Below are positions 1 to 64,000 of a stretch of DNA of 64,000 bases, piece after piece. The DNA comes from Natrinema halophilum (GTDB taxonomy: Archaea; Halobacteriota; Halobacteria; Halobacteriales; Natrialbaceae): positions 930,001-994,000 of the forward strand of contig NZ_CP058601.1 in assembly GCF_013402815.2 (NCBI RefSeq), in the 5' to 3' direction. Made by a program: the position numbers and the translations under genes. The notes beneath the pieces are model-generated. The model saw nothing but the letters and a program-made list of their open reading frames with translations, was not told where the DNA came from and did not search any database. Numbering within the stretch: position 1 is the stretch's first letter; the number at the start of each line of letters is the position of its first letter.

Positions 1-597
1 TACGCCTCGACGTCGTCGATATACGGCAGTCGCACCGAGCCGTCACCGGAGGAAATGGACGTCAGCGTCAATACTGGGTACGAGGCGTCGAAACTCGCTC
101 GGGAACGATACGGCGAATACTTCTCGAACCACTACGACATTACGGCGGCCGGAATGCGGTTTTTCTCCGTCTATCAGGGCTACGGCGGTGCCGAAGAACA
201 CAAGGGCGAGTACGCAAACGTGATCGCGCAGTTCGCCGACGACATCGCAGCCGGGGAATCACCCGTACTGTACGGCGACGGCACCCAGACGCGGGACTTC
301 ACCCACGTTTCCGATATCGTCCGCGGACTCGAGTTGGCTGCAGCTTTCGAACTCGACGGCATCTACAACCTGGGAACCGGCGAAGCCTTCGACTTCAACA
401 CTGTCGTGGCGATGATCAACGACGAACTCGGAACCGATGTGGAGCCGGAATATGTCGATAACCCGATCCCAGAGTCAGTGTACGTCCACGACACCTGCGC
501 AGATGCTTCGAAGATTCGGGACGAAGCCGGCTGGGAACCTCAGATCGACTTCGAAGAGGGCATCCAGCGTGTCTGTGCGCAGTACACCGACGGGTAA
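1..597 (+). CDS. NAD-dependent epimerase/dehydratase, 3' part (5' end outside window)
   Basis: The frame is open from base 1, so this is the C-terminal part (about 198 residues) of an extended short-chain dehydrogenase of the UDP-glucose 4-epimerase type. Such enzymes use bound NAD to epimerise or dehydrate nucleotide sugars in the cytoplasm. Visible are the substrate-binding YASTSSIYG segment, the catalytic Tyr-x3-Lys (GYEASK), the FFSVYQGYG stretch after the Rossmann core, the DFTHVSDIVRG motif and NLGTGEAF. These match the GalE/WbpP-like group, but the exact substrate cannot be read. An ATG at 55 lies inside the conserved domain and is not the start. The missing N-terminus should hold the GxxGxxG NAD site. 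Confidence 0.9.
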   Translation, partial: YASTSSIYGSRTEPSPEEMDVSVNTGYEASKLARERYGEYFSNHYDITAAGMRFFSVYQGYGGAEEHKGEYANVIAQFADDIAAGESPVLYGDGTQTRDFTHVSDIVRGLELAAAFELDGIYNLGTGEAFDFNTVVAMINDELGTDVEPEYVDNPIPESVYVHDTCADASKIRDEAGWEPQIDFEEGIQRVCAQYTDG

Positions 598-1139
598 CGA
601 CTCGCAGTAACAACTCGAATTACGGGTCGAAGTCCCCACCAAAATTGGACCTGTGGGGTCTCACACTCGGACAGACGAGCCCAGGCTTTCCGTTGTACGT
701 GCTCCGTTCGAGTGTCCCACTCTGACAGTATCGCCACGCTTTACCCGCTAATCGCGCCACGAGAATTTGGTGGCCCTGCTGGTCTGAACAGCTTCAGGAA
801 CCCGTCTCATCTAACGAATACGTACATCATCCACCACTCAGTTACTTAATTAGGTGGTAGTCTTCCTGTATATACGCAATCGGTCTCTCGAGTACTACTC
901 GCGGGTCGAGTCTGTTGGTGACCGCATCGCGGGACGGCACGCGGTACGCCACGTATGTGCTGTACGTACGACTGTGATGAGACTACGGGCCAAACAGCCG
1001 AATTGTGGGATCTGCGACGAGACGAATTTCACCGTTCGAAACTATTATGGCCGGCTAAACAGCCAGTTCCGTCGTATGATACTAAAATAATATTATCATG
1101 AAAAACGATGGATGAACTGCCGAGTGTGGTTGCAAGGAG
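598..1139. other. Non-coding gap before ppc
   Basis: About 540 bases between the epimerase stop and the ppc promoter. Short open frames exist on both strands, but none has the acidic, domain-like composition of the neighbouring proteins. The last 70 bases are AT-rich (around 1083-1110), as expected near an archaeal promoter. I see no repeat, tRNA or transposase remnant. Confidence 0.5.
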
Positions 1140-1146
1140 TTTTTAG
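1140..1146 (+). promoter_or_regulatory. Candidate TATA box of ppc
   Basis: TTTTTAG lies 23 bases before the ATG at 1170. In haloarchaea a box centred near -27 places transcription start at or next to the start codon, so the ppc message would be leaderless. This also argues against the in-frame ATG at 1146, which overlaps the box. Confidence 0.45.
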
Positions 1147-1169
1147 TGTGGCACACTCATTCACGCGAT

Positions 1170-3860
1170 ATGCGACTCCACAACAGAGACGTCCGCCAGG
1201 ACGTTCGCGAACTCGGCGCGTTGCTCGGGGATGTCCTCGAGGAACAGACTTCCCGTCGGGCATTCGAGACGGTCGAGTCGTGTCGCCGGACTGCGATCGA
1301 CTACCGGTCCGGTGAACTCGAATCTCGGACCCCCCTCATCACGGAACTCGAAGGATTATCTCCCCATCAACAACGGATCGTCGCCCGCGCGTTTACGACA
1401 TATTTCGAGTTGATCAACCTCGCAGAGGAACGCGAACGGGTCCGGACGATTCGGACGGAATCCCACGAGAAGACACTGGACGATAGTCTCGAGACCGCGG
1501 CAGAGGAACTCGCTGAGACCGACGTCGAAACCGTCGAACAGGTACTGGACGACGTTCTGATCGAGCCGACGTTCACCGCCCATCCGACCGAAGCCAGGCG
1601 CAAGACGGTCAAATCGAAACTCCGAACGATATCGACGGACATCGAGACGCTCGACGAACGCTTGCTGACCGACAAAGAGGAAAGTCAGGTCTGGCGAGAC
1701 ATCGACGCAGAGGTGACGAGCCTGTGGCAGACGCCACAGGTGCGTAATCGCCAGCCGGAACCCGAAGACGAGGCGCGAAACGTCCAATGGTACCTCGAGA
1801 ACACGCTGTTCGAGGTCGTCGGCGAAGTGTACGACGAACTCGACGATGCGATCGATGCGGAAATCCCCGGCAACCTCGATATCCCGAAGCTCTTCGAGTT
1901 CCGCTCGTGGGCGGGGAGCGACCGCGACGGCAACCCCTACGTAACTCCCGATGTGACCGCAAACACCCTCGAGCGCCAGCGGTCGGTCATCCTCGAACGG
2001 TATCGCGAACAGCTCAAGCGCCTCTCCGGGATCTTGAGCCAGGACGGCAGCCGAATCGACGCCGGTTCCACGTTCCACGCCTCGCTCGAGGAGGACCGCG
2101 AACGATTACCCGGCAGCGCCCGCACGGCCGAGGAGCGCTACCCCGACGAACCGTACCGACAAAAGCTCAAGCTGATGCGCGAACGGCTCCGTCGCGTCGG
2201 CGACGTCCGACCGGGCGGGTATGACGAAGCTGACGACCTCCTCGATGACCTCGCTATCATCGCCGAGAGTCTACGCAAAAACGGGGCCGAAAGCGTCGTC
2301 GATGCCCACGTCGATCCGATCCGACGACAGGTCGCGACGTTTGGCTTCTCGCTCGCAAGCCTCGATCTGCGCGATCATCAGCAAAAACACACCGACGCCA
2401 TTGCCGAGGCCCTCGAGACCGAGGGAATCGACTATTACGACCTCTCGGAGGACGAACGCGTCGAATTCCTTACCGACGCGGTCCTGCAGGACGAACCGGT
2501 AATCGATCTCAGCGATACAGCGGATCTCTCGGAGGAATCAGCGCGCGCCCTCGAGTTGTTCGACAGTCTCGCCGACTGGCAGACCGAGTACGGCATCCAC
2601 GCGATAGACACCTACTGTATCTCGATGACCGAGGAGCCGAGCCACGTCCTCGAGGTCCTGTTCCTGGCCGATCAGGCGGACGTCGTTTCCCTCCCCGAAC
2701 ACGCCGGAATCGACATCGTCCCGCTTTTGGAGACCGAGTACGCCCTCTCGGGAGCTCGTCGCATCATGGGAACGCTGTTCGAGAACGAGGCCTACGCGCA
2801 GGCCCTCGAGGCGCGTGGCCGGACCCAGGAGATCATGCTCGGCTACTCGGACTCGAACAAAGAAAACGGCTTCCTCGCAGCAAACTGGTCGCTGTACAAG
2901 AACCAGCGGCGGCTGGGTGAGATCTGTGACGACCACGACGTAACGATGCGGTTGTTCCACGGTCGCGGTGGCTCGATTTCGCGAGGCGGTGGGCCGATGA
3001 ACGAGGCGTTGCTGGCGCTTCCGAACTCGACCGTGACCGGACAGGTCAAGTTCACGGAACAGGGCGAGGCTATCGCCGAGAAGTACGCCAATCCGCGCAT
3101 CGCCGAGCGCAACATCGAACAGATGCTCAACGCCCAGCTCAGGGCTCGGAAACGCGCGATGGATCAGCCCGAAGAGCAAGTCCACGACGAGTGGATCGAC
3201 GCGATGGAAACCATGGCCGACGTCGCTCGGCAGGAATACCGCGACCTCCTCGAGAGCGAGGGCTTCGTTCGATACTTCGAACAGGCGACGCCGATTACGG
3301 TCATCGAGGACCTCGACCTGGGGTCACGACCGGCCTCTCGGTCTGGTGAGCGCACCGTCGAAGATTTACGGGCGATCCCGTGGGTATTCTCGTGGACGCA
3401 GTCGCGGTGCATCCTGCCGGGCTGGTACGCAATCGCAACGGGCATCGAGGCCTATCTGGACGATGGCGGATCACTGGAAACGTTACAAGCGATGTACGAC
3501 GAATGGCCGTTCTTCCGAACGACGCTCGACAACGCCGCACTTTCTCTGTCGCGAACCGAACTCGAGATCGCCGAGCAATACGCCGACTTGGCCGACTCTG
3601 CGCTTCGAGAGCGGTTTTTCCCTCGCCTGTCCGACGAATACGAGCGGGCAGCCGAACTGATTACAGAAATCGGTCAGCGCGAGCGCCTGCACACCCGCGA
3701 CTGGCTCGGTGAGAATCTCGAACGCAGAAACCCGTACGTCGACCCGTTGAACCTGTTGCAGGTCTATCTCCTCGATCGAACCCACCGGACGGATATCGAG
3801 GAACGGACGCTACGGTTGACAGTCAAGGGCATCGCCGCCGGAATGAAAAACACCGGATAG
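1170..3860 (+). CDS. ppc: Phosphoenolpyruvate carboxylase
   Basis: Bacterial-type PEP carboxylase, 896 residues, which carboxylates PEP with bicarbonate to oxaloacetate (anaplerotic supply to the citric acid cycle, cytoplasmic). Signature sites are present: FTAHPTE with the catalytic His at residue 138, the GYSDSNKENG segment near residues 555-565, the glycine-rich loop FHGRGGSISRGGG near 595-606, and the conserved C-terminal MKNTG that enters the active site. Length fits the family. I chose ATG 1170 (MRLHNRDVRQDV) over ATG 1146, because the eight extra residues are atypical and that ATG sits in the TATA box. It stands alone, with no operon partner. Confidence 0.96.
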   Translation: MRLHNRDVRQDVRELGALLGDVLEEQTSRRAFETVESCRRTAIDYRSGELESRTPLITELEGLSPHQQRIVARAFTTYFELINLAEERERVRTIRTESHEKTLDDSLETAAEELAETDVETVEQVLDDVLIEPTFTAHPTEARRKTVKSKLRTISTDIETLDERLLTDKEESQVWRDIDAEVTSLWQTPQVRNRQPEPEDEARNVQWYLENTLFEVVGEVYDELDDAIDAEIPGNLDIPKLFEFRSWAGSDRDGNPYVTPDVTANTLERQRSVILERYREQLKRLSGILSQDGSRIDAGSTFHASLEEDRERLPGSARTAEERYPDEPYRQKLKLMRERLRRVGDVRPGGYDEADDLLDDLAIIAESLRKNGAESVVDAHVDPIRRQVATFGFSLASLDLRDHQQKHTDAIAEALETEGIDYYDLSEDERVEFLTDAVLQDEPVIDLSDTADLSEESARALELFDSLADWQTEYGIHAIDTYCISMTEEPSHVLEVLFLADQADVVSLPEHAGIDIVPLLETEYALSGARRIMGTLFENEAYAQALEARGRTQEIMLGYSDSNKENGFLAANWSLYKNQRRLGEICDDHDVTMRLFHGRGGSISRGGGPMNEALLALPNSTVTGQVKFTEQGEAIAEKYANPRIAERNIEQMLNAQLRARKRAMDQPEEQVHDEWIDAMETMADVARQEYRDLLESEGFVRYFEQATPITVIEDLDLGSRPASRSGERTVEDLRAIPWVFSWTQSRCILPGWYAIATGIEAYLDDGGSLETLQAMYDEWPFFRTTLDNAALSLSRTELEIAEQYADLADSALRERFFPRLSDEYERAAELITEIGQRERLHTRDWLGENLERRNPYVDPLNLLQVYLLDRTHRTDIEERTLRLTVKGIAAGMKNTG

Positions 3861-4006
3861 GTGCCGGTTGGGCAGCGCAAGCCCGCCGTCTGTTCGATTC
3901 GTCTCTCGAGACGACAGTATCGTCGGCCGATTTCGGACGCGAACCGATCACAGGGGGCACGAAGAATCGAAACGGGTAAAAACGTCTCTCGAGTAGAAGT
4001 GGATGA

Positions 4007-4091
4007 GCCGAGATAGCCTAGCCCGGCCAAGGCGGCAGATTCGAAATCTGCTGTCCTCACGGACTCGGGAGTTCAAATCTCCCTCTCGGCG
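4007..4091 (+). tRNA. tRNA-Ser (anticodon CGA)
   Basis: An 85-nt class II tRNA. The acceptor stem GCCGAGA pairs with TCTCGGC (4084-4090), with discriminator G at 4091. The anticodon stem GCAGA/TCTGC encloses the loop TTCGAAA, giving anticodon CGA (codon UCG). A long variable arm (about TGTCCTCACGGACT) and the T-arm GGGAGTTCAAATCTCCC follow. The long variable arm with this anticodon identifies serine. No CCA is encoded and no intron is evident. Confidence 0.95.
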
Positions 4092-4300
4092 CTTCTCATC
4101 GGTACAAATCGACGAGTGGTACGTTCGCCTCCCGGCACCGATCGGCACAACGGTACGAGAGTTGCGTCGACCCCGAGCAGAGCGGTACTACCCCATCACT
4201 CGCAAGGGCGGCAACTATGCTCATTCTTGTGGTACAGATTGTGACACGAGAAACCGATGTACGTGATTTCATATCTGCCGATTCGAGAGAGGTGGGTGCG

Positions 4301-5974
4301 ATGAGTTTCGACGACATCGAGGGGGATCCAACCGAGAGTGAGGAACCGTTCCATCCGCTCGGGGAGGAGTGGCAAGACAACCTCGAGGATCTGCTCGACG
4401 ACACGGAATACGATACAGAACTCGGGATGAAGATGGGGAGAGACGCCATGCGGGTCACCAAGGGGGAGCTCTCGGAGGAAGAATTTCACGAGGAGTATCA
4501 CGAGGAGGTGATAGAGGAGTTCGGCGAGGACGAACGGCCGATCGCGAGTCCGGACGATGCCGACGACGAGGAGTCAGGATCGCTGCTCTCGGCGTTCAGT
4601 GGCAAGGAATCACGCCGCGAGATGCTCAAGAAGAGTGCTGCCGGTGCCGGATTCGCAAGTCTCGGTTGGGGTGCAGTCGATCAGCAGGAACCGGAATCGG
4701 AACCTGCCGTCGAGGAACCGGGGGAAGTCCAACCCGACGAGGAGGCGACCCAGTGGGGGATGACGATCGATCTGGAGCACTGTGACGGCTGTCTATCCTG
4801 CGTCGTCGCCTGCAACGAGGAACACAACTGGGATCAGGGGGCCAACTGGATGTACGTCCTCGCGTTCGAGGACGGCCAGGTCGAGTCGCCAGAACCGGAC
4901 ACCGAAAACGCAAGCGTCCACGATTTCAACTACCTCGTCCGCCCGTGCCAGCACTGCACGGACGCCCCGTGCGAAAAGGTTTGCCCGACGACGGCTCGAC
5001 ACACGCGCGACGAAGGGGGGCTGGTGCTGACCGACTACGACGTTTGTATCGGCTGTCGGTATTGTCAGGTCGCCTGCCCGTATGGTGTCAACTATTTCCA
5101 GTGGGATGAGCCGAACGTCGACGATGAGGAGATCGGTCCGGAGATGATGTACGATCAGCGCGATCGCTGGGTCAGCAGCCGCGCACCCCGCGGCGTCATG
5201 TCGAAGTGCGTCTTCGATCCGCCCCGCCAGGACGGCAACGTAGGCGACGAACTGGTCGGCACGACCGCCTGCGAAATGGCCTGTCCACCGAACGTGATCC
5301 AGTTCGGCAACAAGAACAACCCCGCGAGCGATCCGGAGCGCTACAGGGAGAACCCTGCTCGAACGCGAACGATCATCAACGTGTACACGGCGCTCCCATC
5401 GCCGGATTCAGTTTCGTCATCGCTCCAGGGCGTCGACCCGAATCTGGACGCCATCGTCGAAGCCGTCGACGAATTCACCGTCGAATTGATCGCGCTCGCG
5501 GAAGCGGTCCGGCTCACCCGCGTAGATTACGAGGAGGAGGCGTCGCCGGGAGACACCCTCCCGGACAAGGAGCAGACGATACTCGACGTCGTCAGCGCCA
5601 TCGAGAGCACGGGTATCGATCTCGGAAGCCAGCAAACGCTTAGACAGCTCGGGCTGTTGGTCGAGCAGTTCCAGGGACCGAGCCAAGACGTGGTGGTCTC
5701 CACGCGGGAGGACGTCGCTCAGGAACTGTTCGAGGACTACGTCGACGCGCCCGAAAACGAGTTCGAGTTGCTCGGAGACATCGGAACGAACCCAAACGTC
5801 GACTATCTCGGACACGAACCGGGTCCCGAAGCCCATCAGGTCCCCGGGCCGACTTCGTACGAAGAAGTCGGGATGCTCAACGTGCGACAGAAGGCTCTCG
5901 ACGACGAAACCGTCGGCCTCTTCGATCGCGACACGGACCTTGGCGTCGGCGAGGAGTCGGGTTCCTCCCACTAG
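4301..5974 (+). CDS. Orphan multi-cluster 4Fe-4S electron-transfer subunit (DmsB/PsrB/TtrB-like)
   Basis: A 557-residue polyferredoxin like the beta subunit of molybdopterin oxidoreductases, which passes electrons between a membrane quinol module and a catalytic subunit. Residues 1-100 are an acidic haloarchaeal extension. A Tat-like RREMLKKS and hydrophobic stretch follow at about 105-130. Cluster motifs are C161-x2-C-x2-C-x3-C, C216-x2-C-x4-C-x3-C, C249-x2-C-x2-C-x3-C, and a fourth with C303, D306, C324 and C328, where Asp replaces the usual second Cys. About 150 residues (roughly 350-500) are inserted before the typical FELLGDIGTNPNVDYL ending. ATG 4301 follows a GAGAGGTG ribosome site; an ATG at 4217 would only add 28 residues. 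No catalytic or membrane-anchor gene is adjacent, so the partner is unknown. Confidence 0.82.
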   Translation: MSFDDIEGDPTESEEPFHPLGEEWQDNLEDLLDDTEYDTELGMKMGRDAMRVTKGELSEEEFHEEYHEEVIEEFGEDERPIASPDDADDEESGSLLSAFSGKESRREMLKKSAAGAGFASLGWGAVDQQEPESEPAVEEPGEVQPDEEATQWGMTIDLEHCDGCLSCVVACNEEHNWDQGANWMYVLAFEDGQVESPEPDTENASVHDFNYLVRPCQHCTDAPCEKVCPTTARHTRDEGGLVLTDYDVCIGCRYCQVACPYGVNYFQWDEPNVDDEEIGPEMMYDQRDRWVSSRAPRGVMSKCVFDPPRQDGNVGDELVGTTACEMACPPNVIQFGNKNNPASDPERYRENPARTRTIINVYTALPSPDSVSSSLQGVDPNLDAIVEAVDEFTVELIALAEAVRLTRVDYEEEASPGDTLPDKEQTILDVVSAIESTGIDLGSQQTLRQLGLLVEQFQGPSQDVVVSTREDVAQELFEDYVDAPENEFELLGDIGTNPNVDYLGHEPGPEAHQVPGPTSYEEVGMLNVRQKALDDETVGLFDRDTDLGVGEESGSSH

Positions 5975-6064
5975 CGCCGTACGCTTCCTCCTTGCGTCCG
6001 ATATCTTCCAAACTTCAATATTCGAAGGTAACCGTGCGTAGCGTGGTGAGCACAGCGGGGCGAT

Positions 6065-7729
6065 TCACACGTCGAAGCCGAAGTTGAAGTCGCCCTCCCA
6101 CTGACGACGCTGGCCTCGAAATCGAGTGTCCCCGCCGTGGCGGTTGCCGACCCATAGTACCCTCGAGAGCGTGGTATCGGAGTCGCTCATCACGAGTCCG
6201 CCGAAGCGCGAGCAAGTAACGTTGTGACTCTCGCCGCTTTCGTCGAAGCGGAGGCTGGCACCGTCGGTGTCGATCGTACAACTGTCGAGCGAGAGCCGAT
6301 CGATAGCGTCGTCCCCGTTCGTGACGAAGACGCCGTGTCGATCCATCGGTGATTGTGACGCGATGTGGAAATCACAGTTGCTGAAGGTGACGTTCGACGA
6401 TTGAACGTAGACCGCGTAATCGGATATCGTCGGCTCCGAACGATCGGTGATCGTACACCCTTCGAAGATGGTCGGCGCAGCGTCGTTATCGTCCACTCGA
6501 ATCGCACGGCCGTCCGTCCCGCCGTCGTTTATGTGTACGTCGGTCAGTCGGGCTGGACCGTCCTGAGTCAATCGAATGATTTCGGTGTTCTTCCTGATCT
6601 GGTTGTTTACCAGCACCTGCGAGACCAGTTGGCCGCCGCCGTTCTCGAGCCAGAGACCGGACCACGGATACCCGGGGTGGTCGGTCATGGTAATCTGGCA
6701 GTTCCGTACGTGGTCGTTCGGACCGATTCGGATCCCTGCCCCGGCACAATTTTGCACGTGACAGCCCGTAACGATGTTCTGACCGTCGTCGCCCGAGACG
6801 TATATTCCGTTATCGATGTAGTCGGATACCTGACATCCCTCCCAGTAGTTCGTGCCGTGATTGTAGGTGTCCGAACTGAAGGGGATCGCGTGGCCGACGT
6901 GGGTCGACCGGTCGTACTTCGTATCACCATTGTTGAGGTTACAGCCCCTGATGATATTGGTCGTGAAGGAGCGAACCCCGTCGACAAGGATCGTGTGTCG
7001 GTCGCCTCCGTATGCGCTGTTGTACTTATCTCGTCGGCCTCGCATGGAGACGTTCTCCATATGTCCGTACTTGTACGTGTACCAGCGAGCGATCCCGGCG
7101 TCGTAGTCGCCCCGAATGTCGACCTGTAGGTCGCACATGATCGTCCGCTGAGCGTGGGGGAGTGATGCGTCCAGCGTTCCAACGGTCATCAGCCGGTCGA
7201 CGTCCTGGTCTGTTACTTTGAGCGTCGCGAACGGACACCCGACGAGTTCGAAGTATTCGTGGGCCTCGAGGTGGATGTTGTCCGTCTCGACGTACCACGT
7301 TCCGGGCGGGACCTCGTACCGGTGGTTTCGCTCCGTCGGTTTGAACGACGAGTAGTGGTCCTCGATCGCGGCCAGCAGGTCGTCTTGCTCGGGTTCGATA
7401 CCGAGGTCTTCGCGGACGTCGACTATGTTCGGGTTCGTATCGGCATCGATCCGAACGATGTCGTCGCCCGCTTCGGTCGCCGACAGCGAGTTATCGAAAT
7501 CGAGGTGTGCAACGGTAGCGTCGATCATCGTTCCCGAGTCGCTCACGGAAATCCCGTTCGCAGCCATGCCGGTTTGTGCTGTGGCCGCGCCAGAAGCGGT
7601 CGTCCCAGCCACACCGGCGAGGGCACCACCGATGCCCAGGGACCCGAGCAAACGGACGTACGATCGTCGTGTGGTATCACCGGCGCTGGTCGATTGGTCG
7701 GACTGGTTGTCATCTTTCATCGCAGACAA
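6065..7729 (-). CDS. Tat-exported right-handed beta-helix protein
   Basis: A 554-residue secreted protein. The N-terminus has a twin-arginine signal (TTRRSYVRLLG, then a hydrophobic Ala/Gly stretch ending near ATAQTG). The body has pectate-lyase-like parallel beta-helix repeats: many short 'GC.I.N..', 'GIYVSGDDGQN' and 'GIRIGPNDHVRNC' coils between about residues 210 and 480, rich in Asn, Gly and Cys. Such folds occur in polysaccharide lyases, epimerases and surface adhesins. I see no catalytic signature that fixes an enzyme activity, so cell-surface or extracellular polysaccharide binding or cleavage is only a possibility. It is convergent with the iron-sulfur gene and stands alone. An ATG three codons downstream (7720) is an equally good start. 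Confidence 0.75.
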   Translation of the reverse strand: MSAMKDDNQSDQSTSAGDTTRRSYVRLLGSLGIGGALAGVAGTTASGAATAQTGMAANGISVSDSGTMIDATVAHLDFDNSLSATEAGDDIVRIDADTNPNIVDVREDLGIEPEQDDLLAAIEDHYSSFKPTERNHRYEVPPGTWYVETDNIHLEAHEYFELVGCPFATLKVTDQDVDRLMTVGTLDASLPHAQRTIMCDLQVDIRGDYDAGIARWYTYKYGHMENVSMRGRRDKYNSAYGGDRHTILVDGVRSFTTNIIRGCNLNNGDTKYDRSTHVGHAIPFSSDTYNHGTNYWEGCQVSDYIDNGIYVSGDDGQNIVTGCHVQNCAGAGIRIGPNDHVRNCQITMTDHPGYPWSGLWLENGGGQLVSQVLVNNQIRKNTEIIRLTQDGPARLTDVHINDGGTDGRAIRVDDNDAAPTIFEGCTITDRSEPTISDYAVYVQSSNVTFSNCDFHIASQSPMDRHGVFVTNGDDAIDRLSLDSCTIDTDGASLRFDESGESHNVTCSRFGGLVMSDSDTTLSRVLWVGNRHGGDTRFRGQRRQWEGDFNFGFDV

Positions 7730-8165
7730 ACATTCCGAATCTTCGTAGATTTGTTATAGGTGATTTACCGACGTTTGAGGACCCGTGGACGGTTATCTTC
7801 CTGTTTCGTCCCTGCAACCATCACACCACCGACAGCTAGGGACTCACACACTGTATCCGGCGGTCACCGCCGCAGTCACGGAGAAATTGCCACCTAGATT
7901 TCGTTTGGCAGCGCAATCTCAACGGTAAGGGGGAGCTGATCGACGGCAAAATCGTTCCTATAGAACGGTCCAGGTGTACTCAGTCGATGTGAAGCGAACT
8001 CTGGGAACGGTCACCGACGAGTGGGGGTACGGTCCCGTTTGCGGGTTCGTCCGCCGGCAGTTCGCGCCCGTTCCATTCGTCGCCAGCCAGCGGCCGCAAC
8101 GCGTCGGGAATCGGTCACCGAATCGATTTCGAGAATCGTTTACCGACCTGGATCGGCGGCCGATA
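7730..8165. other. Intergenic region upstream of the beta-helix gene
   Basis: About 435 bases between the start of the beta-helix gene and the stop of the synthase gene (both minus strand). It should hold the beta-helix promoter. I recognise no gene, repeat or RNA; frames crossing it on the plus strand are antisense continuations of the synthase gene. Confidence 0.4.
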
Positions 8166-9782
8166 TCAATCGTCTGCGGGGGTCAGCGGCTGCTCGTCAG
8201 CAGCGAGCAGTCGATCGAGAGCGTCGACCATCGCCTTGACGCTCGCACGGGTGATGTCGGCCTCGCTGCAAGCCACCGTTACCGAACGGTCGTTTCGGGC
8301 CATGGTGACCTCGACGGTGACGACCGCGTCAGTACCGCCGGTAACCGCATCGACGTGGTACGACTCGAGTTCGGCGTTCGCCATCGAGCCAAGGGCTTCG
8401 CGGACCGCGGATACGGCAGCGTCGACGGGTCCGGAGCCGGTGCCGCTGGCGACGCGCTCCTCGCCGTCGACGTCGAGCCTGACGCTCGCGGTTGGGACGG
8501 CACCGCCGCTGGTGGCGGTCAGATCGAGCAGTTCGACGACGCGGTCGCGGTCATCGCCGGTGACGTCCTCGGCGACGGCCAGCAAGTCGGCATCGGTGAC
8601 GCGGCGGCCGCGATCGCCGAGTTCGGTCACTCGAGTCGCTATCTCGGCGATTTCGTCGTCGGTGGCTTCGATGCCGTGCTCATCGAGGGCGGCCTCGACG
8701 CCGGCGCGGCCGGTGTGTTTGCCGAGTGCGAGTCTGCGCTCGCGTCCCACAGTCTCGGGCGCGTACGGCTCGTACATCTTGTCGTCTTTCAGCGTTCCGT
8801 CGGTATGGATACCGCTCTCGTGGGTGAACGCGTTCTCACCGATGACGGCTTTGTTCGGCGGGAGCTGGACGCCCGTCGACCGAGAGACGATCTGGGCGAG
8901 ATCGTATAGCTCCTCGAGTTCGAGCGTCTCGACGCCGTAGACGTGCGACAGCGAGATCGCGACTTCCTCGAGGGCGACGTTGCCCGCGCGTTCGCCGAGC
9001 CCGTTGACCGTGCAGTGTACGAGGTCGGCACCGGCCGAGACGGCCGCGAGGGCGTTGGTGACGCCCAGACCGAGGTCGTCGTGGGTGTGCGCACCGACCG
9101 GGCCGATCTCGGCGAGGCGAGACACGGCCTCGTGCGTGCGTTCCGGCCCGGCGTGGCCGACCGTATCGGCGAAACAGAACCGGTCAGCACCCGCATCGAG
9201 TGACGCTTCTGCCAGCTGTTCGAGATAGTCGAGATCGGCTCGCGAACCGTCCTCACCGAGGGCCTCGACCCAGAGGCCGTGATCCTTGGCGTAGGAGACG
9301 ATTTCGGCGGTCTTCTCGAGGTTTTCTTCGCGGGAGATGCCGACCTTGCGTTCGACGTGACGGTCGCTCGACGGGACGACGATGAGTACGCCGTCGACGT
9401 TACAGTCGAGTGCGAGGTCGACGTCGCTTTTCATTCCGCGACAGAAACTGGTGACCCGAGCGTCGAGATCGAGGTCGGTTACTCGGGAAATGGCCTGTCG
9501 CTCACCCGCGCCGGTACAGGCACTTCCTGCTTCGATCACGGAGACGCCGGCCCGTTCGAGCGAGCGAGCGATCTCGACCTTTTCGTCCGGTGAGAGCGAA
9601 ACACCTGGTGCTTGCTCGCCGTCGCGAAGCGTCGTGTCGAGAAGGCGTACTGTACGGTCCGATGCGATCGTCTGTTCGGTGGAGTGAGTTACAGGCAAGA
9701 GTGATGAATTGCGATTACTGCAGTTACGTTCGTCGGAGAATTTCGCGCCCAGCCGGGTTGCCCCGACTTCCTCTATCCTCAT
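8166..9782 (-). CDS. (R)-citramalate synthase / 2-isopropylmalate synthase
   Basis: DRE-TIM metallolyase that condenses acetyl-CoA with pyruvate (citramalate, isoleucine route) or 2-oxoisovalerate (isopropylmalate, leucine route). The signature RLLDTTLRDGEQAPGVSLS holds the metal and catalytic Asp/Arg. HTHDDLGLGVTNALAA supplies the metal-binding His pair, and GLGERAGNVALEEV is the second family motif. The last ~120 residues form the LeuA allosteric dimerisation domain (PTASVRLDVDGEE to the end). Haloarchaea usually carry both enzymes; isolation from leuBCD/ilv genes leans towards citramalate synthase, but the two cannot be separated by eye. The only ATG before the catalytic domain is at 9782 and gives about 40 atypical residues; a TTG near 9698 is an alternative start. 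Confidence 0.88.
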   Translation of the reverse strand: MRIEEVGATRLGAKFSDERNCSNRNSSLLPVTHSTEQTIASDRTVRLLDTTLRDGEQAPGVSLSPDEKVEIARSLERAGVSVIEAGSACTGAGERQAISRVTDLDLDARVTSFCRGMKSDVDLALDCNVDGVLIVVPSSDRHVERKVGISREENLEKTAEIVSYAKDHGLWVEALGEDGSRADLDYLEQLAEASLDAGADRFCFADTVGHAGPERTHEAVSRLAEIGPVGAHTHDDLGLGVTNALAAVSAGADLVHCTVNGLGERAGNVALEEVAISLSHVYGVETLELEELYDLAQIVSRSTGVQLPPNKAVIGENAFTHESGIHTDGTLKDDKMYEPYAPETVGRERRLALGKHTGRAGVEAALDEHGIEATDDEIAEIATRVTELGDRGRRVTDADLLAVAEDVTGDDRDRVVELLDLTATSGGAVPTASVRLDVDGEERVASGTGSGPVDAAVSAVREALGSMANAELESYHVDAVTGGTDAVVTVEVTMARNDRSVTVACSEADITRASVKAMVDALDRLLAADEQPLTPADD

Positions 9783-9941
9783 CGGATGGCGTATTGCGTG
9801 CCATTGTATCTCGCTATATCGAAGTACGCTGTCTTAAAGCCGCCGGTTCCGAACAACGCACGTCGGGGGCATCCCAGGTCGGTATGTGTCCGAGCCCGAC
9901 GTCTGCAGGTCAAACCGGCGACGAAGAAACGCCTCTCGTAC

Positions 9942-10053
9942 TATAGTAGTCGTTGAAGCGATTCACCCACCGCTCGCACTGCTGCGGCCAGCGAGCACTC
10001 GCTGGCCGCGAATTCGAGAGCGGGGTGTGCAATGACTTTCATCGACTACTATA
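9942..10053. mobile_element. MITE-like element with terminal inverted repeats and a perfect internal hairpin
   Basis: The ends are inverted copies: TATAGTAGTCGTTGAA at 9942-9957 and the complement of TATAGTAGTCGATGAA at 10038-10053, 15 of 16 identical. Inside, GCGGCCAGCGAG (9984-9995) and CTCGCTGGCCGC (9998-10009) form a perfect 12-bp stem with a 2-base loop. The 112-bp unit codes for nothing and lies between two minus-strand genes. Terminal repeats of this kind are typical of small non-autonomous transposon derivatives in haloarchaea. No clear target duplication flanks it and no transposase is in the window, so mobility is inferred. The hairpin might also act as a terminator of the protease gene at 10105. 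Confidence 0.6.
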
Positions 10054-10104
10054 CCGGTCCGACTTGCCGAAGCAGGACCGCTCAGCCCCACCGGTCCGAC
10101 GAAC

Positions 10105-10800
10105 TCAGAGCAACGCCACGGCGACGATACTCGCCGACGAGACGACGTTGAGCAGCACGTGCGTCACCGTGCTACTTGCAGTTCCCCATCGGTGACGAAC
10201 GACGCCAAAGAGCAATCCGAGCGTCAGCAGCGTCGTCAGACGACCCACAGACAGATCGACGACCACGTGTTTGAGCGCGAACAGGATCGCGGTCACACTG
10301 ATACCGACCGCACTACCCCACTCGTCGACCAGTTCTGTCTGAACGATCCCCCGCCAGACCTGCTCCTCCGCGATCGGGGCGAGGACCCCGTTCCCGACGA
10401 GAAAGAGAAACGCCAGTGTAGTGTTGGCCTCAAATGCTGCCGTCAGTCCCTCGCCGACGGCTGCACCGGTTTCATCGAGACCGAACAGCGCCGCGTCGAT
10501 CTGTGAGGCACCAGCTAACAGTCCGATTCCGACGATCCCCGCGAAGACTCCCAGTCCGAGGTTTCGCGGTGCCCAGTCCCATCCCCACGTCTCCCGGTTC
10601 TGTCCGTGCTCGAGTGCGTACCAGCTGAGCACCCCCGCGATAAGCGGTAATCCGATCGCGAGCACGAGATAGTCCACCACTAGCGGATCGAACCCGGCCG
10701 TCACGGCAACACTGACAAGCCCCCGTCGAAGCGCGAACTCGAGAACGATCCATCCAGCGACGACGACCGCGGCGACGGTGACCGGTTTCGATCGACTCAT
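10105..10800 (-). CDS. CPBP-family intramembrane metalloprotease (CAAX/Abi type)
   Basis: A 231-residue polytopic membrane protein with about seven to eight hydrophobic segments. The three family motifs are present: EE-x3-R (E145, E146, R150 in AEEQVWRG), F-x3-H (H178 in FALKH) and H-x3-N (H214, N218 in HVLLN). These Glu and His residues form the zinc or glutamate catalytic site of Rce1-like proteases. In archaea the substrates are mostly unknown; proposed roles include processing prenylated or small secreted peptides and self-immunity to halocins. No precursor peptide gene is visible next to it. Confidence 0.87.
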   Translation of the reverse strand: MSRSKPVTVAAVVVAGWIVLEFALRRGLVSVAVTAGFDPLVVDYLVLAIGLPLIAGVLSWYALEHGQNRETWGWDWAPRNLGLGVFAGIVGIGLLAGASQIDAALFGLDETGAAVGEGLTAAFEANTTLAFLFLVGNGVLAPIAEEQVWRGIVQTELVDEWGSAVGISVTAILFALKHVVVDLSVGRLTTLLTLGLLFGVVRHRWGTASSTVTHVLLNVVSSASIVAVALL

Positions 10801-10925
10801 ACGCTATCGTCACGCCAATGCCGAATTTATTTTTTAATATATATGATGGAATACAAATTCATTCAGAATTCCGTGTCGACCGTCCCCTGACCGGACCCGG
10901 TGAATCGGGTCGGTTCGATTCGATC

Positions 10926-11324
10926 TCAGTCGCTTTCGAGAACGAGCCGATCCCCGGGATCGACGACATCGGCAGCGCCAGCCGGAAGTTCGACGATCAG
11001 GTCGGCTCGTTCGCGGGCGAAGCTCCGCCACGGGTGGAGTCGCTCGATGCGCTGGACGACGCCGTCGACCACCCAGACGGCATCGATCGGAAAGAAAACG
11101 AACAGCATGTGGAGGTCGCGGGGCTTTGCTGATCCAAACGTGAAGGCAAGCGCGTAGTCGTCCGGCACCGATCGGCGGAACATGAGCCCGCGTGCCTGAC
11201 TTACGATCGAATCCGCAACGTCGACTTCCCTCGCCAGAACGGTGGCTCCCCCGTCGAATCGAGAATCGTCGGCCACCGGCTCGCAGACGAGTCGCACGCG
11301 ACCGAATCCGCAGGCAGTAGGCAA
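10926..11324 (-). CDS. DUF192 family protein
   Basis: A 132-residue protein of the DUF192 (UPF0127) beta-barrel family. Typical features are the SQARGLMFRRSVPDDYALAF stretch, the DLHMLFVFFPIDAVWVVDG core and the P-W-x-F-A-x4-A-D-L-I-V-E-L-P-A-G end. Its molecular function is unknown; members are small, often membrane-proximal proteins. Start at ATG 11324, though a valine-based start within VRLVCEP cannot be excluded. Between it and the chemotaxis transducer lie about 250 bases with no recognisable feature. Confidence 0.8.
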   Translation of the reverse strand: MPTACGFGRVRLVCEPVADDSRFDGGATVLAREVDVADSIVSQARGLMFRRSVPDDYALAFTFGSAKPRDLHMLFVFFPIDAVWVVDGVVQRIERLHPWRSFARERADLIVELPAGAADVVDPGDRLVLESD

Positions 11325-11571
11325 AAACCTTCTCGCCGGTCTCCTGGCCCATCGCCGCTCGAGGCTCCGTCGCGTCTTTTGTTCCGTCCGCGTGGTTCGT
11401 CATCCGAACGCCACCGATCCCCTCCGAGAGCCCTCTTTCGGCATCGACATTCGGCTGGCAGATCGGACGAGCGCCTCGTGGGTAGCATCACGCGTCGAAA
11501 ACGGACCGTTCGTCCGTCGCAGCGGTTTCGTGGCGCTCCGCCGATTCGGGAGTATCCACTGGTTTTGTCGG

Positions 11572-14028
11572 CTACTCCCCGAACGAGAACGCATCACCGC
11601 CGATGTCCGTCTCGTCCGATTCGTCATCGTGGTCAGACTGGGCGACCCCCTCGCCAAATCCGGACTCCGTCGCCGCCGTGAGCGATTCGGCAACTGCAGT
11701 CTCCGCGTCCGTATCCGTCTCGAATCGAGCGAGCGCCTCCGAGAGCGTTACAGCTTGCTGGGAGAGGTTGCCCGCCGATTCGGATACCGCTGTCAACGCG
11801 GACGTCTGTTCTTCGGCCGATGCAGCGACGGTCTCGGCTTCGGCCGTCGTCTCTTCGGCGATCGTTGCGACCTCGTCGACCATCGCAACGACTTCCTGCG
11901 TCGATTCTGCCTGCTCCTTCGTCGCGGTCGAGATCGATTGAATGCCGTTGTTGGTCTCCTGAGCATACTCGGATATCTCTTCGAGCGAGGAGACCGTGTT
12001 GGTAACGAGGTCGTGGACGCGTTCGATCTCTCGGCTCGTGTGACTGACCTCTTCTGCCGACCGCTCGGTCTGATTCTGAATCCGATCGAGTCGACCCCCG
12101 ATCTCTTCGGTGGTGTCTTTGACGTCCTGGGAGAGGTCCTTGACTTCGGCCGCGACCGCTGCGAATCCCCCATCGTCCTCGGCCGGTGCGGATCTCGACG
12201 CCTCGATGTTGGCGTTGAGGGCGAGCATGTTCGTTTGCTCGGCGATTTCCGCGATGCGTTCGGTCAGATCGTCGATCTGTCTGACCTCGGTACGGAGTTG
12301 CTCGAACTCCTCGACGACAGCGTCCCGTTCCGTTTCGAGGTTACGACAGGCATCGATAGCCTTCTGAGCCGCATCGTGTCCTTCGCGACTGGTTCGGGCA
12401 GTTCGTTCAGCAACGTCGGCGACGTCGTTGGAGGTGGCGGCGATCTCTTCGGTTGTCGTCGAGAGGTTGTTCATCTCCACGTCAACTGACCGCAACGATT
12501 CGTATTGATCGTCCGCGCCGTTCGAAATCTCCTGGATCGACTCGCTGACCTGTTCGCTCGCAGTTTTGACTTCTTCGCTCGAGGCGGTGACCTCTTCGCT
12601 GGCTGTCGCGACGTCGGTGGCGAATCGATTGATGCGCTCGACAGTCCCCTCGAGTTCGCCGAGCATCTCGTTGAAGTCGGCCGCGATGGCTTGCATAGTG
12701 TCGTTGTCCGACGTCTCCGGATCCATCCGAACGGTAAGATCGCCATCGGCAGCCTTCCCCATCACGTCGCCGTACGCCGCCGCAGCCTGCTGGAGGGCGT
12801 CATTGATCTCCTGGACGCGTTCGCGTTCACGTTCGGCTTCCGATCGCGCCGCTTCGGCTTCGGTGATTTTTCGTTTTAACTCGTCGCGCATCGAGGCGAA
12901 ACCGTCGTACAGCCGGCCGATGTTGTCGATTCGCGCGGTCTCGACCTCGACATCGAGGTTCCCGCGCTCCATCTCACCGACCGCTTTCGTCAGTCGATCT
13001 ATCGAAATCGCCGTATTTCTGCCGAGCCAGGCACCGAACAGGCCGATCAGAAGCACGGCACCGATCGTGACCGCCGTCCCGAACCGGTTGACCGTGTTGA
13101 CGAACCCGAGCGCCTCCGATTCGGTCGTATGGACGAGGACGATCGACCCATCCGCAGTCTCGTGGTAGCCGACGACGTAGCCGTCGGGTGCGAAGGTGTA
13201 CGGTTTCTGCCGGAGCGTTTCACTCGGTCGAGTGTTGATCCTCGTCGCGTCCGGTGCATCCATGCGTGCTTTTTTGAGGAGCCCGCTGCGATCCTCGTAG
13301 GATTCGAAGAACGTCACCGCCTCTTTCCCATCCTCGTAGCCGAGATACGCGTCGTCGCCGACGATCCGCCCCTTTTCGTCGACGATCGTTACGACGGTAT
13401 CAGAATCCGTACTCGAGAGGACGTCCGTCGAGCGTGTGGCGAGATTGAACGTGATCACGAGCGCTCGGTCGTCGTTCTCGTCGCCGACGCCGATGTAGTA
13501 CGAGACGACCGGACGGACGTCGAATGCGATTCCCGTCTCGTCGGGCATCGCGTACGGATCAGTTCGCTGCACGTCGAAGTACGAGACGTCGTCGTGGAGG
13601 TCGCTCGCGTTCGGATACTGCAGCGCCTGCAGCGACGCGGCGTCGGTGTTGACACCTCTGATGATTTCACCGGACGCGGTGTCGACGTACATCGCATTCA
13701 TCTTCGAATCGGGTAATTCCTGATACGTATCGCGGATGTACGTCTCTATCTCAGCTTCGTCGCTAGAATTGAAGACGGGCGCGCCGGACGACGATGCGAC
13801 GATTTGTGCGTTTCGTTGGTGCCACTTGTCGAGTGCCTGTGCCTCTCGAACTGCTGCATCCTCTTGATCGTCGAGTACGGTCGATTCGACGCTGTTTGTG
13901 AGTGCCGCGGTTGCTACGAGACCTAGCGATCCGACGATGACCCCCAAGGCCAGCAACACGATTCCGAACTTCAGCGCATATCTCTCTCGTATGGACGTTG
14001 GTACCACCTGTCGCAGTCTCCCCACCAT
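11572..14028 (-). CDS. Membrane methyl-accepting chemotaxis transducer
   Basis: An 818-residue haloarchaeal transducer (Htr type). Membrane segments lie at about 20-43 and 317-336, enclosing a ~270-residue extracellular sensor domain of the dCache kind. A HAMP region (about 337-390), a long helical linker and a second HAMP-like segment follow, then a cytoplasmic signalling coiled coil. Its hairpin tip, EIAEQTNMLALNANIEAS (594-611), binds CheA/CheW. After the tip the usual EAARAGE reads SRSAPAEDDG, a small family variation. The acidic Gln/Glu-rich helices offer methylation sites. The ligand is unknown, and no che genes are nearby, so it reports to a distant chemotaxis cluster. Confidence 0.93.
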   Translation of the reverse strand: MVGRLRQVVPTSIRERYALKFGIVLLALGVIVGSLGLVATAALTNSVESTVLDDQEDAAVREAQALDKWHQRNAQIVASSSGAPVFNSSDEAEIETYIRDTYQELPDSKMNAMYVDTASGEIIRGVNTDAASLQALQYPNASDLHDDVSYFDVQRTDPYAMPDETGIAFDVRPVVSYYIGVGDENDDRALVITFNLATRSTDVLSSTDSDTVVTIVDEKGRIVGDDAYLGYEDGKEAVTFFESYEDRSGLLKKARMDAPDATRINTRPSETLRQKPYTFAPDGYVVGYHETADGSIVLVHTTESEALGFVNTVNRFGTAVTIGAVLLIGLFGAWLGRNTAISIDRLTKAVGEMERGNLDVEVETARIDNIGRLYDGFASMRDELKRKITEAEAARSEAERERERVQEINDALQQAAAAYGDVMGKAADGDLTVRMDPETSDNDTMQAIAADFNEMLGELEGTVERINRFATDVATASEEVTASSEEVKTASEQVSESIQEISNGADDQYESLRSVDVEMNNLSTTTEEIAATSNDVADVAERTARTSREGHDAAQKAIDACRNLETERDAVVEEFEQLRTEVRQIDDLTERIAEIAEQTNMLALNANIEASRSAPAEDDGGFAAVAAEVKDLSQDVKDTTEEIGGRLDRIQNQTERSAEEVSHTSREIERVHDLVTNTVSSLEEISEYAQETNNGIQSISTATKEQAESTQEVVAMVDEVATIAEETTAEAETVAASAEEQTSALTAVSESAGNLSQQAVTLSEALARFETDTDAETAVAESLTAATESGFGEGVAQSDHDDESDETDIGGDAFSFGE

Positions 14029-14157
14029 ACTACATGACTGAAATCGTACTTCTTATCTCTTACGAATTATCACATCACACATTATATCCAAGCTGGTTCG
14101 CTGACCCGTCGCCCTCACAGCATTCAAATCCGTTCGACTCCAATCCGGAACCCGGGC

Positions 14158-14685
14158 ATGGAGAAAACGCCACGTGGAACCTCGGTCGGCGTCGACGACC
14201 CCTACGAGTTCGCGGGCGTCTGTGACTATCTAACCGGGGACGGCCGGTGTCGATACGCCTTCGATCACTACGAACACGACCCCGAGTTCGCCCGAGAGCG
14301 CGCAACCGACGACTACGAGTGTCCCGTCGTCGACCCCGAATCAGACTGGTCGTGGGCCGATTGCCCGCATTTCCGTTCGCGAAACCGCGACCGCGAGTGC
14401 GTCCGCTGCGGTCTCGAGGAAAAACGAATAGCTCACGACGACGAACGCCCGCTTCTCGAGGAACACCACCTCTCGTACGCGCGAGACGGCGACACGCTCT
14501 CCCACGAGATCACGATCTACCTCTGTCGGTGGTGCCACGCCAACGTCCACAACTCGTGGGCGCGAATCACCGACGATGTCGCACCCGATCCGGAAGCGAT
14601 CGCGGCCCTCGAGGAGCGCCGCGGTCGCGAGCAATCGGAACTCGGATTCGAGTCCGCCGCGGATCGATACGAGACGGACGAATAG
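14158..14685 (+). CDS. HNH-like zinc-binding protein, haloarchaeal
   Basis: A 175-residue acidic protein rich in Cys and His. Ordered motifs: C-x8-C within CDYLTGDGRC and a second Cys pair in CPVV...DCPHF (residues ~22-72), then CVRCG, EEHHLSYARDG and LCRWCHANVHN at about 80-130. The Cys pair, His-His, and CxxCH-x3-H arrangement resembles an HNH endonuclease beta-beta-alpha-metal fold, which could cut nucleic acid or merely bind zinc. It starts 129 bases from the divergent transducer gene. I do not recognise a named family with certainty, and nuclease activity is inferred from the motif order only. Confidence 0.65.
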   Translation: MEKTPRGTSVGVDDPYEFAGVCDYLTGDGRCRYAFDHYEHDPEFARERATDDYECPVVDPESDWSWADCPHFRSRNRDRECVRCGLEEKRIAHDDERPLLEEHHLSYARDGDTLSHEITIYLCRWCHANVHNSWARITDDVAPDPEAIAALEERRGREQSELGFESAADRYETDE

Positions 14686-14801
14686 GGGTCGGGACAGGAC
14701 CGGCTCGAGACGCTACATCGACGGAGAAGCCGAGACTGATCCGAAAGAGAGAACAGGGCGAGGAGACGGATACGACCGACCGATAAACCGGTTTCTCAGC
14801 C

Positions 14802-15743
14802 CTACGCGAGTTTTCGCAGCAGGCCGTAGACCGCGTCGCGCAATCGATCGGGAAGGTAGCGAGCGTAGAGGCCGTACTGTGCCAACGGCCCAACTGGGTA
14901 CCGCGCCGGCGGATCGGGACTGGTCGCGGCCTCGAGGATCGCCTCGGCCACGTCTTCGGGTTCGGATGCGAACGGACCGCCGGCCCCACTGCCGATCAAT
15001 TCGGCTTCGTCGTACAGATCGTACAGCGACTCGTAGGCTGGCGTGCGTTCGTCTTCGGGGAGTTCGTCGTCGGCTCGATCCGAGAAATTCGTCTCGACCG
15101 GCCCCGGTTCGATCACGACCACGTCGATGTCGAACTCGTCGACCTCGGCTCGAAGGGAGTCGCTCATCGCCTCGAGGGCGTGTTTCGAGCCGGCGTAAGC
15201 GCCCGCACCGGGGACGGAAATTCGACCGATAACGCTCGAGACGTTGATGATCCGTCCCGCTCCCTGTGCGCGCATGTGTGGTACGGCGGCGCGAGTGAGC
15301 CGGTGTGGACCGTACACGTTGACGTCGAACTGTCGGTGGAGATCGACCGTCGAGATGTCCTCGAGCGGCCCCATCTGGGCGTAGCCGGCGTTGTTGACGA
15401 CGCAGTCGATCGCACCCGCGATATCGACGGTCTCCTCGACGGCTCGTGCCACTCCATCGGGCTCGGTGACGTCCAGCGCGAGCGTCTCGCAGCCTGCTTC
15501 CTCGAGGGGTTCGATGTCGTCGACGTTGCGCGCAGTCGCGAAGACCTGCCACTCCTCGTCGAGGAAGGCTCGAGCGGTCGCGCGCCCGATTCCCGACGAG
15601 CAGCCGGTGATGAGGACCGATTTCTTGCGCGTGTATCGGTCCGCATCGCTCCTGCTCGCCGTCTCGCGACCGCGGTCGTCCTCGACGACGGTTCCGTTCG
15701 GCCCGTCATCGGCTGTCCTGTCGACGTCCTCAGCGGTGGCCAT
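14802..15743 (-). CDS. SDR family NAD(P)-dependent oxidoreductase
   Basis: A classical short-chain dehydrogenase, 313 residues. The Rossmann motif TGCSSGIGRA (T-G-x3-G-x-G), the NNAG motif, the catalytic Ser (NVSSVIG) and Tyr-x3-Lys (YAGSK) are all present, followed by PGPVETNF. The ~40-residue N-terminal extension before KKSVLITG is acidic and polar. The C-terminal part resembles retinol dehydrogenase-like SDRs; the substrate is unknown. I place the start at ATG 15743 (MATAEDVDRT); the open frame to 15992 is Arg-rich and unlike haloarchaeal protein. It stands alone, downstream of the tandem array. Confidence 0.88.
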   Translation of the reverse strand: MATAEDVDRTADDGPNGTVVEDDRGRETASRSDADRYTRKKSVLITGCSSGIGRATARAFLDEEWQVFATARNVDDIEPLEEAGCETLALDVTEPDGVARAVEETVDIAGAIDCVVNNAGYAQMGPLEDISTVDLHRQFDVNVYGPHRLTRAAVPHMRAQGAGRIINVSSVIGRISVPGAGAYAGSKHALEAMSDSLRAEVDEFDIDVVVIEPGPVETNFSDRADDELPEDERTPAYESLYDLYDEAELIGSGAGGPFASEPEDVAEAILEAATSPDPPARYPVGPLAQYGLYARYLPDRLRDAVYGLLRKLA

Positions 15744-16010
15744 ACGTGACCGGTTCGAGAGACGATACCTAAGTATCGACGGTTTGTCGCTCTGATCGTA
15801 AGTAACGGTTCGGATACCTACTCTGCTCTCGCGACGAACTCGTTCGAGTCGGCACCGATCCTGAAAGCCCCCGGCTGGCTCGAGTCCCAGGGCTCGCTGC
15901 GCGTCTCGGTCACTCGCGTCGCTCGTCCCCTGTGGTGCTTGCGTCGCCCGGGTTCCTCGAGCTACCCGGCCCCTTTCATTCCCGCCCGCCACGGGCGGTC
16001 GGCCGGCATG

Positions 16011-16228
16011 CTGTGGATGGCGGCTGGTCAGCGAGCCATGGACGGCGGGTGGTCGAGCGTCTGTGGCCGGCGGGTGGTCGAGCGTCTGTGGCCGGCGGGT
16101 GGTCGAGCGTCTGTGGCCGGCGGATGGTCGGTAGGCTGTGGCCGGCGGGTGGTCGGCAGGCTGTGGCCGGCGGATGGTCGACAGGCTGTGGACGGCGGAT
16201 GGTCGGCAGGCTGTGGCTGGCGGATGGT
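16011..16228. repeat. 25-bp tandem repeat array, about 8.7 copies
   Basis: Direct repeats start at 16011, 16036, 16061, 16086, 16111, 16136, 16161, 16186 and (partial) 16211. Two central copies are identical; the others differ by one to six bases. Each copy carries CTGTGGCCGGCGG (or a variant), then TGGTCG. The period is not a multiple of three, so the open frames crossing it are artefacts. It begins 9 bases after the stop of the endonuclease V gene and ends about 270 bases before the SDR start. The stretch 15744-16010 between array and SDR shows no gene. There are no unique spacers, so it is not a CRISPR array. Confidence 0.95.
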
Positions 16229-16237
16229 GACGGTGTG

Positions 16238-17029
16238 CTACCTGCTGGATGATTTCTTGGCTTCGTCGGCGTATTGATCCGCGAGTCGGACCGGTTCGGG
16301 AAGCTTGTACGATGACGTGAGATCGTGGGCGACATCGGCCGCCGTCTCGGGACCGACGCGGTGGCCGGAGCTGACGTACAGCGGGTTGATGTACCGATTC
16401 GGCGAGTCGTACTGGCGCGTCTGGACGGCGTAGCCGATACGGGTTCCGTCGGGCGCGTCGACCCGCGAGTTCGCCTCGATGGGGACCCTCGAGCCCGCGG
16501 GCAATTCGTCGATATCCTCCTGTGGCGTTCCACAGAGGAGGCTCTTCGCGACGCCGATGCTCGGCACGTCTCGAACGACCCCCATGTGGGTCGCGATACC
16601 TGCCTCTCGGAAGTGAATACGACCGTTGCCGTCGAACAGAAACAGATCGGGATCGACGGACAGGGCCTCGAGCGCCGCGAGGATCGGCCCGCCTTCGCGA
16701 AACGAGAGCAGACCGGGAATGTAGGGAATCTCGAGCGGGGTTACCGCGTGAATGCGCTCGATCACTTCGCCGCCTTGCATGGCGACGACGGCGCTCAGGG
16801 CGCGGTCCTGATCGCCGTCCTCGTTCGTGAGAAACGACTGGTCGACGCCGGCGACGACCGGTGGCTCGGTTCCGGTGGCCGCGGACTCGAGCGGGTTCGA
16901 AAACGCATCGGGATCGAACGCGAAGTCGTCCTCGAAGACGGCGACGGAGGCAATTTCTCGCTGGAGAGTTTCCATCTCCGCTCTCGAGAGGTCTGGATCG
17001 GGGACGAGGTCTGGACGGGGGTGACTCAT
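16238..17029 (-). CDS. nfi: Endonuclease V (deoxyinosine 3' endonuclease)
   Basis: A 263-residue nuclease that cleaves DNA one phosphodiester 3' of deoxyinosine, starting repair of deaminated adenine. Family motifs are clear: AGVDQSF with the first metal-binding Asp, IPYIPGLLSFREGG with the catalytic Glu, LFDGNGRIHFREAGIATHMG with the second Asp, SIGVAKSLLCG, and PLYVSSGHRVG with the DNA-wedge region and His. It carries a C-terminal Ser-rich tail. It is transcribed on its own, with the rhomboid gene 75 bases upstream on the same strand and the 25-bp array directly downstream. Confidence 0.95.
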   Translation of the reverse strand: MSHPRPDLVPDPDLSRAEMETLQREIASVAVFEDDFAFDPDAFSNPLESAATGTEPPVVAGVDQSFLTNEDGDQDRALSAVVAMQGGEVIERIHAVTPLEIPYIPGLLSFREGGPILAALEALSVDPDLFLFDGNGRIHFREAGIATHMGVVRDVPSIGVAKSLLCGTPQEDIDELPAGSRVPIEANSRVDAPDGTRIGYAVQTRQYDSPNRYINPLYVSSGHRVGPETAADVAHDLTSSYKLPEPVRLADQYADEAKKSSSR

Positions 17030-17104
17030 CGAGTTGCTCGTGGTAGGCGACGCGAGAAAATCAGTTGCCGGGTTTCGACGGTGCGGGCAGGGGTTGAACT
17101 GCGG

Positions 17105-18043
17105 TCAGAACCGTCGGCGACCGCCGGGGCCTCCCGGACCGCCCGGGCCGCCGGGACCGCCGCCCCCGAACTCGAGGCTATTTGGCGCGCCGACGTTCCG
17201 ATTATTCTTGACGTACTGGCCGTAGGCGAGACCGATTGCGAGGCCCACGAGGTGGGCCATATGAGCGATCCCACCGCCACCGCCGACCGCGCCCGAGAGG
17301 AATGTGATACTCATCACAGCGTAGCCGGCGGTGAGAAGCCAGATTGGCACCGGGAGCAAAAAGTACAGATACACCTTGAGGCCTGGATTCAAGACAGTCA
17401 GCACGCCCATGATTGCGAGTGCGGCACCGCTGGCTCCGATTACGGCACCCGGGCTACCCTGTGCAACTGAAATCGCGATTTGGCTGAGCCCGGCGAGCAC
17501 GCCGCTGGCGATGAACAGAATCGCAAAATTCCTTGAACCGACGTAGCGCTCGACGAGCGGTCCGAAGAAGAATATCACGATGCTGTTCCCGACGAGGTGG
17601 AAGAAATCCGGGAAAGGAGCGTGGGCAAAGATCGATGTAAACCACGTCCAGACGAACTCCGGATGCTGCGAAGTGAGCACGAAGAGTGTCTCGTGGAGGG
17701 CCGTACTGCCAATTATATAAAGCGTAATGAACTGGAGCGCATACGTCAACCACATCAGCGCGAGGAACGTGTACGTCATGTTCCCGCGGAAGTACGCAAA
17801 CGTCCCACCTGGACCCGTATCGATCGGAATCTTACTCGTGAGGCTCGAGACTCGAGACGTACTCCCACCGTCGACGCTGTCGTCGAATCCGCTGTCGAAG
17901 ACGCCTTTCGGATCGTTCCAGTTCTGCAGCCCCGAGCAGTCGTGATTCTCGGGGAGCCGATGGTCCGCACAGTAGGTACCACCACAGTGCCGACAGTTGT
18001 ACGGCATGTTTTCGTTCTTCCCACACACGTCGCACTTGGCCAT
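17105..18043 (-). CDS. Rhomboid family serine protease with N-terminal AN1 zinc finger
   Basis: A 312-residue membrane protein. Residues 1-36 form an AN1-type zinc finger (C4, C7, C17, C20, C25, H28, H34, C36), expected in the cytoplasm. A ~45-residue linker leads to six or so membrane segments with the rhomboid catalytic pair: Ser205 in GASGA and a His at 261 or 264 in HMAHLVG. H141 and N153 lie in the usual loop-1/TM2 region. The tail after residue 292 is a Gly/Pro-rich run ending RRRF. Such AN1-rhomboid fusions occur in haloarchaea and may cleave membrane protein anchors; substrates are unknown. Confidence 0.9.
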   Translation of the reverse strand: MAKCDVCGKNENMPYNCRHCGGTYCADHRLPENHDCSGLQNWNDPKGVFDSGFDDSVDGGSTSRVSSLTSKIPIDTGPGGTFAYFRGNMTYTFLALMWLTYALQFITLYIIGSTALHETLFVLTSQHPEFVWTWFTSIFAHAPFPDFFHLVGNSIVIFFFGPLVERYVGSRNFAILFIASGVLAGLSQIAISVAQGSPGAVIGASGAALAIMGVLTVLNPGLKVYLYFLLPVPIWLLTAGYAVMSITFLSGAVGGGGGIAHMAHLVGLAIGLAYGQYVKNNRNVGAPNSLEFGGGGPGGPGGPGGPGGRRRF

Positions 18044-18199
18044 TGATCGGGGGTATGTGCGGAGTCGCTAAGGGATTTGGGGTTCTATCTCAATCTCGAA
18101 CCGTGCTCGGTCGCGGTTGGGCGACAATTGTAGCCTCGATCGATGCCGGACGTACCGACGAACTGTACATTTTTGCCTCCCCGCCTCCCATGTCGGGAT

Positions 18200-18640
18200 G
18201 TGCAAGAGTACGAGCGCAAGCAACTGCTCGAGCGGGTCGAACGCGAGGGCGCGACCGTCGGCGCGGACATCCCAGAGTCGATCACGGTCCAGGGGGAGGA
18301 AATCGACCTCCGGACGTTCGTCTTCGAGATCAAGCGCCGCGAGACGATCCCCTCGGGCGAACGCGACCGCGTCGAGCAGGCCAAGAAGAACCTCCGACGG
18401 GAACGGCTCGAGCGACTGGACCGGATCGAGGAGGGCGAAATCAGCCGTGAGAAGGGCGAAGAACTCGCCGGGGGCATCATCGGCATCGATCGGGCGCTGA
18501 ACGCCCTCGAGAGTCTCGGGCCGACGGATCTCGAACGCGAACAGAAGGTCCAGCAAGCGCAGGACCGCAAGCGGTGGATGTCGTTCCTCAAGAAGGCTCT
18601 CGGGCAGGACGACGACCAGGCGACGCGGAGGGGCCGATAG
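18200..18640 (+). CDS. DUF5788 family protein
   Basis: A 146-residue acidic, mostly helical protein with many Glu/Arg pairs (RDRVEQAKKNLRRERLERLD) and a Gly-rich GEELAGGIIGIDRALNALE segment. It matches a haloarchaeal family I recall as DUF5788; function unknown. The start is GTG 18200 (VQEYERKQLLERV): the sequence upstream in frame (to ATG 18143) is Cys/Pro-rich and unlike the body. Its stop is two bases before the polX ATG, so the two genes are almost certainly co-transcribed, hinting at a DNA-repair-related role. It is divergent from the rhomboid gene, with 156 bases between. Confidence 0.75.
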   Translation: MQEYERKQLLERVEREGATVGADIPESITVQGEEIDLRTFVFEIKRRETIPSGERDRVEQAKKNLRRERLERLDRIEEGEISREKGEELAGGIIGIDRALNALESLGPTDLEREQKVQQAQDRKRWMSFLKKALGQDDDQATRRGR

Positions 18641-18642
18641 CG

Positions 18643-20394
18643 ATGACGACCAACGCCGAACTCGCCGCCAGATTCGAGGAATTCGCGGACCTGCTCGAGG
18701 CCGACGACGTCGAGTACAAACCGCGCGCGTACCGGCGCGCGGCGGAGAACGTTCGCGCCCATCCATCGCCGATCGCGGACCGCGTCGAGGCCGGCGACCG
18801 GGAAGCCGTCGAAAACATCGACGGCGTCGGCGACGCCATCTCGTCGAAAATCGTCGAATACGTCGAAACGGGCGAGATCGAAGAGCTCGAGGAACTCCGC
18901 GCCGAGTTACCGATCGACATGGCCGACCTGACCCGCATCGAGGGGGTTGGACCGAAAACGGCCGGGAAACTCTATCGCGAACTCGGTGTACAGACCCTGG
19001 ACGACCTCGAGGCGGCTGCCGAGGCCGGCGAGGTCCAGGAAGTGAAGGGATTCGGTCCGAAAACGGAAGCCAACATCCTCGACAACCTCGAGTTCGCCCG
19101 CACAGTCGGGCAGCGCCACCTCGTCGGCGAGGCTCGTCCGCTCGCGGACGACGTATTGGCGTTTCTCGAGTCGATCGATGCGGTGGAGCGTTGCGAAGTC
19201 GCGGGGTCGATACGCCGGTGGCGGGAAACGATCGGCGACGTGGACGTCCTCACGTCGACGACAGAGAACGAGGCGGTGATCGAAACGTTCGTCGCCTGGG
19301 ATTCGGTCGACGACGTGATCGAATCCGGACCGGAGAAGGCCAGCGTCCGCGTCGGCGAGATCCGCGTCGACCTGCGCGTGGTCGTCCCCGAGGAGTTTGG
19401 TTCTGCCCTGCAGTACTTTACGGGGAGCAAGGATCACAACGTCAGCCTCCGCAATTACGCGATCGACCGCGGTATGAAGCTAAACGAGTACGGTGCGTTC
19501 GACGTTAGCGAGATAGACGATCCCGATGCTGGACAGCGCGTGGGCGAGCGCGTCGCGGGCGAAACCGAGGAGGGGATGTACGACGCGCTCGGACTCCCGT
19601 GGATGCCACCCGAACTTCGCGAGGATCGTGGCGAGATCGCCGCCGCGGAGACCGGCGACCTCCCGAACCTGGTCACGCGCGCTGATATCCGCGGCGACCT
19701 GCATACCCACACTGAGTGGTCCGACGGGAACAACACTATCTCCGAAATGGTCGATGCCGCAACAAAGCGGGGATACGAGTATTACGGAATCGCCGACCAC
19801 GCGGAGGGTCCCGGCGTGGTCGGTGGAATGGGGCTCTCGGGCGAAGAGATCCTCGAGCAGGTCTCAGACATCCGTGAGGTCGGCGACGACGCCGACATCG
19901 AAGTCTTCGCCGGGATCGAAGCGAACGTCGACGCCGAGGGTGAAATCGACCTCTCCGACGAGGTGATAGACGCACTGGACGTGATCGTCGCGTCACCACA
20001 CAGCGCGCTCGACCAGGATGCCGGAACAGCCACGGGGCGGCTCGTCCGGGCCGTCGAGAATCCCGCGATCGACGTTCTCGGCCACCCCAGCGGCCGCTTG
20101 CTCAACCAGCGTTCCGGACTCGACTACGACATCACGGCGGTTGGACGGGCCGCCGCCGAGCACGACACTGCCCTCGAGGTCAACAGCGATCCCCGTCGGC
20201 TCGACCTCTGGGGAAGCGCCGTCCAGGCTGCGCTGGAGGAGGGGGCGAAGATCGCGATCGATACCGACGCCCACCAGCCGTCGACCCTCGAATACGTTCG
20301 CTGGGGAGTCCACACCGCGCGACGCGGCTGGGCCGAACCGGACGACGTGATCAACGCCTGGGACGAAACGCGAATCCGGGAATTCCTCCACTGA
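18643..20394 (+). CDS. polX: DNA polymerase X with C-terminal PHP domain
   Basis: A 583-residue PolX-type repair polymerase/nuclease. The N-terminal ~8 kDa domain has two helix-hairpin-helix motifs (IDGVGDAISSKIVEYV and RIEGVGPKTAGKLY). The polymerase palm has GSIRRWRETIGDVDVL, where the D-V-D pair binds catalytic metals, with the third Asp in IRVDLRVV. From about residue 350 a PHP domain follows with DLHTHTEWSDG, GIADHAEG, GIEANV, VIVASPHS, LGHPSGR and IDTDAHQ, the set of metal ligands for 3'-5' exonuclease and AP-endonuclease activity known in bacterial PolX. It would fill short gaps in base-excision repair. It overlaps no gene but follows DUF5788 by two bases. Confidence 0.95.
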   Translation: MTTNAELAARFEEFADLLEADDVEYKPRAYRRAAENVRAHPSPIADRVEAGDREAVENIDGVGDAISSKIVEYVETGEIEELEELRAELPIDMADLTRIEGVGPKTAGKLYRELGVQTLDDLEAAAEAGEVQEVKGFGPKTEANILDNLEFARTVGQRHLVGEARPLADDVLAFLESIDAVERCEVAGSIRRWRETIGDVDVLTSTTENEAVIETFVAWDSVDDVIESGPEKASVRVGEIRVDLRVVVPEEFGSALQYFTGSKDHNVSLRNYAIDRGMKLNEYGAFDVSEIDDPDAGQRVGERVAGETEEGMYDALGLPWMPPELREDRGEIAAAETGDLPNLVTRADIRGDLHTHTEWSDGNNTISEMVDAATKRGYEYYGIADHAEGPGVVGGMGLSGEEILEQVSDIREVGDDADIEVFAGIEANVDAEGEIDLSDEVIDALDVIVASPHSALDQDAGTATGRLVRAVENPAIDVLGHPSGRLLNQRSGLDYDITAVGRAAAEHDTALEVNSDPRRLDLWGSAVQAALEEGAKIAIDTDAHQPSTLEYVRWGVHTARRGWAEPDDVINAWDETRIREFLH

Positions 20395-20448
20395 GCCGCC
20401 TGCGTTCGCCCATCATCCAGCGCCTTCCACAACTGTACTGGTTCACTC

Positions 20449-20925
20449 ATGAAACTCCTTGTCGACGTCATGTGCGGCGGAGTCGTCTCGTATCTGCGAA
20501 TGTGCAACCACGACACCGTTTTCGCGGGCGATCGTGGACTCGAGGCCGACGACGACGCGCTCGCCGTTGCTCACGACACCAACAGGACGATCGTTACGCG
20601 CGATAGGTCACTCGCGAACAGGGCCGACGAATCGGTCCTGCTCGAGTCCCGGGACGTCGAGGATCAACTAACGGAACTTGCTACGGTGGGACTCGATCTC
20701 ACGTTGGCGGAGGAGCCGGAATTCTGCGGGCGGTGTAACGGCCCGCTCGAACGCGTCGGCCCAGCGGCGTCGACACCGGAATACGCACCCAATCCGACCG
20801 AGTTCGATGTCCAGGTCTGTCGTGACTGTGGGCAGTACTTCTGGCGCGGCAGTCACTGGGAGCGCGTCGCAGAGAGACTCTCGGCGGTCCGTGACGCGGT
20901 CGATGAACGGGAAACGAACACGTAA
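20449..20925 (+). CDS. Mut7-C RNAse domain protein with zinc ribbon
   Basis: A 158-residue protein. Residues 1-80 form a PIN-like Mut7-C domain: LLVDVMCGGVVSYLRM with the first acidic residue, then HDTVFAGD, ADDDALAVAHD and RTIVTRDRSLA with further catalytic Asp. Residues ~90-145 carry a zinc ribbon (CGRC...CRDCGQYFWRGSHW). The family is predicted to be a metal-dependent RNase. It lies 54 bases after polX on the same strand, so it may share the transcript, with no stronger functional link visible. Confidence 0.85.
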   Translation: MKLLVDVMCGGVVSYLRMCNHDTVFAGDRGLEADDDALAVAHDTNRTIVTRDRSLANRADESVLLESRDVEDQLTELATVGLDLTLAEEPEFCGRCNGPLERVGPAASTPEYAPNPTEFDVQVCRDCGQYFWRGSHWERVAERLSAVRDAVDERETNT

Positions 20926-20983
20926 CGTCGACGTGTTCGTCGCGTGCCTCCCGAGCCCCTTTCCGGCCGAACTTCCGCAGTGG

Positions 20984-21748
20984 TCAATACACGGCGACGT
21001 CGTCAAACCGCCCCTCGTAGGCGATGTGCTGTGGGTGGGTTGGCTCCGTTCCAGAGAGAAATAACCGATCGACTTTTTTCCACGTGTTCTCATACACGAG
21101 GTGCCCGACCTCGGCCGCCGTGGTCAGCCAGCGCTCGAGGCCGTTATCGTAGACGACCCGGCGACCGATGCCGTCCGCGAGCGCGGCCACGAGGTCGGAT
21201 TCGCTCTCGATAGGCGTTTCGAACGCGGTGTGAGAAATGCCTACCGATCGTGGCAGGTGGGCGTACGAGGAGGTGTACGGTGGCATCGAAAGCATATCCG
21301 CGAGATTGTGTGCACGGCCGTTGTGTAACGGCAGATGTTTTGGGTTGAAAATTTCGATAGCGTCGATCGTCTCCGCGTGCGTACGTAAATCGTGCTCTCC
21401 AACGCTTACGTTCGCGAACGTCGGATGCGGAGCGAGCACCGCGGCGTCCTGTCGGTCGAACTCGGCCATCGCCGCCTCGAGCGGGATGAAATCCGGCACG
21501 GGTTCCTCGAGGCCGATCGCGAGGACGTGTTTTCGATTTTGCCACGATCCGGTAAACACTTCGCGGGCAGGAATCACGAGCAGATCGTCGCTAGAGTACG
21601 CCGCTGCGCGCTCACGGATCTCCGGGAGTCGGGTGAAGTGAGGTGCGTAGACAATCACGTCGAGGTCCTTGCGAACGGCTCGCTCGACCACGCGGTCATC
21701 GAGCACTTTCACGTGACAGTCGACCCGGGACGTCACTTCGTCGGTCAC
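20984..21748 (-). CDS. PHP domain phosphoesterase-like protein
   Basis: A 254-residue protein of the PHP superfamily with the haloarchaeal start VDCHVKVLDDR, then VYAPHFTRLPEIRERA, LVIPAREVFTG, VLAPHPTF and AIEIFNPKHLPLHNGRAHNLA. His/Asp/Glu residues at these places form a trinuclear metal centre in relatives that hydrolyse phosphoesters. The first metal motif is DCH rather than the usual DxHxH, so full metal binding is uncertain. The substrate is not known. It is convergent with the Mut7-C gene. Confidence 0.78.
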   Translation of the reverse strand: MTDEVTSRVDCHVKVLDDRVVERAVRKDLDVIVYAPHFTRLPEIRERAAAYSSDDLLVIPAREVFTGSWQNRKHVLAIGLEEPVPDFIPLEAAMAEFDRQDAAVLAPHPTFANVSVGEHDLRTHAETIDAIEIFNPKHLPLHNGRAHNLADMLSMPPYTSSYAHLPRSVGISHTAFETPIESESDLVAALADGIGRRVVYDNGLERWLTTAAEVGHLVYENTWKKVDRLFLSGTEPTHPQHIAYEGRFDDVAVY

Positions 21749-21773
21749 GGTGATCTCTTTCAGGACAGTCGAG

Positions 21774-22202
21774 TTATGAATTCTGATTTTGCGGCCACTC
21801 GACTATAGCCTTGATCGTGTCGATGATCGGGACCACCGGTTCGTCTCGGTCGATCGAGAGAAATAGTCCGTCGTCACCGACGTAGACGCGGACGATTTTC
21901 ATAACGTCCATCGCCGTTGTGATGTACTCGACGCGCCCGGCGTCCGGAAACAGCGTGTTCCGAAAGAGCTTGATTTGCATGAAATCCATGTGGACGTTCG
22001 TGTGGATTCGCTCGAAGTGATCGAGCATCGCATCTCGACTCTCGTATCTTGAGACGGTAGTATCGTTGAGATAGAGTGGCCGAAACGACTCCGTGTCGTA
22101 TTCACAGAATGCGTACAATGGTCCGGTCACCGTCTCCTGGACGGCCTGGCACACACGTTCGGCATCGAAGGATGCCAGTTCTGACCTGTTAGTCGCCGGC
22201 AT
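21774..22202 (-). CDS. Conserved haloarchaeal protein of unknown function
   Basis: A 142-residue soluble acidic protein with no membrane segment. The C-terminal half, with KIVRVYVGDDGLFLSIDRDE, reads as a beta-rich ligand or dimer domain; an N-terminal helix (FDAERVCQAVQETV) and a Tyr-rich middle (YNDTTVSRYESRDAMLDHF-like spacing) precede it. I recognise the pattern as a conserved haloarchaeal family but cannot name a function. ATG 22202 (MPATNRSELA) is preferred over ATG 22247, whose extra residues look like leader sequence. It lies 25 bases upstream of the PHP gene, on the same strand. Confidence 0.65.
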   Translation of the reverse strand: MPATNRSELASFDAERVCQAVQETVTGPLYAFCEYDTESFRPLYLNDTTVSRYESRDAMLDHFERIHTNVHMDFMQIKLFRNTLFPDAGRVEYITTAMDVMKIVRVYVGDDGLFLSIDRDEPVVPIIDTIKAIVEWPQNQNS

Positions 22203-22323
22203 AGATAGGACCTTCAGACTCGACGGCTGAAGGTCTATCGGGCACATGTTTTTTGACCAACGGGCCTGGCCGTGAACGACTGCGAAAGGATCATTAGGAC
22301 GGCCAGTAGACCTTTACTATCGC

Positions 22324-22611
22324 ATGGCCTGGGAATGTGGCATCGACGGTTGTGGATCGGTATTCGAGGACGTCGAATCGACCGTTGTGCATCAGGCGAC
22401 GGACCACAAGCGTCGAGAGTGTGAAGTCTGTGGCACAGTCGTCCCCGACGGCTACCTCGCAATTCGCCACGCCTTCACCGAGCACAGCCGCGCCGAGTAC
22501 GTCCGCGCGTACGGTGCTAGCTCCGAGGCAGTCCGAGAACGCGAAGAGCTACTCGAGGAAATCGAATCGGTCGCAGATATGCAAACGATCGCGGCCGAAC
22601 TAAAACGATAG
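22324..22611 (+). CDS. Small double C2H2 zinc-finger protein
   Basis: A 95-residue protein. The first finger is C-x4-C-x12-H-x4-H (CGIDGCGSVFEDVESTVVH with QATDH), and the second is C-x2-C-x12-H-x4-H (CEVCGTVVPDGYLAIRH with AFTEH). A charged helical tail rich in Glu/Arg follows. Paired C2H2 fingers of this size in haloarchaea are candidate DNA- or RNA-binding regulators; the target is unknown. It is divergent from the preceding gene with 121 bases between and convergent with the lipase-like gene. Confidence 0.75.
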   Translation: MAWECGIDGCGSVFEDVESTVVHQATDHKRRECEVCGTVVPDGYLAIRHAFTEHSRAEYVRAYGASSEAVREREELLEEIESVADMQTIAAELKR

Positions 22612-22635
22612 TAGCCTGCTGAGCGCCTCAGTTCG

Positions 22636-23442
22636 TTAGTAGTTATCCAGAATCCGGGAGACGCAGCTGGAAGTCCGTTTGTACGAGATGTGGTCCGGAA
22701 CCGAACCGCTCACATCGACATCCCAGTAGTTAGGCGGCGTTGTGCCATCGCAGGACCGACCGCCACAGTCCGCTGGACCGCTCCCGAGACGAGCGATTCC
22801 GTCGTTCGTCGAGTAATAGTTTCGTACCTCCGCGGCCGATTTCTGGATCGAATCGTAGAAGGGGCCGCTTTCACAGGGACCGTTGTCCACCTCGTAGGAA
22901 CCGATACTGTCTGCGGTCCCGATCGTAAACGAGCCGTCGATGCCGTCGAGCGTTTCCATCTGGACGATCCCTCCCATCGAATGTCCGAGGATACGGATCG
23001 TCGTGTCCGGATTTGCGTTCGTGTACCTTGCGAGCCACTCGGCGAACATATTGCCAGTTTCCCTCGCACTCGCTTCGGCCGTATCCGCGTTCCCGCTATC
23101 GTCCCACGTGACCGCGGTGACGGTTTCGGTATAGCCGAGATTCCTGGCCGTCTGCTGGAACGCTTCCGCCTCGCTGACGCTGATCGACGAGGCCGTGTAG
23201 CCGTGGACAGTGAACACGACTTCGTCCTCTCCCTGAGGCGCGTCGGAGAGAGGCGGACTCCCACCACGAAAATCGATTTCCATAATTTCGTCGGAGTCCG
23301 CGACGACCGGCCCGGACCGAACGCTCAGCCCTGTTCCAGCTAATATCGCCGTCGCCGTCGACTGTAACAGCCGTCGTCTCGAGACGGACGTGGTTTCGTT
23401 GCTATCCCTCGATGCCGACGTCGTGCGAGCATCAGATTCCAT
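22636..23442 (-). CDS. Tat-exported alpha/beta hydrolase (lipase-like)
   Basis: A 268-residue secreted protein. The N-terminus has a twin-arginine signal (SVSRRRLLQST, then a hydrophobic stretch). The mature part has VVFTVHGYTAS (oxyanion loop), the nucleophile elbow GHSMGG with catalytic Ser, and a C-terminal His in PDHISYK. Paired Cys near the end (CESG, CGGRSC, SCV) could form extracellular disulfides. It fits lipase/esterase-class enzymes; the substrate is unknown. I chose ATG 23442 (MESDARTTS) because the 24 upstream residues from 23514 do not resemble a Tat N-region. Confidence 0.8.
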   Translation of the reverse strand: MESDARTTSASRDSNETTSVSRRRLLQSTATAILAGTGLSVRSGPVVADSDEIMEIDFRGGSPPLSDAPQGEDEVVFTVHGYTASSISVSEAEAFQQTARNLGYTETVTAVTWDDSGNADTAEASARETGNMFAEWLARYTNANPDTTIRILGHSMGGIVQMETLDGIDGSFTIGTADSIGSYEVDNGPCESGPFYDSIQKSAAEVRNYYSTNDGIARLGSGPADCGGRSCDGTTPPNYWDVDVSGSVPDHISYKRTSSCVSRILDNY

Positions 23443-23768
23443 TGCGAGACGTTCGCATCCCGATGGCGAACGATCTGTTCTTCCGTACAGGAGGCTATAG
23501 AGTTTTTTCCCCATTAGAAATGGTTTTTATGAACCATCTCTGTCTTCCTGTCGTAACTAACTGGCCGCTCGATCCTACGTGGCGGTGTAGCGACGGCGCA
23601 CAACGGGAACTACAGGTCTAGGAGAACCGGGAGATCAGCGGGAATGAGAACACAATCGGTGGCACTCGTCTCCCGGCAGACTGAACATTGGCTACCGCTT
23701 TTCACAAAATATTGCACAAAACTCCCTCGGCTGAAATCCACAGGGCAATCGCCGAATGAACCGTTTCA

Positions 23769-24206
23769 CTACCGTTCGTCGGAATCCAGCACTCGAATCT
23801 GGTCGCCCCGGACCGTCACCGGAATCGGCACTGTCGCCTCGTACAGTTCCACCGTCACCTGGTCTTTCCCTTCGTCGATGCGCTGAACTTGGGCCTTCTC
23901 GCCCTTGAACGGACCGGCGATAAGTTCGACGATGTCGCCTTCTGCGATCCCTTCGACATCGGGTTTCGGCGAGAGGAAGTGTTCAACCTCAGATATGTCT
24001 GACTCTCCGGGAACGATACTCCGTGCGTGAGGAATGTCCTCGAGGACACGTTCGAGTACCGCGTTTCCCTCGGCTTCGACCATGACGTAGGAGGTTAACG
24101 AATCGGGTGCCAGGGCTGCGTGGATCTCCGGTTCCTCACGGTTTATGATCATATCCGCAACTGTTCGTTCCTGACTCGCCGTCGTTTTGACAGCGAAGAT
24201 GCCCAT
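23769..24206 (-). CDS. spt5: Transcription elongation factor Spt5 (NusG-like)
   Basis: A 145-residue archaeal Spt5. An N-terminal NGN domain ([20 protein letters not shown] to [11 protein letters not shown]) binds the RNA polymerase clamp, and a C-terminal KOW domain ([25 protein letters not shown]) couples to the ribosome or other factors. With Spt4 it raises processivity. Its ATG overlaps the secE stop by one base (TAATG), so translation is coupled. The 250 bases downstream (23515-23768) hold no gene. Confidence 0.95.
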
Positions 24207-24385
24207 TAGACGCCACCACCGTTGGTCACGAACAGCATGATCGCGCCGATGAGGAACCCGACCAGACCGATCAGAAGGATACCTGCACCGGCGATTTTTG
24301 ATACCTGTAGGAATTCCTCAGTAGTGGGTGTCGTTGCCATCTTCAACACCCGAACGTACGAGGTAAGGTCGTACGGAACGTCCAT
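24206..24385 (-). CDS. secE: Preprotein translocase subunit SecE (Sec61 gamma)
   Basis: A 59-residue protein read directly on the minus strand. It begins [17 protein letters not shown], then an amphipathic [12 protein letters not shown] segment, and a single membrane helix ([20 protein letters not shown]) near the C-terminus. This is the standard archaeal SecE layout: one tail-anchored helix clamping SecY in the translocon. It is immediately followed by spt5, a conserved archaeal pairing. In many haloarchaea ftsZ1 precedes secE; here it does not. Confidence 0.93.
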
Positions 24386-24537
24386 GTTTGTCTAGTCACA
24401 GCGTAGGGTCTTTTATCTGTCTTTCGTGTCCGAGGGGGTTCCTGGCTGTCGGCGCTCGAGACCGGTCCGCCGGGATCGGTATCGACGTTGCGATAGACGG
24501 CCCCGCGGCCAAGCCGTTCGGCCACCAGAGCAACGAT

Positions 24538-24735
24538 ATGGCGGAAGACGATGCAGACAGAGCAAACGAGCACGAGGCGGAACGACAAGCGGAGGTCAAC
24601 GAGGAACTGGAGCGGATCGACTGCGACCCCGACGAAGTAGATGACGGCGACGATGATCTCGGGACCCAGAACGCACCGCGAGAGGATGCCGATACCCTCG
24701 AAGAGGCGGAGGGCAACGAAGACGACGAGAACTGA
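24538..24735 (+). CDS. Hypothetical small, very acidic protein
   Basis: A possible 65-residue protein beginning MAEDDADRANEHEAERQ; more than 40% of residues are Asp or Glu, with one Cys and no hydrophobic core, so it would be disordered or bind a basic partner. Composition fits haloarchaeal coding sequence far better than the opposite strand does. It lies divergently, 152 bases from secE. No family is recognised, and it could be non-coding. If the frame is used from ATG 24388 it would gain 50 non-acidic residues, which I consider unlikely. Confidence 0.4.
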   Translation: MAEDDADRANEHEAERQAEVNEELERIDCDPDEVDDGDDDLGTQNAPREDADTLEEAEGNEDDEN

Positions 24736-24889
24736 GTTGGGATCGGAACCGATGGGATAGCAGCGACGCATATCGGGGCGGAACGCCGTTTTCGACGGAT
24801 GGTCCGATTCAGTTCGATTCGATCCGACGATGTAGATCGAGGTGACCTGTCGGCGACGTCTGAAACCGACGTGACAGACGGAAGGAGTT

Positions 24890-24998
24890 GGCGCCGAGAA
24901 CGTTCTATCCGTTTTCATCAGCGGCGCCGAGAACGTTCTATCCGGTTTCGTCAGCGGCGCCGAGAACGTTCTATCCGGTTTCGTCAGCGGCGCCGAGA
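24890..24998. repeat. 33-bp tandem repeat, about 3.3 copies
   Basis: Units start at 24890, 24923, 24956 and (first ten bases) 24989. Copies two and three are identical; copy one differs at two positions. Each contains GGCGCC and the 8-bp palindrome GAACGTTC. The period is a multiple of three, so Arg-rich frames read through it; that composition is foreign to this genome and I treat them as non-coding. It lies 100 bases from the htrA stop and 155 bases after the acidic ORF. Confidence 0.93.
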
Positions 24999-25098
24999 CG
25001 GGTGATCAAACTCGTTCGACCGATTTTCCGCTCGTCTCTCGGTTTTTCGTTCGGTCATCACAGTTTCGGTCACGGAAGACGACAAGTGTCAGCTGTGT

Positions 25099-26268
25099 TC
25101 AGGGCTGTGGCATCGGAGATCGACCGCCTGGTCCCTCCCCGATCGGTATCCGCGGCCGTTCGAACTCCTGACGTACCGCAAGGGTTAATTCGACCGTCCT
25201 GATCTCACCGTCCCGAACGACCTCGAGTTCGATCGTATCGCCCGGCGAGGTCTGGAGGGCGAGATACGTCTGGAGTTGCGCCTGAGTCGTCACCTCCTGG
25301 TCGTCGATTGCGACGATGACGTCGCCGCTCGATGGACGGCCACGCCTGGCCGGCTGGAGGATGCCATCGGCGGGTGACTCCGGAACGACGCCGACGACGA
25401 GAACACCGGTCGCTTCGTCGAGTCCGACCGCGTCGGCGATGTCCGGACCGACGGGGATCACCCCGACGCCCATATACGGGTGCTCGTACGAACCGTTCTC
25501 GATGAGCGCAGGGATGACTCGGTTCGCGAGACGCGCGGAGATAGCGAACCCGATTGTCTGGCTGGCACCAGCGAAAACGACGCCGATCACCTCTCCGTCC
25601 AGGTTCACGAGCGGGCCGCCGCTGTTACCGGGATTGATCGGCGCATCGGTCTGGATCGTCGCCGGGATTCCCGCCCCGGCCGGGCTGGGGAGGACCCGGT
25701 TGACGCCGCTGACGATCCCCTGTGAGACCGATGCGTTGAGGCCGAGCGGATTGCCGATCGCGAGTACCTCGCGGCCGATAACCGGTTTCGACTCGACGAA
25801 CGGGAGGCCCGCGGCGACGTCGGGCATATCTTCGACGGCGAGGACAGCGAGGTCTGCGTAGGCGTCCGTACCGACAAGTGACGCGGTGCGCCACTCCTGA
25901 TTGCTGAACTGGATTTCGATGCCGTCCTCGCTCGCGCTCTGAACGACGTGGTTGTTGGTAACGATGTGCTGATCGTCGATGACGAAACCGGAGCCGAGCC
26001 CACCACCCCCTCCTCCTCGATCCCCGCCGCCACCGACCGTTCCCGAGACGGTGACAAGAACGACGGAATCGATAGTATCCCGATACGTCGACGTATACGG
26101 GCTATCGACGCCGACGGTAGAATCGCCTGACTGTCCGTCCTGAGCTGCAGCGCTCGAGGCCGTACCGCTCCCAAAGACGACAGCTGTGGCGGTCCCGACC
26201 GTACGCAGCACCTGCCTGCGAGAAGACTGCTGGGAGGTCACGGCCGTAGCGACCCCGACGAGCGCCAT
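25099..26268 (-). CDS. HtrA/DegP-like serine protease with Tat signal and PDZ domain
   Basis: A 389-residue S1C protease exported by Tat (SSRRQVLRTVG, then a hydrophobic stretch ending AAAQDG). The trypsin-like domain has the triad His in IVTNNHVV, Asp in AYADLAVLAV and Ser in NPGNSGGPL. A Gly-rich loop (GGGGDRGGGGGGLG) precedes the first beta strand of the domain. One PDZ domain follows (YMGVGVIPVGPDIADAVG to VVRDGEIRTVEL). It would degrade misfolded proteins at the cell surface. ATG 26268 (MALVGVATAV) is chosen: the Arg/Ser-rich frame upstream overlaps the KDPG aldolase gene antisense-wise and is not haloarchaeal in composition. The eda gene lies 79 bases upstream, same strand. Confidence 0.92.
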   Translation of the reverse strand: MALVGVATAVTSQQSSRRQVLRTVGTATAVVFGSGTASSAAAQDGQSGDSTVGVDSPYTSTYRDTIDSVVLVTVSGTVGGGGDRGGGGGGLGSGFVIDDQHIVTNNHVVQSASEDGIEIQFSNQEWRTASLVGTDAYADLAVLAVEDMPDVAAGLPFVESKPVIGREVLAIGNPLGLNASVSQGIVSGVNRVLPSPAGAGIPATIQTDAPINPGNSGGPLVNLDGEVIGVVFAGASQTIGFAISARLANRVIPALIENGSYEHPYMGVGVIPVGPDIADAVGLDEATGVLVVGVVPESPADGILQPARRGRPSSGDVIVAIDDQEVTTQAQLQTYLALQTSPGDTIELEVVRDGEIRTVELTLAVRQEFERPRIPIGEGPGGRSPMPQP

Positions 26269-26347
26269 AAAACGATAACCAGCACGAGCAGTCGGTCGGT
26301 CTGTGGCTGTTCGAGATCCAGTAGCGTTTCGAATTGTCGACACTTTG

Positions 26348-27001
26348 TTACTTCTCCCGCGCAGCCTCGACCGCCTCGAGGAACGATGCAGCATTCTCCC
26401 GAATTCGATCGAAATCCCCCGCAGCGATGGCTTCGTCGTCGACGATCGCCCCGCCCGCACCGACTGCGACGGCACCGGCATCGAAGAACGCGGCGACGTT
26501 GTCGGGCGAGATGCCGCCCGTCGGAACGATGTCGACGTCACCCAGCGGTCCCGAGAGCGCACCGATGTGATCGGGGCCGACGGTCGATGCCGGGAACATT
26601 TTCAGAAGATCCGCGCCAGCCTCCATCGCAGTCACCGCCTCCGTGGGAGTCATGACGCCGGGCGCGACGAGGACGCCGTTTCGGTTACAGATCCGGACCA
26701 CGTCCGTCTCGGTATGTGGCGACACGACGAACGAGGCCCCCGCGTCGATTACGGACTCCGCAGTCGGTGCGTCGAGGACGGTTCCTGCGCCGACTATCGC
26801 ATCCGTGTCTGTGAGTTCTCGATCGACAGCGGATATCTTCTCCGCCGTGTGCGTCCCATCGGCTGTTATCTCGAGTGCGTCGACCCCTGCATCGTGGATT
26901 GCACGAGCCACCGGGACGATCCGTTCTTCGCTCACACCGCGGAGGACCGCGATGACACCGCTCTCGACGATCCGCTCCCTGAGTACGTGTTTCTCCGGCA
27001 T
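26348..27001 (-). CDS. 2-dehydro-3-deoxy-6-phosphogluconate (KDPG) aldolase
   Basis: A 217-residue class I aldolase of the Eda family: it splits KDPG into pyruvate and glyceraldehyde 3-phosphate, the last specific step of the semi-phosphorylative Entner-Doudoroff pathway. Motifs: VIAVLRG at the start, LEITADGTH with the catalytic Glu, VGAGTVLD, the Schiff-base Lys in LLKMFPAS, and VPTGGISPDN with the phosphate-binding loop. Length is standard. It sits next to TrmB and the glucan-degrading genes, consistent with glucose catabolism. KDPGal activity cannot be excluded. Confidence 0.92.
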   Translation of the reverse strand: MPEKHVLRERIVESGVIAVLRGVSEERIVPVARAIHDAGVDALEITADGTHTAEKISAVDRELTDTDAIVGAGTVLDAPTAESVIDAGASFVVSPHTETDVVRICNRNGVLVAPGVMTPTEAVTAMEAGADLLKMFPASTVGPDHIGALSGPLGDVDIVPTGGISPDNVAAFFDAGAVAVGAGGAIVDDEAIAAGDFDRIRENAASFLEAVEAAREK

Positions 27002-27116
27002 CAGTACTCGTCTCCACCGTCGTAGCGCTGTTTAACGGACGATACTCGATCCCCACTTGTCATCCGTCCCATCAGATCCGTGGGTAAGTTCATTACGACG
27101 GACGTTCGGGCCCACG

Positions 27117-27130
27117 GTAAATAAATTTAC
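27117..27130. promoter_or_regulatory. AT-rich palindrome upstream of eda
   Basis: GTAAATAAATTTAC is a 6-bp inverted repeat with a 2-base centre, in an otherwise GC-rich gap between the TrmB stop and the KDPG aldolase start. On the minus strand it reads as a TATA-like TTTATTTA about 117 bases before the aldolase ATG. It could be a promoter with a ~90-nt leader, an operator, or both. Confidence 0.3.
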
Positions 27131-27156
27131 TCACAGTCGAAACAATGCAACGGGTA

Positions 27157-28215
27157 CTACTCCGCCAGTTCGTCAATGGTGACCGATTCCGCCTCGTAGT
27201 CCTCGAGGAATGCGCCGGTTCCCCCGACCGTGTATCGCTCGCCGTCGACCTCGATCTCGAATGCGTTCTCGATCGGCAGCGTCGAGGTGACGGGCCGGAC
27301 CAGGCTCTGTCGCACGTCGACCACCTCCCCGGTGAGCGACGACGGAATGTCTCGGTCGCCGACCGGCGACCCGGTAACCGACGCTTCGATTCGCGTATCC
27401 GTCGCTCGGTGGAGCGCGATCTGGAAGACCGCGCTTCGAAATCGCTCGTACGTACAGGGAAGTTCGTTCGGGGTCGTCACGTATCGTTCCTCGGCGGTCG
27501 GCCAGTAGTTCGCCAGAAACGAGCCGGCGAGGACCGGAACGAGCTGATCCTGGGAGAGCGCGATGGCTCGCGTATCACTCGTCGACGTCGTCAGGATCTG
27601 ACTGGGCGCGAGCAGTCCGTGCTGGCCGTCGACCGTCAACATTGTCGGCACGAGCGCATCCCAGGTACGGACCGTACTGGCCGTCCCGGCCAGCGATGCG
27701 ATGTCCTGATCCCCCGAGGTCGCACCAAGCAGGAGAAGAACGAGTACGCCTCGGTCGACCGTCGCCTCGAGCGTCGACCGTATTCGCGGAAGGACCGCCG
27801 CCGGCAAGGAGAGGGTCACTTCCGTTTCAGCCCCCACTAACATGCTCTCGATTCGTTTGAGCACCGTCTGCCGAGACTTGATCACCTCGAACTGCTCGCC
27901 GGAGCGCTCGGTCGTCGTATACCGTGATTGGAGCGCTGGCTCGATCTCCTCGACGCTATCTGTGAGCCGCTCGACGACGGTCTCGGGTTGGATCGGACGT
28001 ATCACCGTCGGCACCGAATGATCGTCGACTTCGACGAAGCCGCGCCTCTCCAATTCCTCGCTGATGCTGTAGACGTATCGTTTCGATACGTCGGCGGCAT
28101 CGGCGATCGTGCTGGCTTTTGATTCCCCGTGTTCGAGGATCGCCAGATACGTATCAGTCTCTTTTTCTGAGAGACCGAACCGCTCGAGAAGCTCGGCTAG
28201 CTCGTCGTCATCCAT
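27157..28215 (-). CDS. TrmB family sugar-responsive transcriptional regulator
   Basis: A 352-residue TrmB-type regulator. Residues ~8-75 form the winged helix-turn-helix (LSEKETDTYLAILEHGESKASTIADAADVSKRYVYSISEELERRGFVEV, written here only to locate it by its ends: LSEKETDT and RGFVEV). A coiled linker and a large C-terminal TrmB sugar-binding domain follow (from IKSRQTVLKRIE to the end, with the conserved FEIEVDGERYTVGGTGAF near 320-340). TrmB proteins in archaea bind maltose or glucose and switch sugar-transport and glycolytic or gluconeogenic genes. Its place between the KDPG aldolase and glucoamylase genes suggests local control. A palindrome lies at its own start codon. Confidence 0.9.
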   Translation of the reverse strand: MDDDELAELLERFGLSEKETDTYLAILEHGESKASTIADAADVSKRYVYSISEELERRGFVEVDDHSVPTVIRPIQPETVVERLTDSVEEIEPALQSRYTTTERSGEQFEVIKSRQTVLKRIESMLVGAETEVTLSLPAAVLPRIRSTLEATVDRGVLVLLLLGATSGDQDIASLAGTASTVRTWDALVPTMLTVDGQHGLLAPSQILTTSTSDTRAIALSQDQLVPVLAGSFLANYWPTAEERYVTTPNELPCTYERFRSAVFQIALHRATDTRIEASVTGSPVGDRDIPSSLTGEVVDVRQSLVRPVTSTLPIENAFEIEVDGERYTVGGTGAFLEDYEAESVTIDELAE

Positions 28216-28216
28216 G

Positions 28217-28229
28217 TGTATTCAATACA
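28217..28229. promoter_or_regulatory. Candidate TrmB operator (13-bp palindrome)
   Basis: TGTATTCAATACA is a perfect 6-1-6 palindrome starting one base before the trmB ATG (28215, minus strand) in the divergent trmB/glucoamylase gap. Its half-site continues as AATACATCA, nearly the same as the AATACATGA boxes in the malE promoter. Position over the start of a presumably leaderless gene would suit autorepression. Confidence 0.4.
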
Positions 28230-28367
28230 TCAAAGATTGAGCTGACGGTCTAAAATATGCTTGGTCCGTGACTCCGATCGCTGCACGTCCGACTGGTCGG
28301 GAGACCATCGAGGGTGTATCACAGCCAGGTACCTGAAATGAAAAGTGAGAATAGATTTTTCAACAAA

Positions 28368-28374
28368 GTTTATT
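28368..28374 (+). promoter_or_regulatory. Candidate TATA box of the glucoamylase gene
   Basis: GTTTATT lies 22 bases before the ATG at 28397, in an AT-rich patch (28340-28375). The spacing implies a leaderless or nearly leaderless message and supports the short start over ATG 28373. Confidence 0.4.
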
Positions 28375-28396
28375 GCTCCGGGAGTGGTCTGTGAGA

Positions 28397-30445
28397 ATGA
28401 TGGAACTACATGGCGCCCTCAACGACTTCAAGCGCTCACAGGGAGACCCCCGACGGTTCCCAGGTGAGCGCAGGTCCACGACGGGACTCTTCTCCGGACT
28501 CGACGATCGGCTCGTTCACATCGCCCCCGATGGATCTAACAGGGACTATTCGTACCCGCTTTCGGGTTTGGCTGGTATCGAGCGCTCACGATTCGGGCTC
28601 GAAATAGACGGCACCGTCAGCTGGTTCGACGCCGACGACAGCCACCAACGCTACGTCGAGAACACCGCAGTCGTCGAGACCACGCATTCCGTCGACGGAT
28701 TGACCTGCAATCAATACGACGTCACGATCGGCCGACTCCACCTGACCCACTTTTCACTCGAGCAGGCAGCCGCGGCCGACGAAGATCTCAGCCTGCATGC
28801 CTGCTTCGAATTCGCTCCGGAAGGGCGTGCGGGGCGGATCGGTCAACTCTGGCACGGTGATGCAGTCGAGGTTCACCATGCTACCGAACATGATTTCCTC
28901 GCAGCCTCGACGGATCTATCCGTAACGGGGCAGGTCCCCGAACGCTTCGCCGAGTTACTCGCAGCGGAACCGGCCGACTTTCCGCGTTCTCAGACCGACG
29001 ATCGCTACGAGGAAGCGCGTCTCAGCCCGATCGTGATGACCGAACTGGAACTTCCGGGTTCGTCTCCGTGTACGACCATCGCGACGTTGCTCTCGGACGA
29101 CGGCAACCGAACCGACGCGCTCGAGCGCGTCCGAACCGCTGCGGCTGATCACGCCGAAAGCGAAGCCATACTCGAGGCGGGCCGCGAACAGGCCCACGAC
29201 CAGTTGATCGCATCGAGCCGTGGCATCGAAGGGGGGTTTACAGATCTCCGTGCGCTCGCGTTGTTACGCGCACCGACGGGTGCACGGATGGCTGGCCCCG
29301 AGTTCGACCCATTCTATCGATACTCCGGTGGCTACGGCTACACCTGGTTCCGCGACGACGCCGAAATCGCACGATTTCTCCTCACCGCCGATCTTCGGTT
29401 GGGGCTCGGTCTGGAGGAGTGGCACGCAAAGAGCGCTCGCTTTTACAGTGAGACGCAATTGGCCGACGGTACGTGGCCCCATCGGGTCTGGCCGCACAAC
29501 GGCGAACTCGCTCCCGGGTGGGCGCATGGTCGACTGGAAGAAGGCGAGTCCGAGGAGTATCAAGCGGACCAGACGGCGAGCGTGGCGGCGTTTCTCGCGA
29601 CGTACCTCAGCCACGTCGACCCCACCGATGAACGGGTACGGGAAACGCTCGTAGCCGCTCTCAATGGTCTGGACGAATCGCTCGACGACGACGGTCTTCC
29701 CGGAAGGGTTCAAAATGCGTGGGAGAACATGACCGGGCGGTTCGCACACACGGCCGCGACGTTCCTCGAGGCGTACGCGGCGATCGCTCGAGCACCGGTC
29801 GGCGACGCTCTCACCACGCGCGCTCGAGAACGCGCCCGGGACATCTATACCGCTCTGGACGATTTCTGGGTGCCCGAGCGCGGCGTTTACGGTATGCGCG
29901 TGGACGACGGTGACGTGGACGACCGACTGGACGGAAGTACGCTCGCCTTGGCTACGGCCCATCGGGAATACGACGCGCTCGAGAGCGTGGATGATGAACG
30001 GCTCGACCGCCTCGTCTCCCACGTCGAGACGACGCTCGACGGACTGTATCGGGACCCAGACGGACCGGTCAAAGGTCTCGCGCGTTTCGAGGGAGATCCA
30101 TGGCGAGTGCGTGAGCAGGGTGCCGAAAAGATCTGGACAGTGACGACGGCCTGGGGTGCTCACGCCGCCATCAATCTCAGCAAGTTACTGGCGGCCAACG
30201 GCTGCGAAGAAGCCGAGCGTTTCGAGGAGCGCGGGCGCACCCTGTTGGCGCTCGTCAGCCCTGGTGGCCCGCTTCGTCGACCCGGCGGATTCCTCCCCGA
30301 GCAACTGTTCGACGACGGAACACCCGACAGTGCAACGCCACTTGGGTGGCCCCACGCCATCCGGTTTGCGACGGAGAGCGCACTCGAGGCACCCGTTTCG
30401 TCGTCATTCGCGGATGCCACGGACCGCACTGGGGTGCAGAATTGA
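28397..30445 (+). CDS. Cytoplasmic GH15 glucoamylase (glucan 1,4-alpha-glucosidase)
   Basis: A 682-residue glycoside hydrolase family 15 enzyme that releases glucose from ends of maltodextrins. An N-terminal beta-sandwich (about 1-260) precedes the (alpha/alpha)6 barrel. Barrel landmarks: GGYGYTWFRDDAEIARFL, the ADQTASVAAFL region, NAWENMTGRFAHTAA with the general-acid Glu, and GFLPEQLFDDGTP with the catalytic-base Glu. There is no signal peptide, so substrate must be imported, fitting the nearby malEFGK transporter. Start at 28397 (or the next ATG at 28400). It is divergent from trmB. Confidence 0.92.
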   Translation: MMELHGALNDFKRSQGDPRRFPGERRSTTGLFSGLDDRLVHIAPDGSNRDYSYPLSGLAGIERSRFGLEIDGTVSWFDADDSHQRYVENTAVVETTHSVDGLTCNQYDVTIGRLHLTHFSLEQAAAADEDLSLHACFEFAPEGRAGRIGQLWHGDAVEVHHATEHDFLAASTDLSVTGQVPERFAELLAAEPADFPRSQTDDRYEEARLSPIVMTELELPGSSPCTTIATLLSDDGNRTDALERVRTAAADHAESEAILEAGREQAHDQLIASSRGIEGGFTDLRALALLRAPTGARMAGPEFDPFYRYSGGYGYTWFRDDAEIARFLLTADLRLGLGLEEWHAKSARFYSETQLADGTWPHRVWPHNGELAPGWAHGRLEEGESEEYQADQTASVAAFLATYLSHVDPTDERVRETLVAALNGLDESLDDDGLPGRVQNAWENMTGRFAHTAATFLEAYAAIARAPVGDALTTRARERARDIYTALDDFWVPERGVYGMRVDDGDVDDRLDGSTLALATAHREYDALESVDDERLDRLVSHVETTLDGLYRDPDGPVKGLARFEGDPWRVREQGAEKIWTVTTAWGAHAAINLSKLLAANGCEEAERFEERGRTLLALVSPGGPLRRPGGFLPEQLFDDGTPDSATPLGWPHAIRFATESALEAPVSSSFADATDRTGVQN

Positions 30446-30558
30446 TTGTCCGCATATCAGGAGTTGGCAAACGATTTCGTTATGCAGAATAGGAGTCGAA
30501 AACGCTGCAAAGCATGGGTCAGGTATGCAACACTCGGACTACGCAGCCTCCATCCAAA

Positions 30559-31200
30559 CTACTTCGTTATCCAATCGATGGCGTCTTCGGTTTTTTTGAC
30601 CGCGACGCCGATATTCTCTAGCTCTTGTACGCCTCGCTCGTAGACGCCAGATGTCGCGTCAGGCACGAAGACGATGCGGTAATCACGTTCGCTCGCCTCG
30701 TAGACTGTCGTCCGTGGACAGTTCGGGAAGTTACAGCCACATACGACGATGGTATCTATCGAGCGCACCTCGAGAAAGTCGTTCAGATATGTTCGATAGA
30801 ACGCACTCCAGCGGGGCTTGTACATCACATATTCCTGTGGACCGATCTCTTGGAACTTGCCGTCTAACAACCGGTCCGCGTTGAGGCGCACGCCTGTCGA
30901 GGGTTTCAATTCGGCGACCGGCTCTGCGCCGTCAGTCCCGGGGCGAACGACCTTCGCACCGGATTCGATATCCGATTTCCTGCACTGATCAACGTTCGAC
31001 CCGTCTTCTTTGTACAACCGGACGACGTGTACGATCGGAGTCTGCTGGGACCGGAAGGTTTCGACTAGTCGCTGGATCTGTGGCACCGCCTCGGCAGTTC
31101 CATCGATTTCAGCTGGGGCACCTGCCAACGTGAAGTCGTTTTGCGTGTCGATGGTGAGTAAGACTGCACTGTTCCGGTGAGGGCGAATGTATTCGTTCAT
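30559..31200 (-). CDS. Isochorismatase-like cysteine hydrolase
   Basis: A 213-residue hydrolase of the isochorismatase superfamily. The catalytic triad is visible: Asp in LLTIDTQNDFTL, Lys in YKPRWSAFY, and Cys in CGCNFPNCPRTTVYEASERDY. Relatives include nicotinamidases, N-carbamoylsarcosine amidases and biuret hydrolases; the substrate cannot be decided here. The double Cys near the nucleophile is unusual but not unique. It is convergent with the glucoamylase gene and 281 bases from the malK stop, a gap without features. Confidence 0.86.
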   Translation of the reverse strand: MNEYIRPHRNSAVLLTIDTQNDFTLAGAPAEIDGTAEAVPQIQRLVETFRSQQTPIVHVVRLYKEDGSNVDQCRKSDIESGAKVVRPGTDGAEPVAELKPSTGVRLNADRLLDGKFQEIGPQEYVMYKPRWSAFYRTYLNDFLEVRSIDTIVVCGCNFPNCPRTTVYEASERDYRIVFVPDATSGVYERGVQELENIGVAVKKTEDAIDWITK

Positions 31201-31481
31201 ACACTGATCTCCGGGTCCCCCATATTGAACGTACAGTACGTTTAATTCGCATCTATATTTACCGAATCCTTCGATTCAGTTTCAAAGCCATTCCGGAATA
31301 AAGAAACCGTTCTACTATCTACTGTTATACGTCCGATCCGAGGGTCTCCGTTCCGCAACGGTCGAATGAGGAGAACACGGTCGTAATAGCCACAGGTGCG
31401 CCCCAACCCAACTACGACGTGCGTCGAGCGAGGATGACGAGCTTCTCACACTCTCGCGTACCGGACGGTTTCCTTCTCGAC

Positions 31482-32618
31482 TCAAGACGTAACGGTGGGG
31501 GCGTCGGGTTTACTAGCAAAGACGTTGTGGCCCGTTTCGTGATCGAATAGGTGGATGTTCGATTCGTCGAACGTAAACGACACTCGGTCGCCCGGCTCGA
31601 GATACACGTCCGAGTCGACGCGCGCGATGAATTCGCTGTTGACGTCGAGATGGAGGAAGTTGTCGGAGCCGACGGGTTCGACCACGTCGATAGTCGCCGT
31701 GATCGAGTCAGCCGCTCCGGGGTCGACAAGAGTGACGTTCTCCGGCCGAATTCCGAGCGTATATCGACTCGAGTCGAGTGCGACCTCGCTATTGTTGACG
31801 TACGCCGGCGAGAGGTCGAAACTGAACCCGCCGTTTGCTCCGGTAAGGCGCAGTCGGGAACCAGTAGATTCGACGTCGACGTCGACGAAGTTCATCGACG
31901 GTGACCCGATAAAGCCGGCGACGAACTCGTTTACCGGGTTCTCGTAGACCTCGGTGGGTCGTCCCTGTTGCTGGAGTTCGCCGCCGTCGAGGATGACGAT
32001 TCGATCGCCCATCGTCATGGCTTCGTGTTGGTCGTGTGTCACGTAGACTGCCGTGATCTCGAGTTCGTTCTGAAGACGCTGGATCTCCGCTCGCATGCTC
32101 GTTCGAAGTTTCGCGTCGAGGTTACTGAGCGGTTCGTCGAACAGGAACAGATCGGGCTCTCTGACGATCGCGCGCCCGAGCGCGACGCGTTGTTTCTGCC
32201 CGCCAGAAAGTTCGTCCGGCTTGTCCTCGAGGAGATCCTCGATGTCCATCATTTCGGCCGATTCGACGACCCGTCGCTCGCGTTCGGTCTCGTTCAAGTC
32301 GGTACTCATCCGGAGCCCGAACTCCATGTTCTCAAAGACGGTCTTGTGTGGATACAACGCGTAGTTCTGGAACACCATCGCGACGTCTCTGTTTTTCGCA
32401 TGGACGTCCGTCACGTTCTCGTCACCGATCTTGATCGTTCCTGCCGTCGGTCGCTCGAGCCCCGCTAGCATCCTGAGCGTCGTCGTCTTGCCACAGCCCG
32501 ACGGACCGACCACCGTGACGAATTCGCCGTCTTCGATTTCGAGGGAAAGATCGTCGACGGCGACCACGTTGCCCGTGTCGAATTCTTTTCGTAGTGAGTT
32601 GACTGAGACCCGCGCCAT
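31482..32618 (-). CDS. malK: Sugar ABC transporter ATP-binding protein (MalK/MsmX type)
   Basis: A 378-residue ATPase of the CUT1 carbohydrate importers. Walker A GPSGCGKTTT, Q-loop VFQNYALYPH, signature LSGGQKQRVALGR, Walker B LFLFDEPLSNLD and the switch His in VTHDQHEA are all present. A C-terminal OB-fold regulatory domain follows (about 240-378, with LGIRPENV). It energises the MalFG channel. ATG 32618 (MARVSVNSL) is used; the 24 upstream residues are not conserved. It is divergent from malEFG, with 302 bases of shared regulatory DNA. Confidence 0.93.
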   Translation of the reverse strand: MARVSVNSLRKEFDTGNVVAVDDLSLEIEDGEFVTVVGPSGCGKTTTLRMLAGLERPTAGTIKIGDENVTDVHAKNRDVAMVFQNYALYPHKTVFENMEFGLRMSTDLNETERERRVVESAEMMDIEDLLEDKPDELSGGQKQRVALGRAIVREPDLFLFDEPLSNLDAKLRTSMRAEIQRLQNELEITAVYVTHDQHEAMTMGDRIVILDGGELQQQGRPTEVYENPVNEFVAGFIGSPSMNFVDVDVESTGSRLRLTGANGGFSFDLSPAYVNNSEVALDSSRYTLGIRPENVTLVDPGAADSITATIDVVEPVGSDNFLHLDVNSEFIARVDSDVYLEPGDRVSFTFDESNIHLFDHETGHNVFASKPDAPTVTS

Positions 32619-32650
32619 AGCATCACAATTATCGGGGAATGATAAAACAC

Positions 32651-32674
32651 TTTCCAAAAATCGATATTTGGGAA
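32651..32674. promoter_or_regulatory. Inverted repeat in the malK promoter
   Basis: Arms TTTCCAAA (32651-32658) and TTTGGGAA (32667-32674) are inverted, 7 of 8 matching, around an ATCGAT centre. They lie just upstream of a minus-strand TTTTAT box (about 32640-32646) that is 22-28 bases from the malK ATG. This is where a repressor or activator of malK would bind; the protein is not identified. Confidence 0.4.
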
Positions 32675-32854
32675 GTAATTTCTCATCCAATATTATGGCT
32701 CCCCGTTCGCCACACGCGTTGGAGATAGTCGAGACGATTCGACCGGTATCGCTTCCAAAGCACCCTATTTAGCGCGTTTATCGTGGGAAGAGAGTGTATC
32801 GAGTCGTGACTCGTCGATCGCATTGGCCGAAAAAACCATTGGTCCTTAGTTATG

Positions 32855-32894
32855 AATACATGACAATTCCGATCCCAAACTATTAAATACATGA
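32855..32894 (+). promoter_or_regulatory. malE promoter with two AATACATGA boxes
   Basis: AATACATGA occurs at 32855-32863 and 32886-32894, exactly 31 bp apart, about three helical turns. The second copy overlaps the TATA-like TATTAAATA (32881-32889) that is ~32 bases before the malE ATG. The boxes match the half-site of the palindrome at the trmB start in 8 of 9 bases. A short GAGG sits at 32914-32917 before the start. Together they look like a TrmB-controlled promoter. Confidence 0.45.
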
Positions 32895-32920
32895 AGATAT
32901 TATTCATCAATGATTGAGGC

Positions 32921-34120
32921 ATGACAATGCAACGCAGATCAGTGCTCAAAAGCATCGGTGGTGTCGCGGGTGGGGCAGCGCTTGCAGGGTGTACAGGCTT
33001 ATTCACCAGTGGTGGCAACGACGCGGCGTTGTGGCACGATTTCACCGACGCAGAGAAGGACACTGTCGACGGTTTCCTCGAGCAATTCAACGACGAGACC
33101 GATCACGAGATCGAAGCATCCAGCATCTCGAACCTGGGTGACCAGTTAGAGACTGCGCTCCCGTCAAACGATGGCCCGATGAGTTTCGCGTGGGCACACG
33201 ACTGGGTGGGAAAAGAACACGAGGATGGGAACCTGTACGACGCGACCGACGACATCGACGTCGACGTCGATTCGACGTATACGGAGGTCGCTGCCGGTGC
33301 GGTCAGGTGGGAGGACAACCTGTATGGGCTCCCCTACGGCGCGGAAACGACAGCGCTGTTGTACAACAAGGACCTGGTCGACGAGCCGCCGGAGACGGCC
33401 GACGAGATGGTTTCCATCATGGAACGCGTCGACACCGATTACGGTATCGCCTGTCCCGGCGAAGTGTACAACATCAGCGGGTACTTACAGGCGTTCGGTG
33501 GCGTCCTCTACGACGCCGGAGCCGACGATCTCGGCGTCGACTCCGACGAGGTCGTCGAAGGTCTCGAGTTCGCTCGAGACAATATCTACGAGCATTCCCC
33601 GGAGGACCTCCAAATTGACGGGAACGTCTCGGTGTTCCAGGACGGTAATGCGCCTTTCATTATTACCGGTCCGTGGAACATCAGCGGATTCAGTGATGCA
33701 GGAATCGACGTCGGTGTAACGACGTTGCCTGCACCGAACGGTGGCGAACCGACACCGTATACGGGTATCCAGATGTGGTACTTCACGTCTCGTCTCGGGG
33801 AAGCGGACGACGACGTATTCGACGCGACGACGGCGTGGGGAGAGTGGTACACGACGACCAAAGACGTAGCTACCACCAACGCCGAGGAGCATGCGTTGAT
33901 CCCCGTTCTCACCGAGGTCATCGAGGGTGGTGAACTCAGCGACCAGGTCAAATCGTTTAGCGATAGCGTGGAAATGGGAATGGCGATGCCGGCTAATTCG
34001 AAGATGGACGCCGTCTGGGCACCCGTCAAAAGCGCGATCCAGAACGTCGTTGGCTCGGGTAACGACCCACAATCGGAGTTAGAAAGCGCAGCCGAAGAGA
34101 TTCGAGGCAACTGGGGCTAA
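32921..34120 (+). CDS. malE: Maltodextrin-type ABC transporter substrate-binding lipoprotein
   Basis: A 399-residue extracellular solute-binding protein. It has a Tat signal with lipobox (QRRSVLKSIG...ALAGC; lipid-anchored Cys about residue 24) and a periplasmic-binding-protein family 1 body: FAWAHDWVGKEHEDGNLYD, YGLPYGAETTALLYNKDLV, and a C-terminal PANSKMDAVWAPVKSAIQ. It captures oligosaccharides outside the cell for MalFGK. Start ATG 32921 or 32927 (MQRRS), the latter better spaced from a GAGG site. First gene of the malEFG operon. Maltose versus another oligosaccharide is inferred from the neighbouring glucan enzymes. Confidence 0.92.
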   Translation: MTMQRRSVLKSIGGVAGGAALAGCTGLFTSGGNDAALWHDFTDAEKDTVDGFLEQFNDETDHEIEASSISNLGDQLETALPSNDGPMSFAWAHDWVGKEHEDGNLYDATDDIDVDVDSTYTEVAAGAVRWEDNLYGLPYGAETTALLYNKDLVDEPPETADEMVSIMERVDTDYGIACPGEVYNISGYLQAFGGVLYDAGADDLGVDSDEVVEGLEFARDNIYEHSPEDLQIDGNVSVFQDGNAPFIITGPWNISGFSDAGIDVGVTTLPAPNGGEPTPYTGIQMWYFTSRLGEADDDVFDATTAWGEWYTTTKDVATTNAEEHALIPVLTEVIEGGELSDQVKSFSDSVEMGMAMPANSKMDAVWAPVKSAIQNVVGSGNDPQSELESAAEEIRGNWG

Positions 34121-34144
34121 TTTTCGCAAGCATATCTCAGTAAT

Positions 34145-35086
34145 ATGTTTTCAAGTACGTCTGGAGACCTTTCAGATCGGGTCCAGGAGAGACTTCCATC
34201 CGGCACGAAGGACATCGGGATAGCGCTCGTCTTGCCAGGACTGGTCCTGTTTTCCTTGTTCATGCTATACCCGATCCTGTATCTCGTCTATCTGTCACTC
34301 ACCGATGCGAGTTCTGCGGGAGAAGTGATCGGTGGGGACTTATCAATAATATGGTTCCAAAACTACATCGAATTATTTTCCGAAGAGGCCTTTTGGCGAT
34401 CTCTCGGCATAACCTGGCTGTACGTCTTCGTGAGTCTCGCGATAAAGATCGTCATCACGCTCGCGATAGCGAACGTTCTCACTCACAATCGAGTAGTTTG
34501 GAAACGTTACATGCGTGCGATTATTATAATACCGATGGGGTTTCCACCGATCTTTACGATCTCGGTCTGGCGAGGTATATTTAGCCCGGCCAAGTTCGGA
34601 CCGGTTAACGTCATCCTGAGCAAACTGTTTCTTTCTCCAGTCCAGGTGAGCTGGATGGCGGATCGATGGGCCGCTTTCGGGGCGTACGTAATCACGGAAG
34701 CCTGGCTCGCGTATCCGTTTATGGTGATCATCACAGTCAGCGCGCTCCAGGACGTTCCGATGGAACTCCACGACGCAGCCAAAGTCGACGGTGCCGGTTA
34801 TTTCACCAGGTTTATCCACGTGACACTGCCGGCAATCAGGGGCCCGCTCATCTTCGCCTCGGTCCTCACCGCTGCCACATCGTTCCAGAATTTCCTGATT
34901 CCGTGGGTATTCAACGAAGGTGGACCCGGACGACAGAACGAATTACTCCTCGTCTATGGCTACCGAGAAGCCCTTAATTTCGGTAACTACGGCCCAGGAT
35001 CGGCGATCATGGTCGTCGCAATCGCGTTCATCGGACTGTTCATGTGGATAGCTGTCAAGAAAACGAACCTTGCTGAGGGGGTGTGA
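34145..35086 (+). CDS. malF: Sugar ABC transporter permease, MalF-like
   Basis: A 313-residue inner permease with six membrane segments and a soluble N-terminal tail. The EAA loop that contacts the ATPase is ELHDAAKVDGAGYFTRFIHV. Conserved LPAIRGPL follows. It forms the channel with the next gene. It starts 24 bases after malE, and its stop lies 4 bases before the malG ATG. Downstream and operon order malE-malF-malG is that of CUT1 systems. Confidence 0.92.
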   Translation: MFSSTSGDLSDRVQERLPSGTKDIGIALVLPGLVLFSLFMLYPILYLVYLSLTDASSAGEVIGGDLSIIWFQNYIELFSEEAFWRSLGITWLYVFVSLAIKIVITLAIANVLTHNRVVWKRYMRAIIIIPMGFPPIFTISVWRGIFSPAKFGPVNVILSKLFLSPVQVSWMADRWAAFGAYVITEAWLAYPFMVIITVSALQDVPMELHDAAKVDGAGYFTRFIHVTLPAIRGPLIFASVLTAATSFQNFLIPWVFNEGGPGRQNELLLVYGYREALNFGNYGPGSAIMVVAIAFIGLFMWIAVKKTNLAEGV

Positions 35087-35090
35087 TCAT

Positions 35091-35981
35091 ATGGGTAAAG
35101 TAACCGATACGATAGACGACATCGAAGCCGGTCGAAAAACCCCGTTAGATATCGTCAAAACGATCCTTACAACCGGATTGGCTATTGGAATGCTCCTCGT
35201 CCTCATGTTTCCGGTCTACTGGATCATCTCCGCTGCGCTATCCCCGGGACAGACACTAACGTCCTCCAAAAGCTTATTCGGTGACGTGTCCGCGTACAAT
35301 CTGGACGCGTTCGTCTGGGTCCTGGAAAACGAGAGATTCTACCGGGGGCTAAAGAACAGTCTGATAGTCGTCTCGGTGACGGTCATCGTCACGCTCGTCT
35401 TCTCGATTCCAGGGGCATACGCGCTTTCGCGGCGTGAGTTCCTCGGGCGACGAAACCTCCTCTACGGGTATATTTTGTTCACCCAGGTGGGTGCAGGCCT
35501 CTCGATTGCCGTGCTCATCGCACTCTACGCGTTGTTCTCGAGTTACGGGCTGACCGACAACCTGCTGGTTCTCGGCCTCTTCTACGGGGCAGGAGCGATC
35601 CCGTTCAATACGTGGCTGCTGAAAACGTTCATGGACAACATTCCCGTCTCGTACGAAGAAGCAGCCGTGGTCGACGGTGCCAGCCACTGGCAAGTCATTC
35701 GAGAGGTAATTCTTCCGCTCTCGAAGCCCGGAATCGCCGCCGTGCTGGTGTTCGCGTGGACTGCTGGCTGGAACGAGTTCATCGTCGCGCAAACGTTGAT
35801 CAACGATGCCGAACTCTATCCGCTGTCGGTAGAGTTGTACGGTCTCGTCGGCGACCAGGACACGAATTGGCGCCAGTTCTCCGCGTTCGCGCTCCTGTTT
35901 GCCATGCCTGTTGCACTGATCTACTTCTTTGCCCAGCGATACGTTGAGAGCGGCCTCTCCTTCGGTGGCATGGACGGTTGA
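35091..35981 (+). CDS. malG: Sugar ABC transporter permease, MalG-like
   Basis: A 296-residue permease with six membrane segments. The EAA loop is SYEEAAVVDGASHWQVIREV, followed by ILPLSKPGIAAV. The ATG at 35091 follows GAGGGGGTG, a clear ribosome site inside the end of malF, and gives MGKVTDTIDD; an upstream ATG at 35070 overlaps malF and is rejected. Last gene of the operon; the 190 bases after it hold no gene. Confidence 0.92.
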   Translation: MGKVTDTIDDIEAGRKTPLDIVKTILTTGLAIGMLLVLMFPVYWIISAALSPGQTLTSSKSLFGDVSAYNLDAFVWVLENERFYRGLKNSLIVVSVTVIVTLVFSIPGAYALSRREFLGRRNLLYGYILFTQVGAGLSIAVLIALYALFSSYGLTDNLLVLGLFYGAGAIPFNTWLLKTFMDNIPVSYEEAAVVDGASHWQVIREVILPLSKPGIAAVLVFAWTAGWNEFIVAQTLINDAELYPLSVELYGLVGDQDTNWRQFSAFALLFAMPVALIYFFAQRYVESGLSFGGMDG

Positions 35982-36173
35982 TAGAAGATCAATCGTTGGA
36001 CCTTTTCGCTTTTGTACCCCGTCCGCAGCCACGTCTATTAGCCGGCTCCGCAAATCGTAGACGCGATACCACCGAATGATGGCAGACGGAGGCCATCAAA
36101 ACGTACCGGATTTTAGGGGTCTGACAGAGAAAGCATATATCCCTCCGCTCGGATATCCCGACAATCACCGAGA

Positions 36174-36551
36174 ATGACAGAGTATAGGGAACCAGAGCGA
36201 ATATCCGAACGCATCCTCTGTCCGAACTGTCCGGCAGATTATCCCATCCCGTTTTCGAGTCGCCACATCACCTGTCGACGCTGTGGAACCGAGTTCGTCG
36301 CGCCAGAGGACGCTCGAACGACGTGGACGGAAAAGGAGATCGACGGGGAATGGAACGACGTCGCCGATGGAACCGAAGCGAGAGATCAATCGGTATCGCT
36401 TGCTAGCGTAATCGTCACCCAGCTTCCGACCATCGCCCTCAGCCTCAACGCGGTCGCAGTCTTACTGTGGGTCTCAGGGATCGTTTCGTTCGAGATCGCC
36501 GTACTCACTATCCTGCTAATAACGAGTGCTATCGTCACCGAACAACACTGA
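36174..36551 (+). CDS. Zinc-ribbon membrane protein, haloarchaeal
   Basis: A 125-residue protein. A zinc ribbon occupies residues ~15-42 (CPNC...CRRCG), then an acidic linker, then two close membrane helices (residues ~80-122). Such small ribbon-plus-membrane proteins are common in haloarchaea and have no assigned role. It may be the cytoplasmic sensor or scaffold part of a membrane complex, but no partner is visible. It is convergent with the amylase gene, with 122 bases between. Confidence 0.65.
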   Translation: MTEYREPERISERILCPNCPADYPIPFSSRHITCRRCGTEFVAPEDARTTWTEKEIDGEWNDVADGTEARDQSVSLASVIVTQLPTIALSLNAVAVLLWVSGIVSFEIAVLTILLITSAIVTEQH

Positions 36552-36673
36552 ACCGACTTTCGGTGGTCGCCTCCATCGCACCATCGGTCGGTGAACCTCC
36601 GGAAATCGGTAATCACAACAGTGGCTGTCTTCTCGGCCAATTTACAGGCAACGGCGGTCCCTCCGGTTGACCG

Positions 36674-38737
36674 TCACTGACACTCGAGGATGACGACGGT
36701 TTCGACCGAAAGCGACCGTTTCCCCGAATCGTCGACACCGTCGGATACGTCCGTCTCGGTCAGGAGGTCGATGGGATCGACGGGTTCGTCGAGACAGACC
36801 GTGGCCGATCCCTCTCCGAAGTGATGCACGACTACGATGCGACGCCCGGTCACCTGCTCTGTGCGAGCGAACGCGACCGCCGCGTCGGTGTCCGTCTCGT
36901 ATTCGATGCGCTCGAGTCCAGCGTCGGCACGTAACGCCGGGTGCGATTTCCGAAGGTCGATCAGTCGCTGGTAGTACTCGAGGAGATCCTCGTCGAACGC
37001 GTTCCAGTTCATCGGGTCGCGCCGTCCCCTCACGCCGGTCTCCTGACCATAGTAGAGCATCGGCGAACCGGGAAGGGTGAACGTCACAGCACCGGCGGCC
37101 AGTTGTGCGTCTCGGCCGTAGGTACTGAGATATCGGTCCGTGTCGTGATTTTCGACGTACAATAGCCACCGGGAATCCGCATGTGCGCCTCGACGCTTTC
37201 GGTCGTCGATCGCCTCGAGAACGGCCTCGGCGGTCGTCGTATCCAGGCCCACTGCGGAATCAGTAAACTCGTCTGCCACTGCGCCATCTTGCTCCCCGGT
37301 CACTTCCCGCTCCTCAACGGACTCGTTCGCACCGTCTCCAGTAACCGACTCGCCCAATTGCTCGAGCGCGTCGTGGAGCACGTCGTCGTGGTGCATATGA
37401 AATCGTCCGCCACCCATTTCGACGTCGGAAGGGAGGGTCTCGTCCAGCAGGAAGAACTCGCTTTTCGTCCCCGTCAATCGGTCTGCGACCTCCGTCCAGA
37501 AGCTCAGGGGGACGCCCCAGGCGACGTCGGCCCGGAATCCGTCGACTTTGTCGGCCCAGAAGTCGACGACTTCGAGGAGGTATTCCCGGACCTCGGGATT
37601 GCTGTAGTTCAGATTTGGAATGTCGTCCCAGCCGAAGTAGGTGTCTGCGTCTCCGTCGTCGAAATCCGCCCAGCGGTACCAGTCGCGGTACCGCTCGTGA
37701 TCTGGATGCGTTTCGTCGACGGCGGCCTCGAAGAAGGGATGCGAATCCGAGGTGTGGTTGATGACGAGGTCGAAGACGACCCTGATATCGCGGTCGTGGC
37801 ACGCATCGACCAGCGCCTCGAGGTCCGACATCGTTCCAAGGTCCGGATCGACGCTGAAGTAATCCGTCGTGTCGTACCCGTGGGGGCCACCGTGCTCCAT
37901 CGGCGTCCCGAAACCGCTCTCGGCGTCGAGAAACGGCGTCAGCCAGAGGACGTCGATCCCGAGGTGCTCGAGGTGGTCGAGGCGATCAGTGATGGTCTCG
38001 AATGTAGGGTCCTCTTGATCCGGGAACCGACGGGTGAAAATTTCGTACACGATCGCGTCGACGGCCCACTCCGGCGGTTCGAAGGGGCGTTCGACAGTGA
38101 TAGTCGGTCCGTCCGTCCGGTCACTGTCCGGTACCAGATCGATCGCATCCGGAACGGAGTGTCGCTCGTCCACTGCGACGGCGTAGACCCGGACCGGCTC
38201 GTCGATCGCACTAACCGGGAACGTACTGTCGGTCTCGAGTACGTCCGCATTCCGATCGTCGACGTAGAACTCGACTGCTGGATCACCGTCGCCGACGACG
38301 GTCGCCGTCGCCGAAAGGTGTACCTTCGTTTTGCTGACCGTGGCGTCGAGTTCGACCTGCGGTCGCGGCTCGGTCTCGTCTACTTCGGGAAACGCACGAA
38401 CCGTCAGTTCGTGGGTACCATCCGGAGCCTCGAGCGCCAGGGTGTACTCACCTGGGGGGGGAGGCTCGAACTCCGCGACTGGTCCGTCCGTCGGTGTCGC
38501 GCTCGATCCGTTGGGCGACTCGAGTACCCGCCAGGTGTACGTCCCATCGGCGTCCGGGTTCCACGGCGCGAGATCGTCGCGCGTTTCCATCTCGTTCCCG
38601 TTCGGGTCCACGATCCCCTCCTCAACGGTGACAAATCTGGGCGGACCGGGATGGTGAGAGCCATCACCGCTTTCAAACGAGTGCTCGGGCTCGGTCTCAC
38701 CGCCATCTGCGAGGGCCCGTCGATCGTCCCTGTTCAT
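36674..38737 (-). CDS. Cytoplasmic GH13 alpha-amylase family enzyme
   Basis: A 687-residue alpha-glucan hydrolase. An acidic N-terminal part with Ig-like beta domains (residues ~1-225) precedes the TIM barrel (from AVDAIVYEIFTRRFPD). Conserved GH13 regions: DLVINH (I), GFRADVAWG with the nucleophile Asp (II), FFLLDETLP with the acid/base Glu (III), and VENHDTDR with the transition-state Asp (IV). An insertion between regions III and IV is rich in Glu and Asp. No signal peptide is seen, so it acts on imported maltodextrins, alongside the GH15 enzyme and malEFGK. Exact specificity (amylase, cyclomaltodextrinase, neopullulanase) is not readable. Confidence 0.9.
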   Translation of the reverse strand: MNRDDRRALADGGETEPEHSFESGDGSHHPGPPRFVTVEEGIVDPNGNEMETRDDLAPWNPDADGTYTWRVLESPNGSSATPTDGPVAEFEPPPPGEYTLALEAPDGTHELTVRAFPEVDETEPRPQVELDATVSKTKVHLSATATVVGDGDPAVEFYVDDRNADVLETDSTFPVSAIDEPVRVYAVAVDERHSVPDAIDLVPDSDRTDGPTITVERPFEPPEWAVDAIVYEIFTRRFPDQEDPTFETITDRLDHLEHLGIDVLWLTPFLDAESGFGTPMEHGGPHGYDTTDYFSVDPDLGTMSDLEALVDACHDRDIRVVFDLVINHTSDSHPFFEAAVDETHPDHERYRDWYRWADFDDGDADTYFGWDDIPNLNYSNPEVREYLLEVVDFWADKVDGFRADVAWGVPLSFWTEVADRLTGTKSEFFLLDETLPSDVEMGGGRFHMHHDDVLHDALEQLGESVTGDGANESVEEREVTGEQDGAVADEFTDSAVGLDTTTAEAVLEAIDDRKRRGAHADSRWLLYVENHDTDRYLSTYGRDAQLAAGAVTFTLPGSPMLYYGQETGVRGRRDPMNWNAFDEDLLEYYQRLIDLRKSHPALRADAGLERIEYETDTDAAVAFARTEQVTGRRIVVVHHFGEGSATVCLDEPVDPIDLLTETDVSDGVDDSGKRSLSVETVVILECQ

Positions 38738-38933
38738 CGTCCCTCGCGAGTCGCCAATCGATCCGTTCGCCAGTTCACGGGCCTCATACCTGTCCGTGGA
38801 ATGAAGTTGTGGTGTAATACCATACTTCGATTGGAGTAGTCCGGCATATCGGCGGCTTGCTGGCGGCCCTCGTCAGTGAGCCCGAAGCCCCTCATTTTCG
38901 CTGAAGGCCGGCATCCCTCGGGGTAAAGGGGCG

Positions 38934-40172
38934 TCACTCGTCGTCGAAGAGCTCCTCTCCCTCTATCATGTGTTCCTCGACGGCGTCCATATCGAGCGTG
39001 ACCCCCAGTCCGGGCGTTTCCGGTACCTCGATGTAGCCGTCCTCGATGACGTCCTCCTCGACCAGATCTTCCCACCAGCCGAGTTCGTACGAGTGGTACT
39101 CGACGGCCAAGACGTTCGAGATCGCTGCGCCGACGTGGACGCTGCCCATCGTCGCTACCGGCGAGGCGACGTTGTGCATCGCGACCGGTACGTAGTACAT
39201 GTCCGCGAGATCGGCGATTTTGGCCGTTTCTCGCATACCTCCGACCTTGGGCATGTCCGGCGCGATGATGTCGACGGCTTGCTCCTCGAGCAGACGCCGC
39301 TGTCCGTGTTTCCTGTAAACGTTCTCGCCGACGGTAATCGGCGTCGTCGTCGACTGCGTGACCTCGCGCTGGACGTCGTGATTTTCCGGCGGTACCGGAT
39401 CCTCGAGCCACCAGACGTCGTACTCTTCCAGGCGGGTCGCGAGTCGTTTCGCACTGCCGCCGGAGAAGGTCCAGTGGCAGTCGAACGCGACGTCGGCTCT
39501 CGACCCGACGCGCTCGGTGATCGCTTCGACGATCGACGCCTTGTGGTCGATTTCGGGACCGCGGAGATGTCGGTTCGCTCGGTCTTTCTCGTGGCCGCTG
39601 GGAACGTCGAGGTCAAACTTCAGGGCGTCGTAGCCCAGTTCCTCGACGACGCGTTCTGCCTCGTCGGCGCAGGCGATCGGGTCCGCTTCCTCTTCGGTGT
39701 GACAGTCGCAGTAGACGCGGACATCGTCGCGATACTTGCCGCCGAGGAGCTGATAAGCCGGCACCTCGAGAATTTTCCCGGCGAGGTCGTGGAGCGCGAC
39801 TTCGATGCCCGAGATTGCGGTGACCGTGACGCCGCCGATCGAACCTTCGCCGGACATTTTCTGGACGAGATGTTCGGTTAGCCGATCGATGTCTAGTGGG
39901 TTCTCTCCCTGTAAGAACGGCTTCATCCGCTCGATCAGTTCCGGCGCACCGGCCCCCCAGTACGCTTCGCCGGTGCCGACGATCCCGGCGTCGGTGTAGA
40001 TCCGGACTAGCGTCCACGGGAAGTTGCCGTCGATCATCGTCGTCTGAATATCGGTAATCTCGACGTCCCGGCCGTCGCCCCGTTCGCGGGTGACTCCCAT
40101 CGTTTTCGCCGAGAGGTCCCGCATCGTGTATTCGGCGTTCGGATCGTGCAGCTGTGAATAGTCGATCCCCAT
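38934..40172 (-). CDS. Enolase-superfamily sugar acid dehydratase, probably D-gluconate dehydratase
   Basis: A 412-residue mandelate racemase/enolase-superfamily enzyme. The start GIDYSQLHDPNAEYTMRDLS matches the haloarchaeal gluconate dehydratase I recall from Haloferax. Barrel sites: Lys in ALKFDLDVP, metal ligands Asp in DCHWTF, Glu in LEDPVPPEN and Glu in VGENVYRK, and the His in AMHNVASP. It would dehydrate gluconate to 2-keto-3-deoxygluconate, upstream of KDG kinase and the KDPG aldolase at 26348. Xylonate or galactonate dehydratase are the main alternatives. ATG 40172 is used; ATG 40178 is possible. Confidence 0.82.
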   Translation of the reverse strand: MGIDYSQLHDPNAEYTMRDLSAKTMGVTRERGDGRDVEITDIQTTMIDGNFPWTLVRIYTDAGIVGTGEAYWGAGAPELIERMKPFLQGENPLDIDRLTEHLVQKMSGEGSIGGVTVTAISGIEVALHDLAGKILEVPAYQLLGGKYRDDVRVYCDCHTEEEADPIACADEAERVVEELGYDALKFDLDVPSGHEKDRANRHLRGPEIDHKASIVEAITERVGSRADVAFDCHWTFSGGSAKRLATRLEEYDVWWLEDPVPPENHDVQREVTQSTTTPITVGENVYRKHGQRRLLEEQAVDIIAPDMPKVGGMRETAKIADLADMYYVPVAMHNVASPVATMGSVHVGAAISNVLAVEYHSYELGWWEDLVEEDVIEDGYIEVPETPGLGVTLDMDAVEEHMIEGEELFDDE

Positions 40173-40397
40173 GAACATTCATTCACTCTCATCATAGTAA
40201 TAGTTTTCACCTTTCCTAGGCAAGTGTCGTAGTCGCCTATACTCATGAACCGAACGCGGACTCGAGAGCGGGAGTGATACTCGTCGGTACCGTAAACGAA
40301 CGCTGCAACGGCTGTAAACGAAAGTGATGAAAGCCTGTACGAGGCTATACGAAAAATAGTTCGCTCAGACCCGTAGTCCGCTCAAATCAGTATCTGC

Positions 40398-41267
40398 TCA
40401 CACCCGTTTGAGTTCGTCCGGTACGTCGTCGATCTCGGAATCGAGTGCCGCCGTCGCGGCAAACGCAGCTCGCTTCTCGGCGGTCCGACGGTTGATCGCC
40501 CGCGGACCGACTGCGAACTCGACTCGGGTCACGCTTTCGGCCGGGCTAGAGTGGCCGAGAACCGTAACGGGTCCGACTTCGCGCGTGTTCCGGACGTGGG
40601 TTCCGCCACATGCTGTCATGTCCCATGGATCCGCCGGTCCGTTGGCGCTGGCAAGGCGGTTTCCGCGAGGGTTGTCGTTCTCGTCTTCGATGGTGACGAT
40701 ACGAACACGTCCCCGCTTTACTGCAGCGTGGTTGCGATCAGCATCGAAAGAGATTCCGTCGCGCTCGCGTGCAGCCGAAATCGGGACGTCGTCCCACGAC
40801 ACCGGCCGCGATTCCCAGATTACCCGGTTGACGATTTCGTCCAGTTCGATCACTGTCTCGTCGTCGAGGGTCGCACTCGTCTCCAGATCGACCCGGACCG
40901 TCTCCGGCCCGATATCGAGACCAGCAACCGTTGAACCGTCGAGAAGTCTGTCCGCGGCCCCCGCCAGGATGTGACTGGCGGTATGGGCACGCATACAGTA
41001 CATTCGGAACGACCACTCGACCGAACACAGCACTCGGTGGCCCGTCCGAAACGATGGGTCCACGTCGAGGACGTGAACCGGTTCGCCGTCGACCAGTTCG
41101 ACGTTCGCGACGTCGATATCGCCGATGGTACCGCGATCGGCCGGCTGACCGGCGCTGGCACCGAAAAAATGACTTCGCTCGAGCCAGACGCGACGTCCGT
41201 CTATCGAGGTCACTTCGGTCTCGAACCGCGTGGCGTACGGCTCCACTGCCGCCCGTTGCCCGGTCAT
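40398..41267 (-). CDS. AlaX-type alanyl-tRNA editing protein
   Basis: A 289-residue free-standing editing domain related to the C-terminal half of AlaRS, which hydrolyses Ser or Gly mischarged onto tRNA-Ala. Zinc ligands are visible: H-x3-H in MRAHTASHIL and C-x3-H in CGGTHVRNT. The N-terminal beta-barrel has the HFFGASAGQPADRGTIG motif, with GQPADRG typical of the second-domain fold. ATG 41267 (MTGQRAAVEP) is used rather than 41318. It is on its own. Confidence 0.88.
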   Translation of the reverse strand: MTGQRAAVEPYATRFETEVTSIDGRRVWLERSHFFGASAGQPADRGTIGDIDVANVELVDGEPVHVLDVDPSFRTGHRVLCSVEWSFRMYCMRAHTASHILAGAADRLLDGSTVAGLDIGPETVRVDLETSATLDDETVIELDEIVNRVIWESRPVSWDDVPISAARERDGISFDADRNHAAVKRGRVRIVTIEDENDNPRGNRLASANGPADPWDMTACGGTHVRNTREVGPVTVLGHSSPAESVTRVEFAVGPRAINRRTAEKRAAFAATAALDSEIDDVPDELKRV

Positions 41268-41338
41268 CGGTTTGAGTCTGTCGGCAGCCGTTAAAAGTCT
41301 GCTCGCCGTGAACGTCACTGTCGGTGAAAAAAAGTCGC

Positions 41339-41863
41339 TTACTCTGCGAGAGTCACGTCGAGACGGTCCTCGAGTGCCTCGATCAGGCCGCCGCCGACGC
41401 CGGCTTGCGTCGCTCGGCCCTGTTCTACGGCGAGAATTTCCGTTTCGGGCGCGCCGAGTTCGTCGGCGAGTTCCTCGCGTTTCAGTCCGGCAGCCTGTCG
41501 GGCCTCGACTAGCTTTTCGCTGTACTCCGAGACGAGATACGGGAGCGGATCCTCGTCGTAGTTGGTCCCCTCGCTCTCCCAGTGTTCGGAGTCGCTGTCC
41601 CAGACCGGATTTGCCTTTGCGACGTTTTGAGCGGCCTTCTGCTTCCGACTCGGCTCGTCGCTCATTTCACCGCTCGTGCTCTGCCCGCCCTGATTTCGAT
41701 CACGGCCGTGCGTCTGCGAGTCGTCGTGCGGTGCACAGTCCGGACAAACCTCGAGTTCGGCACCGGCGACCGACGCGAGTCTGAGCGAGTCACTTTCCGT
41801 CCCACAGAGTTCGCAGTTCGTCCCGCCGCCACCGCTGGACGAACCGGTCGAGTATTTGGCCAT
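41339..41863 (-). CDS. Archaeal multiprotein bridging factor 1-like (MBF1) protein
   Basis: A 174-residue protein. A zinc ribbon at about 18-50 (CELCG...CPDC) is followed by a low-complexity polar linker and a Cro/C1-type helix-turn-helix (YSEKLVEARQAAGLKREELADELGAPETEILAVEQG, bounded by YSEKL and VEQG). This is the archaeal MBF1 layout; eukaryotic MBF1 bridges TBP and activators, while archaeal members are linked to the ribosome and stress. ATG 41863 (MAKYSTGSS) is used; the 31 residues upstream are not acidic. It is convergent with nothing and lies 71 bases upstream of alaX. Confidence 0.9.
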   Translation of the reverse strand: MAKYSTGSSSGGGGTNCELCGTESDSLRLASVAGAELEVCPDCAPHDDSQTHGRDRNQGGQSTSGEMSDEPSRKQKAAQNVAKANPVWDSDSEHWESEGTNYDEDPLPYLVSEYSEKLVEARQAAGLKREELADELGAPETEILAVEQGRATQAGVGGGLIEALEDRLDVTLAE

Positions 41864-41974
41864 GCGACAGTTTAGCATCTCCGCCATTTCAACTAATCGG
41901 TAGCGCAGACGGTGCGGTTCCTTCGATCCGACAGTGGCAGCCCCAGAAGAGATCACCCGGAACTGGAGGAGGAG

Positions 41975-43330
41975 CTACCGACCGAAGTGCTTCCTGACAG
42001 TCGTTCGCAACGGAAGCGCCAGCCCACCGACCAGCGGGAAAATCACGAACGCAACGATATCGACGGGAAGCGAAGCGATCCCGGTCGCCCCAGCGGCGAA
42101 GCCGGCAATCGGAGCGAGAACCGGGATTACGTAGAGATACGATGGCTCCCAGCCGGGCAGGCGTCTGGTGTGACGGACGATCACACCGAACAAAAACGGC
42201 ATGAGAACCGTTCCTGCGAGCAGGGGACCGCCGACGAGAGTCGTCGTCGCTCCCATCGCCAGCGCGACGACGATCGTCTCGTTGATCGTTACCGCGCCCC
42301 ACGTGTCGTCCCGTCGAACGAGACGAGTGACGAGAAGGGCACACAGAGCAAGTGCCACGACACCAACTAATCCGCCGAACCAGAGCGTCGACTCGACGGG
42401 TGGCGTCACGAATTCGACATCCCGTACGAACCCAACCGTCGTCTCGATTCCGTGGCGGCTCTCTGCGAGCAGGGTCCAGATACCTGACGGATCGGTGCCC
42501 ATCGCACTGATTTCGGTCCAGAGCCCTTCGATAGCGCCTCGATTGGCCATACCGAAGTGACCGATACCGGTTACGTAGACGATCACCGAGAGCCAGATCA
42601 GTGGGAGAGAGAAATTCTGTCGCCCCCACCAGCGGACAAGCGGGTTGTCGGCTGCGGTGCTCGATCGGGATGGGGATCGCGTTCCCGATTCGGTCGCCCG
42701 ACCGGTACCGCGAACCGTTCTACCGTCCGAGCCCGTAGTTCGACCGGTCCGTTGCGCAGTAGTTCCGCCCGTAGTTCCGTTTTCGGGCCCGGGGCCGTGT
42801 CCGCTATTCGTTCCCGTCCCACTCGAGGCGGCGGTCGTTCCACCCGAGGCCGATGCCGCACCTGCGCTGACGTTCGCCGTCGTCCCACCCGAACCGGTTG
42901 CGGAAGCCGATCGGTTCGAGGTCGCCGATCCGGCCGTCGCCGTGTTCGCCGACGATGTCGTCGCAGATGCGGATGCCGCTTCCGATTCCGCTTCCGATTC
43001 CGCTTCCGATTCCGAGTATCGAAGTTCAGTCCCGCTCGAGTCCGATTCGTCCGCTTCGGTATCGTCGCTCTTCCAGACGTCGGGTGAGGGAAGGCCGCTC
43101 GTCCGTTTTGCGACGTAGTCTTCGTGTCCGAGCCTGTCGTACGCCTGCCGTTCGACCGGATCGCCGAGAATGTCGTAGGCCGTTTTGACCGCAGTGAACT
43201 GTGCTTGTGCCCGGTCGTCGTCGTTCAGATCTGGGTGGTAGACGCGGACCTGTTCGCGATAGGCGTTCTTGATCTCGTCCTGGGAGGCATCAGACGAGAT
43301 CTCGAGAAGGTCATAAAAATCCTCTGTCAT
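41975..43330 (-). CDS. J-domain protein with membrane segments
   Basis: A 451-residue protein. A DnaJ domain covers residues 1-70 with the HPD motif (VYHPDLNDDD) that stimulates Hsp70 ATPase. A ~160-residue Ser/Ala/Gly/Thr-rich linker follows, including Ser-Glu-Ala-Glu repeats from a 12-bp microsatellite. The rest has about six membrane helices (from PLIWLSVIVYVTG). It may recruit DnaK to the membrane. J-domain plus membrane architecture is common in haloarchaea; the client is unknown. It lies 112 bases upstream of mbf1 on the same strand. Confidence 0.82.
   Translation of the reverse strand: MTEDFYDLLEISSDASQDEIKNAYREQVRVYHPDLNDDDRAQAQFTAVKTAYDILGDPVERQAYDRLGHEDYVAKRTSGLPSPDVWKSDDTEADESDSSGTELRYSESEAESEAESEAASASATTSSANTATAGSATSNRSASATGSGGTTANVSAGAASASGGTTAASSGTGTNSGHGPGPENGTTGGTTAQRTGRTTGSDGRTVRGTGRATESGTRSPSRSSTAADNPLVRWWGRQNFSLPLIWLSVIVYVTGIGHFGMANRGAIEGLWTEISAMGTDPSGIWTLLAESRHGIETTVGFVRDVEFVTPPVESTLWFGGLVGVVALALCALLVTRLVRRDDTWGAVTINETIVVALAMGATTTLVGGPLLAGTVLMPFLFGVIVRHTRRLPGWEPSYLYVIPVLAPIAGFAAGATGIASLPVDIVAFVIFPLVGGLALPLRTTVRKHFGR
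42979..43014. repeat. 12-bp microsatellite inside the J-domain gene
   Basis: Three exact copies of CTTCCGATTCCG start at 42979, 42991 and 43003. On the coding (minus) strand they encode repeated Ser-Glu-Ala-Glu in the linker. The period is a multiple of three, so copy-number change would alter linker length without a frameshift. Confidence 0.9.
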
Positions 43331-43469
43331 GTGAGCGTAAAGACGGTGTGGTCTGCTACTGGGATTGTTGGGGCGGGGTTATAATTTCAGTGTTCTTTTC
43401 TGTCGGTTCAGTATCAGTCGTTGCTCGAGATACGTGGGTATTTCGGCCATTGTTCGGCTCGAATCCCGG

Positions 43470-44762
43470 TTACGTAAAATCGGCGAGCGTCGACTGACCG
43501 GCCGTGCGAGTCCCGCAAAGCGAAGCAGAGTCCAGATCTGAATCGTCTTCGTCCGTCGCGTCGTCCGTTTTGACGTCAGTACTGCCCGAGTTTTCTTCCC
43601 AGCTTTCGAGGCTGGCCTGATCTTCGGCAGCGAACTCGAGGTTGGCCACTCGAACGCCGAGTTTGCGGACGGGTACGTCCTCGAACTCCGCGAACAGGTC
43701 GTGAGCGATGCGATCGACCAGATCGGGATCGTCGACCGGGCCGGGGAGCGACCGTTCGCGCGTGTTAACGTCGTATGGCGGCGTGACGGCCTTGACACCG
43801 ATCGTCCGGTACAGTGCGCCCTCGCGTCGTGCACGATCGGCGACTGCCGAGGCGAGCGTTTCGATCTGTTCGTATTTCGAGGCCGGTGCGTCGACCGGTT
43901 CGGCGAACGCGGACTCCCGGGAGAAACTCTTCGGATCTCCCGTGGGCTCGACCCGCCGGTCGTCTTCACCGCGTGCTCGGTCGTACAACTCTCGGCCCCG
44001 TTCGCCGAACCGGTCGACTAACGGCTCGGGATTAGCCGCGGCGACGTCACCCGCCGTCTCGAGGCCCATCTCCCGAAGTTCGCGAGCGGTCACGGGGCCG
44101 ACACCGTGCAACAGGTCGACCTCGAGCGGAGCAAGAAAGTCCCGGATCTCGCCCGGTTTGACGACCGTGAGTCCGTCCGGTTTGTCGAAGTCGCTGGCGA
44201 TCTTGGCAGCGGCCATCGACGGAGCGACGCCAACGCTGACGTCTACGCCGACTTCTCGGCGGATGCGGTCTTTGATATGGCGGGCGAAGCCGTCTGCGAC
44301 CGCCCAGGCAGTCCGGTCTGTCACGTCGAGGTAGGCTTCGTCGATGCTCACTTCGCGGACGGTGTCGGCACAATCGTGAAGGATTTCCCGCACGTCGGCC
44401 GCGACCGACTCGTAATAGTCCATGTCGACTGGTCGATAGTAGCCCGTCTGTTCGCGCTCGAGGTCCGGATCATCGACGGCCCCGTTCTCGTATACCGCGC
44501 GTCTGGGCAGTCGCTCGAGCGCCGTCGAGATAGCTTGAGCGCTCTCGACCCCGAACTCGCGGGCCTCGTAACTGGCGGTGGCGACCGCGCCGACGGTTTC
44601 GCCTTCCTCGTAACCCATGCCGACGACGACGGGTTCGCCGCGAAGTTCGGGCTCGCGAAGTCGCTCGCAGGAGGCGTAGAAGCAGTCGGCGTCGACGTGA
44701 CAGACGATTCGGTCTCCCTCGTCTTCGTCCTCGACGCCCGGTAGCCGCGGCCCATCGGACAT
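43470..44762 (-). CDS. dinB: DNA polymerase IV (Y family)
   Basis: A 430-residue translesion polymerase. Palm metal sites are in CHVDADCFYASCE and in VSIDEAYLDVT; the roof residue region and the helix-hairpin-helix (LLHGVGPVTARELREMG) and little-finger domain follow. The C-terminus QSTLADFT is a PCNA-interacting box, so it would be recruited to the clamp. About 60 acidic residues link the little finger to the box. Upstream lies a 37-bp tandem array ending 31 bases before the ATG, where a promoter would be expected. Confidence 0.95.
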   Translation of the reverse strand: MSDGPRLPGVEDEDEGDRIVCHVDADCFYASCERLREPELRGEPVVVGMGYEEGETVGAVATASYEAREFGVESAQAISTALERLPRRAVYENGAVDDPDLEREQTGYYRPVDMDYYESVAADVREILHDCADTVREVSIDEAYLDVTDRTAWAVADGFARHIKDRIRREVGVDVSVGVAPSMAAAKIASDFDKPDGLTVVKPGEIRDFLAPLEVDLLHGVGPVTARELREMGLETAGDVAAANPEPLVDRFGERGRELYDRARGEDDRRVEPTGDPKSFSRESAFAEPVDAPASKYEQIETLASAVADRARREGALYRTIGVKAVTPPYDVNTRERSLPGPVDDPDLVDRIAHDLFAEFEDVPVRKLGVRVANLEFAAEDQASLESWEENSGSTDVKTDDATDEDDSDLDSASLCGTRTAGQSTLADFT

Positions 44763-44792
44763 TCGTCTACCGGTCGATTCGTCCGGACGAAC

Positions 44793-44917
44793 GTGAACGT
44801 TGCGCCCGCGCTACGATAGCCGCACGTATGTGAACGTTGTGCCTGTGCTACGATAGCCGTACGTATGTGAACGTTGCGCCCGTGCTACGATAGCCGTACG
44901 TATGTGAACGTTGCGCC
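44793..44917. repeat. 37-bp tandem repeat in the dinB upstream region, about 3.4 copies
   Basis: Units start at 44793, 44830, 44867 and (partial) 44904. Copies two and three differ by two bases and copy one by a few. Each has GTGAACGTTG at the front and CTACGATAGCCG later. The period is not a multiple of three. The first copy begins 31 bases upstream of the dinB ATG (minus strand), and the array lies between dinB and the copper protein gene, so it may contain the dinB promoter. Confidence 0.95.
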
Positions 44918-44981
44918 GGTAATACCGCCGTCCAGGTCCGTAAGCAGTACGGACGGTCGCCATCCTGGGATTTCTGCTCGA

Positions 44982-45716
44982 TCAGTCCGATTCTCCCGCC
45001 GGTTCCGGGAATTCGACCAGGAGTCGCTTGCTCTCGGACGCGAGGTCGGCCCAGTTTACGGTCCCTTGAGCCGCGATGGTCATTGGGTCCATCATCGGAT
45101 CATCGTACACAAGCGCAGCGGTAAGAGCCGGCGGCCGGAGTTCCACTTCGCCGCCGTCGGTCTTTACGTTCCCCTTCGGACCGAAATCGGCCGTCGGCTC
45201 TCCGACGACGATTCGCGCCACCATTCCGTATATCTCGTGCGGTGCGCAGAGAACGTCGTAGACGCCCGGTTCGTCGAACCGGTAGAGCCAGAACGCGTTC
45301 ATCCCCAGTACAGGGGAGGAAAACGGTGGCACGCCCTCGGGGATGCGTCGCTGGCGACCGAGATTCGGATGATAGGCGGTGACGGTGTGTTCTGGAGTCG
45401 CAAAATCGAATCGAACGACGTCACCGGTTTCGACGATGAGTCCCGTCGGATCGAAGAAAAACTCCGGCACCGGTCGGTTCTCTCGTGGTCGGATTCGAAG
45501 ATCGACTTCGTAGTCGGGCCGCATCGATTGCGGCAGTTGTTCGTCTTCTTCGAGACCTGTATAGCCGAACACCGGGTGAATACAATGCGGTTGTGGACAC
45601 GCGCGTCGGTCTCGGCTACTGGTGGGCCGGTCGTCACCGCTCGCCACACCTGGTTCAGACGCGAGCGGAATCGTCGACGTTGCGCCTGCCGCCTTCAGAA
45701 CCTGTCGTCGGTCCAT
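44982..45716 (-). CDS. Tat-exported blue copper (cupredoxin) protein
   Basis: A 244-residue protein with a Tat signal (DRRQVLKAAG). The cupredoxin part has the N-terminal copper His in TPEHTVTAYH and a C-x2-H-x4-M cluster (CAPHEIYGM), the spacing of plastocyanin and halocyanin. The ~70 residues before it contain a CPQPHC pair. It should carry electrons outside the membrane. The tail (residues ~175-244) is not part of the barrel and has no recognised domain. ATG 45716 (MDRRQ) is used. Alternative: a multi-domain oxidase fragment, but only one copper site is seen. Confidence 0.82.
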   Translation of the reverse strand: MDRRQVLKAAGATSTIPLASEPGVASGDDRPTSSRDRRACPQPHCIHPVFGYTGLEEDEQLPQSMRPDYEVDLRIRPRENRPVPEFFFDPTGLIVETGDVVRFDFATPEHTVTAYHPNLGRQRRIPEGVPPFSSPVLGMNAFWLYRFDEPGVYDVLCAPHEIYGMVARIVVGEPTADFGPKGNVKTDGGEVELRPPALTAALVYDDPMMDPMTIAAQGTVNWADLASESKRLLVEFPEPAGESD

Positions 45717-45958
45717 GCACCCTGTCAATCTCGTTCTGGAAAATAGTTATGACGGGCTATCGTACGTCTAATTCGTTGTTGTAACACTATTGTCACGTAT
45801 AGTGGCATGTCGCTGGTCCGCTCGTTTTCGAAAGAGGTCAATCAGGGCAGCATATCAGACGATGGATCAGACGATCGACGATAGTATCGGATGCCACGTC
45901 ACCCGTATCCGTTGTTTCCGGCCCTCGACCAAGCGATCTCGGTTCGATCGTAATCGGT

Positions 45959-46771
45959 TCAGTAAATGTCCTCGAGATCGCTTTCCTCGTGACTGTGTTC
46001 CTTTGCAGGGAACTCGCCGGATTCCACGGCTGTCACGTAGGCGTCTACGGCCGACTCCATTTCCTCGCGGACGTTTCCGAATTGCTTCGAGAACGACGGT
46101 GACCAGTCGCTAAGGCCCACAGCATCGTCGACCACGAGAACCTGTCCGTTGCAGTCGGGACCGGCACCGATTCCGATGGTCGGGATGTCGAGCGCCGCCG
46201 TGACCTCCGCCGCGAGGTTCGAAGGAACGTGTTCGAGGACCAGCGAAAACGCACCCGCGTCTTCGTGGGCTTTCGCCAGTTCGAAAATTCGCTTTGCCGT
46301 GTCTCGATCGGTTCCCTGTCGGGGATAGCCTCCGTACTTGTTGACGTGCTGTGGTGTCAGCCCGAGGTGGGCCATCACTGGAATTCCGATCTGGCTCATC
46401 TTTTCGGTCAGGTCGACAGTGTGTGGGCCACACTCGAGTTTCACCGCGTGTGCGTCCTCTTCCTGGAGCATTCGGCCGGCGTTCTCGAGGCTCGCTTGCT
46501 CGTCGACGCCGATCGACAGAAACGGCATGTCTGCGACGACGAGGGCGTCATCGGTCGCCCGCGCGACCGCGCCGGTGTGACGGGCCATATCGTCGACAGT
46601 CACTGGAAGCGTCGTTTCGTAGCCGAGGTTCGTGTTTCCGAGGCTGTCACCGACGAGGACGATGTCGACGCCGACATCGTCGATGATTGCAGCCGTCGGC
46701 GCATCGTAGGCCGTTAACATCGTGATCGGTTCCTCGCCTGCTTTCATTGCGATATCTCGGACGGTAGGCAT
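45959..46771 (-). CDS. panB: 3-methyl-2-oxobutanoate hydroxymethyltransferase
   Basis: A 270-residue PanB: it transfers a hydroxymethyl group from methylene-tetrahydrofolate (or archaeal analogue) to 2-oxoisovalerate, giving ketopantoate for coenzyme A. Motifs: ITMLTAYDAPTAAIID, VLVGDSLGNTNLGY with a metal Asp, VVADMPFLS with the second, VKLECG, VMAHLGLTPQHVNKYGGYP, and IGIGAGPDCNGQVLV. ATG 46771 (MPTVRDIA) is used. No pan genes are adjacent; haloarchaea often scatter them. Confidence 0.95.
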   Translation of the reverse strand: MPTVRDIAMKAGEEPITMLTAYDAPTAAIIDDVGVDIVLVGDSLGNTNLGYETTLPVTVDDMARHTGAVARATDDALVVADMPFLSIGVDEQASLENAGRMLQEEDAHAVKLECGPHTVDLTEKMSQIGIPVMAHLGLTPQHVNKYGGYPRQGTDRDTAKRIFELAKAHEDAGAFSLVLEHVPSNLAAEVTAALDIPTIGIGAGPDCNGQVLVVDDAVGLSDWSPSFSKQFGNVREEMESAVDAYVTAVESGEFPAKEHSHEESDLEDIY

Positions 46772-46914
46772 ACACATATGTTGGACTCCCATGATTAAAC
46801 GTCGTTGCTATCAGTTCACGGATGAAGCCGAGTTCTCGCTCACCGCAGAGATGACATCTCGAACGCGATCCTGCACCCGCGTCGCTTAAGAGGAGTGGGG
46901 AAACATACTCACGC

Positions 46915-47148
46915 GTGCCAGAACGAGTCGAAACGACCTCGCCCGACGGCGTCGATTACGGCTGGGTGATGCAGACGACGTTCGTCCTGACGATCCTGAT
47001 CGGCGCGCCCCTCGTCGCCGGCCTGTCGACGACTGTAACGCTACCGACGTGGGGCGATCGCGTCGAATTCGCGATTCGAGTCGGCGCCCTCGTCTGGTTA
47101 CTCACGTCGATAACGGTGTTCGTGTACGCGAGACGGAACCAGCGGTAA
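46915..47148 (+). CDS. DUF5822 family small membrane protein
   Basis: A 77-residue protein with a GTG start (46915). Two membrane helices (residues ~19-43 and ~52-70) are separated by a short polar turn, with a conserved GVDYGWVMQTTF segment. I recall it as DUF5822, a haloarchaeal family without known role. It is divergent from panB and convergent with the HAD gene. Confidence 0.7.
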   Translation: MPERVETTSPDGVDYGWVMQTTFVLTILIGAPLVAGLSTTVTLPTWGDRVEFAIRVGALVWLLTSITVFVYARRNQR

Positions 47149-47192
47149 CTGACGTACTATCGAACGGGAGGGTGAGTCCGGACCGCCAACTC

Positions 47193-47732
47193 TTAGACTC
47201 CCGACGGACCCTCGCCAACGTACTCAAAGTCGACGTTCGCTCGTTTCGCGGTCCGTCTGTCTCGCATGGAGTCACCGACGAAGAGCGCTCGCTGGGGGTG
47301 GGCGTCGAGTTCACGAATAGTCGCAAGCAGCGGTTCCGGATCAGGCTTCCACGTTCCGATCGTATCCCGCCCGACGACCGCATTGACAGCCGACTCGAGC
47401 GCGTGCTCGTCGAGTGCAATTCGACAGGCCTGCTCGCAGTTCAACGAACAGACGCCCGACGGAACGGATTGCTCGAGGAGTTCGTCGGCGTGGGGGAGCC
47501 TGTCCGATGTCCGCGCCCCGTCGTGTTCGTGAGCCGCGATGGCTGACTCCACTTCGGTGACGAGTCCTGCGTCCGTCGCCATCTCGAGCATGTCCCAGAG
47601 GCCGTCGCACGGCGGTTCGATGTTCGCACGTCGGTATACCTCACGGACATCATTGGCGACGGCTTTCCAGTCGACGTCGAGATTGACGAGGGTTCCGTCC
47701 AGATCGTAGACGATGGCGTCGTAACCGGTCAC
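47193..47732 (-). CDS. HAD family hydrolase (phosphoglycolate phosphatase-like)
   Basis: A ~179-residue HAD phosphatase. Motif I YDLDGTLV has the nucleophile Asp, a Ser/Thr in VCSLNCEQ is motif II, the Lys in GTWKPDPEP is motif III, and GDSMRDRRTAKRA is motif IV. The cap is a short helical C1 insert. The small-molecule phosphate substrate is unknown. I place the start at GTG 47732 (VTGYDAIVYDLDG); an ATG at 47774 adds 14 non-conserved residues. It is convergent with DUF5822. Confidence 0.85.
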   Translation of the reverse strand: MTGYDAIVYDLDGTLVNLDVDWKAVANDVREVYRRANIEPPCDGLWDMLEMATDAGLVTEVESAIAAHEHDGARTSDRLPHADELLEQSVPSGVCSLNCEQACRIALDEHALESAVNAVVGRDTIGTWKPDPEPLLATIRELDAHPQRALFVGDSMRDRRTAKRANVDFEYVGEGPSGV

Positions 47733-47805
47733 GGTTCTCGATAGGTGTTGCGAACGAATATACTGTTCGCCCACCTGTATTTCACAACTCGAGGACTGGC
47801 GATAC

Positions 47806-48930
47806 TCACTCGAGCAACTCGCGTGCGATCACCTGTTTTTGAATTTCGGTCGTCCCCTCGTAGATTTCGGTGATCTTGGCGTCGCGGTAGAGGCGTTCGA
47901 CCTCGCCCTCGGTGACGTATCCGTAGCCGCCGTGGATCTGAACCGCCTCGTTAGCAGCGAACATCGCCGTTTCGCTCGCGAAATACTTCGCCATACTCGC
48001 CTCGAGCGCCGCACCACCCGCAGCGCGTTTCCGTGCGGCGTCTCGCGTCAGCAAGCGGGCGGCCCTGATCCGAGTCGCCATCTCGGCGAGTTTGTGGCGG
48101 ATTGTCTGGATGTCCCCGATCGGTCCGCCGAACTGGTCGCGTTCCTGACTGTAGGAACGCGCCTCATCGAAGGCACACTGGGCGAGCCCGACTGATTGGG
48201 CAGCAATCGCGATGCGACCGCCGGTAAGGATGTGGAACGCGGCAGACAGCCCAGACCCCTCCTCAGTCAATCGGTTTTCGGCAGGAATCCGTGCGCCATC
48301 GAAGGTCAGGCTCGTGGTATCGCTCGCTCGCAGGCCCAGTTTGTCTTCTTTCTCGCCGACGGTCAATCCGTCGACGTCGCCGGGAACGAGGAACTGGGTA
48401 ACCGTCGACGGATCGTCGCGGTCGGTCTTTGCGAACAAAATGTAGACCCCCGCGCGCTCGCCGTTCGTGATCCACTGTTTCTCGCCGTCGATAACATATT
48501 CGTCGCCCTCCCTGCGAGCCTCCGTCGTCATTTCTGCGGGGTTCGACCCAGCGTGGGGCTCCGAAAGCGCGAACGCGCCCACAGGGCGTCCCTCCGCCAT
48601 GTCGGGCAGCCACCGCTCTTGCTGTTCCTCGCTCCCGAACTCCGCGAGACAGGAGGTCGCCAGCGAGTGAACCGACAGCGCCGTCGCAACGGCTAACATT
48701 CCGTACGCGACCTCCTCGTTGACCACGGCCGCGGTCACCGGGTCCGCGTCGTAGCCCCCGTATTTCTGGGGAACCGTCAGACCCGTGAGATCGAGGTCGG
48801 CAAGACCGTCCCAGACCGCTTCGGGAAATTCCTGTTCACTGTCCGCCTCCAAGGTGGCCGGCCTGATCTCGTCGCGAGCGTACTCCCGGACGACGTCCCG
48901 GACCGCCGTCTGTTCCTCGGTGAGTTCCAT
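47806..48930 (-). CDS. Acyl-CoA dehydrogenase
   Basis: A 374-residue FAD flavoprotein of fatty- or branched-chain acyl-CoA oxidation. N-terminal ELTEEQTAVRDVVREYARDEI, FAD-binding FALSEPHAGSNPA and YVIDGEKQWITNG, the substrate region, and the C-terminal IHGGYGYVTEGEVERLYRDAKI and ITEIYEGTTEIQK with the catalytic Glu (about residue 363) are present. Electrons would go to ETF. ATG 48930 is used. It lies 57 bases from the DapA-family gene on the same strand. Chain-length specificity is not readable. Confidence 0.93.
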   Translation of the reverse strand: MELTEEQTAVRDVVREYARDEIRPATLEADSEQEFPEAVWDGLADLDLTGLTVPQKYGGYDADPVTAAVVNEEVAYGMLAVATALSVHSLATSCLAEFGSEEQQERWLPDMAEGRPVGAFALSEPHAGSNPAEMTTEARREGDEYVIDGEKQWITNGERAGVYILFAKTDRDDPSTVTQFLVPGDVDGLTVGEKEDKLGLRASDTTSLTFDGARIPAENRLTEEGSGLSAAFHILTGGRIAIAAQSVGLAQCAFDEARSYSQERDQFGGPIGDIQTIRHKLAEMATRIRAARLLTRDAARKRAAGGAALEASMAKYFASETAMFAANEAVQIHGGYGYVTEGEVERLYRDAKITEIYEGTTEIQKQVIARELLE

Positions 48931-48987
48931 GACGGCCATTCGAGGGCCGCGATAAAAGTCTCCGTGGCATCGGAAGACGGCGAGCGG

Positions 48988-49905
48988 TCAGAGCCCATCT
49001 AGATCGAGTTCCTCGAGTTGGGCCCGCATCTTCGCCGCGGAGTCATCGTCTTTTAGCCGGAGCGGACTCCGCAACGGGCCGGCGTCGAACCCGCGCATTC
49101 TGAGCGCCGTCTTGACGCCGGACATGTACGCGCCGCCGGTCTTGAACGCATCTCGAACGCGGAAAATGTCGCTCTGTATGTCGCACGCACGATCCTCGTC
49201 ACCGTCGTTGTAGGCCTGATAACAGTCGACAACCAGTTCGGGGAACGCATTGGCGACGGCGCTGACCGCGCCCGAACAGCCAACTTCGAGACCCGCGAAG
49301 ACGAGTGAGTCCGACCCTGCGAGGAAGGTCATCTCGGGATGTGCATCGACGGCCTGTGCGAGCCAGGGGACGTTCTTGCTCGAGTCTTTACACCCCACGA
49401 GGGAGTCGATTTCGGCGAGGTCTGCCAGCGTCTCGAGCGAGAGTTCGTTGCCCGTTTTGCTCGGAATGTGGTAGACGTACATCGGCAGGGAAGTGGCATC
49501 CGCAATTCGCCGATAATGCTCGAGCGCACCCTCGTGGTCCAGCGGGTAGTAGTACGGCGTAACGACGACGATTCCGTCCGCACCGACAGATTCGGCATGT
49601 TCGGCGTGGGCGACCGTCCGATAGGTACTAGGGGAACCGACACCTGCGATGACCGGCACCTCACCGCCGACTTCGTCGACGACGGCTTCGACGACTCGAT
49701 CTCGTTCTTCGCTCGAGAGTAGCGGGAACTCGCCGTTCGTCCCGAGGGGGAAAACGGCGTGAGCGCCACGATCGACGACGAACCGGGCGTGGGCAGCGGT
49801 GGTCTCGTAATCGACGGACTCGTCATCTTGAAACGCGGTGACGGTCGGTGGAACGACGCCGCGAAGCGACAGTGGGTCGGCGGTTCCGGGATCGTGATAC
49901 GCCAT
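48988..49905 (-). CDS. DapA-family class I lyase (KDG/KDPG aldolase or dihydrodipicolinate synthase)
   Basis: A 305-residue TIM-barrel lyase. GTNGEFPLLSSEER is the pyruvate-binding GTTGE-like loop, the catalytic Tyr lies in YVYHIPSKTG, and the Schiff-base Lys in GCKDSSKN. The family includes dihydrodipicolinate synthase, N-acetylneuraminate lyase and 2-keto-3-deoxy sugar acid aldolases. With no lysine genes nearby and a carbohydrate island upstream, sugar-acid aldolase is plausible, but the sequence does not decide. ATG 49905 (MAYHDPGTAD) is used. Confidence 0.85.
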   Translation of the reverse strand: MAYHDPGTADPLSLRGVVPPTVTAFQDDESVDYETTAAHARFVVDRGAHAVFPLGTNGEFPLLSSEERDRVVEAVVDEVGGEVPVIAGVGSPSTYRTVAHAEHAESVGADGIVVVTPYYYPLDHEGALEHYRRIADATSLPMYVYHIPSKTGNELSLETLADLAEIDSLVGCKDSSKNVPWLAQAVDAHPEMTFLAGSDSLVFAGLEVGCSGAVSAVANAFPELVVDCYQAYNDGDEDRACDIQSDIFRVRDAFKTGGAYMSGVKTALRMRGFDAGPLRSPLRLKDDDSAAKMRAQLEELDLDGL

Positions 49906-50416
49906 GCTCTCCTCTCCGACGGGTAGCGTCAAAAACTGCGGGCCGGCAGTCCGGGTCGGCTGCACGGACGGATTGTACAGATGCTAGCGGCGGACCAACG
50001 AGCGCAACAGCACGGTGAGAGGAAGCAATCATCGAAAGGGATCGATCCCCCGCGTTTCGAACCGCCGATCGCCTCGACGACGTCGACTGGACCTCGGTCA
50101 GATCACGCTACTGAGCTGCCCCGAGGCCTCTTCGAGGCTCTCGATGAGTGCCCCGCCGTGGTCGAATATGTGCCAGTGGAGTACCAATAGCGTCTAACAA
50201 CGAGGAAACTCACCACGTACCCGATAACCCCGTGGCACTGCTCGACGACTGGTTCGGGTCGCGTCATCCACGACGGTATCGACCAGTAGAGACGACGGAC
50301 GCCCTCGAGTGAACTGCACACCCCCATCCCGAAGTGAAACGATCCGGGTACGACGACTGGCAGACGAGTGGCTCAGTTCCGTTCGAAATCTCGATCCGGG
50401 AACCGTTTTTCGCTGA
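49906..50416. other. Gap upstream of the DapA-family gene
   Basis: About 510 bases, with no convincing gene: short frames on both strands are Arg/Ser/Pro-rich, unlike haloarchaeal protein. It holds the promoter of the DapA-family gene and the downstream end of the P-type ATPase. No repeat, RNA or mobile remnant is seen. Confidence 0.45.
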
Positions 50417-53020
50417 TCACCCCGTCTCACCGGCTACTCGTCTGACGACGACTGCGATTCCGACATATGCAGGTAGACAGACGGCGAGGATGGCCGCTAT
50501 GAGACCCCAGTCTGCGACGCCGAGTGGAACCGTCCCGAAGTACCGGTTGAGCGGCGTGTAAAGCACCGTAAGCTGCAGACCGATCGACGCCGCGACTGCG
50601 GTTGCGAGCCACCGATTAGATAGCGTCGGCGTCTCGCGTAGCCAGCGGATGACGTAGAGCTTCTCGAATTCGAGGAAGACGAAACCCGTAAACACCATCG
50701 TCATCGCGTAGGGGGTGACAGTAGCAGCACCCTCGAGTGTAACGAACATGAGCGCGAGCATGACGGCTGTGGTAACCATTCCGGTTCCTCCAATCAGTCC
50801 GAGCATCTCTTGGCTGATGATCCCTCGATCTGGATCGCGTGGTTGTCGGTCCATTACGTCGCCGCTTTTCGGGTCAGCACCAAGTGCGAGCGCCGGCAAT
50901 CCGTCGGTCAGCAGGTTGATCCACAGTAACTGTACGGCCGGCAGGATGAGATAACCGGACAGCGAAGCGAGGAAAACGAGCGCGACCTCGGCGACGTTCG
51001 CGCTCAGCAGATAGGCGACGAATTTCCAGATGTTATCGAAAATCATCCGTCCGCGCTCGACGGCCCGCTCGATCGTCGCGTAATCGTCGTCCAGCAAGAT
51101 GATGTCCGAAGCCTGTCTGGCGACGTCCGTCCCGCGGACCCCCATCGCTACGCCGACGTCGGCGTTTTTCAGCGCCGGTGCATCGTTGACCCCATCTCCC
51201 GTCATCGCGACGTTGTGATCGCGGTCCTGGAGAGCGCGCAGTATTCGAACCTTGTGCTCGGGCGATGCTCGGGCGAAGACGTCGACGGATTCGACCCTCT
51301 CGCGCAGCGTCACGTCATCCATCCGCTCGATCTCCCGTCCCTCGAGCACCTCGCTTCCGATCCCGAGCGTCTCGGCGATCGCGCTGGCGGTTTGGACGTT
51401 GTCACCGGTTACCATCTTGACGTCGATGCCGGCGCCCGTCGTTGCCGCGATCGCGTCGGCGACTTCCGTCCGCGGGGGGTCTATCATCCCGGTTAGCCCC
51501 ACGAACGTCAGCCCACCCGTTAGATCGTCTGGACCGGCCGGCTCGTCCCGATATGCCATCGCGAGAACGCGAAGCGCATCGTCGCCGAAGGTACGAACGA
51601 CCGTCTCTATTCGGTCGCGTCGATCGTCGGTCAGGGGCGCTGAGCCATCCGTGGTCAGAATTCGATCGCAGTTTGCGAGGACGACCTCCGGGGCACCCTT
51701 GACGTACCCTCGGTCGTCGTGGACTGTCCCCATCCATTTCCGTTCCGAGGAGAACGGAATCTCGCCGGTTCGAGGGTTCGCGTCTCGAAGCGACTCGCGG
51801 TCGAGTCCCCACCGATCCGCCGCCTCGATCAACGCTTGCTCGGTCGGGTCACCGTCCTCGAGGGTCGAGTCGTTACAGAGCACGCCGATTCGCAGGAGCA
51901 GTTCCTCGCGAATCGAAACCGAATCCGGGTCAGGAACGGTCGAACGGTCCGGTTCGTTCTCGGCGACGCCAACGTGGGTGACGGTGTCGTTAACCCAGAG
52001 CCTGCTAACGGTCATCTGTCCCTTCGTGAGCGTGCCGGTTTTGTCGGTACAGACGACGTCGACGGCACCGAGGGCCTCTACTGCCGGAAGTCGGCGAACG
52101 AGCGCGTTTTCGTACGACATCCGGCGGACGCCGAGAGCGAGGGTCAGCGTGACGACCGCCGGTAACCCTTCGGGGATCGCAGCGACGGCGAGCGACACTG
52201 CGGTCAGCGCGGCCTGAATCGCACCCGTCCCGCGTAGGACCAACAGCGGACCGACTAGCAGGGAGAGGACGACAACGCCGATCCCGAGAGTGCGACCCAA
52301 TCGATCGAGTTCTCCCTGAAGCGGCGTTTCCGTCTCTTCGGTCCCAGCGAGCACCCGGGCGATTTCGCCGACTGCCGTCTCCATCCCGGTGTCGGTGACG
52401 ACTGCGACGCCCTTCCCACGGGTGACGTTCGTTCCCTTGTAGACCATGCACTCGCGCTCTGCGAGGGGAGTCTCTAACTCGACTGAATCGGTGGATTTCG
52501 TTACCGGTACGCTTTCACCCGTCAGCGCCGCCTCGTCTATCTCGAGGTCGGTTTCCTCGAGCAATCGGCCGTCGGCTGGGACGACGTCTCCGCCGCGCAG
52601 CACGACGACGTCACCGGGGACGAGTCGTGTCGCATCGATTGTGAGCGATTCGCCCATCCTGCGAACGGTTGCAGTCGGCGCTGCCAGTTGGCGAAGCGAC
52701 TCGAGGCTCTGCTCGGCTCGGTAATCCTGTACGAACCCGAAGAGTCCGTTTGCCACGACGATGATGCCGATCAGAACCGCGTCGACGCCGTGGCTCGCCC
52801 AGATCGAAAGGCCGGCCGCCGCCAGCAACACCCAGATCAGAACGCTATCGAATTGCGCGAGGAGGATTTCGACCCACGACCGGCCACCGCTCCGGATGAT
52901 CTCGTTCTCGCCGTATTCCTCCCGTCGCCGACGCGCTTCCTCGCTCGTCAACCCCTCGTGTCGTGACTCGAGGTCCTCGAGAACCCGGTCCGACGAGACG
53001 TCGTATGGCGACTCGCTCAT
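50417..53020 (-). CDS. P2-type cation-transporting ATPase (Ca/Mn-like)
   Basis: An 867-residue P-type ATPase. Actuator TGES ([10 protein letters not shown]), M4 [11 protein letters not shown], phosphorylation [11 protein letters not shown], nucleotide-binding KGAPE, hinge MVTGDN and [12 protein letters not shown] are all present, plus the M6 motif [17 protein letters not shown]4 EGLPA and M6 NLLTDG fit Ca/Mn pumps of the PMR1/SPCA and PMCA group rather than Na,K pumps. ATG 53020 ([10 protein letters not shown]) is used; the 36 residues upstream to 53128 are cytoplasmic-sounding and Arg-rich. It starts 161 bases from the divergent GDT1 gene. Confidence 0.93.
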
Positions 53021-53181
53021 TGCCCGATGCTTTGTTCTGAAAGCCCATAGACATACCACGGCGCTTCGGCAAAGATGGTGATAAACGCGCCATCGCGTCC
53101 TCAAATAATCCCAAAGTAGATCTCTCATCCCAGGACTCTCGACTCGAAGCGTTCAAACGGCCAGTCCGTTATTGCCTTCCC

Positions 53182-53877
53182 ATGGCGGGGTGGCTCGAGG
53201 TATTCGCAACAGCTTTTCTATTACAACTGCTCGCCCTGCCCGGAGAAAAAGGCCAGCTCGTAATCGCGGGTCTCGCGACGATGTACAGCCCGTACGTCGT
53301 CGTCGCCGGGGCAGCCACGGCTTTCGGTATCTGGACCGGCCTCGAGATACTCCTCGGTGAGGCGCTCAAAGGCTCCGTTCCAGTCGTATATCTCGATGCG
53401 CTTACAGCTTTTCTGTTCGTCTTCTTTGCCGTATGGATCTTGTATACCGGGAATAAAGCGAAGAGTGGCGATGACGGTCGGCGAACCGACCCAGGAGATC
53501 CACACAGTGACGGCGGCAATCGCGGGGTCGATCGCGACATCGACGAGGGAGGTCTGCTCGGGACGGAACTGAACAGTTCCTCGGGCGCAAACGGCTACGT
53601 GTCTTCGTTCGTGACGATGGGGATCGCCGAATTTGGCGACAAAACGCAGTTGATCACCATCAGTCTCGCCGCCCGGTACGGAGCTGATCCGGCGATCTGG
53701 TTCGGCGAAATGCTCGCCATCGTTCCGGTAAGCCTCGCGACGGCGGTCTTTTTCTCGCGGACCACGCGCTACCTGAATCTCACGTGGGTGCTGCGCGCAT
53801 CGGCAGCGATGTTTCTGTTGTTCGCTGCCGACATCGGCTCGCAGTACCTCTTCGAGGTCTCACTTCTCCCGATCTAA
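53182..53877 (+). CDS. TMEM165/GDT1 (UPF0016) family transporter
   Basis: A 231-residue membrane protein with six helices in two halves. The second half has the family motif FGDKTQLITISLAARY (E-x-G-D-K-T). The first half, LLALPGEKGQLVIAGLA, has the same frame but a degenerate motif (ExGDK reads PGEKG). The central loop is Asp/Gly-rich. GDT1 proteins move Ca2+ or Mn2+ in exchange for protons; in yeast Gdt1 acts with the Pmr1 pump. It is divergent from a Pmr1-like ATPase gene. Confidence 0.83.
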   Translation: MAGWLEVFATAFLLQLLALPGEKGQLVIAGLATMYSPYVVVAGAATAFGIWTGLEILLGEALKGSVPVVYLDALTAFLFVFFAVWILYTGNKAKSGDDGRRTDPGDPHSDGGNRGVDRDIDEGGLLGTELNSSSGANGYVSSFVTMGIAEFGDKTQLITISLAARYGADPAIWFGEMLAIVPVSLATAVFFSRTTRYLNLTWVLRASAAMFLLFAADIGSQYLFEVSLLPI

Positions 53878-54340
53878 CTGTCGAGAGCGACAAGAAGGGG
53901 AGCGTGGTCGGCGCCCGTTCGGCGGAATCGGTCGCAAACGAGAGAGAGCACAGCCTGTGCCGGAACAGATGGCCGTGAGCTCCCCGGCCGACGCCGACAC
54001 AGCGCCGCCGAGGTGCAGTCGCCAGAGATGAACCTCCAGAACGTACTTGCGCCGACGGCGATACCCATTCCGAGACGGAACGTACGCGGACATCAGGAGT
54101 TGGAAGTCCGTAATGTTCTTGATCTCGGTGATGGAATTCACTGGTATGACATGTAATTTCACAGTATGATCAGTAGCTTTTGTCGTACGTAGCAAATAGT
54201 ATTACGTGATTTTTGCAAGACCAGTTCCGTGTAGGCAGGCGATAAGATAGCCGAATGCGCAAGTGAGAAAACAATCTGTAACTTGCATCTCATTGCAAGC
54301 CGATCCAAGGATTCTCAGACTCTATGCCGCAACCGATATG
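53878..54340. other. Gap between GDT1 and tusA
   Basis: About 460 bases with no credible gene. The first part is GC-rich and carries Arg-rich frames; from 54100 it turns AT-rich towards the tusA promoter. No repeat or RNA is recognised. Confidence 0.4.
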
Positions 54341-54348
54341 CTTTTATG
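54341..54348 (+). promoter_or_regulatory. Candidate TATA box of tusA-dsrE
   Basis: CTTTTATG lies about 50 bases before the ATG at 54397, preceded by CCGATATG as a possible BRE. This leaves a leader of roughly 25-30 nt. No clear ribosome site is seen before the ATG. Confidence 0.4.
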
Positions 54349-54396
54349 GATGTGAACAATATTGTGTGGTAGCTCCAATACAGAGCACAAAATACC

Positions 54397-54642
54397 ATGA
54401 GTTCCGAATACACTGTGTCAGAGACGCTCGACGTAAAAGGACAGTCGTGCCCGATGCCCATCGTGAAGACGAAGCAGGCTATCGACGATCTGGAAGCCAC
54501 GGAGGTGCTCGAAGTTATCGCGACGGATTCGGGCAGTATGAGCGACATCGATGGCTGGGCGACCGGCACCGACGGCGTCGAACTTTTAGAGCAGGTCGAG
54601 GACGGCGACGTGTACAAACACTACGTGCAAAAAACCTCGTAA
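54397..54642 (+). CDS. tusA: TusA-like sulfurtransferase
   Basis: An 81-residue TusA/SirA protein. The acceptor Cys lies in the CPMP motif (GQSCPMPIVKTKQAI), and an amphipathic beta-alpha pattern with conserved DSGSMSDIDGWATG follows. It carries sulfane sulfur as a persulfide. The next gene, a DsrE homologue, starts 1 base after its stop: a typical pairing in sulfur relay modules. Confidence 0.92.
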   Translation: MSSEYTVSETLDVKGQSCPMPIVKTKQAIDDLEATEVLEVIATDSGSMSDIDGWATGTDGVELLEQVEDGDVYKHYVQKTS

Positions 54643-54643
54643 C

Positions 54644-55225
54644 ATGAGTACGGACAACCCCACGACGTCGGTCGACGAAAGCGAAGTCGAGGCTACGGAG
54701 GTTCAGGCCCTCCGCGATCGCGTCGAGGAGCTCGAAGAGTCGATCGCCGACATGGATGCCGGTGACGACCAGCAAAAGATGACGATCGTCGCCACCCAGG
54801 GCAGTTTCGACATGGCCTACCCGCCGCTCATCCTCGCGAGTACGGCGGCCGCCTTCGGCTGGGACGTTGTCGTCTTCCATACCTTCTGGGGACTCGATAT
54901 CCTTCACGAGGAGAAATCGAGTAACCTCAAGCTGAGCGCCGTCGGTAACCCGAACATGCCAATGCCGAACGCTCTCGCTGCACTTCCCGGGATGGACACG
55001 ATGGCCACGAAGATGATGCAAAAGCGGATCGACGATAACGGCACGGCCACCATCGAAGAACTGATCGACCTTTCGCTTGAAAGCGGCGTCGACCTTCAGG
55101 CCTGTCAGATGACGATCGAACTGATGGACTACGACGAGGACGATTTCTACGACGTAACGACTGGCGTCGGGGCGGCGACGGCAATCCAGCATATGGCCGA
55201 GTCCGATGTCCAATTACTGGTCTAA
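54644..55225 (+). CDS. DsrE/DsrF-like sulfur-carrier protein
   Basis: A 193-residue protein. The N-terminal ~45 residues form a Glu-rich coiled segment. The DsrE fold has MTIVATQGSFDMAYPPLILASTAAAFGWDVVVF and HTFWGLDIL, and Cys is found in LQACQMTIELM. In the long DsrE-like membrane-associated class of haloarchaea and Bacillus, this gene follows TusA and helps move sulfur between carriers. It is translationally close-coupled to tusA. Confidence 0.88.
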   Translation: MSTDNPTTSVDESEVEATEVQALRDRVEELEESIADMDAGDDQQKMTIVATQGSFDMAYPPLILASTAAAFGWDVVVFHTFWGLDILHEEKSSNLKLSAVGNPNMPMPNALAALPGMDTMATKMMQKRIDDNGTATIEELIDLSLESGVDLQACQMTIELMDYDEDDFYDVTTGVGAATAIQHMAESDVQLLV

Positions 55226-55504
55226 ACAACCTGCGAGGGCTGGTTCCCCGCGTCACCGGGCGCAGAGATGAAGCCCGACACTCGGCCTAGTGGTCCGTCT
55301 CCCCGATATACCGTTCAACCACTTCCTCGGACACACTGCCCCCGAAGCTGTTTACTTCGTCGTTGGATCGTCACTCCAATCGAAGTCGACTCCGACAGCG
55401 ACCGGGACCCCGCATTCGAGTCGAGCGTAATCGTTCATTCGATCCGGACGTCCGTAATTTGCTTCACGTCCGGCATCGCCCCGACAGGTGCGAGTTCGAA
55501 TGGT

Positions 55505-55915
55505 TCACTCAGAACGCCGCAACCGATTGAGTAGACCGGTAAGACGCTCGGTCGAACTGCCTGTGAGTACGTTCACCAGCGTCTGACTCCGCTCGTACAT
55601 CGTCTTTAGGGAACGGATCTGCTCGAGATCGTCATCAGCACGCTCCGAATCGATCGATTCCAACTGTGCTTCGGCTGACTCGAGCGCCCGTGTCATGACG
55701 TCTATCTCGCGTTGGACTTCCCTCCGCAGGAACTCCTGCAGAACGTGCCAGAAGTCGGTTTCGGCTTCGTAATACGCTTTCTTTCCTTCACCGGGAATAG
55801 ATCGTCTGTGAACGAGGTGAAGCCGCTCCATCGTTTTCATCGCGGTGCTTACCGTGGACTTGGCATATCCGCTTTGCTCGACCAGTTCGTCGAGAGACAC
55901 CGGTTCGTTTTCGAA
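55505..55915 (-). pseudogene. GbsR/MarR-family regulator, 5' end deleted
   Basis: The last 136 residues of a GbsR-type winged-helix regulator are present: PVSLDELVEQSGYAKSTVS (recognition helix), ERLHLVHRRSIPGEGKK (wing), and a long helical dimerisation tail ending RLRRSE. Full members have about 40 more residues before the helix-turn-helix. Upstream, from 55916, the minus-strand frame stays open but is antisense to an ABC ATPase gene. No start codon, promoter or N-terminal helix remains, so the gene is probably dead or produced only as a fusion-antisense product. Confidence 0.85.
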
Positions 55916-56398
55916 ATGAAGATTCTCGTCGGTGCGCTCGACGCGGACGAGGGAACTGTCGAGGCGAGCGGTCGAATCGGATGGTGTCCCCAGGAGGGAC
56001 TGTTGTACGACCGACTCACGATCACGGAAACTTTCAGTCTCTTCGGGGAGGCATACGGGATGACCGACGAGGATATCGCGACTGCTCGCAACAGACTCGC
56101 CTCTACGCTCGATTTTGAGCGATTCCTCGACTGCCGAATCGATCATCTCTCCGGAGGCAACCGTCAAAAGGTCAACCTCGGCATCGCGTTGATGCACGAC
56201 CCTGACGTTTTGCTGCTCGACGAACCCTACACAGGTTTCGACTGGGACACGTACCTCGCGTTCTGGGACCTCACCGAAGACCTCGTCGAGCGCGGGACCG
56301 CGATCGCAGTCATCAGCCATCTCATCAACGAGCGCGAACGCTTCGATAGAATCTACGAACTCCGCGACGGACGACTGTACCCCGACGAGGTGGCCTGA
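55916..56398 (+). pseudogene. ABC transporter ATPase, 5' end with Walker A deleted
   Basis: A 160-residue C-terminal piece of an ABC ATPase. It begins MKILVGALDADEGTVEASG, the helix directly after Walker A; in relatives GPNGAGKTTL stands immediately before. The Q-loop (WCPQEGLLYD), signature LSGGNRQKVNLG, Walker B VLLLDEPYTGFD and switch His (AVISHL) are intact. The ATG is an internal Met. Upstream sequence is antisense to the GbsR fragment. Without Walker A it cannot bind ATP normally. The two permease genes follow with 1-base and overlapping spacing. Confidence 0.85.
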
Positions 56399-56399
56399 G

Positions 56400-57122
56400 A
56401 TGCGAGCGATAACCGGAACCAGGGCTCGTCTCGTGGAGTTCGCGCGACAGCCGACCACGTTGGCGATGCTTGTCTTTCTACCCCCGGTCGCCATCGAAAC
56501 CTATGGGACTGCGATGGAATCGTTCCCGGCGCTCACCGGACTGAACGCCGATCCCATCACGGTCGGTCGGATGACCGGAACGCTGTTCGCCGTCGCCTTC
56601 CTCGCCGGACTGATCGGTCTCTTCCAAGTGATCAGCGCGAGGAGCGGTGACGAGCGACTCGCACTGTGTGGGTACCCCCGTCACCGTCTCCTCGCTACTC
56701 GCCTCGCAACGATGCTCGCGGTCTCCGGTATCGGTGCCGCGATCGCCTTCGGGATCTTCTCGTGGCGAACCGACGTCGCAGCGCCCGCGCTCGCGTTCGG
56801 TATACTGGTGCTCGCCGGACTATTGTACGGCCTCCTCGGAGTGCTCGTGGGGACGTTGCTCCCAAGCGACCTCGAGGGATCGCTCGTCCTCGTGTTCCTC
56901 GCCGACCTCGACAACGTCCTGTCGAGCGACCTGTTCGACGTGGGATCGATCGCCGAAATCGCTCCCCTCTACCATCCACACGCACTCTTCGAGGCCGCCG
57001 TTCTCGAGGGAACGCTAGACGGAGGCCACCTCGTGCCGGCGCTTTCGTACGTGGCTGTACTTCTCGTCGCTGCGTTCGTTGCGTTTGTCTCCGTCACCGG
57101 TGAGGAGGGGATGCTGGCATGA
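56400..57122 (+). CDS. ABC-2 type transporter permease
   Basis: A 240-residue membrane protein with six helices. It looks like the membrane subunit of an exporter: short cytoplasmic N-terminus, then helices separated by small loops, no EAA motif. It lies one base after the ATPase fragment and overlaps the next permease by four bases (ATGA). The frame is intact, but its ATPase partner has lost Walker A and the shared promoter seems deleted, so expression and function are doubtful. Confidence 0.8.
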   Translation: MRAITGTRARLVEFARQPTTLAMLVFLPPVAIETYGTAMESFPALTGLNADPITVGRMTGTLFAVAFLAGLIGLFQVISARSGDERLALCGYPRHRLLATRLATMLAVSGIGAAIAFGIFSWRTDVAAPALAFGILVLAGLLYGLLGVLVGTLLPSDLEGSLVLVFLADLDNVLSSDLFDVGSIAEIAPLYHPHALFEAAVLEGTLDGGHLVPALSYVAVLLVAAFVAFVSVTGEEGMLA

Positions 57123-57850
57123 GTCGGATGGCAGTTTCGTTCGCGATGGGCGCCCGACAGATCAGGCGCACCCCGGTTCTGCTCGGATTGCTCGTGTTCT
57201 TGCCTGCCTACCTCGTCGGCGTCTTCACGTACGTCGCCCCCGACTCGACGGTGGCCTTCGAACTCGTCGGTGGTGAGACGGTGCGTGTAAGTCTCGCGGA
57301 GGTGTTTCCCGCGTTCACCACGCCGATGGTCGCGTCGTTGCTTGCGGGCATCTCTGGCCTCTTTCTGATACGTTCGACTGCCGACGCCGACGCGAGACTC
57401 GTCATCGCAGGTCATCGCCCGTTCGAGGTGATACTCGCCCGTCTTGCACTGTTAACCGGGATAAGCACGATTGCCACGCTGGCCGCCGTTGGCGTAATGC
57501 GCGTCGCATTCGCGCCCGAACGGCTCGGTTGGTTCGCCGCTGCAGTCCTCCTTACGGCCCTCATCTACGGCACGTTTGGCGTCACAGTCGGCACACTACT
57601 GGTCAAGCTCCCTGGCGTCTACCTCGTGCTCTTTGGGTCGATGATCGACCTGTTCCTCTTCCAGAATCCACTGGCGACGGAGACGCCGAATGCGGCCACG
57701 CTCGCACCCGGTTACTATCCGCTTCGTCTCGCGATGGACGCCGGTTTCAGTCAGCAGGTCGACCTCGAACCGCTCGTGTGGAGCCTCGGTGTCCTCACCG
57801 TCTTCGGGGCACTTGCCGTCGCCTCGTTCTCTCGGTCGGTCCGCGTCTAG
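57119..57850 (+). CDS. ABC-2 type transporter permease, second subunit
   Basis: A 243-residue membrane protein with six helices, similar in pattern to the preceding permease, suggesting an ancient duplication (shared RQxxxTPxxLGLLVFLP-like start and a repeated TxADAxLxxAGHRP-type turn in place of SGDERLALCGYPR). It would form a heterodimeric exporter pore with it. Reading frame intact and translationally coupled. Confidence 0.8.
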   Translation: MSRMAVSFAMGARQIRRTPVLLGLLVFLPAYLVGVFTYVAPDSTVAFELVGGETVRVSLAEVFPAFTTPMVASLLAGISGLFLIRSTADADARLVIAGHRPFEVILARLALLTGISTIATLAAVGVMRVAFAPERLGWFAAAVLLTALIYGTFGVTVGTLLVKLPGVYLVLFGSMIDLFLFQNPLATETPNAATLAPGYYPLRLAMDAGFSQQVDLEPLVWSLGVLTVFGALAVASFSRSVRV

Positions 57851-58261
57851 CGCTTCGAGCTATTTACACCACGACCTGAGTCGAGATCGTATCGCCCCAT
57901 CCCGGCGAATAGTCCACGAAAACGCTGTCAGTCCCCGGGCGCGAAACCGGATGATCGCACTGTCTCGGTTCGACAACGAAAATTCGGCCCCGTCGGAACA
58001 CCGATCCCGTTTCGCCACAGGACCTGCACGCGAGACATGTCGTTCAGACTGAGGTAATAATTGTGCCAATCTCTGACGACACGATTGCTCGAGAACAGCC
58101 CGATACCGGTGCGAAAGGGATTTCTATCGGACGTTCTACCGGTCCGTCGTCGACCTATCAGTCAGAATATCTCGCCGAATCGAACAGATCGATACGGGGC
58201 CGTTCACTACCCCCTTCGTAACCAGGGTGGGCCGTTCGACCCATCCGGAATTCGTCACTCT
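57851..58261. other. Gap before the TauE/SafE gene
   Basis: About 410 bases. Short frames reading into the next gene from 58061 are rejected as leader. The last 60 bases are moderately GC-rich, with no obvious TATA box. Nothing else is recognised. Confidence 0.4.
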
Positions 58262-59185
58262 ATGAGCGCGTCAGAATCTACAGTAAACGTCAACCGATTC
58301 GTCACGAATCTCCTCGAGTTCAGATATCGGGAGGTGATGATGGTCTTCGCCACGCTCAGCGTGGTCGCGGGATCGATCGTTTTCTTCCCGGGAACTGAAA
58401 ACGTGGGTGCTGGTATCCAGTCAGACGTGTCGCTTGGACTGCTCGCAGCGTTCCTTCTCGTCGCGATCGCTGCCGGTGCTGTCAAGGGTATGATTGGATT
58501 CGGCTACGCCCTTATTACGACCCCGATCTTCGCAACGGTGATCGATCCGACCTTTGCAGTCGTCGTTCTGGCGATTCCGCCGTGGATGATCAACATGTTC
58601 CAGATCGGAGAAACCGATACGGGGCTTTCCTTCGTTCGCGAAGAATGGCAGCTCATGTTGCTGGCCGTCGTTGGAACGGTAATCGGCGTCGTCTTTCTGG
58701 CCGAATTCAGCGCCGGCCCCATCGTCCCCTTCGTCATCGGTTTGATTATTTTCGGCTACGTCGTCTTCCAGTTCATCCAGAATTTCGTGACCGTCGAAGA
58801 GGCCCACCACCCAGTTGCACTCGGCACTGCCGGCTTCCTCGAGGGGTTTTTGCTGGCCGTCGCGAACCTCGGCCCGCTCCTCCCCGTTTATTTCCACACG
58901 TTCGAGCGCGACGCAGAGCGATACATCGGCGGCCTCTCGATGGTTCTCGGAACGGTGTTCACCATTCGAATCGTGCAGATGGGGCTTTTCACCGACCTGC
59001 TGACGACCTATCGACTGTGGCTCGGATCGGTGATCGCCGTAGTCACGATCGTCGGGCTACTTTTCGGCACGTACCTCCGCCGACTCGAGGTCGACCAGGA
59101 GACGTTCAACTGGTTCGTCGTCGGACTGCTGTTTATCATCTCGATCAATATCTTCCGGAACACCGTTCCCGCACTGTTCTTCTAG
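58262..59185 (+). CDS. TauE/SafE family sulfite/organosulfur exporter
   Basis: A 307-residue membrane protein with about eight helices. The TauE signature repeats are visible: GAVKGMIGFGYALITTPIFA and VALGTAGFLEGFLLAVANLG (one per half). Members move sulfite, sulfoacetate or other anions. It lies three kilobases from tusA-dsrE on the same strand, a possible sulfur link broken by the ABC module. ATG 58262 (MSASESTVNV) is used; the open frame from 58061 is rejected. Confidence 0.85.
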   Translation: MSASESTVNVNRFVTNLLEFRYREVMMVFATLSVVAGSIVFFPGTENVGAGIQSDVSLGLLAAFLLVAIAAGAVKGMIGFGYALITTPIFATVIDPTFAVVVLAIPPWMINMFQIGETDTGLSFVREEWQLMLLAVVGTVIGVVFLAEFSAGPIVPFVIGLIIFGYVVFQFIQNFVTVEEAHHPVALGTAGFLEGFLLAVANLGPLLPVYFHTFERDAERYIGGLSMVLGTVFTIRIVQMGLFTDLLTTYRLWLGSVIAVVTIVGLLFGTYLRRLEVDQETFNWFVVGLLFIISINIFRNTVPALFF

Positions 59186-59462
59186 GCGCCACAGTTCATA
59201 TCAATTGGTCTAATCTACGCGGCCGTTCGGTATCAAATCCGGAGTGCACTGCTCAACCGACAAAACCACTCACCGGGCCGAGGCCACGAACGTAGAAGCG
59301 AATTTCCTGTTCTCACCAGTCCGACCCTGGTTTCTGAGCTGTCCGGGCTGGCAGTATTCTCGAGTCGAACGGGCACGCGTAATCGGTTTTCGGGCGAGTA
59401 AATGTACAGTTCACAGTGACGTGCCGAAATCGGTATTCGATGTGAAACCGACAGAAAGTGAA

Positions 59463-59537
59463 TGCTCCGACTGGGATTCGAACCCAGGTCATTGCCGTGA
59501 GAGGGCAATATGATTGGCCGGACTACACTATCGGAGC
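59463..59537 (-). tRNA. tRNA-Glu (anticodon CTC)
   Basis: A 75-nt tRNA on the minus strand. The acceptor stem is GCTCCGA (59537 down to 59531) pairing with TCGGAGC (3' end), discriminator A at 59463. The anticodon stem TTGCC/GGCAA encloses loop CTCTCAC, anticodon CTC (codon GAG). T-arm CTGGGTTCGAATCCCAG is typical. No CCA is encoded. Confidence 0.95.
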
Positions 59538-59639
59538 GCGCCGGTCAACGCATTTTATCGTAGCGCAGAACGATGTTTAAGGATTCCGTTTCGATTCAGG
59601 CATGGCGGTTCCTCGCATAGGCACGGACGTTGACGTCCG

Positions 59640-60917
59640 CTATTCGTCGAACGGTGACTTCGTCGCTTCGGGTTCGAAGCCCTCGAGGCTGATGATGTTT
59701 TCGCGGCCGACCCGGAGTTTGCTGATCGTTCCGTCGTCCTCCATATCAGAGAGGAGCATACTCACTTTCGACTTCGACCACCCTGTTTCGTCGACGATGT
59801 TGACCTGTTTCATCCGACCACCGTTTTCCTGAATGAGCTTCACGACACGGTCTTCGTCCGTCAATAGTTCCTCCTCAGAAAACGGCGTAGATTCTCGTCG
59901 ATCGTCGGATTCGCCCGGCGCGTGACGGTTCTGTTCGGTATCCTTGGCTGCCCCACTCGATGCGCCACCGGCCGCAGACGCCGATGTTGCTCCTGGCGAT
60001 CGATCGGCCGTTTTTTCGGCGGACCGCACGGAACCGGGACCGTATCGTCGGTACCAGACGGCTACTGCGATAGCAGCACCGATAACCACGAGTCCACCCA
60101 CGACGTATCGTATGAAACCGTCGCCTCTGTTCGGCGAAGAGAGATCGCTGCCCCCGGTGCCGATGTCGCTGCCGTCGGGATGGTCGAAAATCGCGCGCGG
60201 ACGCCCGTCGACGAACTCGCGCTCGCCGCTCCACCGGACCGAATCTGCGTTCTCGAGCGAGTTGCCAGCGTACTTACCATCGGGTTCGACGCTGTGAAAA
60301 CTGAGGTCGCCTCCCGCCTCGATGACGATCGATTGATCGGAGGCAAGGTAAATATCCTGAAAGGCATCACCGGCGTGGACCTGCCCACTCTCGGTTTTGG
60401 CGAAATTCGTCCACAGAAAAGACATTTCGACGACCCCCGTCGCTGTAAACTGTTCTTCGACGCGTGCGGATCGGCGAAAGTTCGTCGCCTTCATTTCGCG
60501 ACCCGTCTCCTGAGCTCCTGTTTCGGTCAGCAGCCGTGACTGGTTTTGAAATCGGTCGTACAGTCCGGTTTCGTTGGCTTCGAACTCGTCGGCGAACGAT
60601 TCGAAGTTTTTCCGAGCCGCGGTCGCGTTCTCGTCGTTCGAGAACCGCTGTTCGTGACGGAAGGTCCACGTCGCACTCCCGTTCTCGTGGACGACGATTT
60701 CGAAGGTCGTGGTGTCGAAGTTCTGTGTGTCCTGTGAAACGAATTTGTTAGGCTCAGGGGTGGTGGCCACCGCGGTCGGGTTCCCCCCGTCGGCGGTCGT
60801 ATCCGCCGTCGACTGAACAGCCGATCCCGTAGTCGCCAGGACGACAGATCCGCTGGCGCCGACGACCGATGCGAGGATGGCGAGAACGACGAGTCCGACG
60901 GAGACCGGCCGATTCAT
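59640..60917 (-). CDS. Membrane-anchored protein with extracellular domain and cytoplasmic winged helix
   Basis: A 425-residue haloarchaeal protein. An N-terminal signal-like hydrophobic stretch (SVGLVVLAILASVVGASGSVVL) leads to a ~220-residue extracellular domain (NFDTTTFEIVVHENGSATW to VDGRPRAIFD), a membrane helix (YVVGGLVVIGAAIAVAVWYRR, near 275-295), a low-complexity Ser/Ala linker and a C-terminal winged helix (LTDEDRVVKLIQENGGRMKQVNIVDETGWSKSKVSMLLSDME, bounded by LTDEDRV and LSDME). It looks like a one-component membrane sensor that binds DNA from the membrane. The ligand and target are unknown. ATG 60917 is used. Confidence 0.83.
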   Translation of the reverse strand: MNRPVSVGLVVLAILASVVGASGSVVLATTGSAVQSTADTTADGGNPTAVATTPEPNKFVSQDTQNFDTTTFEIVVHENGSATWTFRHEQRFSNDENATAARKNFESFADEFEANETGLYDRFQNQSRLLTETGAQETGREMKATNFRRSARVEEQFTATGVVEMSFLWTNFAKTESGQVHAGDAFQDIYLASDQSIVIEAGGDLSFHSVEPDGKYAGNSLENADSVRWSGEREFVDGRPRAIFDHPDGSDIGTGGSDLSSPNRGDGFIRYVVGGLVVIGAAIAVAVWYRRYGPGSVRSAEKTADRSPGATSASAAGGASSGAAKDTEQNRHAPGESDDRRESTPFSEEELLTDEDRVVKLIQENGGRMKQVNIVDETGWSKSKVSMLLSDMEDDGTISKLRVGRENIISLEGFEPEATKSPFDE

Positions 60918-61104
60918 TCGTCTACCCACTACGTGCCGTAGCTAAAAATCCTTGTGAATATGAAGGGGGTGACGAAAACGCACCGATCGACCGCCTAATC
61001 CCCAGAGATAGCGTCCTACAGCGTATGAAGCCTAAATTCGTTCGTTCTCTGGCGTCTGCCACCATGTCGATACCCACAAATCGATCGACCGCATACGAGG
61101 GTCC

Positions 61105-61683
61105 ATGATCAGCAACCTCGCGCAGGGAGTTCAGGCCTTTACGAGCAACGTCTTTCTCGTGACCGGCGATCGACCCGTCCTCGTCGATACGGGAGCGAAT
61201 TTCGACGTCGTCGACGCCATTCGCTCTCGAGTCGACGAACTCGAGGCGGTCGTTCTCACGCACACACACCGCGATCACGTCGGCAATCTCGGGCCGGTCA
61301 CGAACGACTTCGGGATAGACGCATGGGGGTACGACGCGTCGATCGACGGCGTCGATCACGCCATCGCCGACGAGGAACGCATTCAATTAGGCGACCACGA
61401 GTACGTCGCTCTTTACACGCCGGGCCACAAAAACGACCACCTCTGTTTTTACTCCGAGACGGCTGGCGTGTTATTCGCTGGCGATCTCGTCTTCCAGAAC
61501 GGAAGCTTCGGTCGGACCGACCTCGAGGAAGGTGACAGAGGGACCCTGATCGAAAGCATCGATCGTGTCCTCGAGCGAATCAGTCCCGACCTCGAGGAGA
61601 TGCATACCGGCCACGGACCGAGCGTATCGACGAATCCGTACGAACACGTCGAACTCTCGGCGCAGATGGCCCGCCAGAGGTAA
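61105..61683 (+). CDS. MBL-fold metallo-hydrolase
   Basis: A 192-residue metallo-beta-lactamase-fold hydrolase. The dinuclear metal motif HTHRDHVG (H-x-H-x-D-H), a later His in TPGHKNDH and Asp in FAGDLVF are present. It resembles glyoxalase II and other thioester hydrolases more than lactamases. It starts with MISNLAQGVQAF. Substrate unknown. It stands alone between two minus-strand genes. Confidence 0.88.
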   Translation: MISNLAQGVQAFTSNVFLVTGDRPVLVDTGANFDVVDAIRSRVDELEAVVLTHTHRDHVGNLGPVTNDFGIDAWGYDASIDGVDHAIADEERIQLGDHEYVALYTPGHKNDHLCFYSETAGVLFAGDLVFQNGSFGRTDLEEGDRGTLIESIDRVLERISPDLEEMHTGHGPSVSTNPYEHVELSAQMARQR

Positions 61684-61793
61684 TCCAATTCGCCGACGAC
61701 CGCCGTAAGGACCCCGTACGAATCGATATCGGACGGTTGAATCCCCTCTGGAGATGTTCGAACGGCTTCCGTCGGTCCACCGACGGAGACCGG

Positions 61794-62624
61794 TTACACC
61801 TGTCCAGCGGATTCAAGTAATGCGTCGTAAGCTTCCCCGTACGCGAGTGCGATCCGTTCAGGGTCGGCTCGACCGTCGCTGCTGAGTGCCGGCAGGTGAA
61901 GAACGTCGAGCGGATCGAGATAATCGAGGACGTGAGCAACGCGCTTTTCGAGGACGCCGTCTTTCGGGCTCGAGCGGGCAATTTCGCATGCGCGGCAGTA
62001 GCGATCGCCCGAATAAATCCGTACGCGGCCGGGTTCGACAGCTGCGACGGCAGCGATCGATGCTGGATCTACCGACGCAAGAGGGAGCGCGATGTCGCTG
62101 TACGACTCGACGACGGCGACGTCGGCCCTTTCGATCTCGTTGGCCAGTCGCTCGAACGTTGGAACGTACTCCCGTTCGGCGAGGGCATTGAACTCTTCTA
62201 CCGTGTCGACGGAAATCGCGTCCTCGAGCGGGAGCGCATCGGCCACCGCGTCGGGGACGTCGGCAGTGGCATTGCGAACGAAAAGCGGTTCGTCGTCGCT
62301 TCGTCCGATGCGGTCGACGACGAACTCGCGATCGGTTCGACCGAGCAAGCCGTTTCCGCCGCCCGGTGTGGGTTGCCAGAGGCGATGGACGGGATTCAAT
62401 TCCTCGGGTGGCCTGCCGCGGCCATCAGCTGACGAAAGACGAGCAGCGTCCTTGCCGTAGAGCCGGCCGTCGGTGATCGCCCGCAGACAGTCGTCGTGGT
62501 CGAACCAGAAATCGTTCCCGGCGCGTGGTTTGTAGCCGACTGCGCCAGTCCGATAGAGCAAACCGGTCGAAAACGTCGTCTTGCCGGCGTCGACCCGATC
62601 GGCGCCGACCACAAGGAGGATCAT
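61794..62624 (-). CDS. Haloarchaeal P-loop ATPase (BioD/CobQ-like)
   Basis: A 276-residue protein beginning MILLVVGADRVDAGKTTFSTGLL, a deviant Walker A of the dethiobiotin-synthetase/CobQ class. Further motifs: VGYKPRAGNDFWFDHDD and a middle region VAVVESYSDIALPL typical of such synthetases, plus paired Cys (YCRACEIA). Exact role unknown; amide-ligase or a metal-insertion chaperone are possible. Its ATG overlaps the stop of the DUF5827 gene by four bases (ATGA), so the two are co-translated. Confidence 0.78.
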   Translation of the reverse strand: MILLVVGADRVDAGKTTFSTGLLYRTGAVGYKPRAGNDFWFDHDDCLRAITDGRLYGKDAARLSSADGRGRPPEELNPVHRLWQPTPGGGNGLLGRTDREFVVDRIGRSDDEPLFVRNATADVPDAVADALPLEDAISVDTVEEFNALAEREYVPTFERLANEIERADVAVVESYSDIALPLASVDPASIAAVAAVEPGRVRIYSGDRYCRACEIARSSPKDGVLEKRVAHVLDYLDPLDVLHLPALSSDGRADPERIALAYGEAYDALLESAGQV

Positions 62625-62887
62625 TCTTTCAGTCCGTAGTAGCCCGGCTCGTCTTCAGACCGAGGCTCGGCGACGACGAGATCATCCGCGTTGGTCATAA
62701 TCCACGGAATTGCCCAGTCGAGCAGAATATCTTCGGTCTCTCGGTCGATATCGGCTTCGGGCTCGAGGCCCTGTAATAAGCGTGCGATTTCGTAGACAGT
62801 GTACATGTGATCGGTCTCGAGGAGTTCCTCGGGTGTGTAGAAGTCACACGGCGGAAGGTTCTCGAATTCGGATTTCGGGACGGGCAT
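62621..62887 (-). CDS. DUF5827 family protein
   Basis: An 88-residue acidic, helical haloarchaeal protein (MPVPKSEFENLPPCDFYTP) with conserved MYTVYEIARLLQGLEPEAD and WAIPWIMTNADDLVVAEPRS. I recall it as DUF5827; function unknown. It overlaps the downstream ATPase gene by four bases, suggesting they act together. The 297 bases upstream (62888-63184) hold the promoters of this gene and of the kinase; no gene seen. Confidence 0.78.
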   Translation of the reverse strand: MPVPKSEFENLPPCDFYTPEELLETDHMYTVYEIARLLQGLEPEADIDRETEDILLDWAIPWIMTNADDLVVAEPRSEDEPGYYGLKE

Positions 62888-63184
62888 ACGCTGACGTACT
62901 GGCGGCCGATGCCTAAATCGTTCGTTCGACCCCGCCCGTACCGAACGACGCGAGATAGTCCTCGAAAACGGACGATCGTCGACGGATGGATACGGCGGTA
63001 TTCCGTACGATGATACTACCGTGTACGGAAACGGTATTTCTTAGGAGTTTCGAGAGCTGACGACTGCGGTACGAAACCAAACCGACGAATTAAAAGAGAC
63101 AAAGCACACAGACCCCAGAAACCTGCACCCTCCGGTCCCGGTGGGCTGATAAAGTTTTATTTCCAAACATATCATCAGTTCCTA

Positions 63185-64000
63185 ATGGCGGGAGGTAATG
63201 GGTTAATACAACTAATCTACGGTCTCTCAACCGCCACTGCACTTTTCGTCGGATTAAAAATACATAGTTATAGAGGCAGGAAAGGCGCTGAACGAATAGC
63301 CATTTACATGTTTGGCTCGGCTATCTGGGCTGGTTCGCTCTTTCTCGCCACGATCGTTGACGGATTTGCACTTTCCTTTTCTTCCAACAGTCACTCTACG
63401 TCGGCGTCGTCCTCTCTGTCGCCGCAGCGTTCCGTTTCGGACTCGAGTATACCGGCCGCGAACGGTTCGTTCATCCCAGAATAATCGCGCTGCTCTCGAT
63501 CGAACCAATCGTCGTCGTTGCGCTCGTGTTTTCGAATCCGTGAGATATTTTTTACACATCGCTCGCACGGGATCCGACGACGCCGACCGGCGTCGGATCG
63601 AACTGGGACCTGGATTCGCGCATCACACCGTCTACTCGTACGTCCTTCTTACGGCGTTTACGCTGATGATCGTCGAACTGTTATATAATTCGCAGTCGCT
63701 GTACCGGGGACAGGCGCTCGCTCTGTTCACCGGAACGATATGTACCTTAGCTCTGAACGTAATCACGATCTTCGGTTTGGTCGACATTCATTTGACGCCG
63801 ATCGGGGTCATCCTCAGCGGGACGCTGTACTCGGTCGCGATCATCCGCTATCGGCTGACCGATATCGTGCCGATCGCCCGCGATCGCGTGCTCGATCACG
63901 TTTCGGACGGCGTCTTCGTTCTCGACAGGGACGACCGATTGATCGACGTCAATCCGGTCGGTCGAACCCTTCTCCAAGATCTCGATTCCGCTCCGATCGG
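63185..64000 (+). pseudogene. Histidine kinase with 7TM sensor and PAS, frame-disrupted, runs off the window
   Basis: It begins MAGGNGLIQLIYGLSTATALFVGLKIH and continues as the multi-helix sensor of haloarchaeal HisKA_7TM kinases, but the coding sense changes frame twice. Around 63383 the homology shifts to the -1 frame (LFFQQSLYVGVVLSVAAAFRF to VVVALVFSNP), which ends at TGA 63541-63543. From about there a third frame carries RIELGPGFAHHTVYSYVLL onward, then a PAS start (DRVLDHVSDGVFVLDRDDRL) open to base 64000. Both breaks sit at runs of T or C, so sequencing error remains possible. The kinase core would lie beyond the window. Confidence 0.75.

Follow-up and report, generated by a model that had tools for sequence, protein, structure and literature searches.

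A candidate TrmB operator in the maltose-type gene cluster of Natrinema halophilum and its relatives

The maltose-type gene cluster of Natrinema halophilum contains a gene for a TrmB regulator, which raises the question of which DNA element this protein reads and which promoters it controls. In this study, we analyzed a window of 64,000 nucleotides (NZ_CP058601.1, positions 930,001 to 994,000, forward strand) together with orthologous promoters and 125 genomes of the family. A preliminary description had proposed that TrmB represses itself and the importer through AATACATGA, an element different from TACT-N7-8-GAGTA, the box of Halobacterium TrmB (PMC3794607). Our comparison supports this idea in that the promoters appear to share a non-Halobacterium site, but the element named was the wrong one. 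Judged from sequence, the cluster is probably a maltose/starch regulon under a dedicated TrmB paralogue with its own predicted operator.

The gene cluster and its AATACAT strings

The gene order in the window was trmB-gluA-ugpC-malEFG, followed by an amylase gene (amy):

27157..28215, minus strand: trmB paralogue of the mal cluster (PF01978, 59.9 bits, and PF11495, 177.2 bits, both above the curated cut-offs)
28400..30445, plus strand: glucoamylase-like protein, GH15-type (PF00723 and TIGR01577, both below cut-off)
31482..32618, minus strand: ugpC/malK-type ATPase of a sugar importer (PF00005 and OB_MalK; NF008653 above cut-off)
32921..34120, plus strand: malE-type maltodextrin-binding protein (PF13416)
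34145..35981, plus strand: malF and malG permeases (PF00528 twice)
36674..38737, minus strand: alpha-amylase/maltodextrinase-like, MalA-like protein (PF00128; NF041321, alpha-amylase MalA, 569.1 bits against a cut-off of 875)

The best solved relative of the window MalE was the maltodextrin-binding protein 1elj (E 7.9e-61).

The strings first noticed at these genes were located as described. TGTATTCAATACA occupied 28217-28229 on the plus strand and abutted the trmB ATG (28215, minus strand), and its half-site, AATACATCA, matched the malE box at 8 of 9 bases. Two AATACATGA boxes preceded malE (32855-32863 and 32886-32894; 31 bp from start to start), the second of which overlapped the TATA box and started with the last four bases of TTAAATA. 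The glucoamylase promoter had also been said to share AATACAT; in the window it has AATAGAT instead, and 22 of the 54 gluA promoters in the comparison set contained AATACAT. This string occurred five times in the 64 kb (shuffle mean 1.66; 3 of 100 shuffles reached five), whereas AATACATGA had 15 occurrences in the whole genome (4.84 Mb) versus 9 for its reversed control. TGTATTNAATACA without mismatch was found at a single place in the genome.

Presence in related species, the standard that the preliminary description had set for its element, was not observed for AATACATGA in orthologous promoters. It was present in one of 37 malE promoters (250 bp upstream), that of the window, and the two-box arrangement was not conserved; likewise, the exact trmB palindrome was found at one of 63 trmB starts, again in the window alone. 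At the place of the second malE box relatives have, for example, AATATATGA or AATACGTGA, and the upstream box had no counterpart in them. Both AATACATGA as an element and the 31-bp tandem spacing were therefore rejected. The shorter AATACAT was found in 8 of the 36 non-window malE promoters (250 bp upstream), in seven of them at -27 and/or -20, within the operator described below, and in one at -222. The last bases of the TATA box and the opening bases of the predicted operator together make up the second malE box, and a larger site, TTGATGTA-TTGAA-TACACATG, has the trmB palindrome as its core. The AATACAT likeness is probably a by-product of an operator core at trmB and of a TATA-box end joined to an operator start at malE.

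The predicted operator and its conservation

The predicted operator, GTGRTGTA-N4(5)-TACAYCAC, spans about 20 bp and is an inverted repeat. The following sites and promoter elements were identified in the window:

28213..28233, minus strand: trmB operator TTGATGTA-TTGAA-TACACATG, overlapping the start codon (score 9.5 with the amy-trained motif, spacer 5)
28347..28366, plus strand: glucoamylase block GAGAATAGATTTTTCAACAA, conserved in relatives and immediately preceding the presumed TATA box; possibly a divergent operator
32670..32689, minus strand: ugpC operator TGGATGAGAAATTACTTCCC, degenerate in the window and based on the group test on close loci
32883..32889, plus strand: malE TATA box TTAAATA, assigned from position (TAAATA conserved in malE promoters)
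32891..32910, plus strand: malE operator ATGAAGAT-ATTA-TTCATCAA, between TATA box and start codon
38809..38828, minus strand: amy operator GAAGTATG-GTAT-TACACCAC, with a strong right half and a decayed left half (own score 10.2)

Several of these sites were better preserved in relatives. The ugpC site reads TTGGTGTA-N4-TACTTCTC at -74 in many of them, and the amy site reaches up to GTGGTGTA-N4-TACACCAC. In the window, ugpC and gluA matched the motif poorly, the best match in the ugpC promoter fell at another place than 32670..32689, and amy was without the left half. Five of 125 genomes contained the exact amy palindrome TGGTGTANNNNTACACCA (none for the control); by position, four of these copies lay at amy promoters, and the fifth (L164) had no recognised mal gene within 3 kb. 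A consensus scan of the whole window genome with up to three mismatches gave 29 places versus 16 for the control, none of them at the cluster promoters, and a genome-wide regulon defined in this way was rejected. A search of this genome for the malE operator gave, in addition to the copy at malE, three places, each with three mismatches, versus three control hits, and extra copies were likewise rejected. The distance from the presumed TATA box differed among the sites, and a single mode of action for all of them is thus not implied. A literature search over titles and the beginnings of abstracts, in which few subscription papers were covered, returned no paper on a GTGRTGTA-N4-TACAYCAC operator.

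Recurrence of the motif was assessed by permutation. The motif was trained on 16 amy sites chosen solely by their position before a TATA word, the window being excluded (L123 and L130 lacked this word); all promoters had been read before the tests, and the training sites were chosen without the tested ones. In the third version of the test, 1000 permuted motifs were used, spacer and position were maximised for the permuted motifs too, and close and distant loci were split. Counting orthologous, hence non-independent, promoters, we found that 1 of 1000 permuted motifs was as good at malE (33 close loci; -30), 8 at ugpC (32 close loci; -74) and 7 at trmB (47 close loci; -18, spacer 5), compared with 290 at gad, 581 at kdgA, 253 at malF and 233 at malG, the control genes. 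The trmB site was absent from 15 distant loci (851/1000) and looked eroded on visual inspection in five loci of Natronococcus type (L106-L108, L116 and L119). On the other hand, the motif fitted gluA in 14 distant loci (20/1000) and was without support in 40 close ones (381/1000); glucoamylase was not accepted as a proven member, since the fit was confined to distant relatives.

The three versions of the test do not all agree. The first, based on 18 amy sites chosen with the consensus, on all loci and on a sharper motif, gave 0/400 for malE, 2/400 for trmB and 203/400 for ugpC with the positional statistic, and 0/400 for ugpC with the best-score statistic. In the version without a fixed position, malE and ugpC gave 0/500 and trmB 2/500 with spacers 4 and 5, whereas trmB with spacer 4 only (8/500) equalled the control gene kdgA (8/500).

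The malE operator could be followed across the family. Its pattern had 46 matches in 42 of 125 genomes, which are not independent of one another, and the reversed control had three; malE lay directly downstream of 37 of the 46 (26/30 and 11/16 in two batches). The operator was recognised in 58 of 59 malE genomes, in degenerate form in G001, G006 and G120; in G096, which has both malE and trmB, it was not found. It was kept where malE and trmB were about 786 kb (G001) and 805 kb (G006) apart on one contig, and where they were on different contigs of draft assemblies (G086 and G089-G092). Several loci without an adjacent malE still had the trmB site, and the association of this site with a neighbouring malE was not clean. 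The two genes co-occurred: of the 68 genomes with a trmB match (E <= 1e-60), 59 had malE (E <= 1e-45), and all 57 genomes without such a match lacked it. Three of the 68 matches (G077, G093 and G094) showed just 40-41% identity and may represent different paralogues.

The TrmB paralogue and known TrmB systems

The trmB product comprises a TrmB DNA-binding domain (residues 10-78) and a sugar-binding domain (109-348), an architecture in common with TrmB of Thermococcus litoralis and Pyrococcus furiosus, the maltose/trehalose repressor. In both systems a maltose-type ABC importer is adjacent, although some relatives of the window have malE elsewhere, and a palindrome lies at the malE core promoter, where the window TrmB would likewise act as a repressor. 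The recognition-helix stretch SKRYVYS was identical in all 63 sequences of the mal-cluster clade, window included. The equivalent of Tyr50 was kept in 63/63, whereas that of Asp51, a DNA contact in the P. furiosus protein (contact residues from PMC4158304), was Ser in 63/63; the DNA-contact Asp was kept in both paralogues of the window genome. Among the sugar contacts, alignment to 3qph revealed that the equivalents of Asn305 (62/63), Gly320 (63/63) and Glu326 (63/63) were retained, those of Met321 and Val324 differed, and that of Ile325 was mostly Leu. The clade with the altered recognition helix has thus retained the maltose-contact Asn. However, the window TrmB scored 50.8 bits on the Thermococcales equivalog NF040851 (cut-off 600), and TACT-N3-AGTA, the Thermococcales operator according to PMC4158304, was absent from 63 trmB, 54 gluA, 46 ugpC, 37 malE and 19 amy promoters.

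TrmBL1 and Tgr use the TGM, given as TATCAC-N5-GTGATA in PMC4158304, which resembles the predicted operator: both are inverted repeats, similar in length, and each half carries an ATCAC/GTGAT word. The half-sites are oppositely oriented, with CAC inside in the TGM and outside in the window operator; the TGM was absent from the promoters of the comparison set, and the window TrmB reached 69.7 bits on model NF047390 against 650.

With VNG1451C of Halobacterium salinarum and HAH_1548 of Haloarcula hispanica, the window TrmB has its Pfam domains in common, as well as the role of a haloarchaeal sugar regulator. The Halobacterium-type equivalog TransRegTrmBHalo (NF047392) requires at least 500 bits, and the mal-cluster protein scored 140.8 and is not an equivalog; its predicted box differs too. 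The Halobacterium-type TrmB of this genome is a paralogue encoded elsewhere (G000:C1, about 469 kb, L083; 600.2 bits), and its recognition helix reads IPQPRVYD. Because the mal-cluster TrmB is a paralogue, the expectation of a Halobacterium box at its promoters was misplaced. We found no TACT-N7-8-GAGTA on the sense strand in 63 trmB, 54 gluA, 46 ugpC or 37 malE promoters, and a both-strand scan of 25 named loci plus the window gave none at these promoters. The box had been reported missing from the window, which nevertheless holds an exact copy at 38823-38838 and a one-mismatch copy at gad. The exact copy was confined to the window amy promoter (1 of 19 even with a looser form), and 17 of 100 shuffles contained at least one. 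The gad copy is as follows:

40184..40199, minus strand: Halobacterium-type TrmB box TACTATGATGAGAGTG at gad, from the TACT-N7/8-RAGTR comparison

Twenty of 34 gad promoters, with the window counted, had TACT-N7/8-RAGTR at -21 or -22; this box appears to be a separate element, presumably for the other TrmB.

Proposed regulation of the cluster and the probable reader of the site

From these features, we infer TrmB as the binder, repression rather than activation as the effect, and a sugar as the inducer. The targets of a TrmB dimer would be GTGRTGTA-N4(5)-TACAYCAC sites at the trmB start and at malE, ugpC and amy. At malE the site takes up the interval that separates the TATA box from the start codon, and at trmB it covers the start codon, a placement that suits repression and autorepression; bound there, TrmB would block polymerase recruitment or initiation. 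At amy the site abuts the TATA box and would occupy the BRE position. TrmB would then be released when its sugar-binding domain takes up maltose or a maltodextrin.

A different transcription factor could be the reader of a real operator, TrmB being a mere neighbour. Neighbourhood and co-occurrence are no proof of TrmB binding, and the trmB site is missing in distant loci or eroded in Natronococcus-type ones where the gluA and malE blocks persist. We nevertheless regard this reading as unlikely, given that malE is confined to genomes with trmB even where the two are unlinked, that the recognition helix is invariant, and that none of the nine other cluster proteins scanned, a subset of the reading frames, had a regulator domain. 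Less likely still, the blocks might be core promoter (BRE, TATA and initiator) rather than a specific operator, their likeness coming from common A+T-rich words. The malE and amy blocks do adjoin a TATA box; however, the motif derived from amy, a long inverted repeat, lies outside it and recurs in constant positions at three further genes and not at the four controls, and most family-wide matches of the malE site lie at malE. The case for AATACATGA as a direct, twice repeated TrmB box with 31-bp spacing at malE was that two copies lie within 40 bp and that trmB has a similar string, but its presence in a single malE promoter of the set, the upstream copy without counterpart and the genome count of 15 against 9 for the control leave it very improbable.

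A wider picture seems to us about an even bet: two insulated haloarchaeal TrmB circuits in one sugar cluster, one of the Halobacterium type with TACT-N7-8-GAGTA on gad, the other a paralogue whose rewired helix (SKRYVYS, key-contact Asp to Ser) reads the new outward-facing GTGRTGTA-N4/5-TACAYCAC at the importer, the amylase and the trmB gene itself, with the malE operator persisting through strong divergence or replacement of the MalE-type binding protein under its control. A further TrmB clade gains a predicted operator, targets, a candidate inducer and a defined recognition-helix change, and would offer a clean case of a specificity change in a duplicated archaeal regulator; a wrong motif is also corrected ahead of its use in annotation. 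According to PMC10817205, haloarchaeal genomes have three sugar-domain TrmBs on average, and before the HAH_1548 study VNG_1451C was the sole functionally characterised one. The same source lists trmB2, trmB3 and trmB4 of Haloarcula hispanica (HAH_2795, HAH_1557 and HAH_0923) as sugar-domain paralogues of uncharacterised function, one of which may be the orthologue of the window TrmB.

Conserved repeat before malE

The gene cluster in the window (G000:C1:930001-994000) runs kdgA (-), trmB (-), glucoamylase-like gluA (+), an isochorismatase-like gene (-), ugpC/malK (-), malE-malF-malG (+), alpha-amylase (amy; -) and gad (-). The relatives of its trmB place the genome among the Natrialbaceae, the closest named matches being from Natrinema and Haloterrigena (90-92% identity). 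For comparison, we used 25 loci around trmB orthologues and 60 loci from family genomes, many from the same genomes. The promoter set comprised the 60 family loci, L037 and L038 from the 25, and the window (63 loci), with gene starts placed by tblastn and TATA boxes assigned by eye; the orthologous promoters compared here are related by descent.

Features in the window
27001-27093, minus strand: reading frame of 30 codons, its stop codon overlapping the start of kdgA (TGATG)
28213-28233: motif match at trmB, TTGATGTA-TTGAA-TACACATG
30559-31200, minus strand: isochorismatase-like gene between gluA and ugpC
32891-32910: malE repeat, ATGAAGATATTATTCATCAA
32921-34120, plus strand: malE
40184-40199, minus strand: Halobacterium-type TrmB box immediately before the gad start, differing from the published form at one position

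A preliminary description had linked trmB, gluA and malE by an AATACAT element, with two AATACATGA boxes at malE and the palindrome TGTATTNAATACA at the trmB start. These strings were indeed present in the window, where AATACAT was approximately three times denser than in shuffles, and AATACATGA occurred 15 times in the 4.84-Mb genome versus 9 for the reversed control. Among relatives, the window alone had AATACATGA in its malE promoter (1 of 37), and AATACAT was found in 22 of 54 gluA promoters, that of the window lacking it. The first AATACATGA box (32855) had no counterpart in the malE promoters of relatives and was discarded, and the second combined the last bases of the TATA box with the beginning of a conserved malE repeat. 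The trmB palindrome was retained as part of the larger match at 28213-28233, its exact form being confined to the window (1/63).

Ahead of the ATG, close malE promoters had TTAAATATATGAAGATATAATTCATCAC or a nearly identical sequence: a TATA box followed directly by the repeat RTGAA-N7-TTCATCAC. Searching for ATGAAGATATNATTCATCA with up to two mismatches gave 46 matches in 42 of 125 family genomes versus 3 control matches; inspection of all 46 revealed malE directly downstream in 26/30 and 11/16. The malE gene was present in 59 of the 125 genomes. When promoters without a pattern match were read individually and the second malE match of G115 was left out, the putative operator was recognised in 58 of these 59, with degenerate forms in G001, G006 and G120 (the G001 and G006 sites scored 7.9 against a shuffle maximum of -1.6). 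The sole malE without a recognised operator was that of G096 (L184), though trmB is present there.

Motif shared among promoters

In the amylase promoters of relatives, the TATA word was immediately preceded by an inverted repeat, whose best form was GTGGTGTA-N4-TACACCAC. A symmetric motif was trained on 16 amy sites selected solely by this position, the window excluded, and was compared on other promoters with permuted-column motifs at a position fixed relative to the ATG, using the best mean score. In close loci, 1/1000 permuted motifs performed equally well or better at malE (33 loci, -30), 8/1000 at ugpC (32 loci, -74) and 7/1000 at trmB (47 loci, -18, spacer 5). For gluA, the values were 381/1000 in 40 close and 20/1000 in 14 distant loci; the other distant sets gave 51/1000 for malE (4 loci), 76/1000 for ugpC (13 loci) and 851/1000 for trmB (15 loci). 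Control genes gave 290 (gad), 581 (kdgA), 253 (malF) and 233 (malG) of 1000.

Earlier versions of the test were less clean. With free position, malE and ugpC both gave 0/500 and trmB 2/500 (spacers 4 and 5) or 8/500 (spacer 4 alone), the control kdgA also giving 8/500; the first version, a positional statistic over all loci, gave 0/400 for malE, 2/400 for trmB and 203/400 for ugpC. Taken together, malE and trmB are therefore the firmest cases, ugpC is supported by the best score and in close loci, and gluA is a possible case. Within the window, the motif scored best at amy (10.2) and trmB (9.5), followed by malE (5.3), and poorly at ugpC and gluA; most predicted operator sites in this genome are weaker than those of relatives. 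Distant trmB genes of L136, L140, L141, L143 and L144 had no start operator and had in common an upstream block similar to CAGAACACTCATTG, which may be another promoter element.

TrmB proteins and their candidate elements

Every one of the 59 malE-bearing genomes (E <= 1e-45) had a trmB match (E <= 1e-60), and malE was absent from all 57 family genomes without such a match, a co-occurrence that is weaker than its Fisher value suggests because of shared descent. The two genes also went together, with the operator kept, where they are unlinked: separated by ~786 and ~805 kb of a single contig in G001 and G006, and on different contigs in G086 and G089-G092. The recognition helix stretch SKRYVYS was identical in 63/63 trmB sequences, down to ~50% overall identity; in the paralogues of the window's genome, the corresponding residues are PQPRVYD and SSSRIYD. 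Compared with the DNA contacts Tyr50 and Asp51 described for P. furiosus TrmB (PMC4158304), Tyr is kept and Asp is replaced by Ser throughout the clade (63/63). Three of the sugar contacts are kept in the phmmer alignment to 3qph (Asn305 62/63, Gly320 63/63, Glu326 63/63). According to the Haloarcula study (PMC10817205), conservation of Asn305 does not extend beyond hyperthermophiles; by the present alignment, this clade is an exception. A third sugar-domain TrmB (L082, G000:C1:3321000-3340999; 25% identical to that of the window) has genes for ABC transport and, judged by eye, a GH3-like glycosidase close by.

The box TACT-N7-8-GAGTA reported for Halobacterium VNG1451C (PMC3794607) had been thought missing here; it is present at gad. 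A sense-strand scan for TACT-N7/8-RAGTR found it in 20/34 gad promoters (the window, L085-L099, L125, L126, L128 and L130), always at -21 or -22, and in 0/63 trmB, 0/54 gluA, 0/46 ugpC, 1/33 malE and 1/19 amy promoters; the exact box occurred in 3/37 kdgA promoters. Thus, two TrmB-type elements divide the cluster, and we infer that each serves one TrmB protein. With 140.8 bits against a cut-off of 500 on NF047392, the window protein is not the Halobacterium-type equivalog; that TrmB is encoded at ~C1:469 kb of the same genome (600.2 bits).

Proposed regulation and neighbouring genes

According to a review, P. furiosus TrmB blocks polymerase recruitment at malE and is released by maltose or trehalose (PMC4158304). 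Bound between TATA box and start codon at malE, or over the start codon of trmB, a regulator at the predicted sites would block transcription. The predicted amy site directly adjoins the TATA box. For Haloarcula, sites at TrmB-repressed genes are described as overlapping the BRE, with one exception, and those at activated genes as generally upstream (PMC10817205). At ugpC, the predicted site stops about 20 bp short of the presumed TATA box, on its upstream side (by eye), and may serve activation. These directions at malE, trmB, amy and ugpC are what we infer.

The window malE is only ~45% identical to malE of the Natrinema loci with 90-92% identical trmB, with little difference between the promoters; in four close loci (L087-L089, L097), malE identity is 64-65%. 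The isochorismatase-like gene had no match at E <= 1e-20 in the 25 loci around trmB orthologues. In 33 of 37 kdgA loci, some frame in the overlap with the kdgA start was open, and only close relatives had similar peptides; the 30-codon frame could be a leader peptide or due to chance.
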